Source: Syntrophus sp. PtaU1.Bin005
Lineage (GTDB): Bacteria > Desulfobacterota > Syntrophia > Syntrophales > Syntrophaceae
Length of the DNA: 47,674 nucleotides
Reading direction: 5' to 3'
Assembly: GCA_002067745.1 (NCBI GenBank)
Contig: MVRU01000015.1
Location: 1 to 47,674, forward strand
Below, piece after piece: positions 1-47,674 of the stretch (positions within the stretch are counted from its first letter, which is position 1; every line of letters starts with the position of its first letter). Made by a program: the position numbers and the translations under genes. The notes beneath the pieces were generated by a model. The model made no database searches, was not told where the DNA came from, and saw only the letters and a list, made by a program, of their open reading frames with translations.

Positions 1-72
1 TCTGGTGCTCTGGGGTGGTCAATTTTCGGTTAGCACAAGGCCCTTTCCCTGATCAATTTTAGGTTAGCACAA
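1..72. mobile_element. IS21-type element terminus (element lies to the left)
   Basis: Two near-identical 23-base copies of a TGRTCAATTTTMGGTTAGCACAA motif lie at 16-38 and 50-72 and differ at two positions. Multiple imperfect terminal repeats of this GGTCAATTTTCGGTTA type are typical of IS21-family (istA/istB) ends. Read on the minus strand the sequence goes inward from TGTGCTAACC, so the element body should lie left of the window and its tip is near base 71. No transposase gene is present here. A related terminus is at the right edge. Family assignment is from pattern memory. Confidence 0.55.
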
Positions 73-115
73 CCATTAGGCAGGGGCTCGGTCTCCTTTT
101 AGATGATCAGACAAA

Positions 116-142
116 TGTCTTATGCCGAAACCGTATAAGACA
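116..142. repeat. 8-bp inverted repeat upstream of the cytochrome gene
   Basis: TGTCTTAT (116-123) and ATAAGACA (135-142) form a perfect 8-bp inverted repeat around an 11-base centre. It lies about 140 bases before the cytochrome start. It could be an operator or a short RNA hairpin; no T-run follows, so it is not a typical terminator. The rest of 73-283 is AT-rich with no gene seen. Confidence 0.4.
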
Positions 143-283
143 CGGCTCCTTTTAATATGAATTATAAGAACATATGGATTGTTAGGTTATATCGATGATT
201 GATTACTCCTTTTAGCTCACAGTGACATTATTCTCTCTGCAGAACAGTGCGAATATTAAAAATAGTCTTAAAAGGGGAGGAAT

Positions 284-802
284 ATGGCTAAGAAACTATT
301 AATGATTGTTGCTGTGGCAGGTCTCATGTCATTCATCTGGTTGAATGCAGTTAATTCAGCCGATGAAACGCAAAAACCGAACAACCTGCAAGTCCAGATA
401 GATGCTGTCAAGGCTGCAATACCAAAATTTGCCGTTCCAATGCGTGAAGTCGGCGATCGTTTTCAAAACATGTACTTCGCAGCCCAAGGGGGAAATTGGG
501 GTCTTGCAGCCTATATGTCAAAATATATGAATTCTGCCATGAACCCGGCAAAGCTGACGAAACCCGCTGAATATCCTGCGTGGGCGGGTTTTTACAACAA
601 CACATTTGCAAAAGTAAATGAGGCGATCACGGCACAGGATTTTAAATCATTCGAAAAAACTTATAGCGATGCCATCAACAGATGTAATGCCTGTCATGGC
701 GTTATGGGATATGGATTCATTAAGGTGATCAAACAGAATACAGCGTCAGATTTAGGAGTAGAATACAATCTGAAATCAAAAGCAACCGATGTCCCGAAAT
801 AG
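284..802 (+). CDS. Small periplasmic c-type cytochrome-like protein
   Basis: A 172-aa protein with an N-terminal signal peptide (positive start, hydrophobic residues 5-20, likely cleavage near residue 26 after NSA). One heme c motif, CNACH, sits at residues 134-138, so a single covalently bound heme in the periplasm is expected. The long helical region before the motif and the late CxxCH resemble the cytochrome c'-like four-helix layout. The exact family is not recognised. The start is supported by a strong GGGGAGG site 6 bases upstream. A terminator follows at 827-867, so it is probably a single-gene unit. The gene is AT-rich compared with the core genome and sits beside a copper ATPase, suggesting acquired cargo. 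Electron transfer or a small-ligand-sensing role is inference. Confidence 0.7.
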   Translation: MAKKLLMIVAVAGLMSFIWLNAVNSADETQKPNNLQVQIDAVKAAIPKFAVPMREVGDRFQNMYFAAQGGNWGLAAYMSKYMNSAMNPAKLTKPAEYPAWAGFYNNTFAKVNEAITAQDFKSFEKTYSDAINRCNACHGVMGYGFIKVIKQNTASDLGVEYNLKSKATDVPK

Positions 803-826
803 TATGTTCATCTCACTTTTAAAAGG

Positions 827-867
827 AAGTCGCTTTCCAGTTTCGTAACTGGTTCGCGGCTTTTTTT
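827..867 (+). terminator. Rho-independent terminator after the cytochrome gene
   Basis: A two-part stem: AAGTCGC (827-833) pairs with GCGGCTT (856-862) using one G-T pair, and CCAGT (837-841) pairs with ACTGG (848-852). A run of T residues follows directly. Confidence 0.7.
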
Positions 868-1014
868 GTTCCTTACCATAAAAAATTAATAGAATCTGTG
901 AACAACTTCAAAGTCTTCGATTTTTGATTGTCGACACGTTGTAATATTTTTTAATCCGGTGATAATCTCTTCTTATAAAAATTTTTCTCCATCTATGCGA
1001 GGGGAGGAATAGAT

Positions 1015-3444
1015 ATGAATGCTGAACCAAAAACAGAAAAAGATCAACACATAGATCCTGTCTGTCGTATGTTGGTATCAAGTGACTCCGAATACCATTA
1101 CGATTATGCAGGAAAACATTATTACTTCTGCAGTGATCATTGCTTGCGTAAATTTAAAGAACATCCAGAAAAATATCTCGATAAAGAAACCTCCCCATCT
1201 CCTGAAAAATACAACAAGTTAATTACCTACACATGCCCCATGCATCCTGAAATAAAGCAGCAGGGACCTGGCAATTGTCCCAAGTGTGGGATGGCACTGG
1301 AGCCAGCGGAAGTGCAGGCAGCCGCGACCAAAACGGTTTACACCTGTCCCATGCACCCTGAAGTAGTTCAAGATCATCCCGGCAACTGTCCCAAGTGCGG
1401 CATGGCACTGGAACCGGTTAAATTCAGCGTTGAAGAAAAAAATGAAGAACTCATCTACATGAGTCGTCGCTTTTGGATCTGCACCGTTTTGACATTGCCG
1501 GTGTTTTTCCTGGCCATGGTTGCTGATATGATGCCTTCCTGGTTGCCGAATTGGCTTTCGATGCAAGCAGTTCAATGGATTGAATTTGCGTTAGCCACAC
1601 CGGTTGTATTATGGGGGGGATGGCCATTTTTTGTTCGTGGCTGGCAATCCGTCCAGACCTGGAATCTCAATATGTTTACCTTGATTGCACTGGGTGTCTC
1701 GGTTGCCTGGGTATATAGTGTAGTGGCCTTGTTATTTCCCCAGATTTTTCCCCTCATCATGCAGATGGAAAGTGGATTGGTTCACGTTTACTTTGAAGCT
1801 GCGGCAGTAATCACGACCCTGGTGCTTCTGGGGCAAGTACTTGAATTACGCGCACGCTCACGAACCAATGCAGCCATTCAGATGTTACTCGGACTCGCTC
1901 CAAATACGGCACGCATCGTGCGAAATGATGGAACGGAAGAAGATGTCCCGCTGGAGCATGTACAACCCGGCGATACCTTGCGTGTGCGTCCCGGCGAAAA
2001 AATACCCGTAGATGGTACAGTCACCGATGGTGAAAGTAACGTGGACGAATCCATGGTCACCGGAGAACCGATCCCGGTGGCAAAGTTAGCCGGTGAGAAA
2101 CTCATCGGCGCGACGGTAAATGGGACAGGCAGCTTATTAATGCGGGCTGAAAAAGTCGGTTCCGATACATTGCTTTCACAAATTGTTAATATGGTGGCCG
2201 AAGCACAGCGTTCTCGAGCACCCATTCAAAAATTAGCAGATATCGTGGCAGGTTATTTTGTACCAGCCGTGGTTGGTGTTGCCGTGGTTGCATTTATCGC
2301 CTGGTGGGTGTGGGGTCCGGAACCGCGCCTGGCACATTCCATTGTTAATGCCGTTGCTGTCCTTATCATCGCTTGCCCATGCGCACTGGGGCTTGCTACC
2401 CCAATTTCTATCATGGTGGGAACGGGGCGTGGTGCGATTGCCGGAGTTTTAATAAAAAATGCTGAAGCATTGGAGATCATGGAAAAAGTCGATACACTGG
2501 TTGTGGACAAGACCGGTACGCTGACCGAAGGAAAACCAAAGTTGGTTGTGGTGCATGCGGAAGCAGGTTTTAATGAAGATGAAATATTACGTTTGACAGC
2601 CAGCCTTGAACGCGCCAGCGAACATTCTTTGGCAGAAGCTATTGTACATGGAGCGGAAGAGAAGGGGGTTACGCTAGTTAAGGCCAATAACTTTCAGTCG
2701 ATTACTGGAAAGGGCGTTACAGGCGAAGTTGATGGACATACAGTTATGGCTGGCAACGCAAAGCTGCTGGAAAGTCTTGGTATCAGCTTGGGAAACTTAT
2801 CGCAACAAGCAGACCAACAACGCGTCGAAGGAAACACGGTTATGTTGATTGCTATTAATGGAACAGCCGCAGGTTTAATTGGTGTTGCTGACCCCATCAA
2901 AGACTCAACAGCAGAAGCCATTCGCGATTTGCATGCCGACGGTATTAAGATAGTAATGCTTACCGGTGACAGTCATGCCACCGCAAAAGCCGTTGCAAGT
3001 AAATTGGAGATCGACCAGGTACATGCCGAAGTATTGCCTGAACAAAAAGCCGAACTAATTAAACAGCTACAAGCGGATGGTTGCATTGTTGCGATGGCAG
3101 GAGATGGTATTAACGATGCCCCTGCACTGGCACAGGCTCAAGTTGGTATTGCCATGGGTACAGGTACAGATGTGGCAATAGAAAGTGCAGGCATTACTTT
3201 GATTAAAGGTGATTTGCGGGGTATCGTCAAAGCCAGACGGTTAAGCCGAGCCACCATGCGCAATATCAGGCAGAATTTGTTCTTTGCCTTTGTTTATAAC
3301 ACTGTAGGCGTTCCAATTGCGGCGGGAGTATTGTATCCATTCTTCGGAATTCTGTTATCACCAATGATCGCTGCAGCGGCAATGAGTTTCAGCTCAGTCT
3401 CCGTCATCGGAAATGCCCTCCGCTTACGGAGAGAAAAGCTTTAG
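1015..3444 (+). CDS. copA: Copper/silver-translocating P1B-type ATPase with YHS and two HMBD domains
   Basis: An 809-aa inner-membrane pump expected to export Cu+ or Ag+ using ATP. Domains in order: a YHS metal-binding domain (about residues 14-56, DPVCRM, FCSDHC); two heavy-metal-binding repeats of the YTCPMHPE...[12 protein letters not shown] type (about 72-97 and 109-134); then transmembrane helices. The transport motif CPC is at 454-456 in [12 protein letters not shown]. The phosphorylation motif DKTGT starts at D498, and the hinge [10 protein letters not shown] lies near the C-terminal third. The ATP-binding motif usually written SEHPL reads SEHSL here (535-539), a small deviation. The CPC motif supports monovalent copper/silver specificity. 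An RBS (GGGGAGG) precedes the ATG. No regulator or chaperone gene is adjacent. The gene is AT-richer than the core, consistent with transfer. Confidence 0.93.
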
Positions 3445-3573
3445 GGCAGTGTAGGTCAAAACACTTTTAAGCTGTCCCTATTTTAAACGGCAATATTTTT
3501 GCCCTATCCTATAGACCGTCCAAATAATCTACCCATCTCTGTGGGATAATCCTTTTAGGCATTAGGTTTTCTC

Positions 3574-3613
3574 CTTTTTCGGGGTATCCCAAGGAAAATA
3601 TACCCCGAAAAAG
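3574..3613. repeat. Perfect 14-bp inverted repeat between the ATPase and selC
   Basis: CTTTTTCGGGGTAT (3574-3587) and its exact reverse complement (3600-3613) flank a 12-base centre. The T/A runs are at the outer ends of the arms and no T-tract follows on either strand, so it is not a standard terminator. A relic of a small palindromic element or a protein-binding site is possible. Confidence 0.5.
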
Positions 3614-3663
3614 TGCGCATATAGATGGATTTCGCTGGACAACCCCGGACAGTAGATACAAAA

Positions 3664-3690
3664 TAAGCCCTGATTAATTAAGGCTTTTTA
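3664..3690. terminator. Weak bidirectional terminator between the ATPase and selC
   Basis: AAGCC (3665-3669) pairs with GGCTT (3682-3686), followed by TTTTTA on the plus strand. Read on the minus strand the same hairpin follows the selC 3' end and is followed by TATTTTG. The stem is short, so strength is uncertain. Confidence 0.45.
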
Positions 3691-3719
3691 TACTGCTTTG
3701 GATTGTATCGGATGATGAT

Positions 3720-3817
3720 TGGCGGAAGTGCATGGGAATCGAACCCACCTGGGACGGTTTTAGCGCCCCACACCGGATTTGAAGTCCGGGAGGCCCACCA
3801 GTGACCTTGGCACTTCC
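3720..3817 (-). tRNA. selC: tRNA-Sec (anticodon TCA)
   Basis: Read on the minus strand, the sequence folds as a selenocysteine tRNA. It has an 8-bp acceptor stem (GGAAGTGC with GCACTTCC), a discriminator G, an encoded CCA, an anticodon arm CGGACTTCAAATCCG with anticodon TCA, a long variable arm, and the T arm GGTTCGATTCCC. The 98-nt length and 8-bp acceptor are diagnostic. It decodes in-frame UGA as Sec with SelB and a SECIS element. One user is in this window (HesB-like gene at 38307). A near-consensus promoter lies just upstream. The 3' end faces the AT-rich left region. Confidence 0.95.
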
Positions 3818-3867
3818 GTTGGAAAAGAGTAAAGCGGGTAATATGGACGTTCTTTTTGAGAGGGGGT

Positions 3868-3896
3868 ATTAAACCCCAACAGGCGATGCCTGTCAA
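3868..3896 (-). promoter_or_regulatory. Sigma70-type promoter for selC
   Basis: On the minus strand, TTGACA (3896-3891), a 17-base spacer and TTTAAT (3873-3868) match the -35/-10 consensus at 6/6 and 5/6. The start point would fall near 3861, about 45 bases before the mature tRNA. The spacer also contains a 6-bp hairpin (ACAGGC/GCCTGT) just after the moeA stop codon. selC therefore probably has its own promoter in addition to any read-through from moeA. Confidence 0.7.
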
Positions 3897-3899
3897 CCA

Positions 3900-5150
3900 T
3901 TATCTCTCTTGGAAATATTCCGGATTCAGGGTCATGTTGAACGAGTCGTCGATCATCTGCACTGTGACCCGCTCTCCGGAAGAAATGTTCCGCACGCCTT
4001 TCGGAAGGATCGCCAAGCCGTTGGCCCGCACCATGGATTTAAGGATGCCGGAGCTCTGCTCTCCCGTGAGGACCGCCACATAACCGCCGCCCTCGCGCTC
4101 CACATGAACGCGCACAAAATAAGTCAGCTCCGGCTGCTTGTCCAATCCTTCCTTCAGAACCGCCTGTACGGTTCTTCGAAAGAGGAATCGGTGCCCCATC
4201 ATCTTCAGGAGAACGGGACGGACAAACTGTTCAAATGAGACCATGGTAGACACTGGGTTTCCCGGAAGGCCGAAAATCGGCTTTCCACTGATCCTGCCGT
4301 ACACCAGGGGCTTCCCAGGCTTCATCGCCACCCGCCAGAACTCAATGTCTGTACCCACTTCCGTCATGATATCCTTGACCATGTCGTAATCACCTACGGA
4401 CACCCCTCCGGAAGAAAGGATCACATCGGCCCTGAGGGCCGGCCGGAATTTGGCCAGCAGATCTTCCCGGTTATCCCGGGCGATACCCATCAAGAGAGGA
4501 ACGGCTCCGCACTGCAGAATCTGGGCCGTCAGGGAATAGGCGTTGCTGTTGACGATCTTCCACGATGAAACCGGATCGTCGATGTCCGCCAGTTCGTCGC
4601 CTGTGGCGATGACCGCCACCACGGGGCGCTGATACACGGAGACAAAGGACTTCCCCAATGCCGCCATCATCCCCACTTCCGCAGGGCGCACGACGGTTCC
4701 GGCAGGGATGACTTCTTCTCCTTCACGGACGTCCTCGCCGGCTAACCGGATGTTTTCCGCTTTTTTCGCGGCAACGGTCAACTCTACCCTTTGTCCGGTC
4801 TGCCGGGTGTCCTCCACCTTGACCACGGCATCAGCGCCTTCCGGAATGGGCGCACCCGTCATGATCCTTGCCGCCTGGCCGATCCCGATGGCCCGTTTGG
4901 GAATGGACCCGGCGGGAATGTCTTCGATCACGTCCAGAATGATTGGATTGGAAGGAGAAGCCTCTTGCGTATCCACCTCGCGTACGGCGTAACCGTCCAT
5001 GGAGGAATTGTCCCGTGGCGGAATAATCCGCCCACCATAAACGGACTCTCCGAGGACACGCCCCAGGCTTTCAAGGACAGCGACTTTTTCCGCACCCAGA
5101 GGAAACGTCTCTTTTAAGATGATATTCAGGGCATCTTCAACTTGAATCAT
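3900..5150 (-). CDS. moeA: Molybdopterin molybdenumtransferase (MoeA)
   Basis: About 416 aa, close to the normal MoeA length. MoeA inserts molybdate into adenylylated molybdopterin to give the active cofactor in the cytoplasm. Recognisable segments are the N-terminal PRDNSSMDGYAV motif, the MTGAPIPEGADAVV region, and the MoCF-binding block with SSGGVSVGDYD and MKPGKPL followed by GLPGNPVS. The ATG at 5150 is chosen over an upstream in-frame ATG because homology begins at IQVEDALN and an AAGGT site lies just ahead. It is transcribed towards selC, 82 bases away. Cofactor and Sec supply both serve selenium/molybdenum formate dehydrogenases, a plausible reason for the pairing. Confidence 0.93.
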   Translation of the reverse strand: MIQVEDALNIILKETFPLGAEKVAVLESLGRVLGESVYGGRIIPPRDNSSMDGYAVREVDTQEASPSNPIILDVIEDIPAGSIPKRAIGIGQAARIMTGAPIPEGADAVVKVEDTRQTGQRVELTVAAKKAENIRLAGEDVREGEEVIPAGTVVRPAEVGMMAALGKSFVSVYQRPVVAVIATGDELADIDDPVSSWKIVNSNAYSLTAQILQCGAVPLLMGIARDNREDLLAKFRPALRADVILSSGGVSVGDYDMVKDIMTEVGTDIEFWRVAMKPGKPLVYGRISGKPIFGLPGNPVSTMVSFEQFVRPVLLKMMGHRFLFRRTVQAVLKEGLDKQPELTYFVRVHVEREGGGYVAVLTGEQSSGILKSMVRANGLAILPKGVRNISSGERVTVQMIDDSFNMTLNPEYFQER

Positions 5151-5368
5151 GGCGCACCTTTTTTTCAACCGATTTTCCCACTCCCCGTAGAAACCCATGG
5201 AAAACGCCGTCCAGTTCGCAGGCTCTGGAACTGTCCGGAAAGCTATCCCAATTCCCCCGTTCTGTCAACAACCACAATCCTCTGTTTTTTCATCTTGTAA
5301 TGTGTGTTTTTATATTATATTTCCCTTAACAGGAGTTTCATCCTATCAAGGAATCGAGGACTCGACTT

Positions 5369-6280
5369 ATGAACAGATCAGACCTGCAGTCGGAAATCCG
5401 CGATCTGCTTCGCGAACGGAACGGCATTCTACTGGCCCATTATTACCAGAGGGAAGAGGTTCAGGAAATTGCCGACTTTCTTGGGGATTCTCTGGCCTTG
5501 AGCATCGAGGCCGCCCAGACGGAGGCAGAGGTCATTGTTTTCGCCGGGGTTCATTTCATGGCGGAAAGCGCATCCATTCTGTGCCCGGACAAGACCGTCC
5601 TCCTGCCCCACCTGGATGCGGGCTGCCCCCTGGCCGACAAGATCACGCCCGGCGCACTGGAAAAGGCCCGACAGCGGTATCCGGACGCAGCCGTGGTCAC
5701 CTACATCAATTCCTCGGCGGAGATCAAGGCGCACTCGGACATCTGCTGTACCTCGTCCAACGCCGTCAAGGTGGTAAAGAGCCTTCAGGATTCGCGGCAG
5801 ATCCTCATGATCCCCGACGGCAATCTGGCCCGCTACGTGGCAAGGTTTACGGACAAAGAAATCATTCCCTGGGACGGCTATTGCCCCTTTCACCATTTTG
5901 TTCAACCGGAGGAGATCGCCCGCGCCAAGGCGGAACATCCCGACGCGCTCTTCATCGCCCATCCGGAATGCAACGCCGCCGTCGTGGAAATGGCCGACTT
6001 TGTGGGCAGCACGTCAGCCATGATCGAGTTCTGCCGGACAACGGAGGCCAAGGAAATCATCGTAGGCACGGAGATCGGGATCATGACCCCGCTCAAGAAG
6101 CAGAACCCGGAAAAGATCTTTATTTCCCCCTCCGAACATCTTGTCTGCCAGACCATGAAGATGATCACGCTGGAAAACATCCTGAAATCCCTGAAAACGA
6201 TGAAGCCGGTCGTGAAGGTTCCCGAGGCGATCCGCATTCCGGCAAAGAGGGCCCTGGACCGGATGCTGGCCATCCGCTGA
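5369..6280 (+). CDS. nadA: Quinolinate synthase (NadA)
   Basis: A 303-aa protein of the short NadA type. It condenses iminoaspartate with dihydroxyacetone phosphate to make quinolinate for NAD synthesis. The three cysteines expected to hold the [4Fe-4S] cluster are seen at C86 (DAGCPLAD), C172 (GYCPFHH) and C260 (HLVCQTMK), with the spacing of the archaeal and Thermotoga enzymes. LLAHYYQ near the N-terminus and the IAHPEC block also fit. The oxygen-sensitive cluster suits an anaerobe. The start is supported by a GAGGA site. The gene diverges from moeA with a 218-base gap containing a TATATTATA stretch (from 5311) that may be a -10 region. No nadB or nadC is adjacent. Confidence 0.94.
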
Positions 6281-6357
6281 AGAAGGAGTTCCCTGATTCA
6301 AACGGCTGCCGCCTTTCTGATCACGACAAAAAGGCCTGCTTGAAAAACGCTTGATGA

Positions 6358-6384
6358 CCGGAATTCCGCCCTGGCCGATTCCGG
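6358..6384. repeat. 7-bp inverted repeat overlapping the mfd leader
   Basis: CCGGAAT (6358-6364) and ATTCCGG (6378-6384) form a hairpin ending 10 bases before the proposed GTG start of mfd. It is not followed by a T-run. It could limit translation from that start or mean that the true start lies downstream. Confidence 0.35.
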
Positions 6385-6394
6385 CCGGAATTTT

Positions 6395-9300
6395 GTGACA
6401 TTGAGAAAAATACTTTCCACATCCAAAGGCCCTTCCGCTCCGGTTCTCCGGATGCTTTATGAAAAGATAGACCACGGCGCGGAGCAGTTATCCGTGAACC
6501 GGCTGCACGGTTCGGCCAACGCCTTCCTCATCGCGGCCCTGTCGCGGAAGCTCGGCAGGCCCATGGTCGTCCTGAGCCCGACGGAGAAAGAGGCACGGCA
6601 GACCTTTTCGGATCTTTCCCTCTTTCTCGGCGGGGACAAGGTTTTCCTGTACCCTCCCTGGGACATCCAGAGCATCGACATGTTCGCCCTGCAGCGCGAG
6701 GTCGAACTGGTCCGAATGGAGGTTCTGGCCCGCCTGCTGGCGGATGAACCAGCCATCATCGTCGCCCCCCTGAAGGCCCTCATGCAGAAAGTTGTTCCCC
6801 GGAGCCTTCTTGACGCATACCTGGAGATTGTCACGCCGGGAAGCGAGATCCCGCGGGAGGATCTTGTCGCCAAACTGATCGCCGGCGGATATCAGCGAAC
6901 AACCCTCGTGGAAGAAAAGGGGGAATTCAGTCTGCGGGGGCATGTGCTGGACCTCTTCCCGCCCATGGAGGACCAGCCGCTCCGCCTGGAATTCGATGGG
7001 GACGACCTCGAATCTCTCCGGGCCTTTGACCCCGCCTCTCAGCGCTCCACCGGCCGTCGGGATGCCTTCGTGCTTTGCCCGGCAAGAGAGGTGATTCTTT
7101 CTGAAGACTGCCGCCAGCAGGCGCTGCGCAACATCCACAGCAGGGCGAAAGCCCTGGAGCTGCCACGGACCGTGCGGGAGCACCTATCGGAAATGATCGA
7201 CGCGGGCCTGTCCACATCGCTGAACCCTCTATTTCTGCCCCTGTTCTATGAATCCCTGGAGCCGGACTCCGGTGCGCCGGAACGGGGCATCTCACCGAAG
7301 ACCAGCCCGCTGGGGAGCTTTTTCGATTACCTTCCCGGGAAATGCCTCATCGTGATGGACGACGCCCTGGCCATTGAAAATGCCGGCCAGAGCATTGAGA
7401 ACGAGATTGACCGCTGCCTGCTGAAGGCGAGACGGGAAGAAAAATTCTACCTGGAACGGGAAGCCTCCTATGTCAGCAAGTCCTCCTTCCTGAAAGACCT
7501 GCGTCGTTTTCAACGGATGATCCTGGAGGGGCTTGCTCTTGACCGCCTGCCGGAATCCCACCCCGGAGCCGGCGCGGATTCCATCCCGTCAAGGGCGGAA
7601 TCCCTTTACCTTCCCCTGGACACGGACCCGGGACTGGGCGATCTCCATCGGGGGCCCGGCAGCGAGGACACCCTCCTTTCACCGCTCATCGAGCGGATCC
7701 GGCCGTGGCTGCAGTCGGGCATGCTGGTGACGATTTTCTGTTCGGGCAAGGGAAACCTTCAGCGGATGCACCACCTCCTGGAAGACTACGAGCTGACCGT
7801 CCGGATGCCTGAAGGCTTGCTGATCGACGAGGCCCTGCTTGGTTCCGGACCCGGTGCACTGAGCCTGAGGGAGGGCAGGCTGAGCCGGAGCTTTCTCTTT
7901 TCCGACCTGAACCTGGCCGCCATCAGCGAAGAGGAGCTTTTCGGGAAGAAAATAGCGGGCAAGCGCGTCCGCTCCGCCCGGGAGGGATACTTTCTCCGCT
8001 CTTTCGGAGATCTGAAGGAAGGGGATTACGTCGTCCACAAGGACCACGGCATCGGCCTCTACCAGGGGATGCAGAAGCTGAACGTCGGCGGCATTGAAAA
8101 CGACTTCCTCCTGCTCGGATATCAGAGCGGCGACAAGCTCTATCTTCCCGTGGACCGCCTTGATCAGATTTCCCGGTATATCGGCCCCGACAATTACATC
8201 CCCAAAGTCGACAGACTGGGCGGGACATCCTGGGACGCCGTGCGGGAGCGGGTCAAGAAATCCATCCGGGAAGTCGCCGAAGAGCTAGTGGCCATTTACG
8301 CCGCCAGGGAGATCATGGAGCGGCGGGCCTTCGCTCCCCCGGATGCCGTGTATGAAGAATTCTGCGCCGCCTTTTCCTACGACGAAACCCCCGATCAGGC
8401 CCGGGCCATCGAAGACATCCACGACGACATGAACAGCGCGAAGCCCATGGACCGGCTGATCTGCGGCGATGCGGGATTCGGCAAGACGGAAGTGGCCATG
8501 CGGGCGGCTTTCCGTACGGTCATGGACGGCAGGCAGGTCGCCGTGCTTGTCCCGACGACCATCCTGGCGGAGCAGCATTTTTCCACCTTCGTCAGCCGCA
8601 TGAAGGACTACCCCATCCGCATCGAGGCCCTCAACCGCTTCCGGAACAGGGTGGAGCAGTCGGCGGTCCTGGATGGACTCCGCAGGGGCCAGGTGGACAT
8701 CGTGATCGGCACGCACCGGCTGCTCTCGAAGGATGTGACCTTCAAGAACCTGGGGCTCGTGGTGATCGATGAAGAGCAGCGCTTCGGCGTCTCCCACAAG
8801 GAAAAGTTGAAGAAGCTCAGGACGCTGGTCGATGTCCTCACCCTGTCGGCCACGCCGATTCCACGCACCCTGCATCTCTCCCTGGTGGGAATCCGCGATC
8901 TGTCCATCATCAACACGCCGCCCGAGGACCGCCAGACCATCAGGACCTATGTCCTGGAGTTCAACGAAGAAATCATCCGGGACGCCATTCGGAATGAGCT
9001 GGCCCGCCAGGGGCAGGTCTTCTTCCTTCACGACCGGGTCAAATCGATCTACACCATGGCCCGCCTCGTGGAAAAGCTGGTCCCGGAGGCGGAGATCAGT
9101 GTCGTCCACGGACAGATGAAGCCCAGGGAAATCGAGGATGCCATGGGCCGGTTTCTCCGCAGGGAATGCAACGTCCTGGTCTGCACGACCATCGTCGGAT
9201 CCGGCCTGGACATCCCCACGGCCAACACGATGCTCATCAACCGTGCGGACCGGTTCGGCCTGGCCCAGCTGTACCAGATACGGGGGCGCGTGGGGCGATC

Positions 9301-10003
9301 GAGCGAGGAGGCCTTCGCCTATCTCCTTGTCCCCAAGGGGGTGCTGCTATCGCGGGACGCCCAGAAACGCCTGCAGGTCATCATGGACTTTTCGGAACCC
9401 GGATCCGGCTTCCGCATCGCCTCCAGCGACATGGAGATCCGCGGAGGCGGCAACCTCCTGGGAACCTCGCAGTCGGGACACGTATCGGCGGTCGGCTATG
9501 AGCTGTACACGGAGCTCATGGAAAAAACGATTCGCGAGATCAAGGGGGAGGCCATCCCCGAAGAGGAGATTGTTCCGGAAATTCACATGGGGCTTCCCGC
9601 CTACATCCCGGAAGAGTACATGGCAGACGTTCACCGGCGGCTGGTGACGTACAAGCGGATTTCCACGGCCGACTCGGATGAGGAGCTGGAGGAAATCCGG
9701 GAAGAGTTGGCGGACTGCTTCGGCTACCTTCCGCCGGAAGTGGCCAACCTTCTCGGCGTCATCCGCCTTCGCAGCCGGTTGAAGGGGATCCGGGCCAGAA
9801 AAATGGGCTACGACTCGAAGCAGATATTCATCTTTTTCTCCGCCGACACCCCGGTGGAGCCGGATCGGATCCTGGCCCTCGCCCGCCGGAAATACCGCGG
9901 CCTGCGCCTGACCCCCGATTACAAGCTCTATATCCCCCTTCCCGGTCTTCAGGGGCAGGAAATCCTTTCCGCTGCGGGGGAAGTGCTGCGGCTGCTTTCC
10001 TGA
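6395..10003 (+). CDS. mfd: Transcription-repair coupling factor (Mfd)
   Basis: A 1202-aa protein, full length for Mfd. It displaces RNA polymerase stalled at DNA lesions and recruits UvrA. The N-terminal third is the UvrB-like damage-recruitment module. A CarD-like RNA-polymerase-interaction segment follows (EGDYVVHKDHGIG and YLPVDRL, about residues 540-610). Then comes the RecG-like translocase: Walker A GDAGFGKTE near residue 690, DEEQRFG near 791, SATPIPRTL, and the QLYQIRGRVGR motif VI. The C-terminal TRCF domain is present. The start is uncertain: GTG at 6395 has a weak ribosome site and follows a hairpin; TTG at 6401 or ATG at 6451 are alternatives. uvrA lies downstream in the same orientation. 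Confidence 0.95.
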   Translation: MTLRKILSTSKGPSAPVLRMLYEKIDHGAEQLSVNRLHGSANAFLIAALSRKLGRPMVVLSPTEKEARQTFSDLSLFLGGDKVFLYPPWDIQSIDMFALQREVELVRMEVLARLLADEPAIIVAPLKALMQKVVPRSLLDAYLEIVTPGSEIPREDLVAKLIAGGYQRTTLVEEKGEFSLRGHVLDLFPPMEDQPLRLEFDGDDLESLRAFDPASQRSTGRRDAFVLCPAREVILSEDCRQQALRNIHSRAKALELPRTVREHLSEMIDAGLSTSLNPLFLPLFYESLEPDSGAPERGISPKTSPLGSFFDYLPGKCLIVMDDALAIENAGQSIENEIDRCLLKARREEKFYLEREASYVSKSSFLKDLRRFQRMILEGLALDRLPESHPGAGADSIPSRAESLYLPLDTDPGLGDLHRGPGSEDTLLSPLIERIRPWLQSGMLVTIFCSGKGNLQRMHHLLEDYELTVRMPEGLLIDEALLGSGPGALSLREGRLSRSFLFSDLNLAAISEEELFGKKIAGKRVRSAREGYFLRSFGDLKEGDYVVHKDHGIGLYQGMQKLNVGGIENDFLLLGYQSGDKLYLPVDRLDQISRYIGPDNYIPKVDRLGGTSWDAVRERVKKSIREVAEELVAIYAAREIMERRAFAPPDAVYEEFCAAFSYDETPDQARAIEDIHDDMNSAKPMDRLICGDAGFGKTEVAMRAAFRTVMDGRQVAVLVPTTILAEQHFSTFVSRMKDYPIRIEALNRFRNRVEQSAVLDGLRRGQVDIVIGTHRLLSKDVTFKNLGLVVIDEEQRFGVSHKEKLKKLRTLVDVLTLSATPIPRTLHLSLVGIRDLSIINTPPEDRQTIRTYVLEFNEEIIRDAIRNELARQGQVFFLHDRVKSIYTMARLVEKLVPEAEISVVHGQMKPREIEDAMGRFLRRECNVLVCTTIVGSGLDIPTANTMLINRADRFGLAQLYQIRGRVGRSSEEAFAYLLVPKGVLLSRDAQKRLQVIMDFSEPGSGFRIASSDMEIRGGGNLLGTSQSGHVSAVGYELYTELMEKTIREIKGEAIPEEEIVPEIHMGLPAYIPEEYMADVHRRLVTYKRISTADSDEELEEIREELADCFGYLPPEVANLLGVIRLRSRLKGIRARKMGYDSKQIFIFFSADTPVEPDRILALARRKYRGLRLTPDYKLYIPLPGLQGQEILSAAGEVLRLLS

Positions 10004-10167
10004 AAAGGGCGCCCTTCGGAGGAAACAGCTCCGGAACCCGAATTAAGAATTGAAGCGGGAAGCGCATTCTGCTAGAGTTCCCTTCATCTTGCATTTTTTG
10101 CCTTCCAGGCGACTGGAGGGGTTGAGACGGACAACACCAAAATACCATTTCATGAAGGAGGCATTCC

Positions 10168-11136
10168 TTGAAAAAGCTACGTATCCTTGCCCTGGTCCTG
10201 CTGGCCATCCCGACCTTCGCGTTATCAGGACGGGCGGAAGTGGTCGACCGCATTGTCGCCTTTGTCAATGACGAGGTCATCACCCTCGTGGAGCTGGATA
10301 CCGCCTTTGAAACTTACAGGCAGAAGATCGAAGAGAGCTATAAGGGGCCCGACAAGGACCGGGTCATGGCGCAGACCAGGCGAAGCCTCCTGGACCGGAT
10401 GATCGACACCCTGCTCATCGAGCAGGAAGCGAGGAAATCAGGCATTACCGTCACGGATGAAGAGGTTATGGCCTCGATCCGGGGGATGCTTGCCAGGAGG
10501 AAGATGAGCCAGGAGGCATTCCAGCAGGCCCTTGCCCTTGAGGGAAAAACCCTGGAAACCTACAAGAGGGAAGCCAAGGAAACCATGATGCGGACGCGCC
10601 TCGTCCGGCGGGAAGTCCGCGCCAAGGTTATGGTAACCGACGAGGAAATCGGCGAATACTATCGCCTGCACCGGGATTCCTATGAAGGGAGCGAAGCGGT
10701 GAGGCTCAAGCAGATCCTCCTGGTCTTCCCCAAAGACATGAATGACGCAGTCAGGGAAAAACTTCAGGCCCTGGCGACGGACATCGGAAAGCGCCTCAAG
10801 GGAGGCGAATCCTTCGACAGTCTTGCGGCGCAGTTTTCCCAGGGCCCGGCGGCCTCCTCCGGTGGAGACCTCGGGTTTGTGGAAAAGGGAACCATGCTGC
10901 CCGAAGTGGAAAAAGCCGCCTTCAGCCTGAGCACAAAGGAGATCAGCGACGTTATTGAATCTCCTGTAGGCTTTCACATCCTTCAGGTGACGGACCGCCG
11001 CGGCGAAGGCAACAAGCCGATTGAAACGGTTCGGGAAGAAATTAAATCCAGAATCGAGGATGAGAAGATCGACAAGAAACTGGATTCCTGGCTCACCGAA
11101 TTAAGGGCCAAATCGCACATAGAAATAAAGCTGTAA
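10168..11136 (+). CDS. SurA/PpiC-type periplasmic peptidyl-prolyl isomerase
   Basis: A 322-aa protein with a signal peptide ([19 protein letters not shown]) and a SurA N-terminal chaperone region beginning [15 protein letters not shown]. One parvulin-type rotamase domain covers about residues 175-275 ([31 protein letters not shown]). It probably escorts outer-membrane proteins through the periplasm and isomerises proline bonds. E. coli SurA has two rotamase domains, whereas this protein has one, as is common in deltaproteobacteria. The start is TTG, chosen because an AAGGAGG site lies 7 bases upstream and the signal peptide begins there. It may be co-transcribed with mfd (164-base gap) and uvrA (37-base gap). 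Confidence 0.88.
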
Positions 11137-11173
11137 TCCGGAACCGGATGCACGCCTCAAGGCTTGTCTTTGC

Positions 11174-14023
11174 ATGTCAGAGTTTATCCGCATCAAGGGT
11201 GCGTCACAGCACAACCTTAAAAACATCAGCCTCGACATCCCCCGCAACCAGCTGGTCGTCGTCACCGGGGTCAGCGGTTCCGGGAAATCCTCCCTGGCTT
11301 TCGATACGATCTATGCCGAGGGCCAGCGCAGATATGTGGAATCTCTTTCCACGTACGCCCGGCAGTTCATCGGCCAGATGGACAAGCCGGATGTGGAATC
11401 CATCGAGGGGTTGTCTCCGGCCATCGCCATCGAGCAGCGGTCCGCCAGCCACAATCCCCGTTCCACCGTGGGCACCGTTACGGAAATTTACGATTACCTC
11501 CGCCTTCTCTTCGCCCGGATCGGCATCCCTCACTGCACCGCCTGCGGACGGGAAATCCGCTCTCAGAAAATCGATTCCATGGTGGAAACGATCCTCAGCC
11601 TTCCGGAAAAAACCCGCCTGATTGTCCTGGCCCCGATCGTCCGGGGGAAAAAGGGGGAGTTTCAGAAGGAATTCAAAAAACTGCAGCGGGAAGGCTATGT
11701 CAGGGTCCGGGTAGACGGTGAAACCCGTGAACTGGAGGAGGAGATCCGGCTGGACAAGAACCGCCGGCACAATATCGACGTGGTCGTCGACCGCCTGGTT
11801 CTTCGGGAAGGCATCCGGCAGCGCCTCCGCGATTCCCTGGAAACGGCCTCCGCCCTGACCGACGGCCTGGTCCGCATCGATTTAGGCGCCGGGGAGGAAA
11901 TCCTCTTCAGCGAACATTACGCCTGCCCGGTCTGCGGGGTGAGCCTCCCCGAGCTGGCGCCCCGGCTCTTTTCCTTCAACAGCCCCTATGGCGCCTGCCC
12001 GGACTGCAGCGGCCTGGGAACGCGGATGTATTTTGACGAAGATCTGGTCGTCCCCGATCCGGCCCTGTCCCTGCGCGAAGGCGCCATCGCCCCCTGGGCG
12101 GGACGCAGCTCCATGAAGTATTTCTCGATGCTGGACGCCCTGTCTCAGCATTACGGCTTCGACCTCAACACTCCGTTCCGGGATCTGTCCGATAAGATTC
12201 GGAGTGTTCTCCTTTACGGTTCCGGGGAAGAGGAGATCCCATTCTTTATCGATCGCGGCGGTAGGCGCTTCTTTTACAACCGCTCCTTTGAAGGCGTGCT
12301 CACCCAACTGGACCGGCGCTACCGCGAATCCCCCTACAGCACCGCAAGGATGGATCTGTCGCGATACATCAGCCTGCGGGAATGCCCGACCTGCCTGGGC
12401 ACACGCCTCAGGAAGGAAAGCCTGGCCGTGAGGGTCAACGGCAGGAACATCCATGAGGTCTGCCTGCTTTCCATCCGGGAGTGTATGGATTTTTTCCTTT
12501 CCCTGTCCCTGAAGACCCAGGAAATGCTCATCTCAGAGCGGATCCTCAAGGAGATCAAGGATCGCCTGACCTTTCTGCTCGACGTGGGAATGGACTACCT
12601 GGATCTAGCCCGCTCCGCGGGAACCCTTTCCGGCGGCGAAGGGCAGCGCATCCGGCTGGCAACCCAGATCGGCTCGGGCCTGGTCGGGGTCCTCTACGTC
12701 CTGGATGAGCCCACCGTCGGACTCCATCAGCGGGACAACGAACGGTTGATCGCGACCCTGAAGCGCCTGCGGGACATGGGAAACACCGTTCTGGTGGTGG
12801 AGCACGACCAGGACATGATGCTGGCGTCGGACTCCATCATCGACATGGGACCGGGCGCCGGCGTCCACGGCGGGGAGGTGACCTTTCAGGGCACTCCCGG
12901 GGAAATCATGCAAAGCATACAGTCCCTGACCGGACAGTACCTCTCGGGACGCCTTTCCATTCCCCTTCCCCCAGCCCGGCGGTCTCTTTCCTCGCGTTTC
13001 ATCCACCTGGAAGGCGCCCACGAGCATAATCTGAAGGACCTCACGATCAAGATACCGGTCGGTGTCTTCACCGCCGTCACAGGCGTATCCGGGTCCGGAA
13101 AGAGCACAATGATCATTGAAACCCTCTACCGGGTCATGTTCAGGCGGCTGAACAACCGCAGGGGCGGCCTGGGAAAGGTCCGGCGCATCGTGGATCTTGG
13201 CGGCATCGAGCGGGTCATCCTGATCAACCAGCAGCCCATCGGCAGAACCCCCCGATCCAACCCGATCACCTATACCGGCGGATTTTCCTACATCCGGGAC
13301 CTCTTCACCGGGCTGCCGGAGTCCAGGATGCGGGGCTACAAGCCGGGTCGCTTCAGCTTCAACGTCAAGGGCGGACGCTGCGAGGCCTGTGAAGGAAACG
13401 GGCTGATCAAGATTGAGATGCACTTCCTGCCGGATGTGTATGTCACCTGCGACACCTGCGGGGGCAGACGCTTCAATCCCGATACCCTGGACATCCGATA
13501 CAAGGACAAAAACATCGCCGATGTCCTGGATATGACCGTCAATCAGGCCCTTGCCTTCTTCGAGAACATCCCTTCCATCCGCGGCCGCCTGCAGTCCCTC
13601 TACGATGTCGGCCTGGGATACATCCGCCTCGGGCAATCGGCCACCACCCTGTCCGGGGGCGAGGCCCAGCGGATCAAGCTTTCCCGGGAACTCGGCAAAC
13701 GGGCCAACAGCAACACCCTTTACATACTCGACGAACCGACCATCGGGCTGCATTTCGCCGACATCCAGAAGCTGCTGGATGTCCTGATGCGCCTGGTGAA
13801 CATGGGCAATACGGTGGTGGTCATCGAGCACAACCTGGATGTCATCAAATCCGCCGATTACATCATCGATCTCGGCCCCGAGGGAGGTCCGGGCGGGGGG
13901 CGGATTATGGCCGCCGGAAGCCCGGAAGAGGTGGCCGCCGTGGAGTCCTGCCCCACGGGCCGTTTTCTGCGCGCCGTTCTCGAAGCTGAAGACAACCGGA
14001 CATCCGTGACCGGAAATCCGTGA
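11174..14023 (+). CDS. uvrA: Excinuclease ABC subunit A (UvrA)
   Basis: A 949-aa protein of full UvrA length. It recognises DNA damage with UvrB in nucleotide-excision repair. Two ABC ATPase halves are seen: Walker A GVSGSGKS at residues 32-39 and again near 637, and signature motifs [12 protein letters not shown] and [12 protein letters not shown]. Zinc-binding pairs include CTACG, CPVCG with CPDCSG, and CEACEG with CDTCGG. The characteristic [12 protein letters not shown] and [12 protein letters not shown] Walker B regions are intact. The ATG at 11174 begins directly at the conserved [13 protein letters not shown]; only a weak AAGG site precedes it. Its closeness to mfd is functionally coherent. 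Confidence 0.97.
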
Positions 14024-14191
14024 ATAGGCGGCTCATTTCAGGAACCAGGAATTCAGGAAGGCCCGAATTTGCCGAGCATATCGGGCAGGAAAAGGGTTTT
14101 TCAGCAGCCGGGAGAGGAAAACCCGTTGCCCTGAACAGAGTTTTCCGGTAAACAACAGGCATCTTCTGAATACAAAACAGGAGGTGAACCC

Positions 14192-14917
14192 ATGACTGCT
14201 CCACTCTTCCCGTTGACCTTCAACCCCTTTGAGAATATCGCTGTCCCGGTCTCAAAAAAAAGCGCCGCACTTCCCCCGGCCGCCGGGGATTCGGCAGCGC
14301 CGAAAGCCGGGCGGGGCGATAGGTTCCTTGACGTCGAAGCGGAGCGTCGGCAGTTTCTGGACGCCATGAGAAGGGAGGGGGTTAAGCCCCTGGACGAAGG
14401 CAGAAGCGATGTGGGGGCGATCGGAAGATCACCGGCTGCAGCCCTCTGTCCGCCGGACAACGGAGCCTCTGAGGCTTTTCTGCGCCTGCGGAAGCTCGTT
14501 GAGATGGGAGAGGGCTTCAACGTCTCGGAAACGCCGGAATATATGGAAGGAACGGGATGCTCTGTCCCTTCGTCCTACGCCTGGCGGCTTCATCGCGGCG
14601 ATTTTTCCATCCAGGCCTTCATCGATCTTCATGGCATGAACGCACAGGAGGCCAAAACAGCCGTTGACGCCTTTCTCAAGGAGGCCCTGGCAAAGGGGAA
14701 GCGGGCCGTTCTGATCATCCATGGACGCGGCCTTTCCTCGCGTGCCGAGCCGGTGCTGAAAAACAGCGTCCGCGCCCGGCTGACCTCCAGGGCCTGGAAG
14801 AAATGGCTCATCGCCTTTTCCAGCGCCCAATCCTTCGATGGGGGCGCAGGAGCGACTTACGTCCTCCTCCGGGAGCGCCCGTTTTCCGGAAAATCCGCGA
14901 AACGGCGGGGCAATTAA
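14192..14917 (+). CDS. Smr-domain protein
   Basis: A 241-aa protein whose C-terminal half is a Smr (small MutS-related) domain. The diagnostic DLHGMNAQEA motif is near residue 147 and the HGRG motif near 178, followed by a short strand-helix end. Smr domains are nucleic-acid endonucleases or nicking modules; stand-alone bacterial versions are linked to ribosome rescue or RNA cleavage. The N-terminal 130 residues are low-complexity and charged, with no recognised domain. A strong AGGAGGTGA site precedes the ATG. It follows uvrA by 168 bases. The next gene is convergent. Confidence 0.85.
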   Translation: MTAPLFPLTFNPFENIAVPVSKKSAALPPAAGDSAAPKAGRGDRFLDVEAERRQFLDAMRREGVKPLDEGRSDVGAIGRSPAAALCPPDNGASEAFLRLRKLVEMGEGFNVSETPEYMEGTGCSVPSSYAWRLHRGDFSIQAFIDLHGMNAQEAKTAVDAFLKEALAKGKRAVLIIHGRGLSSRAEPVLKNSVRARLTSRAWKKWLIAFSSAQSFDGGAGATYVLLRERPFSGKSAKRRGN

Positions 14918-14956
14918 GGAGCGGGCCGGGGAAAATTCCGCTTTGCAGCCTTGAGA

Positions 14957-15658
14957 TCATCCCCGATCCCGGGCGGCGTCCAACTCCCAAAAGGCCGCCC
15001 TCGCCTCCTCCACGAAGGAGCGCACCCGCTTTTCGTCCTTGCGGCCGTCCGGCCTTTCCACCCCGGTGTGCGCATCCACTCCGGCCGGACGCACCTGGAT
15101 AATCGCCTGCCGAACGTTTTCCGGCCCCAAGCCGCCTGCCAGAATCAGAGGTTTCGGAGAAAGTTCCGCCAGTTGGCGGCTGACATCCCAGTCATGGACC
15201 CGGCCCGTGGCTCCACAGGCTCCCGTTGCCGGATCCCAGCTGTCCGTTATGAAGGCGTCCACGAGCGGCGCATAATTCAAGACCTCTGCCCCCACCTTTC
15301 CCAGGTGGCTGTCCTTCACGATGACGCTTTTGATAACGGCCAGTTCCGGAGCGATCCGCCGCAGCCGAAAGACTTCCGCTGGAGAGATTCTCCCATGAAG
15401 TTGAACGATCCGAACCCCCAGTCGACGGCATAACCCGGCAACATCCGGGGCCTCATCGAGGTAAGTGATCAGAACCGCCCCCACGGACGGACTCAACCGC
15501 GCAATAATCGCCGCCGCCTCGGCGTCGCTCAGATCCTCCCGGTGGACAGGAAGACGCAGGGGAAACCCAAGATGGGTCACGCCGGCGGCAGCCAGAAGTC
15601 GGGCTTCGGCCATATCCATCACGCCCGCAATTTGGATCATTTTTTCAAATCTTTTCAT
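14957..15658 (-). CDS. TrpF-like (phosphoribosylanthranilate isomerase family) protein without the catalytic Cys
   Basis: About 233 aa with a TIM-barrel pattern of the TrpF family: IVQLHG, VIKS, ITDSW, GATGRVHDW, PLILAGGLGPENV and GVDAHTGVE. The N-terminal strand normally reads KICGI with the catalytic general-base Cys; here it reads QIAGV, so the Cys is replaced by Ala. The phosphate-loop-side SPR segment after the second strand is also altered to PLRLPVHRED. The Asp in ITDS, equivalent to the general acid, is kept. It is therefore clearly of the family but may not be an isomerase. No other trp gene is near. The start is uncertain: ATG at 15658 or 15640, neither with a clear ribosome site. 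Confidence 0.7.
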   Translation of the reverse strand: MKRFEKMIQIAGVMDMAEARLLAAAGVTHLGFPLRLPVHREDLSDAEAAAIIARLSPSVGAVLITYLDEAPDVAGLCRRLGVRIVQLHGRISPAEVFRLRRIAPELAVIKSVIVKDSHLGKVGAEVLNYAPLVDAFITDSWDPATGACGATGRVHDWDVSRQLAELSPKPLILAGGLGPENVRQAIIQVRPAGVDAHTGVERPDGRKDEKRVRSFVEEARAAFWELDAARDRG

Positions 15659-15825
15659 TTCATCAAGAAAAAGAACCCTTTCTCTCAATTTTTTTAAGAT
15701 CGCAGCCCTTCGGTTCTCCCTGATTTCTTTGAGCCTGTTCTGGAACCATATCTTGCCTTGGTGAGCTGAAGTGCATTAAAAATGAAGAAAAAACGCTTTA
15801 AGCATCTTCCAGGTGATGATTCCAT

Positions 15826-15854
15826 TTGACACAATTCAACAATGTTATTATTAT
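15826..15854 (+). promoter_or_regulatory. Sigma70-type promoter for the OmpA-like gene
   Basis: TTGACA at 15826-15831, a 17-base spacer and TATTAT at 15849-15854 give a near-perfect housekeeping promoter. The start would be near 15861, leaving a leader of about 60 bases before the ATG at 15922. Confidence 0.75.
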
Positions 15855-15921
15855 GCCGTAGTTTAGAAGCGTGTTACAAATTAAATTTTGTAGGTTAAAC
15901 TAAGTCAGAAAGGAGAAAAAA

Positions 15922-17118
15922 ATGCACAGAAAAACAATTTTCAAGATCCTTGCTCCCCTCGCGATGTTTGCCTTGATGACGGGATGCGCCACGCAGAAAG
16001 CGGCACCCCTCGTCACGGCGGTGGACCTCAACCCGAAGCTGACCTCAGGACAGCTCGTTCAGAAGGTCAATTCCTTTGAGGTCCTTGTCGATCAGTCCAG
16101 ATCGATGAATGACAACTGCAAACTGACCACCAAACTGAAGCAGGAAAAAGCCCTTATAAATCTCTTTAATGACACGATCCCCAACCTGAAGCTCAATGCT
16201 GCGGCGCGTGCCTTCGGCCAGAAGAACGTGTTCGAGGATGCGACTTCATGGAATCTCTTCGGCCCCGCGGCGTACAACAAGGCCGCTCTGCCGGACGCCA
16301 TTAAGCCCTTTACCTGGGGAAGAGGCCTCAGCCCGTTGGACAAGGCTTTTGATGGTGCAACCGCCGATCTGAAATCGGAGTCGGGCCAGCTGGCCGTCAT
16401 CGCCTTCAGCGACGGTGAGGATATGGAAGCCTATGACCCGGTTGGAGCAGCAAAGAAAATGAAGAGTGCCTACGGCGATAGAGTCTGCATCTACACCGTT
16501 CTCCTTGGCGACAAAACGAAAACGATTGACATTGGTGACAAGAATGAAGGCGTCAACATGATGCAGCAGGTAGCCGATGCCGGCAAGTGCGGATTCATGG
16601 TCACGGGAGAGAGCATCTCCACCCCGCAGGGCATGGCTGACTTTGTGGAGAAGGTCTTCCTGAAAACCCCTCCGCCGGCAGCCCCCGCACCGGCCCCTGT
16701 TGTTGAAGAGCCCAAACCGGTTCCTACTCCGGCAGCTCCGGAACCCCAGCCGGTTCCCGAACCCAAGGCAAAGGCACCCGCAGGCATGACCCTCAAGATC
16801 CAGTTTGCCACGGGAAAATCCGACATTCAGCCCCAGTACAGAGCTGAAATCGAGAAGGTTGCAGAATTCCTGAAAGAGAATCCCGGATCAACCGTAGTCA
16901 TTGAAGGCCATACGGACAATGCCGGGGCGAGAGCCGCCAACATCAATCTGTCCCAGAGCCGCGCCAACAGCGTCAAGGATTATCTTGTCAGCGAATTCGG
17001 CATCGATGCCTCCCGCATCAAGGCTGTGGGTTACGGCCCCGACAAACCGATCGCCAGCAACGCGACCAGCGAAGGCAGGCAGAAGAACCGGAGAGTCAGC
17101 GCGGTGTTTCAGCGGTAA
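15922..17118 (+). CDS. OmpA-family lipoprotein with a von Willebrand A-like domain
   Basis: A 398-aa protein with a lipoprotein signal (lipobox LMTGC, Cys near residue 22). The middle region resembles a vWA fold: a MIDAS-like DQSRSM motif follows a hydrophobic strand (about residue 57), with AVIAFSDGED further on. A proline/alanine-rich linker (about 250-288) leads to a C-terminal OmpA peptidoglycan-binding domain (IEGHTDNAGA, LSQSRANSVKDYL, GYGPDKP). It is probably tethered in the outer membrane and binds cell wall. The ligand of the vWA part is unknown. It has its own strong promoter and a strong terminator (17155), and a GAAAGGAG ribosome site, consistent with an abundant single-gene product. 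Confidence 0.85.
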   Translation: MHRKTIFKILAPLAMFALMTGCATQKAAPLVTAVDLNPKLTSGQLVQKVNSFEVLVDQSRSMNDNCKLTTKLKQEKALINLFNDTIPNLKLNAAARAFGQKNVFEDATSWNLFGPAAYNKAALPDAIKPFTWGRGLSPLDKAFDGATADLKSESGQLAVIAFSDGEDMEAYDPVGAAKKMKSAYGDRVCIYTVLLGDKTKTIDIGDKNEGVNMMQQVADAGKCGFMVTGESISTPQGMADFVEKVFLKTPPPAAPAPAPVVEEPKPVPTPAAPEPQPVPEPKAKAPAGMTLKIQFATGKSDIQPQYRAEIEKVAEFLKENPGSTVVIEGHTDNAGARAANINLSQSRANSVKDYLVSEFGIDASRIKAVGYGPDKPIASNATSEGRQKNRRVSAVFQR

Positions 17119-17154
17119 GCCTTAATCCGGCGCTTCGTTGAACCCTGAAAAACC

Positions 17155-17203
17155 GAAGGCCCCTCAATGCGAAAGATCGACAGCATTGAGGGGCCTTCTT
17201 TTT
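17155..17203. terminator. Strong, probably bidirectional terminator
   Basis: A perfect 16-bp stem (17155-17170 with 17183-17198) and a 12-base loop are followed by TTTTT on the plus strand. Read on the minus strand the stem is followed by GGTTTTTC. It therefore serves both the OmpA-like gene and the convergent rmuC. Confidence 0.9.
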
Positions 17204-17207
17204 CCGT

Positions 17208-18503
17208 TCAGGCGGGACCCTCTTCCCGGCTCTCTTCAACCCTCAGCAGGGCCTCCGCCTCTGTATCGGGAAGCTCCTGCACATCCTTCAGCTTTTTCCC
17301 GATCGCCCGCCTCCGGCTCTGAGCCTTGTCCAGTGTATCCGACGCTTCGGAGAGCTTCTTCTGGACCTTGCTCAGAACTTCGCCATATTTTGTCCATTCC
17401 GTTTTCACCGCGGCAAGCAGGGCCCACACCTCGCTGGAGCGCTTCTGGATGGCCAGGGTTCGAAAGCCCATCTGGAGGCTGTTCAGAAGAGACCAGAGCG
17501 TGGTGGGTCCGGCAATGACCACCTTGCATTCCCGCTGAACGTATTCCACCAGGCCGGTGCGGCGGACCACCTCGGCGAAGAGCCCTTCCGCAGGCAGAAA
17601 CAGAACGGCGAAATCCGTCGTCTTCGGTGGATTGATGTACTTCTCACAGATGTCCCGGGCGCATTGCCGGATCCGGCTTTCCAGCTGTCTCGCGGCAGCC
17701 TCCGCGCTTTCCCCTCCGGCTTTCTCCCGGACTTCAAGGAGGCGCAGATAATCCTCCATGGGAAATTTTGCATCAATGGGAAGCCAGACCGCCTCATCAC
17801 GCTCCATGTCCCGCCCGGGAAGCTTTACGGCAAACTCCACACGCTCTCCGCTTTCCTTCGTCGAAAGGTTCTCTGCATACATCTCGGGATGGAGAACCTG
17901 CTCCAGCATCGCCCCGAGCTGCACCTCGCCCCAGATGCCCCGCGTTTTGACGTTGGTCAGGACCCTTTTGAGATCCCCCACCCCGGCGGCAAGGGACTGC
18001 ATTTCGCCCAGTCCCCGATATACCTGCTCCAGTCGTTCACTTACCTGCCGGAAGGACTCACCCAGGCGGGCCTCAAGCGTCCCCTGCAGCTTCTCTTCCA
18101 CCGTCTCCCGCATCCGTTCGAGCTGCGTGGCGTTGTCGCTCTGAATGGCCTGAAGTTTATCCTCCACGGATACCCGCAGAGCCTCGAGCTTCTGTTCATT
18201 GATGCGGGTCAGGCTCAAGAGTTGCTGATGAAGGGTATCTCCGGCGCCCTTGAGGGTGCCGGCAAGCTCCTCCCTGAACTGCCGCAGGGCATTGGCCGAT
18301 TCTTCCCGGTTCCTGGATATTTCTTCTCTGACGGTCCGCTCCGCCCGCTCAGCCGACCGCTCGACACCTTGAATCACATCGTCCCTGAAGGCCGGATCGA
18401 CGCGGGGTTTACGGAAGACAAGAACCACCTGGAGAACGACCGCGATAGCCGCCAGGGCGACAAGAACCAGGATAACAGGGCTGTTCATGACCAATCTGCT
18501 CAC
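17208..18503 (-). CDS. rmuC: DNA recombination protein RmuC
   Basis: A 431-aa protein with an N-terminal membrane anchor (about residues 8-28), a long coiled-coil stretch (about 40-165), and the RmuC nuclease-like domain. The RmuC segment is recognised by KTRGIWGEVQLGAMLEQVL, LPIDAKFPMEDY and FLPAEGLFAEV. RmuC limits rearrangements at inverted repeats and has been tied to clearing damaged chromosome or phage DNA. The first codon is GTG; the ATG five codons in (MNSPVILV) is a reasonable alternative. It ends just before the shared terminator and follows the SAM-hydrolase gene by 18 bases, so the two probably form one unit. Confidence 0.92.
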   Translation of the reverse strand: MSRLVMNSPVILVLVALAAIAVVLQVVLVFRKPRVDPAFRDDVIQGVERSAERAERTVREEISRNREESANALRQFREELAGTLKGAGDTLHQQLLSLTRINEQKLEALRVSVEDKLQAIQSDNATQLERMRETVEEKLQGTLEARLGESFRQVSERLEQVYRGLGEMQSLAAGVGDLKRVLTNVKTRGIWGEVQLGAMLEQVLHPEMYAENLSTKESGERVEFAVKLPGRDMERDEAVWLPIDAKFPMEDYLRLLEVREKAGGESAEAAARQLESRIRQCARDICEKYINPPKTTDFAVLFLPAEGLFAEVVRRTGLVEYVQRECKVVIAGPTTLWSLLNSLQMGFRTLAIQKRSSEVWALLAAVKTEWTKYGEVLSKVQKKLSEASDTLDKAQSRRRAIGKKLKDVQELPDTEAEALLRVEESREEGPA

Positions 18504-18521
18504 ATCCTTCCAAGAAATCCG

Positions 18522-19355
18522 TCACCGGACGTCATCGTACACAAGCCGCACCGGATCGCCCAGTTTCATGGCCAGCGAGATCCGGGCGCTCCCCCCGTTT
18601 TCCGCTATCTCCACAAATCCATGGCTCCCCACAAGGCCCAGCAAAGCACCCGGCGAAACACCCCCATAGGTTTTTCCGCCGGGAATTTCCTGCCCGGCGG
18701 CCTGGATTTTCCACTGTTTTCCCTCCACGAGGCGCCCGGGAATGTCCGTCACCAGGTTTCCGAACGTGTCGACATACTGGATGCACCCTGAAAAGCCATC
18801 CCCGTCCTCGCTCCAGCCGGCGGGATCCAGGCGCACCAGCGTGGCCGGGTCAACGGCCTCGCCCAGCCTGGCAAAGGGCACTCCGGAGGCCAGATAGGCT
18901 GCTGCGGGGGCAAAAATGTCCCGGCCGTGAAACGTGCAGCCTGGATTTTCCGTCAGCCAGAATTCCGCCCGGGTCAGGGCCACCGCCCTTTGGATGACCC
19001 CCTTCTGAAAGACTCCGGAAAAGATTCCATTGTCCGGCCCGACGAGCACCGAATCGTCCATCGCAACGGCAACGGCCCGCCGCTGTGTGCCCACCCCCGG
19101 ATCGACAACGGCCAGGTGGATGGTCCCCTTCGGGAAGAAGGGATAAGCCATGGCCAGGCAGAAGCTTGCGGCCCGAACGTCCTGAGGGGGAATTTCATGC
19201 GTCAAATCGACAATCGCAACAGAGGGTGCAATGCCGATTATCACGCCTTTCAGAATTCCCGTATAAACATCCCGGAGCCCGAAATCCGTCAGAAGGGTTA
19301 TGATGCGGCCGGCATGACCTTTTCCTGCCCGGCCCGAGTTCTCTTGTATCAGCAT
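18522..19355 (-). CDS. SAM hydroxide adenosyltransferase (DUF62 family)
   Basis: A 277-aa protein of the family related to chlorinase/fluorinase, whose common bacterial and archaeal members hydrolyse S-adenosylmethionine to adenosine and methionine. Family marks are ITLLTDFGLRDVYTG at the N-terminus, DLTHEIPPQDV, and HLAVVDPGVGT. The C-terminal part carries YVDTFGNLVTDIP. Nothing suggests a halogenase, since the context is ordinary housekeeping. The ATG start fits the beginning of homology. It is followed by rmuC, with 18 bases between. Confidence 0.9.
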   Translation of the reverse strand: MLIQENSGRAGKGHAGRIITLLTDFGLRDVYTGILKGVIIGIAPSVAIVDLTHEIPPQDVRAASFCLAMAYPFFPKGTIHLAVVDPGVGTQRRAVAVAMDDSVLVGPDNGIFSGVFQKGVIQRAVALTRAEFWLTENPGCTFHGRDIFAPAAAYLASGVPFARLGEAVDPATLVRLDPAGWSEDGDGFSGCIQYVDTFGNLVTDIPGRLVEGKQWKIQAAGQEIPGGKTYGGVSPGALLGLVGSHGFVEIAENGGSARISLAMKLGDPVRLVYDDVR

Positions 19356-19668
19356 CCCTGTTCTTTATTACACACCAATGCGACAGGCAACAGAATAATC
19401 CACCTTTCTTCATTTCATGGCAGGCGGCGAAAAAGACGCCCTGCCCGGCCGCACGGCAACGCTTCTGAAATGAAAAAGTAATGGAAATTTCATAAAAAAA
19501 AATGTTATTTTGACGCAACAAAATTCAATGATTGTTTTTTTATTTCAACGAAGTCCTGTAATCACCAGGACGTTTTTTTTAACAAGTTTGACCTTTTGCT
19601 TCAAGGCCCGCCCAAGATCACCGGTTGGCGGGCCGCGGAAACCAGAAACTTCAACCATGGAGGTTTGA
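19356..19668 (+). promoter_or_regulatory. ctpA leader with an early terminator-like hairpin
   Basis: No gene is seen in this 313-base gap. A hairpin GTCCTG (19553-19558) / CAGGAC (19566-19571) is followed by GTTTTTTTT, as in an intrinsic terminator. A second GC-rich hairpin GGCCCGCC (19605-19612) / GGCGGGCC (19627-19634) precedes the ctpA ribosome site. A TTGACG at 19510 may be a -35 element, in which case the first hairpin would be an attenuator in the ctpA leader; otherwise it is the terminator of an unseen short transcript. The upstream AT-rich part probably holds the divergent promoters. Confidence 0.4.
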
Positions 19669-20976
19669 ATGAACAGCATTTTGAACAGGAGGATCCTGAA
19701 GGCAGGATGCCTCTTCACGCTCTTGATCTTTCTATCTCCCATCGGGAACGGTCAGGCCTTTGCCCTGGACCGCAGCGCCTACAAACAGCTCAAAGTATTC
19801 AGTGAAGTACTTGATATCATAGATAAAAATTATGTGGAATCCGTCGATTCCAAAAAACTTCTTCAAGGCGCCATCAACGGGATGATGAAGTCGCTGGATC
19901 CTCACAGCACCTTTATGACCGAGGAAATGTTCAAGGAGCTCGAAGTGGAAACAAAGGGCTCTTTTGGCGGAATCGGCATCGAGATTACAATTCTCAATGA
20001 CGTTCTGACCGTGGTGTCCCCCATTGAAGACACCCCGGCCTTTCTGGCAGGCGTCAAGGCGGGAGACCAGATCATCAAGATCGACGGTCAGTCCACGAAG
20101 GACATCACCATCATGGAAGCGGTCACCAAGCTGCGCGGCCCCAGGGATACAAAGGTGACCATAACCATCATGCGGGAAGGGCTCCCCAAACCGAAGGACA
20201 TCACCATCGCGCGGGCCATCATTCAGGTGAAGAGCATCAAATCCAGGAGGATCGATGATCAGTTCGGCTATGTGCGTATTTCCGCCTTCCAGGAGAGAAC
20301 CGCCGAAGATTTAAAAAAGGCGATCTCTGAACTGCAGGGAAAGTCGCCCCTCCCATTGAAGGGGCTTGTTCTGGACATGCGGAATAATCCAGGCGGGCTG
20401 CTCGCGCAGTCGATCGAGGTTTCAGATGTGTTTTTGAAGTCCGGGACGATTGTCTCTACAAGGGGACGCATCAAGAGCGTGGAAAGCAAGTCTGTGGCGC
20501 GGGATGACGGAAATGAGCTGACCTGCCCCATCGTTATTCTGGTCAACGAGGGAACGGCCAGCGCCGCCGAGATCGTGTCCGGGGCGCTGCAGGACAACGG
20601 GCGTGCGCTCGTCCTCGGAACTCAGACCTTCGGCAAGGGGTCCGTCCAGACCGTCATCCCCCTGGAGGAGGGCGCGGCACTGAAGTTGACAACAGCCAAA
20701 TACTACACCCCCGGAGGGCGCTCCATCCAGGCCGAGGGGATCACTCCGGATGTCACGGTCAAATATATCAAACCAGCCGATGAAAATGGTACAGAAAGTG
20801 AAGGCATGCGGGAAAGGGATCTCAAGGGTCACATCAAGGCCCCCGGAGAGGAAGACAAGAAACCGGCCGAGCTGAAAAAACGGGCTTTTGATGATCAGTC
20901 ACAGGACAATCAGCTCAAGGCGGCTGTCGACATCTTGAAAAGTTGGGGCATTTTTCAGGGCGCCGGGAAGATGTGA
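19669..20976 (+). CDS. ctpA: Carboxyl-terminal processing protease (S41 family)
   Basis: A 435-aa periplasmic serine protease with a signal peptide (about residues 1-27). A PDZ domain covers about 85-175 (GGIGIEI, FLAGVKAGDQIIKIDG). The S41 catalytic domain has the Ser in NEGTASAAEIV and the Lys in FGKGSVQT, followed by ALKLTTAKYYTPGGRSIQ. The acidic C-terminal tail after about residue 370 is low-complexity. Such proteases trim or degrade envelope proteins, including cell-wall hydrolases. A GGAGGT site lies 6 bases before the ATG. It probably heads an operon with the deacetylase (25-base gap) and the following lipoprotein genes. Confidence 0.94.
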   Translation: MNSILNRRILKAGCLFTLLIFLSPIGNGQAFALDRSAYKQLKVFSEVLDIIDKNYVESVDSKKLLQGAINGMMKSLDPHSTFMTEEMFKELEVETKGSFGGIGIEITILNDVLTVVSPIEDTPAFLAGVKAGDQIIKIDGQSTKDITIMEAVTKLRGPRDTKVTITIMREGLPKPKDITIARAIIQVKSIKSRRIDDQFGYVRISAFQERTAEDLKKAISELQGKSPLPLKGLVLDMRNNPGGLLAQSIEVSDVFLKSGTIVSTRGRIKSVESKSVARDDGNELTCPIVILVNEGTASAAEIVSGALQDNGRALVLGTQTFGKGSVQTVIPLEEGAALKLTTAKYYTPGGRSIQAEGITPDVTVKYIKPADENGTESEGMRERDLKGHIKAPGEEDKKPAELKKRAFDDQSQDNQLKAAVDILKSWGIFQGAGKM

Positions 20977-21001
20977 CGAGAGCTGAAGTCAGGTAAGACC
21001 T

Positions 21002-21985
21002 TTGAATAAGAAAGCCACCGGACGATCCCAGCGGAAAGGCAGAAAGGGAGCGAACCCTTTTAAAACAATCAAGCGAATTGTCATTCTGCTGCTTCTTGTT
21101 GTTGCCGCCGCGGTTTTTTATGAACTCTTTTCCGATCGCCCAGGCGAGGAAAAACTTCCCCCGGCGGTCAGCAGGCCCGTTCCCGGAAAACACGCCCCCA
21201 TGAAACAGGAGGGGTCCGGTAAAGCGCCTCCCGTCGTTCAGGAACCTCGCGAAAAGGGGACACCGGCCCCTTCCCCGGAGCCGGAAAAAAGAAAGCCGGC
21301 TTCGCAGGAGCGCCTGTCCGGTCTGCAGGTGGCCATTCTCATTGATGATATCGGCTTCGATCTGTCTTCGGTAAAAAACCTCTTGAAGATCGAAGCACCC
21401 ATCAGTTTCGCCGTTCTGCCTCATCGGCCTCACTCTGTTGCCGCGGCGGAAATGATCCACAAAGCGGGCAGGGACATTCTCCTCCACCTGCCCATGGAGC
21501 CCCATGCATACCCGAAGGAAAAGCCGGGGCCGGGGGCGCTGTTCACGGCGATGAACCACGACGAACTCAAAAAGGTTCTCACCAGGAACCTGGACTCCGT
21601 GCCACATATATCCGGCGTGAACAACCACATGGGATCCCTGTTCACCGAGGATGAGGAGAAGATGGTTGTGGTCATGAAGGAACTGAAAGGCAGGGGGCTC
21701 TTTTTTATCGACAGCCGCACGACAGCGGAATCCAAAGCGGCTCCGGCCTCTCGAGAAGTCGGGGTTCCCTTTGCCGCCAGGCAGATTTTCATTGACAACG
21801 GGCAGGATTACCGCGCCACCCGCAGAATCCTGCTGGACGTGCTGTCTTCTTCAAAGGGCAGCCATCGCGGCCTGGTTCTCATCGGCCACCCCTATGCGGG
21901 CACCATCGCGGCCCTGGAGAAGGTTGTTCCGGAATGGAAATCCCGGGGGGTTCTCATTGTTCCCGTGTCACACATGGTTCAGTGA
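21002..21985 (+). CDS. Divergent polysaccharide deacetylase (YibQ-like)
   Basis: A 327-aa protein with one N-terminal membrane anchor (about residues 22-42), a proline- and charge-rich linker (about 50-100), and a divergent polysaccharide deacetylase domain. Recognisable segments are VAILIDDIGFD, APISFAVLPHRPHS, ILLHLPMEP, GVNNHMGS, FFIDSRTT and LIGHPYAGTI. It commonly follows a ctpA/envC block in proteobacteria, as here. It is probably a periplasmic enzyme acting on a glycan, though the substrate is not established. The start is TTG, preceded by AGGTAAG; the homology and basic N-terminus fit it. Confidence 0.85.
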   Translation: MNKKATGRSQRKGRKGANPFKTIKRIVILLLLVVAAAVFYELFSDRPGEEKLPPAVSRPVPGKHAPMKQEGSGKAPPVVQEPREKGTPAPSPEPEKRKPASQERLSGLQVAILIDDIGFDLSSVKNLLKIEAPISFAVLPHRPHSVAAAEMIHKAGRDILLHLPMEPHAYPKEKPGPGALFTAMNHDELKKVLTRNLDSVPHISGVNNHMGSLFTEDEEKMVVVMKELKGRGLFFIDSRTTAESKAAPASREVGVPFAARQIFIDNGQDYRATRRILLDVLSSSKGSHRGLVLIGHPYAGTIAALEKVVPEWKSRGVLIVPVSHMVQ

Positions 21986-22064
21986 AAAAACCAGGCAACG
22001 GGCAGACAACGCTGAGACACATGAAACTTCCCTCAAGAATCGAGATGTTATCTCCAAAGGACGT

Positions 22065-23768
22065 ATGCACAACACGCTGATAGTCAAGATACTTCTTACC
22101 TTCTCGGTCTTTCTCGCCCTGGGGGGATGCGCCCTAGTCCCGCCGGAATCCGGAAGGGCTCTTCCCGACAGGGCTTCATCCGCCTCAGCCTCCAGCGCGG
22201 GATACCATTACATGCTGGGAGTCCTTGCCGCGATGGACGGCCGGCTGGACGACGCCATCGGAGAATTGGAGACCGCCTTCCAGGAGGATCCTCTTTCCCC
22301 CTACCTGATGAAGGAACTGGCCTCGCTTTATGTCGAGAAGGGGGAGATCACCAAAGCCATCGACCTGTGCAAACAAGCCCTTGTCTACGACCCCGGGGAC
22401 ACGGAGGTTTATCTCATTCTGGGAAACCTCTATATCACGATGAAGGACTATAAAAAGGCTTTACGCACCTACAAGAAGGTGATTGAACTCGACCCGGACA
22501 ACATCCCTGCCTATCTCTACATGGGAACGCTCTATGCTGAAAGCGGTCGTTACGACGATTCCGTCAAGGTCTTCGCCCTCCTCCTGGAAAAAGATCCCGG
22601 AAATGTTCTCGGGACCTACTACATGGCCAAAGTACTGGCAGAGTTGAAGCGATATGAAGAAGCGGAACGTTATTTCCTGGAGACCCTTTCCCTGAAGCCC
22701 TCCCTGGAAGCGGCGCTGATCGATCTGGCTCAATTCTATGAGCGGCAGAAGAAATTCAAGCAGGCCGTCACGGCATATCAGGACTTCATTCAGCGCCATC
22801 CGTCACGGGTCAACATTCGAATCCGCCTGGGGGAATTTTACCTGCGACAGGGCAATTACGAGGCAGCGGAACAGACATTCCGCGAGATCCTGAGCATCGA
22901 CGACTCCAATAAGGACATCCATTTCACCCTCGGATTGATCTATTATGAACGGCGTAATCACCAGGCCGCTATCGAAGAATTTAAAAAGGGATTAATCCTG
23001 GCGCCCTCTGATCCGAAAATCCTGTACTTCCTGGCCTCAGCCTATGAAGAAATTCATGAGAGCAAAAAGGCGATGGAGATCTATGAAAAGATCCCCCCGG
23101 ATTCGGATCTGTATGCCAATACCCGCATCCGGATGGCCATACTGCTCAAGGAAGAAGGGCAGACCGATCTGGCCATCGGCATCGTCCGGGAAGCTCTCTC
23201 GAAGGGGAAAAAAGCGCCCAATCTTTACACCTACCTGGCAGCACTTTATTCGGAAAAGCAGCTCTACCCGGAGGCGGAAAGCCTTCTCCAGGAAGGCCTG
23301 AAAGAGTTCCCTCAAAACTCGGAGCTCTATTACGGACTGGGTGAACTCTACAGTAAGATGGATCGCTTCGAGGAAAGCATCCGCACCATGAGACATGTTC
23401 TGGAACTCAACCCGGATCATGCGGAGGCCCTCAATTTCATCGGCTACAGTTATGCCGAAAAGGGCATCCATCTTCATGAGGCTGAAAGCCTGATCCGCAA
23501 GGCGCTGGCGTTAAAGCCGGACAATGGCTATATCCTGGACAGCATGGGATGGGTCTATTTTAAAATGAACCGGATCGAACAGGCGATCCGGTACCTCAAA
23601 CAGGCCAGCCTGCTGATTCCCGACGATCCGACCATTGCAGAGCATCTCGGCGATGCCTACAGAAAGCTCGGACAGATGAAAGAGGCTCGGGAATCTTACG
23701 AGCGGGCGCTGAAGCTTTCTCCCGAAAATTCTTCCCTGAGAAAAAAGATCGAACAGCTGGGCCATTGA
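22065..23768 (+). CDS. TPR-repeat lipoprotein
   Basis: About 567 aa. The ATG at 22065 is chosen because it starts a lipoprotein signal (hydrophobic core, lipobox LGGC, Cys near residue 22); the longer frame upstream overlaps the deacetylase gene and lacks a signal. The rest is a chain of about 14 tetratricopeptide repeats, for example AYLYMGTLYAESGRYDDSV and SELYYGLGELYSKMDRFEE. TPR proteins are scaffolds for protein complexes. Its place after ctpA and the deacetylase suggests an envelope role, but no specific partner can be named. It is followed at once by another lipoprotein gene. Confidence 0.85.
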   Translation: MHNTLIVKILLTFSVFLALGGCALVPPESGRALPDRASSASASSAGYHYMLGVLAAMDGRLDDAIGELETAFQEDPLSPYLMKELASLYVEKGEITKAIDLCKQALVYDPGDTEVYLILGNLYITMKDYKKALRTYKKVIELDPDNIPAYLYMGTLYAESGRYDDSVKVFALLLEKDPGNVLGTYYMAKVLAELKRYEEAERYFLETLSLKPSLEAALIDLAQFYERQKKFKQAVTAYQDFIQRHPSRVNIRIRLGEFYLRQGNYEAAEQTFREILSIDDSNKDIHFTLGLIYYERRNHQAAIEEFKKGLILAPSDPKILYFLASAYEEIHESKKAMEIYEKIPPDSDLYANTRIRMAILLKEEGQTDLAIGIVREALSKGKKAPNLYTYLAALYSEKQLYPEAESLLQEGLKEFPQNSELYYGLGELYSKMDRFEESIRTMRHVLELNPDHAEALNFIGYSYAEKGIHLHEAESLIRKALALKPDNGYILDSMGWVYFKMNRIEQAIRYLKQASLLIPDDPTIAEHLGDAYRKLGQMKEARESYERALKLSPENSSLRKKIEQLGH

Positions 23769-23812
23769 GGATCCGACCGGGATATTCAAAGAGGAAAGAA
23801 GCGGCTGCGCCC

Positions 23813-24676
23813 ATGAATCCCATCAAAAACAAGAAAAAGAGCGGATCCGGAAAACCGATGGGCCGTTGCCGTATGCTCCTTCTCGCCCTGCCGGCCATAC
23901 TGATCCTTGCCGGCTGCGCCGCAATGACGGAGACGGCGCCGGAGCCAGTGGCCATGAGCTCCGTACCTCCGCCAATGCTCTGGCAGCAGCTTGCGGCGGC
24001 GGAAGAAAAGCCCCCGGCCTTGAAGGCCCTGGCCAGAATCGACATTGCCACCCCCTCCAGGCGCTACCCGTTAAAAGCCGCTATTCTGCTGCAGTATCCC
24101 GACCGCCTCCGCCTCGAATCGATTCCTCTCTTCGGCCCCCCCGATTTTTATCTCACCTTTGAAAAGGACACGATGAAAGTCCTTCTGCCCCAGGAGGGAA
24201 AATATTACATCGGCGCGCCATCCCCCGCTCAATTGGCCGCTTTTCTGCCCTTTTTCTCGTACCGTTTCCAGCTTTCCGACATGCTTGCCCTCCTCCGGGG
24301 AACTGTCCCCAGGTTCCAGGGACCGGATGTCACCCTGAAAGGATTTTTGGAAGGGAAATACGACCGCCTGGAAGTCTACCGGGGGGAAAATAAGATTCAG
24401 GCTTTCTGGCTGGAGCAGGGATCAGGAGCCCTTCACCAGGCGGCTCTCTGGGGGCGGGATGGGGAGCTGCGCTACAGGGCACGCTTTGAAGACCGCGGGA
24501 GCATCAAGGAGACGGGCGATTTTCCGGCAAAGATATCCGTTGTCATCGGGGATTCGAATCCCGTGACCCTCACCCTTCGCTATACGGACCTCCAGATCCT
24601 CGATGGCATCGAGGCGGCTTTATTTGCTCTCGAAATCCCGGACGGCATGGAACCTGTCAGATACAATGAGGAGTAG
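23813..24676 (+). CDS. Outer-membrane lipoprotein, LolB/DUF4292-like
   Basis: About 287 aa with a lipoprotein signal (LLLALPAILILAGC). The mature part has alternating strands suggesting a half-barrel: ALKALARIDIAT, AAILLQYPDRLRLESI, FYLTFEKDTMKVLLPQEGKYYIG. This resembles LolB and DUF4292 proteins, which bind lipoprotein or lipid in the outer membrane. That assignment is pattern-based and modest. The ATG at 23813 is preferred to an earlier TTG at 23765 that overlaps the upstream stop codon; the ribosome site is weak (AGGAAAG, 13 bases away). It converges with cpoB. A role with the preceding TPR lipoprotein is plausible. Confidence 0.65.
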   Translation: MNPIKNKKKSGSGKPMGRCRMLLLALPAILILAGCAAMTETAPEPVAMSSVPPPMLWQQLAAAEEKPPALKALARIDIATPSRRYPLKAAILLQYPDRLRLESIPLFGPPDFYLTFEKDTMKVLLPQEGKYYIGAPSPAQLAAFLPFFSYRFQLSDMLALLRGTVPRFQGPDVTLKGFLEGKYDRLEVYRGENKIQAFWLEQGSGALHQAALWGRDGELRYRARFEDRGSIKETGDFPAKISVVIGDSNPVTLTLRYTDLQILDGIEAALFALEIPDGMEPVRYNEE

Positions 24677-24688
24677 TAATTCGCTTCT

Positions 24689-25522
24689 TTATTTGATTTC
24701 CAGCAGCTTGGCGCGGGCTGTCCTGGCCTGGCTCGTGTTCGGATAATTCTTGATGACCTGCTGAAAAATCAGCCTGGCGCTGGCCTTGTCGCCCAGCATC
24801 ATAAAGCACAGCCCCTGCTTGAACAGTGCGTTGGCCGCCTTGTTTCCATTGGGATAGCCTTTGACCACCTTGTCGTACTCCAGAATGGCTTTTTCATATT
24901 TCTTTTCGAAATAGTAGCTTTCGCCAATCCAGAACTGGGCGTTATCGGAATAGCTGGATTTGGGATAGGATTTCAGATAATTCTGGAATTCCGTCCTTGC
25001 CTTTTCGTATTTTCCCTCTTTGAAGGACAGGTAGGCGGCTGCATACTGGTCCTCCCTGGCGGTCTTGGGTTTCACCGGTTCCTTGGCCTTGGTCCCGTTC
25101 ATACCGGAGGCCGGGCTGTTTTTGTTCCCAATGGCAAGGAAGGTTTCCAGAAAATTGACCTTCTGGGCCAATTGATCCACCTTTTCCTTCAGTTCATCAT
25201 GGCCGCTCCGTCCAGATACCCCTCCGACCTCTTTTCTGAGCACCTCGATCTGGCCCCGCAACTTCTGCACCTGGTCGCGAAGCTCGGTCAGGTCGGCGCC
25301 TTCATTGGCCTGAGTTGTTTGCAAACTCTCCAGCACGGTTTTACTGGCGTCGACCTCTTTCTTCAAAGCCGAAAGGCTTTCATTGGTCACCGTCATTCTC
25401 TCGTTGACGACGCCGATCTTCGAATTCAGCTCAGCCGAAGTCCGGTCCAGGTCTTTGGTTGTGGCACAGCCCGAAACAAGAGCCAGGCCGGCAACTAGGG
25501 CAAGGAGTTTCAAGATTTTCAA
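24689..25522 (-). CDS. cpoB: Tol-Pal system protein CpoB (YbgF-like)
   Basis: A 277-aa protein, last in the tol-pal cluster. It has a hydrophobic signal ending in LVSGC, so here it is a lipoprotein rather than a soluble periplasmic protein as in E. coli. A coiled-coil region (about residues 25-120) matches the trimerisation part. The C-terminal TPR domain (about 160-277) has YAAAYLSFKEGKYEKA, FWIGESYYFEKKYEKA and NALFKQGLCFMMLGDKASA. CpoB coordinates Tol energy state with peptidoglycan synthesis during division. It lies 18 bases after pal. Confidence 0.88.
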   Translation of the reverse strand: MKILKLLALVAGLALVSGCATTKDLDRTSAELNSKIGVVNERMTVTNESLSALKKEVDASKTVLESLQTTQANEGADLTELRDQVQKLRGQIEVLRKEVGGVSGRSGHDELKEKVDQLAQKVNFLETFLAIGNKNSPASGMNGTKAKEPVKPKTAREDQYAAAYLSFKEGKYEKARTEFQNYLKSYPKSSYSDNAQFWIGESYYFEKKYEKAILEYDKVVKGYPNGNKAANALFKQGLCFMMLGDKASARLIFQQVIKNYPNTSQARTARAKLLEIK

Positions 25523-25540
25523 AAGACTTACCTCCGCATC

Positions 25541-26239
25541 TTACTTTTTCGGATTGACGACGAAATGCACTCTTCTGTTTTTTGCCCAGGCGGCTTCCGT
25601 TCCTGAAGCATCCAGGGGCATCTCTTCCCCGTAGCTGATCGTCTTCATCCTGGCCGTGTCGATTCCCAGTGCAGCAAGAAATTTCAGAGTTTCCGCGGCG
25701 CGCCGCTCGCCCAAAGCCAGATTGTATTCCGTCGTCCCACGATCATCACAGTGGCCTTCTATCGTCAGATCGTACCCGGGATGAGCCGAAAGCCACGCCG
25801 CATGTTTCCGCAGCAGTCCACGCGCTTCGGAGTTCAAGCTGAATTGATCGAATTCAAAATGGATATCCGCAAGGGGACCTTCACCCCTTGCCTGGGCCGC
25901 TCCTTCCGCTTCGGCTGCCGCCCGTTGTTTCTCAAGACGCTCTCGTTCGGCCTTCTCTCTCTCCAAGCGCTCTTTCTCTGCCCGCTCCTTTGCCTGACGC
26001 TCCCTTTCCGCCTGCTCCCTGAGCGTCTGCTCCTTCAGAGCCCTCGCCTTATTCATGGCGGCCAATTCTTCAGGAGTGGGCGCCGCCATCCCCGTCGCGC
26101 CCTCAATCTGTCCGCCCGCCGGTTGTGCCCCCCCCGTCCCCTCCCCGAGAGTCGGTTTCTTTGCGCATCCCGCCGTAAAAACAAGGGTTAAAAAAAGCAC
26201 GCAGATCAATATCCCCAGTACCCGCGATGTCTTCATCAT
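25541..26239 (-). CDS. pal: Peptidoglycan-associated lipoprotein (Pal)
   Basis: A 232-aa outer-membrane lipoprotein with lipobox VFTAGC. A long charged helix (about residues 63-112) rich in E, R, K and A follows the signal; this is longer than in E. coli Pal. The OmpA-like C-terminal domain has IHFEFDQFSL, LTIEGHCDDRGTTEYN, LGERRAAETLKFL and YGEEMP. The GHCDDRGT motif is diagnostic of Pal. A strong AAAGGAGAAGG site precedes the start, where two ATG codons are adjacent. It binds TolB and the cell wall. The cluster order tolQ-R-A-B-pal-cpoB is preserved. Confidence 0.94.
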   Translation of the reverse strand: MMKTSRVLGILICVLFLTLVFTAGCAKKPTLGEGTGGAQPAGGQIEGATGMAAPTPEELAAMNKARALKEQTLREQAERERQAKERAEKERLEREKAERERLEKQRAAAEAEGAAQARGEGPLADIHFEFDQFSLNSEARGLLRKHAAWLSAHPGYDLTIEGHCDDRGTTEYNLALGERRAAETLKFLAALGIDTARMKTISYGEEMPLDASGTEAAWAKNRRVHFVVNPKK

Positions 26240-26455
26240 CGATCCTTCTCCTTTCTCTACCCCTTAAAAATATCCGAAGCGGGAAATATCCTCCCTTTCA
26301 GAAACCAGAAAAAGGGCTTGCTTATACGGTATCCGCCGTCCCGTTTCCCAAGGAAAAAACAACGCTGCAATTTTAAATCACACTCTGTAAAAAAAGGTCA
26401 ATCCTTAATTGTAAAATTTTTTATTTCTCAATAAATCAGGGAAATTGAAACTTTT

Positions 26456-27817
26456 TTACTTTAACCGGGGGGACCAGGCCGGACTCAGGATGCGGTCGGC
26501 GCTTTCGTAAATGGTCCGCGTGTCCAGGGTGTTCACATTGAGGATGTTGATCCTGCTGCGGCCGCCGCTGCGGATCGTAAATACGAGAAAACGGCCGTCG
26601 GGAGACCAGGAAGGCGATTCATGATCGCCCGCTCCGGAGGTCAACTGCCGGACATTGCCGCCATCCTCATCCACGGAAAAAATGTGATAGCCGCTTCCCG
26701 ATCGCCCCTCGTAGGCGATTTTATCCCCCTTGGGGGACCAGGCCGGAGACGTATTGTAACTGCCCGAATAGGTGAGCCGGCGGGCGTCTCCACCATCGGC
26801 ATTCATCACGTAAATCTGCGGCGACCCGGAAAGGCTCGAGACGAAGGCGATCTTCCGTCCATCAGGCGACCAGACGGGAGACACGTCAATTCCGAAATTG
26901 CTTGTCAGACGCTGCAACTGCCCGCTGCCAATTTCCATTGCATAGATTTCCTCGTTTCCATCCTTGCTCAGGGTCAGCAGCAGACGCCGGCCATCGGGAG
27001 ACCACGCACCGGGAAGGTTAAGCCCCTTGAAACCGACGATCTTTTTCAGACCGAAACCGGAAGGGGATATCACAAAGACATCGGGCTGCCCGTCGCGATA
27101 CGAGGCAAAGCACAGATAACGGCCATCGGGAGACCAGCGGGGAGAAAGAATCAGAGCGGGAGAATTCATCACTCTGGTCAGTTCCTGAGCGCCGAGGACT
27201 GCCCCGAATCCCGCCGTGTAGAGGGTTGAAGATTGACCCTGGCGGGCGACAAAGGCAACCCGCGTATCAAAGAAACCTTCCGCTCCAGTCAGCAACCGGA
27301 GTACTTCCCGGGTGAAAGAAAGAACCATCTCCCCGCGGTCTTCAAATCCGCCCGAATACTGTTTCCCGAGAACCTGACGCCCCTGCACGACATCGAAGAG
27401 CCGGAATTCCGCGGAGAGCTTCCCTCCGTGATGGGCGAATCCCCCCGATATCAGGTACTCCGCGCCCAGATTGCTCCAGCCCGCAAAGTCGACTCCACCC
27501 TCCTTCGAAGCGGGCGGATTCGCCTTGAGGGAACTGCCGTGCGCATCCAAAAGTGTAAAATACCCGGTCAGGTCAAGGGACTTGTTCAGGGCCCCGGGAA
27601 ACCATGAAGAGAGCTCCTCATGACCCGAATTGCCTTGCATGGGGGCAAAGTCGGCAACGGCAACGGGTATTTTCTGAAATGCCGGCGAATCGATATCAAT
27701 ATAGACCCTTGCCCCGGCGTCCCGCAGCACCGGCGCTCCCCCCCACAGCGCAAGGGTGCAGCATACAAGTAGAATCGCCGCCCATGGTCTTCTTTTCCGT
27801 TTATTTTCCTTCTCCAT
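26456..27817 (-). CDS. tolB: Tol-Pal system translocation protein TolB
   Basis: About 453 aa. The ATG at 27817 is chosen for its GGGAGG site and because a signal-peptide-like segment follows (RRPWAAILLVCCTLALWGG); a longer frame begins upstream. The N-terminal domain (about 45-165) is followed by a six-bladed beta-propeller with repeated WSPDGR/WSPKGD and FVSSLSGSPQIYVMN-type units (about 200-450). TolB is the periplasmic partner of Pal and TolA. It follows tolA by about 185 bases, and pal starts 216 bases further on, in an AT-rich gap (26240-26455) without a clear terminator. Confidence 0.93.
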   Translation of the reverse strand: MEKENKRKRRPWAAILLVCCTLALWGGAPVLRDAGARVYIDIDSPAFQKIPVAVADFAPMQGNSGHEELSSWFPGALNKSLDLTGYFTLLDAHGSSLKANPPASKEGGVDFAGWSNLGAEYLISGGFAHHGGKLSAEFRLFDVVQGRQVLGKQYSGGFEDRGEMVLSFTREVLRLLTGAEGFFDTRVAFVARQGQSSTLYTAGFGAVLGAQELTRVMNSPALILSPRWSPDGRYLCFASYRDGQPDVFVISPSGFGLKKIVGFKGLNLPGAWSPDGRRLLLTLSKDGNEEIYAMEIGSGQLQRLTSNFGIDVSPVWSPDGRKIAFVSSLSGSPQIYVMNADGGDARRLTYSGSYNTSPAWSPKGDKIAYEGRSGSGYHIFSVDEDGGNVRQLTSGAGDHESPSWSPDGRFLVFTIRSGGRSRINILNVNTLDTRTIYESADRILSPAWSPRLK

Positions 27818-28002
27818 GCCAGAACCTCCCGTGTACCGGCTCTCCGGCACCTTGATCCAATTCGAGGAGATCAAAGCCCCGGACATCGGACCCGCCCTGC
27901 TCCTCTACAGACTTCCCGCACCCCTTATTCACGCCTCCGCCACGGCCCCGATTCCGGGCCGGCAGCGAAAAAGTTCGGTTCCGGCTGACCCGGGTGCTCT
28001 TC

Positions 28003-29094
28003 TTATCTGAGCTCCGATGAGTGAAAGCGGATGCCGATTTCTACGTGATCTTCACTTCCGCCTGCCGGCAGGGGCGGGAAGGGGCTGGCTTTACGCACCG
28101 CCCTGAGGGCCGACTCGTCAAAATAGGCATTTCCTGAACGCTTTTCGAAGTTGATCCCCTCAACCGATCCGTTGCGAAGGACCCGGACGTGGATGACGGC
28201 GACAATATTCTGTTTGGGCAGCAGCCCTGGAGACATGGTCCAGTGCTTCTTGATTCTTGCCCAGACAGCGCGGTAGTAGGCATACATGCGGGCATTAACT
28301 TCCGCAGCGCTCCCCGCTCCGGAGAGGCTGTTTTCCGTTAAAATTCCCGAGGCGCCGTTGCCGGACGCGGCACCGGCCAGAGTCCCCGCAGCGGAGGAGG
28401 CACCTGCAACCTGCTGTTTCCGCTCGGCAAAATCCACCCGTTTGCGGATCTCATCCATGGCCTTTCCCAGGGATGCCTCTGCCCCCCCCTTATAAGCCGG
28501 CTTCGCCCCCCGTTCCGAATCCGTCCGCCTGAGAATTTCCTCAATGGCGTCCCCCCTTGCCGGCCTGGTGGCCTTGCTCTGTGCCGGCGTTGGCGCCTTC
28601 GGGCTGGACTCCGCCCTCTTGAGAATCTTCTCAATGGCGTCCCCCCTTGCCGGCTCGGCCCCCCGGCTTTTTTCCGCCTTGGCCGCCGGCTTCGACGGAA
28701 TCACCGGGGCGGACGGCTCCCGCTTGACGCTCTTCTCAACAGCTTTTTCCATGGGCCTGGCCGGGGATTTTTCCGCTTCGGCCCTCTTTATCGGCCTGGA
28801 AAAAGGCAACTCCGCCCTGCCGGCTTCCGTTCTGGGCTCCGCAGCTGGAATGTCCGCGGGCTTCGGCACAGGCTTTTCCGAGCCGCCGCCGTGACGCCCC
28901 CTTGCGCCACCATCCACGGGATTGACCAGATCTACCGTATAGTTCGGGCTCATGATTTTTTTCGGCGGTGACGATGTCGAAAGCACAGAAGAAAGGAAAA
29001 GGGCTATAACATGCAGCAGGAGGGAGAAAACAATCATGCGCCGCAGGAAACCCCGGTTTCCCGGGGACTCCTCGAATGCGCTGTTGAAGGTCAT
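28003..29094 (-). CDS. tolA: TolA/TonB-like envelope-spanning protein
   Basis: A 363-aa protein with one N-terminal membrane helix (about residues 19-42). A long charged, Ala/Pro-rich middle contains two copies of a RGDAIEKILKRAES-type unit. The TonB/TolA C-terminal domain (about 265-363) has MYAYYRAVWARIKKHW, VIHVRVLRNGSVEG and SALRAVRKASPFPPLP. It bridges inner membrane TolQR to periplasmic TolB-Pal. Its ATG overlaps the tolR stop codon by four bases, which indicates translational coupling. Position in the cluster supports TolA over TonB. Confidence 0.88.
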   Translation of the reverse strand: MTFNSAFEESPGNRGFLRRMIVFSLLLHVIALFLSSVLSTSSPPKKIMSPNYTVDLVNPVDGGARGRHGGGSEKPVPKPADIPAAEPRTEAGRAELPFSRPIKRAEAEKSPARPMEKAVEKSVKREPSAPVIPSKPAAKAEKSRGAEPARGDAIEKILKRAESSPKAPTPAQSKATRPARGDAIEEILRRTDSERGAKPAYKGGAEASLGKAMDEIRKRVDFAERKQQVAGASSAAGTLAGAASGNGASGILTENSLSGAGSAAEVNARMYAYYRAVWARIKKHWTMSPGLLPKQNIVAVIHVRVLRNGSVEGINFEKRSGNAYFDESALRAVRKASPFPPLPAGGSEDHVEIGIRFHSSELR

Positions 29095-29528
29095 TTGATG
29101 TCCTCTGGCGGTTCGGTGATCATGCCCAGTTTATCGATGCCCGCCTTTCGAATTTCCGCCATCACTTCCACAACGAAACCATAGGGAACGGCCCTGTCCG
29201 CCCGCAGGTAAAGCTCCCTCTCGCTCCGGTTGGCAAAGGCTCCTTCCAGGCGTGTGCCCAGTTCGGCCAGGGGGATCTGTGCCTTGTTCACGAAAATACC
29301 CCTGGCCTTGTCGATCGTCAGGACGACTTTTTCCTCTGTGACATGCACATTTTGAGACTTCGCCCTGGGAAGGTTCACGTCGATGCCCGTCTGAAGCATC
29401 GGAGCCGTCACCATAAAGATAATCAACAGAACCAGGACGACGTCCACCAGGGGGGTGACATTGATTTCAGCCATGGGCCGCTCTTCGGTCCGCTGCCTCT
29501 TTCGCGTATAGCGCATAACCGGCTTCAC
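29091..29528 (-). CDS. tolR: TolR/ExbD-family protein
   Basis: A 145-aa protein with an N-terminal cytoplasmic stub and one membrane helix containing the diagnostic INVTPLVDVVLVLLIIFMV segment (about residues 22-40), including the proton-path Asp. A periplasmic domain follows. It works with TolQ as a proton-driven motor. The first codon is GTG; the ATG four codons in (29516) is an alternative. It lies 12 bases after tolQ and overlaps tolA by four bases. Confidence 0.93.
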   Translation of the reverse strand: MKPVMRYTRKRQRTEERPMAEINVTPLVDVVLVLLIIFMVTAPMLQTGIDVNLPRAKSQNVHVTEEKVVLTIDKARGIFVNKAQIPLAELGTRLEGAFANRSERELYLRADRAVPYGFVVEVMAEIRKAGIDKLGMITEPPEDIK

Positions 29529-29540
29529 ACCCTTCCGTCT

Positions 29541-30293
29541 TTACGCCTTGACATAGTAGCGTTCAATGATGTTCATCAACTCCGATGCGAAGGAATCCAT
29601 TTCCAGGGACATGTTCTTGATGCGGTTCAGGTAGTAATTATAGAAGATAACGGCCGGGATTGCTGCGGCGAGACCCGCCGCCGTCGCAATGAGGGCCTCG
29701 GAAATACCCGGCGCCACGACGGCAAGAGTGGCCGAACCCCGGAATCCGATGCTGCGAAAGGTGTCCATGATTCCCCAGACGGTCCCGAACAGGCCGATAA
29801 AGGGGCTGGCGCTGCCGGTCGTTGCCAGAAAGCCCAGCGCAGCTTCCAGCTTGGTGGATTCGGCGCTGCAGGCCCGGTTCAAGGCTCGTTCGACATTGTC
29901 GAGGCCCTTCAGATCCGGACCGGAAACGAACGGGTCCTCCTGCCCCCGGGATGACGACGTTGTCCGCGCCGCCTTGGCCATGCTGATCAGCTCCGCATAT
30001 CCGGCGCGAAAGACAGCGGCAAGGGTTGATGAGGTGTATCTTTTTGCCTCCGGGAAGACATCCGCCAGGTTGCTGCTCTTCATATAGGCTTGCAGAAAAA
30101 GGCTGTTCTCGGAATTGGCCTTGCGGAGACTTCGGTATTTTGTTGCAATGACGGCCCAGGAGACGACGGAAAATACGAGCAGGATGAGCAGCACGAGCTG
30201 AACGAGGATCCCTGCGTCCATAATCATGCTCAGTACGCTGCCATGGAATTGCCCTCCCAAATTCGCGGTGTTGACCGATGCCAGTTCGTTCAC
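29541..30293 (-). CDS. tolQ: TolQ/ExbB-family proton channel protein
   Basis: A 250-aa inner-membrane protein with three hydrophobic segments (about residues 27-50, 150-175 and 188-212). The MotA/TolQ/ExbB domain is recognised by GLFGTVWGIMDTFRSIG and GISEALIATAAGLAAAIPAVIFYN. It forms the stator-like channel with TolR. The start is GTG at 30293 with AGGGAG 8 bases upstream. The 234-base gap upstream of it (30294-30527), towards epmA, holds no gene that I can see and could carry a separate tol promoter. Confidence 0.93.
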   Translation of the reverse strand: MNELASVNTANLGGQFHGSVLSMIMDAGILVQLVLLILLVFSVVSWAVIATKYRSLRKANSENSLFLQAYMKSSNLADVFPEAKRYTSSTLAAVFRAGYAELISMAKAARTTSSSRGQEDPFVSGPDLKGLDNVERALNRACSAESTKLEAALGFLATTGSASPFIGLFGTVWGIMDTFRSIGFRGSATLAVVAPGISEALIATAAGLAAAIPAVIFYNYYLNRIKNMSLEMDSFASELMNIIERYYVKA

Positions 30294-30527
30294 ATTTCAC
30301 TCCCTGATCACTTCTGGATTAACCTGCAGGTTTTCTTCTAATGAAAAAAAGAGCCCTTGTCAATAAACCTCTTCCCCAAGATCCGCTATCGTCCGGATTC
30401 CGATTAAAGATGGAAAACAGGGCAAAAAGGCCGGGAGGTTCCGAACAGCGCAGGCTGAAGGCCGAAAAGGCCGTTGAAAAGGCTCCCACCCAGGCATGGA
30501 ATCCGGGATTCGATTCCTTATCCGCCT

Positions 30528-31526
30528 TTACAGTGTTTCCGGGGGAAAAGCGACGACGTCATCCACAGAGGCCTGGTTCGTCAGTAACATCACCAGACGA
30601 TCCACGCCCAGGGCGATACCCGCCGAAGGGGGCATTGCAGAGAGGGCCTCGATAAAGCGTCCGGGCCAGGGATAGGGCCTCTTGCCGGAAGCGATCTGTT
30701 GCTGCTGTGCTTCTTCGAATCGCAGGGCCTGTTCACGGGGATCGATGAGTTCGGAAAAGGCATTGGCGAGTTCGATTCCCCCAAGGTACAACTCAAACCG
30801 TTCGGCGAGGCGGGGATCGGCCTCCTTGGTCCGGGCCAGGGAGGCCAGCTCAGCAGGGTAGTCGTACAGGAAGGTGGGGCGCTCCGTCCCCAGGTTCGGT
30901 TCGATGCGGCTCACAAGGACCTCGTCGAAACAGTCCTCCGCCAGGGCCTCCCGAACGGACAATCCCCCATACATCCGGAAGGCGTCCTCAACGGAAAGCC
31001 TCTCCCAGGGAGGAGAGAGGCGTATGGAGCGGCCCTGGTAGGCAAATTCCTCTTTCCCGTAGAGCGTTCCGCTCAGGAAACGAAGCAGCGCTTCGCACTC
31101 GTCCATGAGAAAGAGGTAATCCCTCTCCACCGCATACCACTCGAGCATCGTGAATTCCGGCAGATGGCGGCTTCCCCGCTCCGCCTCCCGGAAGCAGCGG
31201 CAGACCTGGAAAAGCCTTGGATATCCGGCGGCAAGAAGGCGCTTCATGCAGAGTTCCGGTGAGGTCTGCAGGTACCGGTCGCCGCAGGCGACGGCATCGA
31301 TATGTGGTTCGGGTGCCGGCGCCGGGATCAGGACAGGCGTTTCCACCTCCAGATAGTGGCGCTCCCGGAAAAACAGGCGGATGGAATGGAGGAGTTCCCC
31401 CCGGATCCTCAAGATGTCCCGCTTCCCGGCCAGCTTCCAGGTTTCGGAAGGGTGCGGGTCCATCCCGCAATCTGAAAAATTTTTTTTAAAGCGCCCCACG
31501 GTGCCCGTGCCGGGATGTTCAGTCAT
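30528..31526 (-). CDS. epmA: EF-P lysine(34) lysyltransferase-type protein (EpmA/PoxA/GenX)
   Basis: A 332-aa protein that looks like the catalytic core of class II lysyl-tRNA synthetase without the anticodon-binding domain. Motif 1 region: HYLEVETPVL; motif 2: FQVCRCFREAERGSRHLPEFTMLEWY; motif 3: GIALGVDRLVMLL. This size and lack of an N-terminal OB fold distinguish EpmA from LysS. It ligates beta-lysine onto the conserved lysine of EF-P. It starts 9 bases after the efp stop codon and belongs to the same unit as the aminomutase, giving a complete modification set. The start may also be an internal ATG 21 codons in. Confidence 0.92.
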   Translation of the reverse strand: MTEHPGTGTVGRFKKNFSDCGMDPHPSETWKLAGKRDILRIRGELLHSIRLFFRERHYLEVETPVLIPAPAPEPHIDAVACGDRYLQTSPELCMKRLLAAGYPRLFQVCRCFREAERGSRHLPEFTMLEWYAVERDYLFLMDECEALLRFLSGTLYGKEEFAYQGRSIRLSPPWERLSVEDAFRMYGGLSVREALAEDCFDEVLVSRIEPNLGTERPTFLYDYPAELASLARTKEADPRLAERFELYLGGIELANAFSELIDPREQALRFEEAQQQQIASGKRPYPWPGRFIEALSAMPPSAGIALGVDRLVMLLTNQASVDDVVAFPPETL

Positions 31527-31535
31527 TTCCGGCCA

Positions 31536-32099
31536 TCATCCCTTGACCCGGGTCAGGTATTCGCCTGTGCGGGTGTCCACGCGGATCTTTTCGCCTTCCT
31601 CAACGAAGGGCGGAACCTGGATCTGATAACCTGTCTGAAGGATCACCGGTTTGCTGTTGCCGGAAACGGAATCCCCCTTCGCCCAGGGATCGGCACGGGT
31701 GACGGTCAGGTCGACGAAATTGGGCAGGCTGATTCCCAGGGGTTTGTCTTCGAACAGGAGGATCTCCACTTCAAGATTGTCGATCAGAAAATGGGCGGCG
31801 TCGCCCACCTGATCGGCGGAAAGGGCGATCTGCTCGTAGGAGGCGTTGTCCATGAAATGATACTGCCCCCCCTCCTCGTAAAGGTACTGCATTTTCTTCT
31901 CCTGGAGATCCGCCGGCTCGAAGACGTCCACCGAACGGAAGGTCCGCTCAAACTGATTTCCCGTGATCATGTTTTTCAGTTTGCAGCGGTAAAGGGCCTG
32001 CCCTTTGCCGGGCTTGACAAAATTGAATTCCGTAACGATGTATGGATCTCCTTCAAGCTTGATCCTTAAATTTTTTCTCAAATCACTGGCGCTGTACAT
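31536..32099 (-). CDS. efp: Translation elongation factor P
   Basis: A 187-aa protein of standard EF-P length. It enters the ribosomal E site to relieve stalling at polyproline. The modification loop reads FVKPGKGQA, so the target lysine is K32 (equivalent to Lys34 in E. coli). The three-domain layout is complete, ending in IRVDTRTGEYLTRV. Upstream is the aminomutase gene (146-base gap) and downstream epmA (9 bases). The Lys at the loop tip together with EpmA predicts beta-lysylation rather than rhamnosylation, which uses Arg at this position. Confidence 0.96.
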   Translation of the reverse strand: MYSASDLRKNLRIKLEGDPYIVTEFNFVKPGKGQALYRCKLKNMITGNQFERTFRSVDVFEPADLQEKKMQYLYEEGGQYHFMDNASYEQIALSADQVGDAAHFLIDNLEVEILLFEDKPLGISLPNFVDLTVTRADPWAKGDSVSGNSKPVILQTGYQIQVPPFVEEGEKIRVDTRTGEYLTRVKG

Positions 32100-32245
32100 C
32101 GGATGACACTCCTTTTTATTTTTTCGGCTTTTAAAGACTCCCCTCCGTCCCGGAGAGCCGGTCCTCTCCTCCTCTGGGCTTCAGGGGTGACGTTTCTTAA
32201 TGCATTTTCAGCGACTTGTCAAAAAAAGATTCTTTCCCGGGACAT

Positions 32246-33340
32246 TCAGGACAAAAAGGAATCGTTCAGCAGGGAGAAGGTCTGGAGAGGCATTTTACCC
32301 TTGCCGCCCGGCACATCCATCACATAGCGGGGCACGCAGAGCCCGGAAGTCGAACGGGAGATCCGCTCCATCATCTCCATCCCCTTCCAGAGGTCCACTC
32401 GGAAATGATCCGCCCCCCGGACGGGGTCGCAGGCGAACAGGTAGTAGGGCCGTACGGAAATCCGCTGCAGCCCGTAGAGAAGCTCGCGCATCGTTTCGCA
32501 GGTGTCGTTGACGCCCCGCAGCAGAACCGACTGGTTGGACAGGGGAATCCCGGCATCGACAAGACGCCGGCAGGCCAGGGCGGCTTCCTTCGTAAGCTCC
32601 CGCGGAGAGTTGAACTGGGTATTGAACCACAGCGGACGGTGCTTTCTGAGCATCCGCACGAGTGACGGCGTAATCCGCATGGGAAGAACCACAGGCACCC
32701 GGCTTCCGAGCCTCAGGACCTCAACATGGGGAATGGCGCGCAGCGCCCCGAGGAGCGAGTCCAGAACAGCCTCCGGCAGGGTCAGCGGATCGCCTCCCGA
32801 GACGATGACTTCGCGGATCCCCGGCGTCGCGGCGACATAATCGATCATGGCGCCAAGCCGGGCTTTCTCCGCCCTTCCCGCCTTCCAGAAGCGCTTGCGG
32901 TTGCAGTGGCGGCAGTACATCATGCAGGAGTGGGTCACCATGGCCAGGCAGCGATCGGCGTAACGGTGAATCAAACCCGGCAGAGGCATATCCCTGCCTT
33001 CCTCCAGGGGATCTTCCACTCCCCCCAGGGAAAAGGTGAGCTCACGGGGGTCGGGGATGCACTGAAGGCGGATGGGGTCTCCGGCATCCCGGGGCTTCAT
33101 CAGGGAGAAGTAATACGGGGTGACGGCGAAGGGATAGGTCCGGATTACGGTGCGCCTCAGCCTGGAAATCTCCGGCGCATCCTTCAATAATTCATCGAGG
33201 AGTTTCTCCGTCCGTACCCGGTTTCGTACCTGCCACCGCCAATCCTGCCAGTCCGCTTCATCCACGTCCTGCCAGGGGCCGCGATTGCTTTTTTCATCCG
33301 TGGTTGCGATTTTTCTTTCCCCCTTTATCCCCAACTCCAT
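32246..33340 (-). CDS. Lysine 2,3-aminomutase (KamA-type radical SAM enzyme)
   Basis: About 364 aa. The radical-SAM cluster motif CMMYCRHC gives C139, C143 and C146. The N-terminal WQDWRWQVRNR and the C-terminal residues D305, D342 and K349 match clostridial KamA by spacing: the two Asp that hold the substrate amino group and the PLP lysine are 37 and 7 residues apart, as in KamA D293, D330 and K337. It should convert L-alpha-lysine to L-beta-lysine. Context with efp and epmA says its product feeds EF-P modification, the role EpmB has in E. coli, yet the sequence looks more like KamA. The start is ATG at 33340 without a clear ribosome site; TTG at 33364 is possible. Confidence 0.85.
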   Translation of the reverse strand: MELGIKGERKIATTDEKSNRGPWQDVDEADWQDWRWQVRNRVRTEKLLDELLKDAPEISRLRRTVIRTYPFAVTPYYFSLMKPRDAGDPIRLQCIPDPRELTFSLGGVEDPLEEGRDMPLPGLIHRYADRCLAMVTHSCMMYCRHCNRKRFWKAGRAEKARLGAMIDYVAATPGIREVIVSGGDPLTLPEAVLDSLLGALRAIPHVEVLRLGSRVPVVLPMRITPSLVRMLRKHRPLWFNTQFNSPRELTKEAALACRRLVDAGIPLSNQSVLLRGVNDTCETMRELLYGLQRISVRPYYLFACDPVRGADHFRVDLWKGMEMMERISRSTSGLCVPRYVMDVPGGKGKMPLQTFSLLNDSFLS

Positions 33341-33451
33341 ATCAGAGATGGCGTAACGGGGCAAGAGCCGTGGACAGAGGCGCAGGCCGCCTTGCGTCGA
33401 GGGGCCGGCAAGGCCTTCCGCGCAGCATCCGTTTTGACAGCGGATCGCGAT

Positions 33452-34276
33452 TCAGGCGGCGCCATGCCACTTCTGCAGAAGGTTCTCCATGTCTCCGGGG
33501 GTCACGCTCTTCCGGAAAAGTCGTCCGGCCGTCTCCCGGGGGGACCGGCTCTCATCTTTCAGGAATACCCCGACGGGAATCCGGTCGCCCTGGATTTCAG
33601 CGATCTCCAGTGCCTCCCGGCGGTCTTTTCCGGGGACGTCCAGCCGGTAAACCCGCTTCCGATAGTAGGCGTAGGTGTTGACCTTGTTGAAGGAAACACA
33701 GGGCTGAAGAATATCCACGACTGCCGTTCCGCGAAACTGGATGGCTTCCTTCAGAAGGCCCTTGAGGTGCTCCTTCTCCCCGGCAAATCCCCTGGCCACA
33801 AAGGGAGCCCCAAGCACGATGGCCAGGGCCAGCGGATTGAGGGGTTCGTTCTCATTGCCCCGTGGATCGAACATGTTCATCCGCCCGAGGTCGGTTGTGG
33901 GAGAGCTCTGCCCCTTGGTCAGTCCGTAGACCTGATTGTTGCAGGTCAGCACGGTGAGGTCCAGATTCCTGCGGAGGGAATGGAGAAAATGGTTTCCCCC
34001 TTCCCCGTAATTGCAGCCGTCGCCGGAAACAACGATGACCGTCAGTTCCGGCCTTGCCAGCTTGACGCCCACCGCAACGGGCAAAGCGCGGCCATGGAGC
34101 CCATTGAAATAATTTCCAGCCAGATACTGGGGCATCTTGGCCGCCTGGCCGATCCCCGAAGTCAGGACGATCTCCCGCGGCGGAATGGCCAGCTCGGCCA
34201 GGGCCCCTTCCAGGGCGTCGCGAATGGCAAAATTTCCACAGCCTGGGCACCAGGCTATTTCACCGTGGTCGTTCAT
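33452..34276 (-). CDS. 2-oxoacid:ferredoxin oxidoreductase, beta subunit
   Basis: A 274-aa thiamine-diphosphate-binding subunit. Motifs are WCPGCGNF at the N-terminus, GIGQAAK, VSGDGCNYGEGGNHF for the TPP/Mg2+ site, and NNQVYGLTKGQSSPT. With the alpha subunit it should oxidise a 2-oxoacid with CoA to acyl-CoA, CO2 and reduced ferredoxin, or run in reverse. The KorB-like length and the absence of fused ferredoxin clusters fit 2-oxoglutarate or branched/indole-type substrates; the actual substrate cannot be told. Its ATG overlaps the alpha-subunit stop by four bases. It precedes the aminomutase gene. Confidence 0.9.
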   Translation of the reverse strand: MNDHGEIAWCPGCGNFAIRDALEGALAELAIPPREIVLTSGIGQAAKMPQYLAGNYFNGLHGRALPVAVGVKLARPELTVIVVSGDGCNYGEGGNHFLHSLRRNLDLTVLTCNNQVYGLTKGQSSPTTDLGRMNMFDPRGNENEPLNPLALAIVLGAPFVARGFAGEKEHLKGLLKEAIQFRGTAVVDILQPCVSFNKVNTYAYYRKRVYRLDVPGKDRREALEIAEIQGDRIPVGVFLKDESRSPRETAGRLFRKSVTPGDMENLLQKWHGAA

Positions 34277-35919
34277 TTCACACCTCCGGGAACAAAAAAG
34301 CGGGCCGCCACTTCGTCACAAAGTTCCCTGACGGAAAAGCACAGGCCGTTATACTTCAAAATCATGTCGTTGATCTCCAGGGAGAGTTCCCTCTTCAACA
34401 GTCCGGCAAACTGCCCTGTGGCATTGTTCTCGATGGCGATCAGGCGTTTTCCGGCCAGTGAAACTCCTTCCAGCATGGCCGGCACCAGGGGATAAACCTG
34501 GGAAAAGTGCAAAGCGGCCACAGGATGGCCTTCCGAAGTCAGCCGGTCGGCCGCCTCCTCCACAATCTCCCGGTTCGAACCCCAGCTGATCAGGCAAATG
34601 TCCGCATCCCGATCGCCGTACAGGGTCGGCAAAACGGCGTCTTTATCCATCCGGCTCGCCTTCCGCAGGCGTTTATCCACCATCCGGACCCGCAGATCCA
34701 GATCTTCCGTAATCTTCCCCGCCTCCGTGTGCTCATCGGAATCCACCCGGACCAGGGCCTCGCCAAGCCCCGGATAGGTCAGGGGAGACAGGCCGTCAGG
34801 CGTCAGGGCATAGCGGCGGTAAGAGGCATCAAAAATCTCATACTGCCGTAATGCAACGGAAAGCTCGGGAGAACCTTCCAGCAGCTGAATGGAATCCGCC
34901 AGATACTGATCCGTCAGGATAAAAACAGGAATCTGGTACCGGTCGGCCATTTCGAAGCTCCGCTTTGCCAGATCGACGGCCTCCTGAAGGGAACCGGGCG
35001 CGTAAACCAGGCGGGGGAACTCCCCATGCCCGGCGGAAAGCACAACATTCAAGTCCCCCTGCTCGGTGCGTGTCGGCAATCCCGTCGAGGGTCCGGGGCG
35101 CTGGGCGATGACGATCACGATGGGCGTTTCCGTCATTCCCGCGAGGGAAACGGCCTCCGTCATCAGGGCGAAACCGCCGCCGGATGTCGCCACCATGGAC
35201 CGAAGCCCAGCATAAGAGGCCCCCAGTGCCATGTTGATCGCCGCGATCTCATCCTCGGCCTGCTCGAAATGCACCGGCAGCTCAAGGGCCGCCTTCGCAA
35301 CATAGAGCATCAGGGAGGTGGCCGGCGTCATGGGATACGCCGCCATGAACTGGCACCCGCCCAGAAGCGAGCCGAATCCGATGGCGGAATTTCCGTCAAA
35401 GGTATAGGGGCTTTCCGCCCTAGGCTGAAGGACAAAGCGGTCGGCCATGTCCCACTCCTCCGCCAGGGCCATTCCCGCCAGCAGGGCCGCCGGCTGGTCC
35501 TCTTCCCTGGCTGCTGCTTCCAGCGCATCGGACCGGACCCCGATGATCCGCAGAAGCACCCCCACCAGGAGGGGATTGCTCATGACAACATTGGAAAACC
35601 CATCCTTCGCCCTCTTCTCGATCTCGGCGATTTCCGCGGGAGAGAGACAGAGCCCCCGGGCGCTCAGATCCGCCTTGCACCTCCGCTGTGTTTCCTCATC
35701 CAGGGAAACCAGGACATCCCAGGATTCTCCGCTCAGGGCGTGAACAGGGCGTTCCGCGATTCGGAAAAGGTGATCGTTGTGCCCTCCGCGGATCCTGGAC
35801 ATATAAAACTTGGTCGCAAAAAAGAAGTAGCCGAGCCGGAAGAGGAGCGCCGCCAGTTCCCTTTCGATGGAAGCCAGCCCCTGTCCGGCCTGACCGCCGA
35901 TTAAGATCGTGCATTCCAT
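34273..35919 (-). CDS. 2-oxoacid:ferredoxin oxidoreductase, fused gamma-alpha subunit
   Basis: About 548 aa. The ATG at 35919 is chosen because AAGGAGG lies just upstream and the gamma domain begins at once (ILIGGQAGQGLAS). Residues 1-170 are the gamma domain and about 190-548 the alpha pyrimidine-binding and transketolase-C-like domains (AYPMTPATSLM, ATSGGGFALMTEA, QRPGPSTGLPTRTEQGDL). This gamma-alpha fusion is the common KorA-type layout. It begins the long minus-strand run that continues through kamA-efp-epmA towards tol-pal. No delta (ferredoxin-like) subunit is adjacent, so electrons must go to a ferredoxin coded elsewhere. Confidence 0.9.
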   Translation of the reverse strand: MECTILIGGQAGQGLASIERELAALLFRLGYFFFATKFYMSRIRGGHNDHLFRIAERPVHALSGESWDVLVSLDEETQRRCKADLSARGLCLSPAEIAEIEKRAKDGFSNVVMSNPLLVGVLLRIIGVRSDALEAAAREEDQPAALLAGMALAEEWDMADRFVLQPRAESPYTFDGNSAIGFGSLLGGCQFMAAYPMTPATSLMLYVAKAALELPVHFEQAEDEIAAINMALGASYAGLRSMVATSGGGFALMTEAVSLAGMTETPIVIVIAQRPGPSTGLPTRTEQGDLNVVLSAGHGEFPRLVYAPGSLQEAVDLAKRSFEMADRYQIPVFILTDQYLADSIQLLEGSPELSVALRQYEIFDASYRRYALTPDGLSPLTYPGLGEALVRVDSDEHTEAGKITEDLDLRVRMVDKRLRKASRMDKDAVLPTLYGDRDADICLISWGSNREIVEEAADRLTSEGHPVAALHFSQVYPLVPAMLEGVSLAGKRLIAIENNATGQFAGLLKRELSLEINDMILKYNGLCFSVRELCDEVAARFFVPGGVK

Positions 35920-36170
35920 GACCGCCTCCTTAAAAACGTCGAAAAATTTCTTCCCTTCCTCATCCCCTACGAACATCGACCGGGAATTGAATGATGAGCG
36001 GTTTCCGCCCCCCTGGGAACCGTTGGAATCGGGCAACGTTGTCGAATTCAGTCTGGGGATAAAGAAGAACTATTCACCAAACAGAGGGTGTAAGACCTTA
36101 ACATTTATGGCCGCACCTTGTACAGAAGCAACTTGTCCGAGAAATCAGAAATTTTTTGACAGCTTTGAAA

Positions 36171-36199
36171 TTGCTTTTCCCCGCAGTTGGAATTATATT
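36171..36199 (+). promoter_or_regulatory. Possible promoter for gmhB-waaC
   Basis: The 348-base divergent gap 35920-36267 holds no gene that I can support. TTGCTT (36171-36176), a 17-base spacer and TATATT (36194-36199) form a plausible sigma70 promoter about 70 bases before the gmhB start. A TTGACA at 36156 has no matching -10 at normal spacing. Confidence 0.4.
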
Positions 36200-36267
36200 G
36201 CGCTCATCATCAACAGGCCGTTCAACGCAACCGACGAACAGGCGGACCGAAGAACGGAGGTAAGGAA

Positions 36268-36858
36268 ATGAAGAAATATCCCGCCGTCTTTCTGGATCGA
36301 GACGGTACGCTGATTGAAGAGGTCGGATATCTCGACCGCCTGGACAGGCTCAAGCTTTTTCCGGACAGCGCCAGGGCGGTGCGCCTGATCAACATGAGCG
36401 GCATGAAGGCCGTCGTCGCCACCAACCAGTCCGGCATTGCGCGAGGTTATTTTACGGAAGCCGTTGTGGAGATGCTGCACGTCCACCTGCAGAAGCTGCT
36501 CTTGGCGCAGGGGGCGCAGATCGACCGCTTCTACTACTGCCCCCATCATCCCACCGAAGGGCTCGGCTTGTACCGGAAGGTCTGCCCCTGCCGCAAACCG
36601 GAACCCGGCATGCTGCGGCAGGCGGCGGAAGAGATGAATCTCGATCTTTCCCGGTCCTATCTGATCGGCGACATGCCCACCGACATCGAAGCGGCTTCAA
36701 GGGCGGGAATCAAATCGGTCCTCGTTCGGGGCGGTTGCCTCCCCGGGCATACGCCGGATCTCCCGCATGAAGAATGGGAAGGCCGGGCCTGGCCGGACAG
36801 GATCGCCGCCAGTCTCCTCGACGCCGTTCGCTGGATTATTCAGGACCTCGAACCGTGA
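36268..36858 (+). CDS. gmhB: D-glycero-beta-D-manno-heptose 1,7-bisphosphate 7-phosphatase
   Basis: About 196 aa, a HAD-family phosphatase of ADP-heptose synthesis. The nucleophile motif is FLDRDGTLIEE near residue 8; ATNQSGIARGYF and IGDMPTDIEAA follow. The zinc-binding insert typical of GmhB is CPHHP with CPCRKPEPGM. The ATG at 36268 is selected for the GGAGGTAAGGA site and the start of homology. Its stop codon overlaps the waaC start (GTGA), so the two are translationally coupled and both feed LPS inner core. Confidence 0.92.
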   Translation: MKKYPAVFLDRDGTLIEEVGYLDRLDRLKLFPDSARAVRLINMSGMKAVVATNQSGIARGYFTEAVVEMLHVHLQKLLLAQGAQIDRFYYCPHHPTEGLGLYRKVCPCRKPEPGMLRQAAEEMNLDLSRSYLIGDMPTDIEAASRAGIKSVLVRGGCLPGHTPDLPHEEWEGRAWPDRIAASLLDAVRWIIQDLEP

Positions 36859-37928
36859 AGATCCTGATCGTCAAATTAAGCGCGGTGGGCGACGTCATCC
36901 ACACCCTCCCTTCCCTGGCCGCCCTCCGGCGCCGCTTCCCCCGGGCCCACATATCCTGGGTCGTCGAAGAGGCCGCATCCGATCTGCTCAGAAATCATCC
37001 CTGCCTCGATGAACTCATCATCTCAGGCAGGAAGCGCTGGATCAAAGAGCTGAAGGAGGGGAAATATTCCAAAGTCCTGAAGGAGGCGGGGCGCTTTATT
37101 TCCGACCTTCGCAGCCGGCGGTACGATCTGGTCATTGATTTTCACGGCCTCTTCAAAAGCGCCGTTCTGGCATGGCTGAGCGGCGCTTCCCGAAGGCTCG
37201 GCTACGACAGCATGCAGGAGCTGAGTGGTCTTTTTTATACGGAAAAAATTCCCGAAGACCTGAGCCGCCATGCCGTAGACCGCTACCTGGATTTTCCGCG
37301 GCACCTGGGCGCCGATGTGAAGCAGCCGGAATTTTTCCTCGATATATCGGCCCCCCAGCATCGGCACATCGATCACCTCTTCGAGGAATTCCATCTCAGC
37401 GGCCAGGAAAATCTCGTCGCCATCAACACCGTGGCGCTCTGGGACACCAAGCTCTGGGACGACGAAAAATTCGCCCGCCTGGGAGATCGGATTTCCCGGG
37501 AATTGAAGGCGGCGGTCGTCTTCACGGGCAGCGATCCGGCCCCCATGGAGAACATTCTTTCTCGGATGACCGCGCCTGCGTTCAATTTCGGCGGGCGAAC
37601 GTCTCTGCGCGAATTGGCCCATCTTTACCAGCGCGCCCGGCTGCTGATCACCACGGATTCCGGCCCCATGCATCTGGCGGCGGCGGTGGGAACACCGGTT
37701 GTCGCCCTTTTCGGACCGACCGATCCCGCCCGGACGGGGCCCTATGGGAAAGGGCACCGGGTCCTGCGCAAAGGCCTGGAATGCAGCCCCTGCCTCCGGA
37801 AATCCTGCAAAACGCGGATCTGTATGCACAACATTTCCGTGGACGAGGTCTTCGACGCCGTGAAGGGCGTCCTGGAGTCTCCTGCGGCCCGGAGGTGCAT
37901 TCCCCTGCCGGATCCCGACTCGCCATGA
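36855..37928 (+). CDS. waaC: Lipopolysaccharide heptosyltransferase I
   Basis: About 357 aa, a GT9 glycosyltransferase. The N-terminal KILIVKLSAVGDVIHTLPSL is typical of WaaC/RfaC, and the C-terminal nucleotide-sugar site reads TTDSGPMHLAAAVGTPVVALFGPTDP. It adds the first heptose to Kdo-lipid A at the inner membrane. The start is GTG at 36855, inside the gmhB stop codon (4-base overlap); a longer frame upstream lies within gmhB and lacks homology. A cysteine-rich CSPCLRKSCKTRICM near the end is seen in related heptosyltransferases. Confidence 0.92.
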   Translation: MKILIVKLSAVGDVIHTLPSLAALRRRFPRAHISWVVEEAASDLLRNHPCLDELIISGRKRWIKELKEGKYSKVLKEAGRFISDLRSRRYDLVIDFHGLFKSAVLAWLSGASRRLGYDSMQELSGLFYTEKIPEDLSRHAVDRYLDFPRHLGADVKQPEFFLDISAPQHRHIDHLFEEFHLSGQENLVAINTVALWDTKLWDDEKFARLGDRISRELKAAVVFTGSDPAPMENILSRMTAPAFNFGGRTSLRELAHLYQRARLLITTDSGPMHLAAAVGTPVVALFGPTDPARTGPYGKGHRVLRKGLECSPCLRKSCKTRICMHNISVDEVFDAVKGVLESPAARRCIPLPDPDSP

Positions 37929-38000
37929 GCGGCAGGAAGCGGACCGGTCGAAATCACCCGCCTATAAAAGGCAATACAGAAAGAGGAAAAGGAGAAGAGC

Positions 38001-38207
38001 ATGATCGGGAAAAAGCTGCGGGACATTCTGGTCTGCCCGCGATGCAGGGGGAAATTCGATCCGGAAGAGAATGAGGACGGGCTGACCTGCTCAGCCTGCG
38101 GGCTTCTTTATGAAATTCGGGACCAGATACCGATCCTGCTGATCAGCGAGGCGAGAAAACTGGACAGGAATGAACTTCGAGAAGCGGAACCGTCCCCTCC
38201 CCGATGA
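38001..38207 (+). CDS. Trm112-like zinc-ribbon protein
   Basis: A 68-aa protein. Two CxxC pairs (CPRC near residue 12 and CSAC near 31) frame a short zinc ribbon. LRDILVCPRCRG and GLLYEIRDQIPILL are typical of the Trm112/YcaR family, small partners that stabilise methyltransferases; in many proteobacteria the gene sits near lipid A or LPS genes, as here after waaC. AAGGAG lies 7 bases before the ATG. The tail beyond about residue 52 is basic, then acidic. Confidence 0.88.
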   Translation: MIGKKLRDILVCPRCRGKFDPEENEDGLTCSACGLLYEIRDQIPILLISEARKLDRNELREAEPSPPR

Positions 38208-38306
38208 CAGAAATTCATTGACAAAATTCCAGGAATCATTCAGTATTCCGCATATTAAATTCAAAAGAAGAGGCAGATGCCACCATCTCTGCCGAAGGAG
38301 AAAAGA

Positions 38307-38618
38307 ATGTTTCAAGTTTCGGAAAAAGCTGGAGAGAAGATCCATGAGTTCTTAAAAACCCTGGAGGAGGTCCACCCGATCAGGCTGACGCTGACGGAGG
38401 GCGGCTGATCCGGTCCCTCACTGGGAATGGCTCTGGATGAGCCTCGAGACGGCGACGAACAATTTCAGGAAAGGGGAATCACGTTCCTGATTACCACGGA
38501 CCTGTTTGAACAGATTAAACCCGTTTATGTCGATTTTATCGAAGATGAACGAGGATCCGGCTTTCAGGTGACCTCATCACTGGCACCCGGCGACTGCTGC
38601 GGATCCTGCAGTTGCTGA
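38307..38618 (+). CDS. HesB/IscA-like selenoprotein (in-frame UGA read as Sec)
   Basis: A 103-codon frame from an ATG with AAGGAG 7 bases upstream, ending at TGA 38616-38618. Codon 34 is TGA (38406-38408), in the context LTEGG-U-SGPSLGMALDEP. On both sides the protein continues as a HesB/IscA-like domain, and the C-terminus is CCGSCSC. The UGA stands where IscA has its first cluster-binding cysteine, so Sec replaces Cys. HesB-like selenoproteins of this type are known from deltaproteobacteria. A SECIS-like hairpin lies 20 bases downstream and tRNA-Sec is in the window. Function probably concerns iron-sulfur or redox chemistry; it is not established. Standard callers would report only the part after the UGA. 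A TTGACA at 38218 has only a poor -10 at normal spacing. Confidence 0.88.
38429..38443 (+). promoter_or_regulatory. SECIS-like hairpin of the HesB-like selenoprotein
   Basis: GGCTC (38429-38433) pairs with GAGCC (38439-38443) around the 5-base loop TGGAT. The apical loop begins 25 bases after the UGA and has a G at its second position, which fits the general bacterial SECIS description (loop roughly 16-37 bases from the UGA, a G in the first two loop positions). Lower-stem pairing is imperfect. Confidence 0.6.
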
Positions 38619-38632
38619 AATAGACGCGTAAT

Positions 38633-38675
38633 CCCGGAAGGGGGCTGCACGGCGGTCGAGCGGTCCTCTTCCGGG
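38633..38675 (+). repeat. Hairpin downstream of the selenoprotein gene
   Basis: CCCGGAAG (38633-38640) pairs with CTTCCGGG (38668-38675) around a 27-base loop, just after the selenoprotein stop codon. It is followed by GAAAAA, not T residues. It could be an mRNA 3' stabiliser or a Rho-dependent site; a standard terminator is not supported. Confidence 0.35.
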
Positions 38676-38702
38676 GAAAAAGCGATGGCATCATGTTGAA
38701 GT

Positions 38703-39671
38703 ATGTCCAGTAAACCCGATTCCGAAAAGGAAATCCTGTTAACATCGGCGGAACAGATGATGGAAGCCGGGCGGTATGCTGAAGCGGCCGTGCTCTACGG
38801 CCGGCTTGTCGAGCAGTATCCCGGCGAAGAATCCTTCCTCCTGGCTCAGGCATGGGCCTTTCACGACAGCGGCTCCCGCGAAGAGGCCATCTGCTGTTTT
38901 GAAACGCTTTTTGCCGCGGAATTGAAGCTCAAAGTCTTCACCGGATTCGCCTTTGACGAACTGGTTCGGCTCTACCGCGATGGGCGGCAGTATGACCGTC
39001 TTGTAGCGATCTGCCGCCAGGCGGTTGAAGCGCAGCCGGATGAATACCCCCTTCTCAGGGAGTTGGGCAATGCGTTTCTGGTGGCAGGGATGACTTCTGA
39101 AGCGGTGGAGGTCTTCGAAAAGATCACCCGTTTGGAGCCGGACGCCCCGGAACTTTTCTGTCTTTATGGCGACGCCCTTGTCGCCGATGGAAAATACGAT
39201 GCCGCTGAAGCGGCCTATGGGGAGGCTGTCGCCCTGGATCCGGAAGCAGCGGCCCATTTCTATCAGCGCCTGGCCAATGCCCTTGCGGAATCCGGAGCCT
39301 TGGACCGGGCGGAAATCCTGCTGAGCCGAAGCCTGGCAACCTGCCCCGGCGATCCCCTCTGCCTGATCCGCCTGGCGGAAGTCCAGGTGAAGCAGCAGCA
39401 CCTTTTCGAAGCCAGGCACAGCGTGGAAGCCGCCGTTGCCTGTAACCCCAGATTTGGTGCAAGCTATTACAACCGCCTGGCACGCGCCTTGGCCGACGCA
39501 GGCTGCCATTTTGACGCCGTGGAAATGTTCGACCGCGCCATCGCCCTGGAAGAGAACAATGCCTTTTTTTACCTTTACCAGGCCGAATCCTACGAAAAGC
39601 TCAATCTCCCCGAGCAGGCGGAAGAAGCCCGCCGCAAAGCCAAGGGTCTTTCAGCCGGCAACAGAGCCTGA
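38703..39671 (+). CDS. TPR-repeat protein
   Basis: A 322-aa protein without a signal peptide, so probably cytoplasmic. It consists of about eight tetratricopeptide repeats, for example DEYPLLRELGNAFLVAGM, LFCLYGDALVADGKYDAAEAAY and AFFYLYQAESYEKLNLPEQA. No enzymatic domain is seen. It starts 84 bases after the selenoprotein gene with a weak ribosome site and converges with the receiver-domain gene. A role with the neighbouring pilus genes is possible but unsupported beyond position. Confidence 0.75.
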   Translation: MSSKPDSEKEILLTSAEQMMEAGRYAEAAVLYGRLVEQYPGEESFLLAQAWAFHDSGSREEAICCFETLFAAELKLKVFTGFAFDELVRLYRDGRQYDRLVAICRQAVEAQPDEYPLLRELGNAFLVAGMTSEAVEVFEKITRLEPDAPELFCLYGDALVADGKYDAAEAAYGEAVALDPEAAAHFYQRLANALAESGALDRAEILLSRSLATCPGDPLCLIRLAEVQVKQQHLFEARHSVEAAVACNPRFGASYYNRLARALADAGCHFDAVEMFDRAIALEENNAFFYLYQAESYEKLNLPEQAEEARRKAKGLSAGNRA

Positions 39672-39682
39672 TCCTGCCCGCC

Positions 39683-40195
39683 TCAGATCCGCCCCATGTT
39701 CCTCAAGGTCTCCATGAAGGTGTGGTAAAAGACCTTGTTCTCCTGCACCCCGTGTTTGACGATGGCCGCAAGCTCATTGAGATCCCCGGTATGAACAACG
39801 AGATTCACACTCCTGTGGAAGGCCGCCATATTGTCCATGGTGCGGAAAGAGTCGCCAACGAGAACGACAAACATTTTCCTCCGAATGGACATGTCCAGCA
39901 ATTCCAGGGCCTTCAGAAGGTTCTCGCCCCCCTTCTGCCCGTCAAAATCATCATGAAGAATCAGCACATCGAAAATGTGAAAGCGCATCTTCTGAAGAGC
40001 GTCCTCCGCGGACTCCGCCACGTTCACAGCATAGTCCAGGCGTTTAAGAGCCGTGCTGATGTTCTCTATCGCGCCGGAATCGCTCTCGCAAACCAGCGCC
40101 GTCTCCCCCTGCTCAACCAGAAAGTCAAAGAGCCGCTCCGAAGCGTCATACGAACCGGCTGCATTCTCAATCAAAGGATTTTTGCCTTCCTCCAT
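39683..40195 (-). CDS. Degenerate response-regulator receiver protein
   Basis: A 170-aa stand-alone receiver-like fold. The first strand reads TALVCESDSGAI, the third DVLILHDDFDG and the fourth MFVVLVGDSF. Where the phospho-accepting Asp normally stands, the alignment gives His (LILH), with Asp-Asp next; the usual Lys of strand five is not evident. It therefore may be a phosphorylation-independent pseudo-receiver. There is no output domain. It follows the PilU-like gene by 16 bases in the same orientation, which suggests a role in twitching motility control. Confidence 0.7.
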   Translation of the reverse strand: MEEGKNPLIENAAGSYDASERLFDFLVEQGETALVCESDSGAIENISTALKRLDYAVNVAESAEDALQKMRFHIFDVLILHDDFDGQKGGENLLKALELLDMSIRRKMFVVLVGDSFRTMDNMAAFHRSVNLVVHTGDLNELAAIVKHGVQENKVFYHTFMETLRNMGRI

Positions 40196-40211
40196 AGGTT
40201 ACCGCCTCCCT

Positions 40212-41384
40212 CTAAAATCTTCTCATCTTTCCATAGCCGGTATCGACCTCCAGCTTGCCAAGGCTTGTTGTCGCCTCACCCTTGGCGCTCTTGACCGAAT
40301 CGATTCCCCGGCCCACGACTCCCCTGTTGGAGGCATAAATCTTCGCCGTTTCTTCACTGATGAGGCCTCGTGCATACAATTCCACGATATACTCATCAAA
40401 GGTGATCATCCCGAAGGCTTTGCCGGCGGTAATGATTTCGTAAAAGGTCTTGCCCTCCGATTCCCCGTTGAGGATCGTATCTTTCACGCGCAGGTTGCTG
40501 GCCATCACTTCAAAGGCCGCCACCCGCCCTCCCCCTTCCTTGGGCAGCAGCCGCTGACAGACGATCCAGCGGACCGTGTCGGCCAGACGGATGCGGATCT
40601 GGCGCTCCTCCTCGCGCGGGAACATTCCGAGAATGCGGTTGATGGTCTGCCCGGCATCGACCGTATGAAGGGTGCTCGCAACCAGATGCCCCGTTTCCGC
40701 CGCGGCCAGGGCGATTTCCACCGTCTCCCTGTCTCTCATTTCCCCGACCAGGATCACCTTGGGCGCCTGGCGCAGAGCGGCACGAAGCCCATTGGCAAAG
40801 GTGTCGAAATCGATCCCCATTTCCCGTTGATTGAAGGTCGACTTCTTGTGAGGATGGACGAATTCCACAGGATCCTCCAGGGTCACCACATGGACGGATT
40901 TCAACTCGTTGATCGCGTTGAGCATCGCGGCCAGGGAGGTGGATTTTCCGCTTCCCGTGGCTCCGGTGACGAGAATGATGCCGTTGATCTCCTGGGCCAT
41001 TTTTTCGAAGGCCTCCGGCAGATTCATATCCACAATCGTCGGGATGGTGGTTTCCAGCTTTCGCAGGACAATGGAATAGTTTCCCCGCTGGGAGAAGATA
41101 TTGACACGGAAACGGGCCTTTCCCTGCAGTTCATAGGAAGAGTCGCAGGACCCCGAGGCAATGAGGTTTTCCGTCAGGCGGCGGTCTCCGCCGATGAGAT
41201 TCAGGGCGAGCATCTCCGTCTGAAAGGGCGTCAAGCGTTCAAAAGGAGGGTCAAAGTCCACGGAGGTCAGTTGCCCGGAACTTTCAACCTGAAAGGGCTT
41301 ACCCACGGTAAAATTGAGATCGGACACATGGTCGAATTTATCGAGCATCTCCGTTAAAATATAATCGAGTTCCTGCCTTCGCAT
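40212..41384 (-). CDS. pilU: Type IV pilus retraction ATPase, PilU-like
   Basis: About 390 aa. The ATG at 41384 is chosen for its GAGGAG site and the start of homology (QELDYILTEMLDKF). Secretion-ATPase motifs are Walker A GATGSGKSTS, Asp-box TLEDPVEFVH, Walker B VILVGEMRDRETVEIAL and the His box LVASTLHTVDA. It is a cytoplasmic hexamer that depolymerises pili. Assignment to PilU rather than PilT rests on its place as the second of two paralogues and on sequence divergence; it is not certain. It follows the PilT-like gene by about 90 bases. Confidence 0.85.
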   Translation of the reverse strand: MRRQELDYILTEMLDKFDHVSDLNFTVGKPFQVESSGQLTSVDFDPPFERLTPFQTEMLALNLIGGDRRLTENLIASGSCDSSYELQGKARFRVNIFSQRGNYSIVLRKLETTIPTIVDMNLPEAFEKMAQEINGIILVTGATGSGKSTSLAAMLNAINELKSVHVVTLEDPVEFVHPHKKSTFNQREMGIDFDTFANGLRAALRQAPKVILVGEMRDRETVEIALAAAETGHLVASTLHTVDAGQTINRILGMFPREEERQIRIRLADTVRWIVCQRLLPKEGGGRVAAFEVMASNLRVKDTILNGESEGKTFYEIITAGKAFGMITFDEYIVELYARGLISEETAKIYASNRGVVGRGIDSVKSAKGEATTSLGKLEVDTGYGKMRRF

Positions 41385-41477
41385 GTTCTGGCTCCTCAGA
41401 AATAGATCACTGGGGGCAGGCCTTTTCCCCCTCCACACTCTTCGCGACGATCCGCTGCCTGGTTGCAGCTGCCGGGA

Positions 41478-42560
41478 TTACACTTCCGTGAAATCAGCCG
41501 GCGGGCTTTTCAACAGAGCCCGGAATTTTGCCTTGTCGTTGCACTTCATGTAGGCCTCGTCGGCGCTGATCCAGCCCTTATTGAACAGCTCCATGATGGC
41601 GTCATCCAGAAGCTGCATCCCGTACTTTTTCCCCGTCTGAATCATGGAGGGGATCTGGAACGTCTTGGACTCGCGGATCAGGTTGCGTACCGCCGCATTG
41701 GCAATAAGGATTTCCAGGGCGGCGCAGCGCCCTTTCTTGTCGATTCTTTTGAACAGAACCTGGGCAATGATGGCCCGCAGACCATCTGCCAGGGTGGAGC
41801 GGATCTGGGCCTGTTCGCTCGAGGGAAACACCTCGATGACCCGGTCAACCGTCTTGGCCGCGCTTGTGGTGTGGAGTGTCCCGAAGACGAGGTGGCCTGT
41901 GGAGGCGGCCTCCACGGCCAGCGAGATGGTTTCCAGATCCCGCATTTCGCCCACCAGGATGATGTCCGGGTCTTCACGGAGGGCGCCTCTGAGAGCCGCC
42001 GAAAAACTCTGCGTGTGGATGCCCACTTCCCGGTGATTGACGATGCAGCTCTGGCTCTGATGGACAAATTCGATAGGATCTTCGACCGTGATGATGTGAT
42101 CCTTGCGGATGCGGTTTGCTTCATTGACGATGGCCGCCAGGGTCGTCGACTTTCCGCTGCCGGTGGGTCCGGTCACGAGGACCAGCCCCCGGGGGAGCGA
42201 GGCCAGCTTGGAAATGACAGGTGGAAGTCCCAGCTGCTCGCAGGTCAGGATCTCGCTGGGAATCTCCCGGAACACAGCCCCCACGCCGAACTTCTGCTCG
42301 AAAAAATTGGCACGGTAGCGGGCCAATCCAGGAATTTCATAGGCAAAATCCACATCGCCCGTTTCCTCGAACTGCTTGACCTTGTGTTCCGGGGTGATTT
42401 CATAGAGCATGGCCTTCAGTTCATCATTATCCAGGGTGTTATACTTGACCCGCTCCAGTTCGCCACGTAGCCGAATGGCAGGCTGCTGCCCGGAAATGAG
42501 GTGAAGGTCCGATGCGCCCTGTTCATGCATCAATTGAAAAAAAGCATCGATTTTTGCCAT
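41478..42560 (-). CDS. pilT: Type IV pilus retraction ATPase PilT
   Basis: A 360-aa protein close to PilT length (about 345). Motifs are SDLHLISGQQPAIRLRG near the N-terminus, Walker A GPTGSGKSTT near residue 130, the Asp box TVEDPIEFVHQ, Walker B IILVGEMRDLETI and the His box LVFGTLHTTSA. The near-C-terminal segment has AIMELFNKGWISADEAY. It powers pilus retraction and twitching. AAGGTG precedes the ATG. It is first of a three-gene minus-strand group with the PilU-like and receiver-like genes. Confidence 0.92.
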   Translation of the reverse strand: MAKIDAFFQLMHEQGASDLHLISGQQPAIRLRGELERVKYNTLDNDELKAMLYEITPEHKVKQFEETGDVDFAYEIPGLARYRANFFEQKFGVGAVFREIPSEILTCEQLGLPPVISKLASLPRGLVLVTGPTGSGKSTTLAAIVNEANRIRKDHIITVEDPIEFVHQSQSCIVNHREVGIHTQSFSAALRGALREDPDIILVGEMRDLETISLAVEAASTGHLVFGTLHTTSAAKTVDRVIEVFPSSEQAQIRSTLADGLRAIIAQVLFKRIDKKGRCAALEILIANAAVRNLIRESKTFQIPSMIQTGKKYGMQLLDDAIMELFNKGWISADEAYMKCNDKAKFRALLKSPPADFTEV

Positions 42561-42927
42561 AAGTGTTCACCTTGCTGAGTTTGATGGATTCTGACCCGTG
42601 AAACGGTCATACGGAATGCACTTTATGCAAAAAAGGTGACACCCCTTTGCATGGATCGGAAGATCCCCCTGGTCCATAGCCTTCCGCCCGGAAAACCTGG
42701 AACAGGATCCTTCCCCTGTTCAGGAGATCCTGTTATATCCGCCGGTCGATGATCGAAACAAAAAGCCGGTCGGCAAGAACGCTCCGGCAAATTCAAAAAG
42801 ATGGCCCGGATAGGCAGGATGCCGTCGTCGGTCGGGAATCTTTCACGGTGAACAATTACTTGACAGAGGAGGAATGTTCATATTATAAGGCATCGTTCTT
42901 TCGCTGGTAAGTATTCCGTTTCCGGAT
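42561..42927 (+). promoter_or_regulatory. Intergenic region with the tRNA-Ala promoter
   Basis: No gene is seen in these 367 bases. TTGACA at 42860-42865 and an AT-rich -10 region (ATTATA at 42882-42887, 16-base spacer) place a transcription start near 42895, about 33 bases before tRNA-Ala. The part next to pilT should hold the divergent pilT promoter, but no clear hexamers were found. Confidence 0.55.
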
Positions 42928-43003
42928 GGGGATGTAGCTCAGCTGGGAGAGCGCGGCGTTCGCAATGCCGAGGCCAGGGGTTCGATCCCCCTCATCTCCA
43001 CCA
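42928..43003 (+). tRNA. tRNA-Ala (anticodon CGC)
   Basis: A full 76-nt cloverleaf with encoded CCA. The acceptor stem GGGGATG pairs with CATCTCC (one G-T pair), the D arm has AGCTCAGCTGGGAGAGC, the anticodon loop is TTCGCAA with anticodon CGC (reads GCG), and the T arm is AGGGGTTCGATCCCCCT. It is followed by a terminator and a P4-type integrase gene, so its 3' end is the probable attachment site. Confidence 0.95.
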
Positions 43004-43034
43004 AATCATCGTTTCAGGAAGTTCAAAGATGTGC

Positions 43035-43062
43035 AAAACCCGTTAGAAATAACGGGTTTTTT
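43035..43062 (+). terminator. Terminator after tRNA-Ala
   Basis: AAAACCCGTT (43035-43044) and AACGGGTTTT (43051-43060) form a 10-bp stem with a 6-base loop, with further T residues following. Confidence 0.85.
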
Positions 43063-43184
43063 GTTGCCGTTTATTCAAGGAGGTGTTATAAAGTTTATCA
43101 AAATTCGGGAGGTTTGGGGGTATATCCGGGGGTATCCACTACCCCACAAGAAGCGAATACCCCCACAACAGGTGGGGTATCTTT

Positions 43185-44405
43185 ATGGCACTGAATGATA
43201 TGAAAATCCGAAAGGCCCAAGCCACGGAAAAGCCTCTTAAACTTTTCGATGGTGATGGGCTATTTCTTTTTGTGACACCCAAGGGCGGGAAACTTTGGCG
43301 GCTGAAGTACCGTTTTGACGGTAAGGAAAAACTTCTATCACTTGGCACCTATCCGGAAATAGGCCTCGCCGATGCCCGGGAACGAAAGGATGAAGCTCGA
43401 AAGTTACTTGCTCAAGGCCGGGACCCCGGAATTGTCCGTAAAGCACAAAAACAGGCTGAAACGTCAGAAACAGAAACATTCGAAGTCATCGCCCGTGAAT
43501 GGCACGCAAAATTTACCCCTACATGGACACCAGGACATTCAACAAAAATTCTGAACGCCATAACACGCGATCTGTTCCCGTGGATCGGCGCACGACCGAT
43601 TAAGGATTTGAAGGCCCCTGAACTCTTAACCACCCTGAGACGGATTGAAAGCCGTGGGACACTTGAAACAGCGCACAGGGTCCGGGGATTGATGGGTCAG
43701 ATTTTCCGTTACGCGGTCGCTACGGGCAGAGCAGAGCGAGATCCTGCGGCAGATCTACGGGGTGCCTTACCTCAGCCCGGAGAAAAACATCATGCCGCGA
43801 TCACAGACCCGAAAGAAGTAGCCCCCCTATTGAGAGCAATAGACGGCTACACAGGTCACTTTGTCGTCAAGTGCGCCCTTCGTATTGCGCCATTGGTTTT
43901 TGTTCGACCCGGAGAACTCCGTCACGCGGAATGGGCAGAAATCAACCTTGATGAAGCCACCTGGAATATACCGGGGGAAAAGATGAAGATGAAAGAGCCT
44001 CACCTTGTCCCTCTTTGCTGTCAGGCTGTTGAAATACTCAAAGACCTTCATCCTTTGACCGGATCAGGGCGTTATGTGTTCCCTTCCGCGCGGTCCCTCG
44101 CAAGGCCGATGTCAGAAAATGCCATACTCGCCGCGCTTCGGCGCATGGGATATTCCAAAAACGAAATGACAGGGCACGGCTTCCGAGCCATGGCGAGGAC
44201 AATCCTTGATGAAGTCCTTCAGGTCAGGCCGGATTTCATCGAACACCAACTGGCTCATGCAGTCAGAGATCCAAATGGGAGGGCATACAACAGGACAGCG
44301 CACCTTTCCGAACGCAAAAAGATGATGCAGACATGGGCGGATTACCTTGACGGACTGAAAGCCGGTGCCAAGATCATACCGTTTCCCGTACAGGTTGACA
44401 GGTGA
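43185..44405 (+). CDS. P4-type tyrosine integrase
   Basis: A 406-aa site-specific recombinase. The N-terminal DUF4102-type arm-binding domain begins MALNDMKIRKAQATEKP and contains LGTYPEIGLADAR. The catalytic residues are seen: R246 (PGELRHAEW), H331 and R334 (HGFR), H354/H358 (EHQLAHAV) and the Tyr nucleophile Y368 (GRAYNR). All are intact, so it should be active. It lies 182 bases downstream of tRNA-Ala and reads away from it, the usual layout for elements of this type. Confidence 0.93.
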   Translation: MALNDMKIRKAQATEKPLKLFDGDGLFLFVTPKGGKLWRLKYRFDGKEKLLSLGTYPEIGLADARERKDEARKLLAQGRDPGIVRKAQKQAETSETETFEVIAREWHAKFTPTWTPGHSTKILNAITRDLFPWIGARPIKDLKAPELLTTLRRIESRGTLETAHRVRGLMGQIFRYAVATGRAERDPAADLRGALPQPGEKHHAAITDPKEVAPLLRAIDGYTGHFVVKCALRIAPLVFVRPGELRHAEWAEINLDEATWNIPGEKMKMKEPHLVPLCCQAVEILKDLHPLTGSGRYVFPSARSLARPMSENAILAALRRMGYSKNEMTGHGFRAMARTILDEVLQVRPDFIEHQLAHAVRDPNGRAYNRTAHLSERKKMMQTWADYLDGLKAGAKIIPFPVQVDR

Positions 44406-44497
44406 TCCCTCCAGGTGTTATCTTTTAAACGTATTCTCGATTGGGGGGGATGACGGTGGATGCAACGGCCAGGAATCCATCCCCTATTAAGATTTTT

Positions 44498-44737
44498 GCC
44501 TTTGTCCGGAGGGTGCCCTATCCCACCCCATGACCGGACAAGGCGGAAGATGAGTCTGGTAGGGAGACTCTCTTCACATAGGTAAAAGAACTTGTCTGGT
44601 CCTCAAGACCCTCTAGCGGGGGGTTCGGCGAAACTAAAGTTTCATGCCCCTGAGCGGTTCGGGAGGACAAACAGGCCGATTGTTTGGTTGTGGCGGTTGA
44701 TTCTTGAATCATGCGGGTTACGGGGTTGGATTCCGTA
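44498..44737. ncRNA. Candidate structured RNA or DNA segment downstream of the integrase
   Basis: The 615 bases between the integrase and the next gene lack a convincing coding frame but hold a dense set of hairpins. They are an 11-bp stem with one bulged T (GCCTTTGTCCGG 44498-44509 with CCGGACAAGGC 44534-44544) enclosing GGGTG/CACCC; GAGTCT/AGACTC (44552-44570); GGTC/GACC (44598-44610); GAAAC/GTTTC with a TAAA loop (44630-44643), inside GGGG/CCCC; TGATTC/GAATCA (44698-44711); and TACGG/CCGTA (44719-44737). Strand is unknown. It may be a non-coding RNA or an integrase/excisionase binding region. An antisense 130-codon frame covers part of it and is Ser/Thr-rich, without a ribosome site. Confidence 0.4.
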
Positions 44738-44792
44738 GCAGCGGTGCGACCACTCCAGACGAGTTTTCCTTTTGATGGAACAAACTTTAAAA

Positions 44793-44897
44793 TTTCCCTC
44801 CACCATGGCGCTAACGTCTTACAAGTCATGTTATGTAAACCAACTGTTTTTTGCTTCCCTCCACTTTGGCCTTTAAAAAGGGGCTCTTCCTCCACCC
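44793..44897. repeat. Three copies of a TTCCCTCCAC-type motif
   Basis: Short direct repeats at 44793-44804 (TTTCCCTCCACC), 44854-44865 (CTTCCCTCCACT) and 44886-44897 (CTTCCTCCACCC). On the minus strand they read GTGGAGGGAA, similar to ribosome-binding sequence, but no start codon follows at useful spacing. They could be protein-binding iterons. Confidence 0.4.
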
Positions 44898-45020
44898 GAG
44901 CATGAAACACTCTGCAAGTAATTGAATATACTTGATATATCAGAAATAATCATGCCCCACTATTTTACTGGAAAAGCGCCTCTGATGGAGCCTACAGTTG
45001 AGAACATTATACGACTTTTA

Positions 45021-45341
45021 TCACCGCCTCACCCTGTCCAAGTGTTCAGAAATTACCAGCCTCATATACTCTGACAGGGTTACACCCTTTGCAGCGGCAA
45101 GGCCCTCAATCTGCTCACGGACCCCCAGGGGGACATTGACTCCGATGGTCGTAGAAAAAAATTCTGTTTCGCCTCGCTTTTCCTTGGTGGATTTGATCCG
45201 CCGCGCCGTCTTCAGTTCCTTCTTAATCCGGTCAATCTCTGCGTAATCTTCCGGACCGGGGACCTTTCCGGCCTTGAAGAGGTTCTGAATTTTGGCCTCT
45301 GCAGTGGAAAGCTGGCCTTCCAGGGCCTTGATTCGATCCAT
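45021..45341 (-). CDS. Small coiled-coil plus ribbon-helix-helix-like protein
   Basis: About 106 aa. Residues 1-65 are charged and helical, likely a coiled coil (IKALEGQLSTAEAKIQNLF). The C-terminal part TEFFSTTIGVNVPLGVREQIEGLAA... followed by GVTLSEYMRLVISEHLD has the strand-helix-helix pattern of RHH DNA-binding proteins. It is probably a small regulator or plasmid/island maintenance protein; no specific family is recognised. The ATG at 45341 is chosen over 45365 because GAGGGGAG precedes it. It is last of a minus-strand group of four small genes. Confidence 0.65.
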   Translation of the reverse strand: MDRIKALEGQLSTAEAKIQNLFKAGKVPGPEDYAEIDRIKKELKTARRIKSTKEKRGETEFFSTTIGVNVPLGVREQIEGLAAAKGVTLSEYMRLVISEHLDRVRR

Positions 45342-45405
45342 AATGCTCCCCTCATTGAATTGCATAGCCGCCCAGGGGCACCAAAGCCCCCGAACGGCTG
45401 AGGAT

Positions 45406-45684
45406 TCACAATTTCGTGTTTATGAGGCTGGCTAGTTCCTTTCCCAGCTCTACCTCTTGCCGTGTAATTTCAATGGTTCTCCATAAATTTCGCGCGAAGA
45501 GTCGCAACAAGTTTTGCATTCTTACATCACCCGAACGGTAGATATCAAGGACCTCTGCGGGGATCTCGTTCAATATCCTGTAATTCATGACCTTTTTGAC
45601 GGGAGGGTTATTCTTCAGGTCAGATAGAGTAAGCACTTCCGCATTTGTTGCAATCTCTTTTTTACTCATCGCCTTGTCTTTCAT
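45406..45684 (-). CDS. Small hypothetical protein of the element
   Basis: A 92-aa protein, charged and mostly helical (for example VMNYRILNEIPAEVLDIYRSG and LARNLWRTIEITRQEVELGK-like segments), without signal or membrane segments. It is not recognised. GGAGG lies 7 bases before the ATG at 45684, inside the end of the preceding gene, with which it overlaps by 23 bases; the two should be translationally coupled. The spacing within this group supports a single transcript from about 46220. Confidence 0.6.
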   Translation of the reverse strand: MKDKAMSKKEIATNAEVLTLSDLKNNPPVKKVMNYRILNEIPAEVLDIYRSGDVRMQNLLRLFARNLWRTIEITRQEVELGKELASLINTKL

Positions 45685-45898
45685 TCAACATCCTCCAATT
45701 CTCCTCATTTGCCCAAAACTCAAAGTCCGAAATGGCATCCTCCAATCTGCCCATTGCATCTTCAATGATGAAAAACGCTCCGGGAGTATGTTCATGATTT
45801 TTAACGATGAGATGTAACACACCCAAAGCAATTTTTGCATCATACACTCCACTGCTGAACGTATCTTCTGGAATTTTTATTACAGTGTTTTCGCTCAT
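45662..45898 (-). CDS. Small hypothetical acidic protein, likely paralogue of the upstream gene
   Basis: About 78 aa, acidic. The start at 45898 (MSENTVIKIPED) is supported by GGAGGTG; a longer frame upstream overlaps the preceding gene. Its central ALGVLHLI and later EDAMGRLEDAISD resemble ALGVLELF and EAERRLHDVRQ of the protein at 45931-46122, and both begin MS(E/D)N, so the pair probably arose by duplication. No function is known to me. It overlaps the next gene. Confidence 0.6.
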   Translation of the reverse strand: MSENTVIKIPEDTFSSGVYDAKIALGVLHLIVKNHEHTPGAFFIIEDAMGRLEDAISDFEFWANEENWRMLNERQGDE

Positions 45899-45930
45899 TG
45901 TGCCACCTCCGCCATTCTTGTTGTTGGTCA

Positions 45931-46122
45931 TTACATCAGCTTCAACGTTTGCCGTACATCGTGCAGTCGGCGCTCTGCTTCGAGCAGAACGGGATCGCCA
46001 TAACATATGTCACCGCGCCCCACGCCATGAAAAAGCTCCAGAACTCCCAGGGCAAACTGAAGGTTGCGATCGATCTCCTTTATTTCTTCGTCTGCAATCT
46101 GGATTGCTGCGTTGTCACTCAT
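45931..46122 (-). CDS. Small hypothetical protein, first of the minus-strand group
   Basis: 63 aa beginning MSDNAAIQIADEEIKEIDR. The ATG at 46122 is supported by a strong GAGGAGGTGA site; an earlier in-frame start would lie inside the leader hairpin. It is all-helical by pattern (NLQFALGVLELFHGV and LLEAERRLHDVRQTLK). It is similar to its downstream neighbour. A terminator-like hairpin sits directly upstream, so expression may be controlled by attenuation. Confidence 0.6.
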   Translation of the reverse strand: MSDNAAIQIADEEIKEIDRNLQFALGVLELFHGVGRGDICYGDPVLLEAERRLHDVRQTLKLM

Positions 46123-46143
46123 TCCGTCACCTCCTCTTTTCAA

Positions 46144-46221
46144 TAAAAAAACCCCTGGAAGATCTCTCTCGGGCTTAGGGGCCGCCCGCACCGTCGCCGA
46201 ATGCGGAATCTTCCGGGGGTT
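46144..46221 (-). promoter_or_regulatory. Terminator/attenuator-like hairpin in the leader of the small-gene group
   Basis: Read on the minus strand, the 14-base arms 46221-46208 and 46163-46150 (ACCCC and GGAAGAT blocks with one mismatch) pair and are followed by TTTTTTTA, then the ribosome site and ATG of the 63-aa gene. The 44-base interior can form CCGCA/TGCGG (46206-46202 with 46190-46186) or CGGGC/GCCCG (46188-46184 with 46174-46170); these share bases and exclude each other. It is either the terminator of an upstream minus-strand transcript or a regulated leader. Confidence 0.55.
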
Positions 46222-46278
46222 TCTGATTTTCTATGTTCTGTTTTTTGCCCTAAGTTTGAGATTGATGATATCCCATAT

Positions 46279-46341
46279 ATCCCCGATATCAGGGATTGTC
46301 AAGATATTCTTTGTTGATTCTTAAAAATACATATTGTATGT
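46279..46341 (+). promoter_or_regulatory. Palindromic candidate operators upstream of the RHH gene
   Basis: ATCCC/GGGAT flank GATATC at 46279-46296, and ACATA/TATGT flank TTG at 46329-46341, the latter ending 7 bases before the ATG at 46349. A possible -35 TTGTCA is at 46296. RHH repressors typically bind such short palindromes and control their own genes. No good ribosome site is seen before the ATG. Confidence 0.45.
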
Positions 46342-46348
46342 TCTTCAT

Positions 46349-46531
46349 ATGCCTACAGATAAGCCGAAAATACTGATCACACTTGATAATGACCTCTTGA
46401 ACCGGATCGATGACTTTCGTTTCGGGAACCGCATAAATTCGCGCTCTGAGGCTATCCGTTTCCTGATTGAAAAGGGTCTGAGCGTGAATGAAGCGCCACT
46501 CTCATCTGGGAAAGATAAGAAGAAAATTTAG
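46349..46531 (+). CDS. CopG/Arc-type ribbon-helix-helix regulator
   Basis: 60 aa from the ATG at 46349 (an earlier in-frame ATG at 46334 is possible). The strand KILITLDND, helix LLNRIDDFRF, turn GNRINSRSEA and helix IRFLIEKGLS are the classic RHH pattern. Such proteins act as dimers on palindromic DNA, often as antitoxins or copy/transfer regulators. No toxin gene lies beside it. It diverges from the four-gene minus-strand group and may regulate both. Confidence 0.8.
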   Translation: MPTDKPKILITLDNDLLNRIDDFRFGNRINSRSEAIRFLIEKGLSVNEAPLSSGKDKKKI

Positions 46532-46623
46532 GAGCGTGATGCACATCTGGAGGCGTGACAGTGCACTGCGCGCTCTTCCGGCTGGAAGGCTCCGACTCCT
46601 CGGATTACTTGACGCTCAAATTT

Positions 46624-46675
46624 GCCCCTAAATCGACTTTCTCACCCTGGGACAGGGAAGGTATCGTCTAGGGGC
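46624..46675. repeat. 7-bp inverted repeat downstream of the RHH gene
   Basis: GCCCCTA (46624-46630) and TAGGGGC (46669-46675) enclose a centre with a smaller CCCT/AGGG pair. It lies between the convergent RHH gene and the 46695-47015 gene. No T-run follows. The rest of 46532-46694 shows no gene. Confidence 0.35.
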
Positions 46676-46694
46676 GTTAAAATTCAACCCTGCC

Positions 46695-47015
46695 TTACCT
46701 GCCGTTGCCGTGGCTGTGAATACAGAGCTCGGTCAATCCCAATTTCTGCGCGCGCTCCCGGAAAGCCTCAGGGGAAATCCCCAGGCCGTCGCAAACTGCC
46801 TCCAAAAATTGGTTATCCTCATCGAACAGAAAAAGCCGGGCGCTGCCGACATGCCGGCCATCCCTGGCCGTGAGGGTGAAAACAGCATGAAGAGTCACGG
46901 CCAACCAGAGCCGGTAAACCCCGGGTTGATAATCAGGGAGAGGTGAATTGACAGAATTCCCCCCCTGCCCGCCCCCCGGAGGAGGCAGACAGGGCGGGGG
47001 AACCGAATCAGCCAA
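46695..47015 (-). CDS. Small phage/island-type hypothetical protein
   Basis: 106 aa from a TTG start, overlapping the preceding gene by 8 bases. The Gly/Pro-rich N-terminus may be non-conserved. The core YRLWLAVTLHAVF...GSARLFLFDEDNQFLEAVCDGLGISPEAFRERA resembles small proteins common in prophages of deltaproteobacteria (pattern RLW-AV...ARxFLF...FxxVCxxLGxxPexxR). That resemblance is from memory and gives no function. Translational coupling explains the rare start codon. Confidence 0.6.
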   Translation of the reverse strand: MADSVPPPCLPPPGGGQGGNSVNSPLPDYQPGVYRLWLAVTLHAVFTLTARDGRHVGSARLFLFDEDNQFLEAVCDGLGISPEAFRERAQKLGLTELCIHSHGNGR

Positions 47016-47349
47016 TGAATGCGTGTAGAACGCCGCTGGGGAAAGAAGTCATCGGAACGCTCGCTGCTGGAGTCGGCGCGCGGTCCGGGTCGTAAACGGC
47101 AATGCGTCCTTTGTAGGGGTTAGCCTCTGCAAAACGCTTATTTTCTGTCTTGATGAACGCCCCCTCGTCAAGGGGGTTGCTCATTTTTTCCGTCGCATGG
47201 AAATCGACGCCGCCTGACCTGGTGCGATACGCCTCCATATTTCTGAACTCGCGCAAATACTGTCGTTCCGGCTCGCTCAGCTCTACCCCTCTTTTGGCCT
47301 TAGCAATCAGGGCTTCCACTTTTTCCGTCGTAATTTCTTGATTTTCCAT
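47008..47349 (-). CDS. Small hypothetical protein of the element
   Basis: About 113 aa from ATG 47349 with AAAGGT just upstream, inside the end of the preceding small gene. The N-terminal half is charged and helical (KVEALIAKAKRGVELSEPER); the C-terminal half is Pro/Ala-containing and ends in hydrophobic HAFIG. It is not recognised. It is the middle of three tightly packed genes (4-base gap before, 8-base overlap after). Confidence 0.6.
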   Translation of the reverse strand: MENQEITTEKVEALIAKAKRGVELSEPERQYLREFRNMEAYRTRSGGVDFHATEKMSNPLDEGAFIKTENKRFAEANPYKGRIAVYDPDRAPTPAASVPMTSFPSGVLHAFIG

Positions 47350-47353
47350 CGTT

Positions 47354-47524
47354 TTACCTTTCAAAAAAATTGATATTGTCCTCACTGCTTATGGTTACGC
47401 CCTCTCGGGCTTCTTGACGGGATATTTCCCGTGTCCTGGCTGCACGTTCCTGGATAATCTCGCGCTGATCCCTCTTCAGGGCCTTGGGATCTTGAAAAGT
47501 GCCTTGAAAAATATCATCCTGCAT
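47354..47524 (-). CDS. 56-aa basic/helical hypothetical protein
   Basis: A complete short frame: ATG at 47524 preceded by GGGAGGTG at 7 bases, TAA at 47354-47356. It begins MQDDIFQGTFQDPKALK and continues with REIIQERAARTREISRQ, a highly charged amphipathic helix. No family is recognised. The strong ribosome site and the 4-base gap to the next gene support it as the first gene of the three-gene unit. Size alone would exclude it from most gene calls. Confidence 0.6.
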   Translation of the reverse strand: MQDDIFQGTFQDPKALKRDQREIIQERAARTREISRQEAREGVTISSEDNINFFER

Positions 47525-47568
47525 TCTCGCTCACCTCCCTTGCTATCATATGAAATTATGGTTGGTAA

Positions 47569-47674
47569 TGACAACCGAAAATTGACCACCTGTGATAATC
47601 GAATTTTGACCACCCAGAGCAGTGTTTATACTTTGGGATGACGGGCAGGTCATCCCCTGTCTTTCTTATTGATC
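47569..47674. mobile_element. IS21-type element terminus (element lies to the right)
   Basis: Two imperfect copies of a 22-base unit lie at 47569-47590 (TGACAACCGAAAATTGACCACC) and 47593-47614, with 18 of 22 positions alike. Each ends in TTGACCACC. The bases after them (CCAGAGCA) resemble those after the left-edge copies read in reverse, so the two termini belong to related elements facing outward from this window. The transposase genes would lie to the right. Nothing else is recognised in the last 60 bases. Confidence 0.55.

Follow-up and report, generated by a model that had tools for sequence, protein, structure and literature searches.

PMC1794560 reports selenoproteins of the HesB-like family from Syntrophus aciditrophicus as well as from other Deltaproteobacteria; its list, as far as excerpted, gives the family for S. 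aciditrophicus without a multiple count. According to excerpts of PMC13188914, the family carries a UxGP motif. Two profile models cover sequences of this kind: TIGR01911 (HesB_rel_seleno), the model that the reviews use for the 'HesB-like selenoprotein', and NF038090 (IscA_HesB_Se). The closest described structures are those of the E. coli A-type Fe-S carriers IscA (1r94, 1s98) and SufA (2d2a). Our literature search yielded no biochemical work on an IscA-type selenoprotein, although such work may exist.

We analyzed a stretch of DNA of 47,674 nucleotides from Syntrophus sp. PtaU1.Bin005 (the window). On its plus strand, a coding frame of 103 codons plus the stop extends from ATG 38307 to TGA 38616-38618. 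It contains a single internal TGA at 38406-38408 (codon 34), exactly as described in an earlier note made from the sequence alone. The ribosome binding site, which the note considered good, is AAGGAG at 38295-38300 (plus strand), spaced 6 nt from the ATG and kept in the genus orthologues. With Sec (U) at position 34, the translation is MFQVSEKAGEKIHEFLKTLEEVHPIRLTLTEGGUSGPSLGMALDEPRDGDEQFQERGITFLITTDLFEQIKPVYVDFIEDERGSGFQVTSSLAPGDCCGSCSC, with EGGUSGPS around the UGA codon. The four C-terminal cysteines (Cys97, Cys98, Cys101 and Cys103; 38595-38615, plus strand) are candidate cluster or metal ligands. When the two proteins are aligned, they fall within the Cys region at the C-terminus of IscA, and two of them, Cys98 and Cys101, are nearly invariant in the family alignment. 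An ordinary reading would instead give the 63-residue protein anticipated in the note, starting at the first ATG after the UGA (38427).

To assign the protein to a family we relied on profile scores. NF038090 matches the whole length with 108.6 bits (curated cut-off 85), and PF01521 (Fe-S_biosyn) matches with 28.4 bits (gathering score 26.3). Each match runs through the UGA as a single stretch, in agreement with the claimed unbroken domain similarity. The window protein also has the Sec column and the C-terminal Cys of NF038090 and differs from that model in nothing essential. Other cut-offs were not reached: 36.8 versus 66.35 bits for TIGR01911, and, among the equivalog models, 35.5 versus 150.6 bits for IscA, 36.6 versus 136.2 for SufA and 36.8 versus 117 for ErpA. 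The HesB domain is related to that of the TIGR01911 proteins and the UxGP motif is present (here USGP). The score below the cut-off makes the gene part of a sister subfamily of that model. By these scores, the right subfamily is NF038090 and not TIGR01911. The gene is thus a new member of an already catalogued selenoprotein family. Its assignment as a HesB/IscA-like selenoprotein stands, whereas its description as hidden by the UGA stands only in part: a plain reading does truncate the gene, but 'hidden' is overstated for current annotation pipelines because NCBI has a named model for the IscA_HesB_Se family.

The predicted model of the window protein (pLDDT 82.7) has an IscA fold. The nearest structures are IscA 1s98 (Z 13.6, rmsd 2.7 over 96 residues) and 1r94 (Z 13.6) and SufA 2d2a (Z 12.9). 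Sec34 is at the first cluster-ligand position, and Cys98/Cys101 are in the C-terminal ligand region, the tail being modelled with low confidence. The fold and the first-ligand position are therefore shared with E. coli IscA/SufA. In contrast to these carriers, the window protein has Sec in place of Cys35 and a CxxC-like rather than a CxC C-terminal motif, and it is only ~22% identical to them, in addition to scoring below their equivalog cut-offs.

The next gene downstream (38703-39671, plus strand) encodes a TPR-repeat protein, as identified by Pfam TPR matches, and is probably part of the same operon. In 50 loci, including 49 with UGA genes, a TPR homolog comes immediately after the family gene in the same orientation, and the gene pair is kept across many families of the order. 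Because this adjacency is conserved, we consider the two genes as probably co-transcribed, and the TPR protein may be a partner of the selenoprotein. In many loci a receiver-like gene and PilT-type ATPase genes come next, encoded on the opposite strand. Upstream of the selenoprotein gene there are a Trm112/YcaR-like gene, a neighbor seen within the genus only, and LPS heptose genes. In six related loci (L027, L071, L078, L093, L108 and L110) an ArsR-family regulator gene, assigned by a Pfam check on the L093 gene, is directly upstream; this hints at metal- or redox-dependent control.

Taken with the predicted fold, the ligand positions suggest that the protein probably carries iron or an Fe-S cluster, liganded by the Sec34 selenolate together with Cys98/Cys101. 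In the mechanism with the best support, it would act as an A-type carrier that binds its metal through a selenolate instead of a thiolate. We lean slightly toward the more specific view that it works as an Fe-S cluster carrier. It might be argued that the selenoprotein is engaged in metal binding or redox sensing instead, as it falls below the IscA, ErpA and SufA cut-offs, has ArsR-family genes upstream in the six loci and is accompanied by a TPR gene rather than by an isc or suf gene. However, both the fold and the ligand positions match IscA, and the ArsR neighbor is limited to a few lineages. We regard this main alternative as possible, though not as the favored reading.

The view that codon 34 encodes Sec can be examined by comparison with relatives. 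A match to the window protein is present in 80 of 100 related genomes. Nearly all matches contain exactly one TGA, and relatives at 40-86% identity continue through it. Among 112 family members from related genomes, UGA occupies the codon-34 column in ~93, while the rest have Cys (several), Trp (two) or neither (few). The column corresponds to Cys35 of E. coli IscA, so the UGA is indeed at the first cluster-ligand cysteine, and the homologs with Cys or Sec at residue 34, on whose existence the earlier note had made its reading depend, are present. More broadly, in 125 of the 297 sampled genomes of the phylum at least one sequence exceeds the family cut-off; a single TGA is present in most of the listed ones. 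For the genus orthologs, dN is 0.08-0.13 before the UGA and 0.07-0.14 after it, with dS of at least 0.8 (one value before the UGA is saturated). Equally low dN on both sides indicates that selection acts on the sequence beyond the UGA just as it does on the sequence ahead of it.

Sec insertion in bacteria is directed by a SECIS hairpin, for which the model in excerpts of PMC13188914 specifies a loop of 3-9 nt, a stem of 4-16 bp, a G in the first two loop positions, a UGA-to-loop distance of 16-37 nt and an energy of at most -7.5 kcal/mol. The hairpin GGCTC-TGGAT-GAGCC pointed out previously begins 20 nt after the UGA, at 38429-38443 on the plus strand (arms 38429-38433 and 38439-38443, loop UGGAU 38434-38438). 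All of the constraints are satisfied (5-nt loop with G as its second base, 5-bp stem, distance 25 nt, -8.8 kcal/mol). The latter energy was obtained for the hairpin folded alone (z -1.8), whereas within a 60-nt fold the energy is unremarkable (z -0.14). Thermodynamics alone would therefore not prove a SECIS; it is codon choice and covariation that do.

Among 92 UGA genes, each of the five pairs of the stem is preserved in nearly all (92, 91, 91, 90 and 89), and the codons forming the stem are far from the usage elsewhere in the same genes. Ala is encoded by GCT in 74 of 75 cases (61 of 476 elsewhere), Leu by CTG in all 92 (205 of 553) and Glu by GAG in 84 of 91 (282 of 764). Departures from the common residues tend to be compensated. 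Where Ala is replaced by Val (GTT), the Glu codon becomes GAA in seven of nine genes, converting C-G into U-A, and a U-G pair remains in the other two. In all six genes with Ser (TCT) instead of Ala, the first base of the codon following Glu is G or A, not C or T, which keeps a U-G or U-A pair. In other words, residues 42 and 46 covary and the codon of Glu45 tracks residue 42, these joint changes leaving the SECIS paired. When pair partners were reshuffled among sequences, the observed pairing at the two compensated pairs was never reached in 5000 trials, but such shuffles are blind to kinship and overstate the significance, as the compensatory changes occurred in few lineages. An independent-pairs test on the tree, with few independent changes available, did not reach significance. 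The compensatory changes are thus best regarded as a pattern seen in a few lineages.

In twelve genomes of the phylum the IscA_HesB_Se family occurs as a tandem Sec/Cys pair (L126-L137), and the hairpin is confined to the Sec copy. These pairs, each consisting of one UGA and one Cys copy and drawn from other families within the phylum, served as an independent control for the hairpin: GCT-CTG-GAY-GAG was found in every one of the 12 UGA copies but in no Cys copy (0 of 12).

The genome also has the required decoding machinery. As already noticed, selC is present in the window (3720-3817, minus strand; Rfam RF01852, 77.4 bits). At 34.6 kb from the selenoprotein gene, it shows that the genome has tRNA-Sec rather than any linkage between the two. 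In the same genome, scores of 608 bits for SelA, 370 for SelB and 375.5 for SelD all exceed the curated cut-offs, so the lack of selA, selB and selD, which would have spoken against a selenoprotein, does not apply. The selD gene (C27:31560-32489) itself holds one in-frame TGA and thus is probably a selenoprotein gene too. Given the conservation, the covarying hairpin and a complete set of sel genes, Sec insertion at codon 34 is strongly supported. SelB with Sec-tRNA(Sec) would bind the hairpin 20 nt past the UGA, and the ribosome would add Sec rather than stop. We are confident that the gene encodes a predicted 103-residue A-type (IscA/HesB-like) protein in which Sec, inserted through SECIS/SelB decoding, takes the place of the first cluster-ligand Cys. 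The selenoprotein call, made from raw sequence alone, is in this sense confirmed.

Two other readings of the UGA were considered and rejected. The codon might be read as Trp or Cys, by an altered code or a leaky stop and without selenium, as could be suggested by UGG (Trp) in two genus paralogs and by Cys in several homologs. Yet the SECIS hairpin shows covariation and goes together with UGA, UGA also serves as an ordinary stop codon in the selenoprotein gene itself and its neighbors, and the Sec machinery is present, which makes this reading highly improbable. Just as improbable is a true stop, resulting in a pseudogene or in two short genes: the standard reading does yield exactly 33 and 63 residues (the latter from ATG 38427), but this is contradicted by the comparative data, namely UGA at the same column in ~93 homologs, purifying selection equal on both sides and hairpin codons kept only with UGA, as well as by the complete sel machinery.

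The genome has seven members of the family. Since the family tree has few columns and long branches, we relied only on the supported genus clade, which includes the window gene, its orthologs and a Cys paralog. This paralog (C101:938-1249, same genome) is 72% identical to the window gene and retains the hairpin core GCT CTG GAT GAG TTC, which, judging from the sequence, is a fossil SECIS from a Sec-to-Cys change. A remnant SECIS was reported earlier for a Cys HesB-like gene of Desulfitobacterium (excerpts of PMC1794560), so a fossil SECIS in a Cys gene is a known phenomenon. At the UGA column of another paralog (C12:11767-12048, same genome) and of its counterpart in a genus relative, G002 (C7:121780-122061), there is TGG (Trp). 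Both are without C-terminal cysteines, and the G002 copy retains GCT CTG GAT GAG. These paralogs look like the result of a one-base Sec-to-Trp conversion, a case that we did not find in those excerpts of the literature that were searched. In four genus paralogs (L045, L046, L052 and L055) the ligand position lacks both Sec and Cys, and most of them are without C-terminal cysteines; they have probably ceased to act as cluster or metal carriers of this type. Another genus relative, G003, has four UGA-containing family members, two of them in tandem (L004, L054 and L056 are among its loci).

A broader, tentative interpretation, which we consider less likely than not, is that the selenoprotein and the TPR protein form a conserved two-gene module whose selenium chemistry serves a purpose different from housekeeping Fe-S assembly, such as metal sensing or the assembly of one particular anaerobic enzyme. 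It would be accompanied by a radiation in Syntrophus into Sec, Cys, Trp and ligand-less paralogs, including a one-base change from UGA to UGG that left a fossil SECIS. The family offers a clear comparative example of an RNA hairpin within a gene that visibly constrains the protein. Sec-dependent A-type proteins are widespread in the phylum, and the conserved TPR neighbor together with the tandem Sec/Cys pairs makes their role testable.
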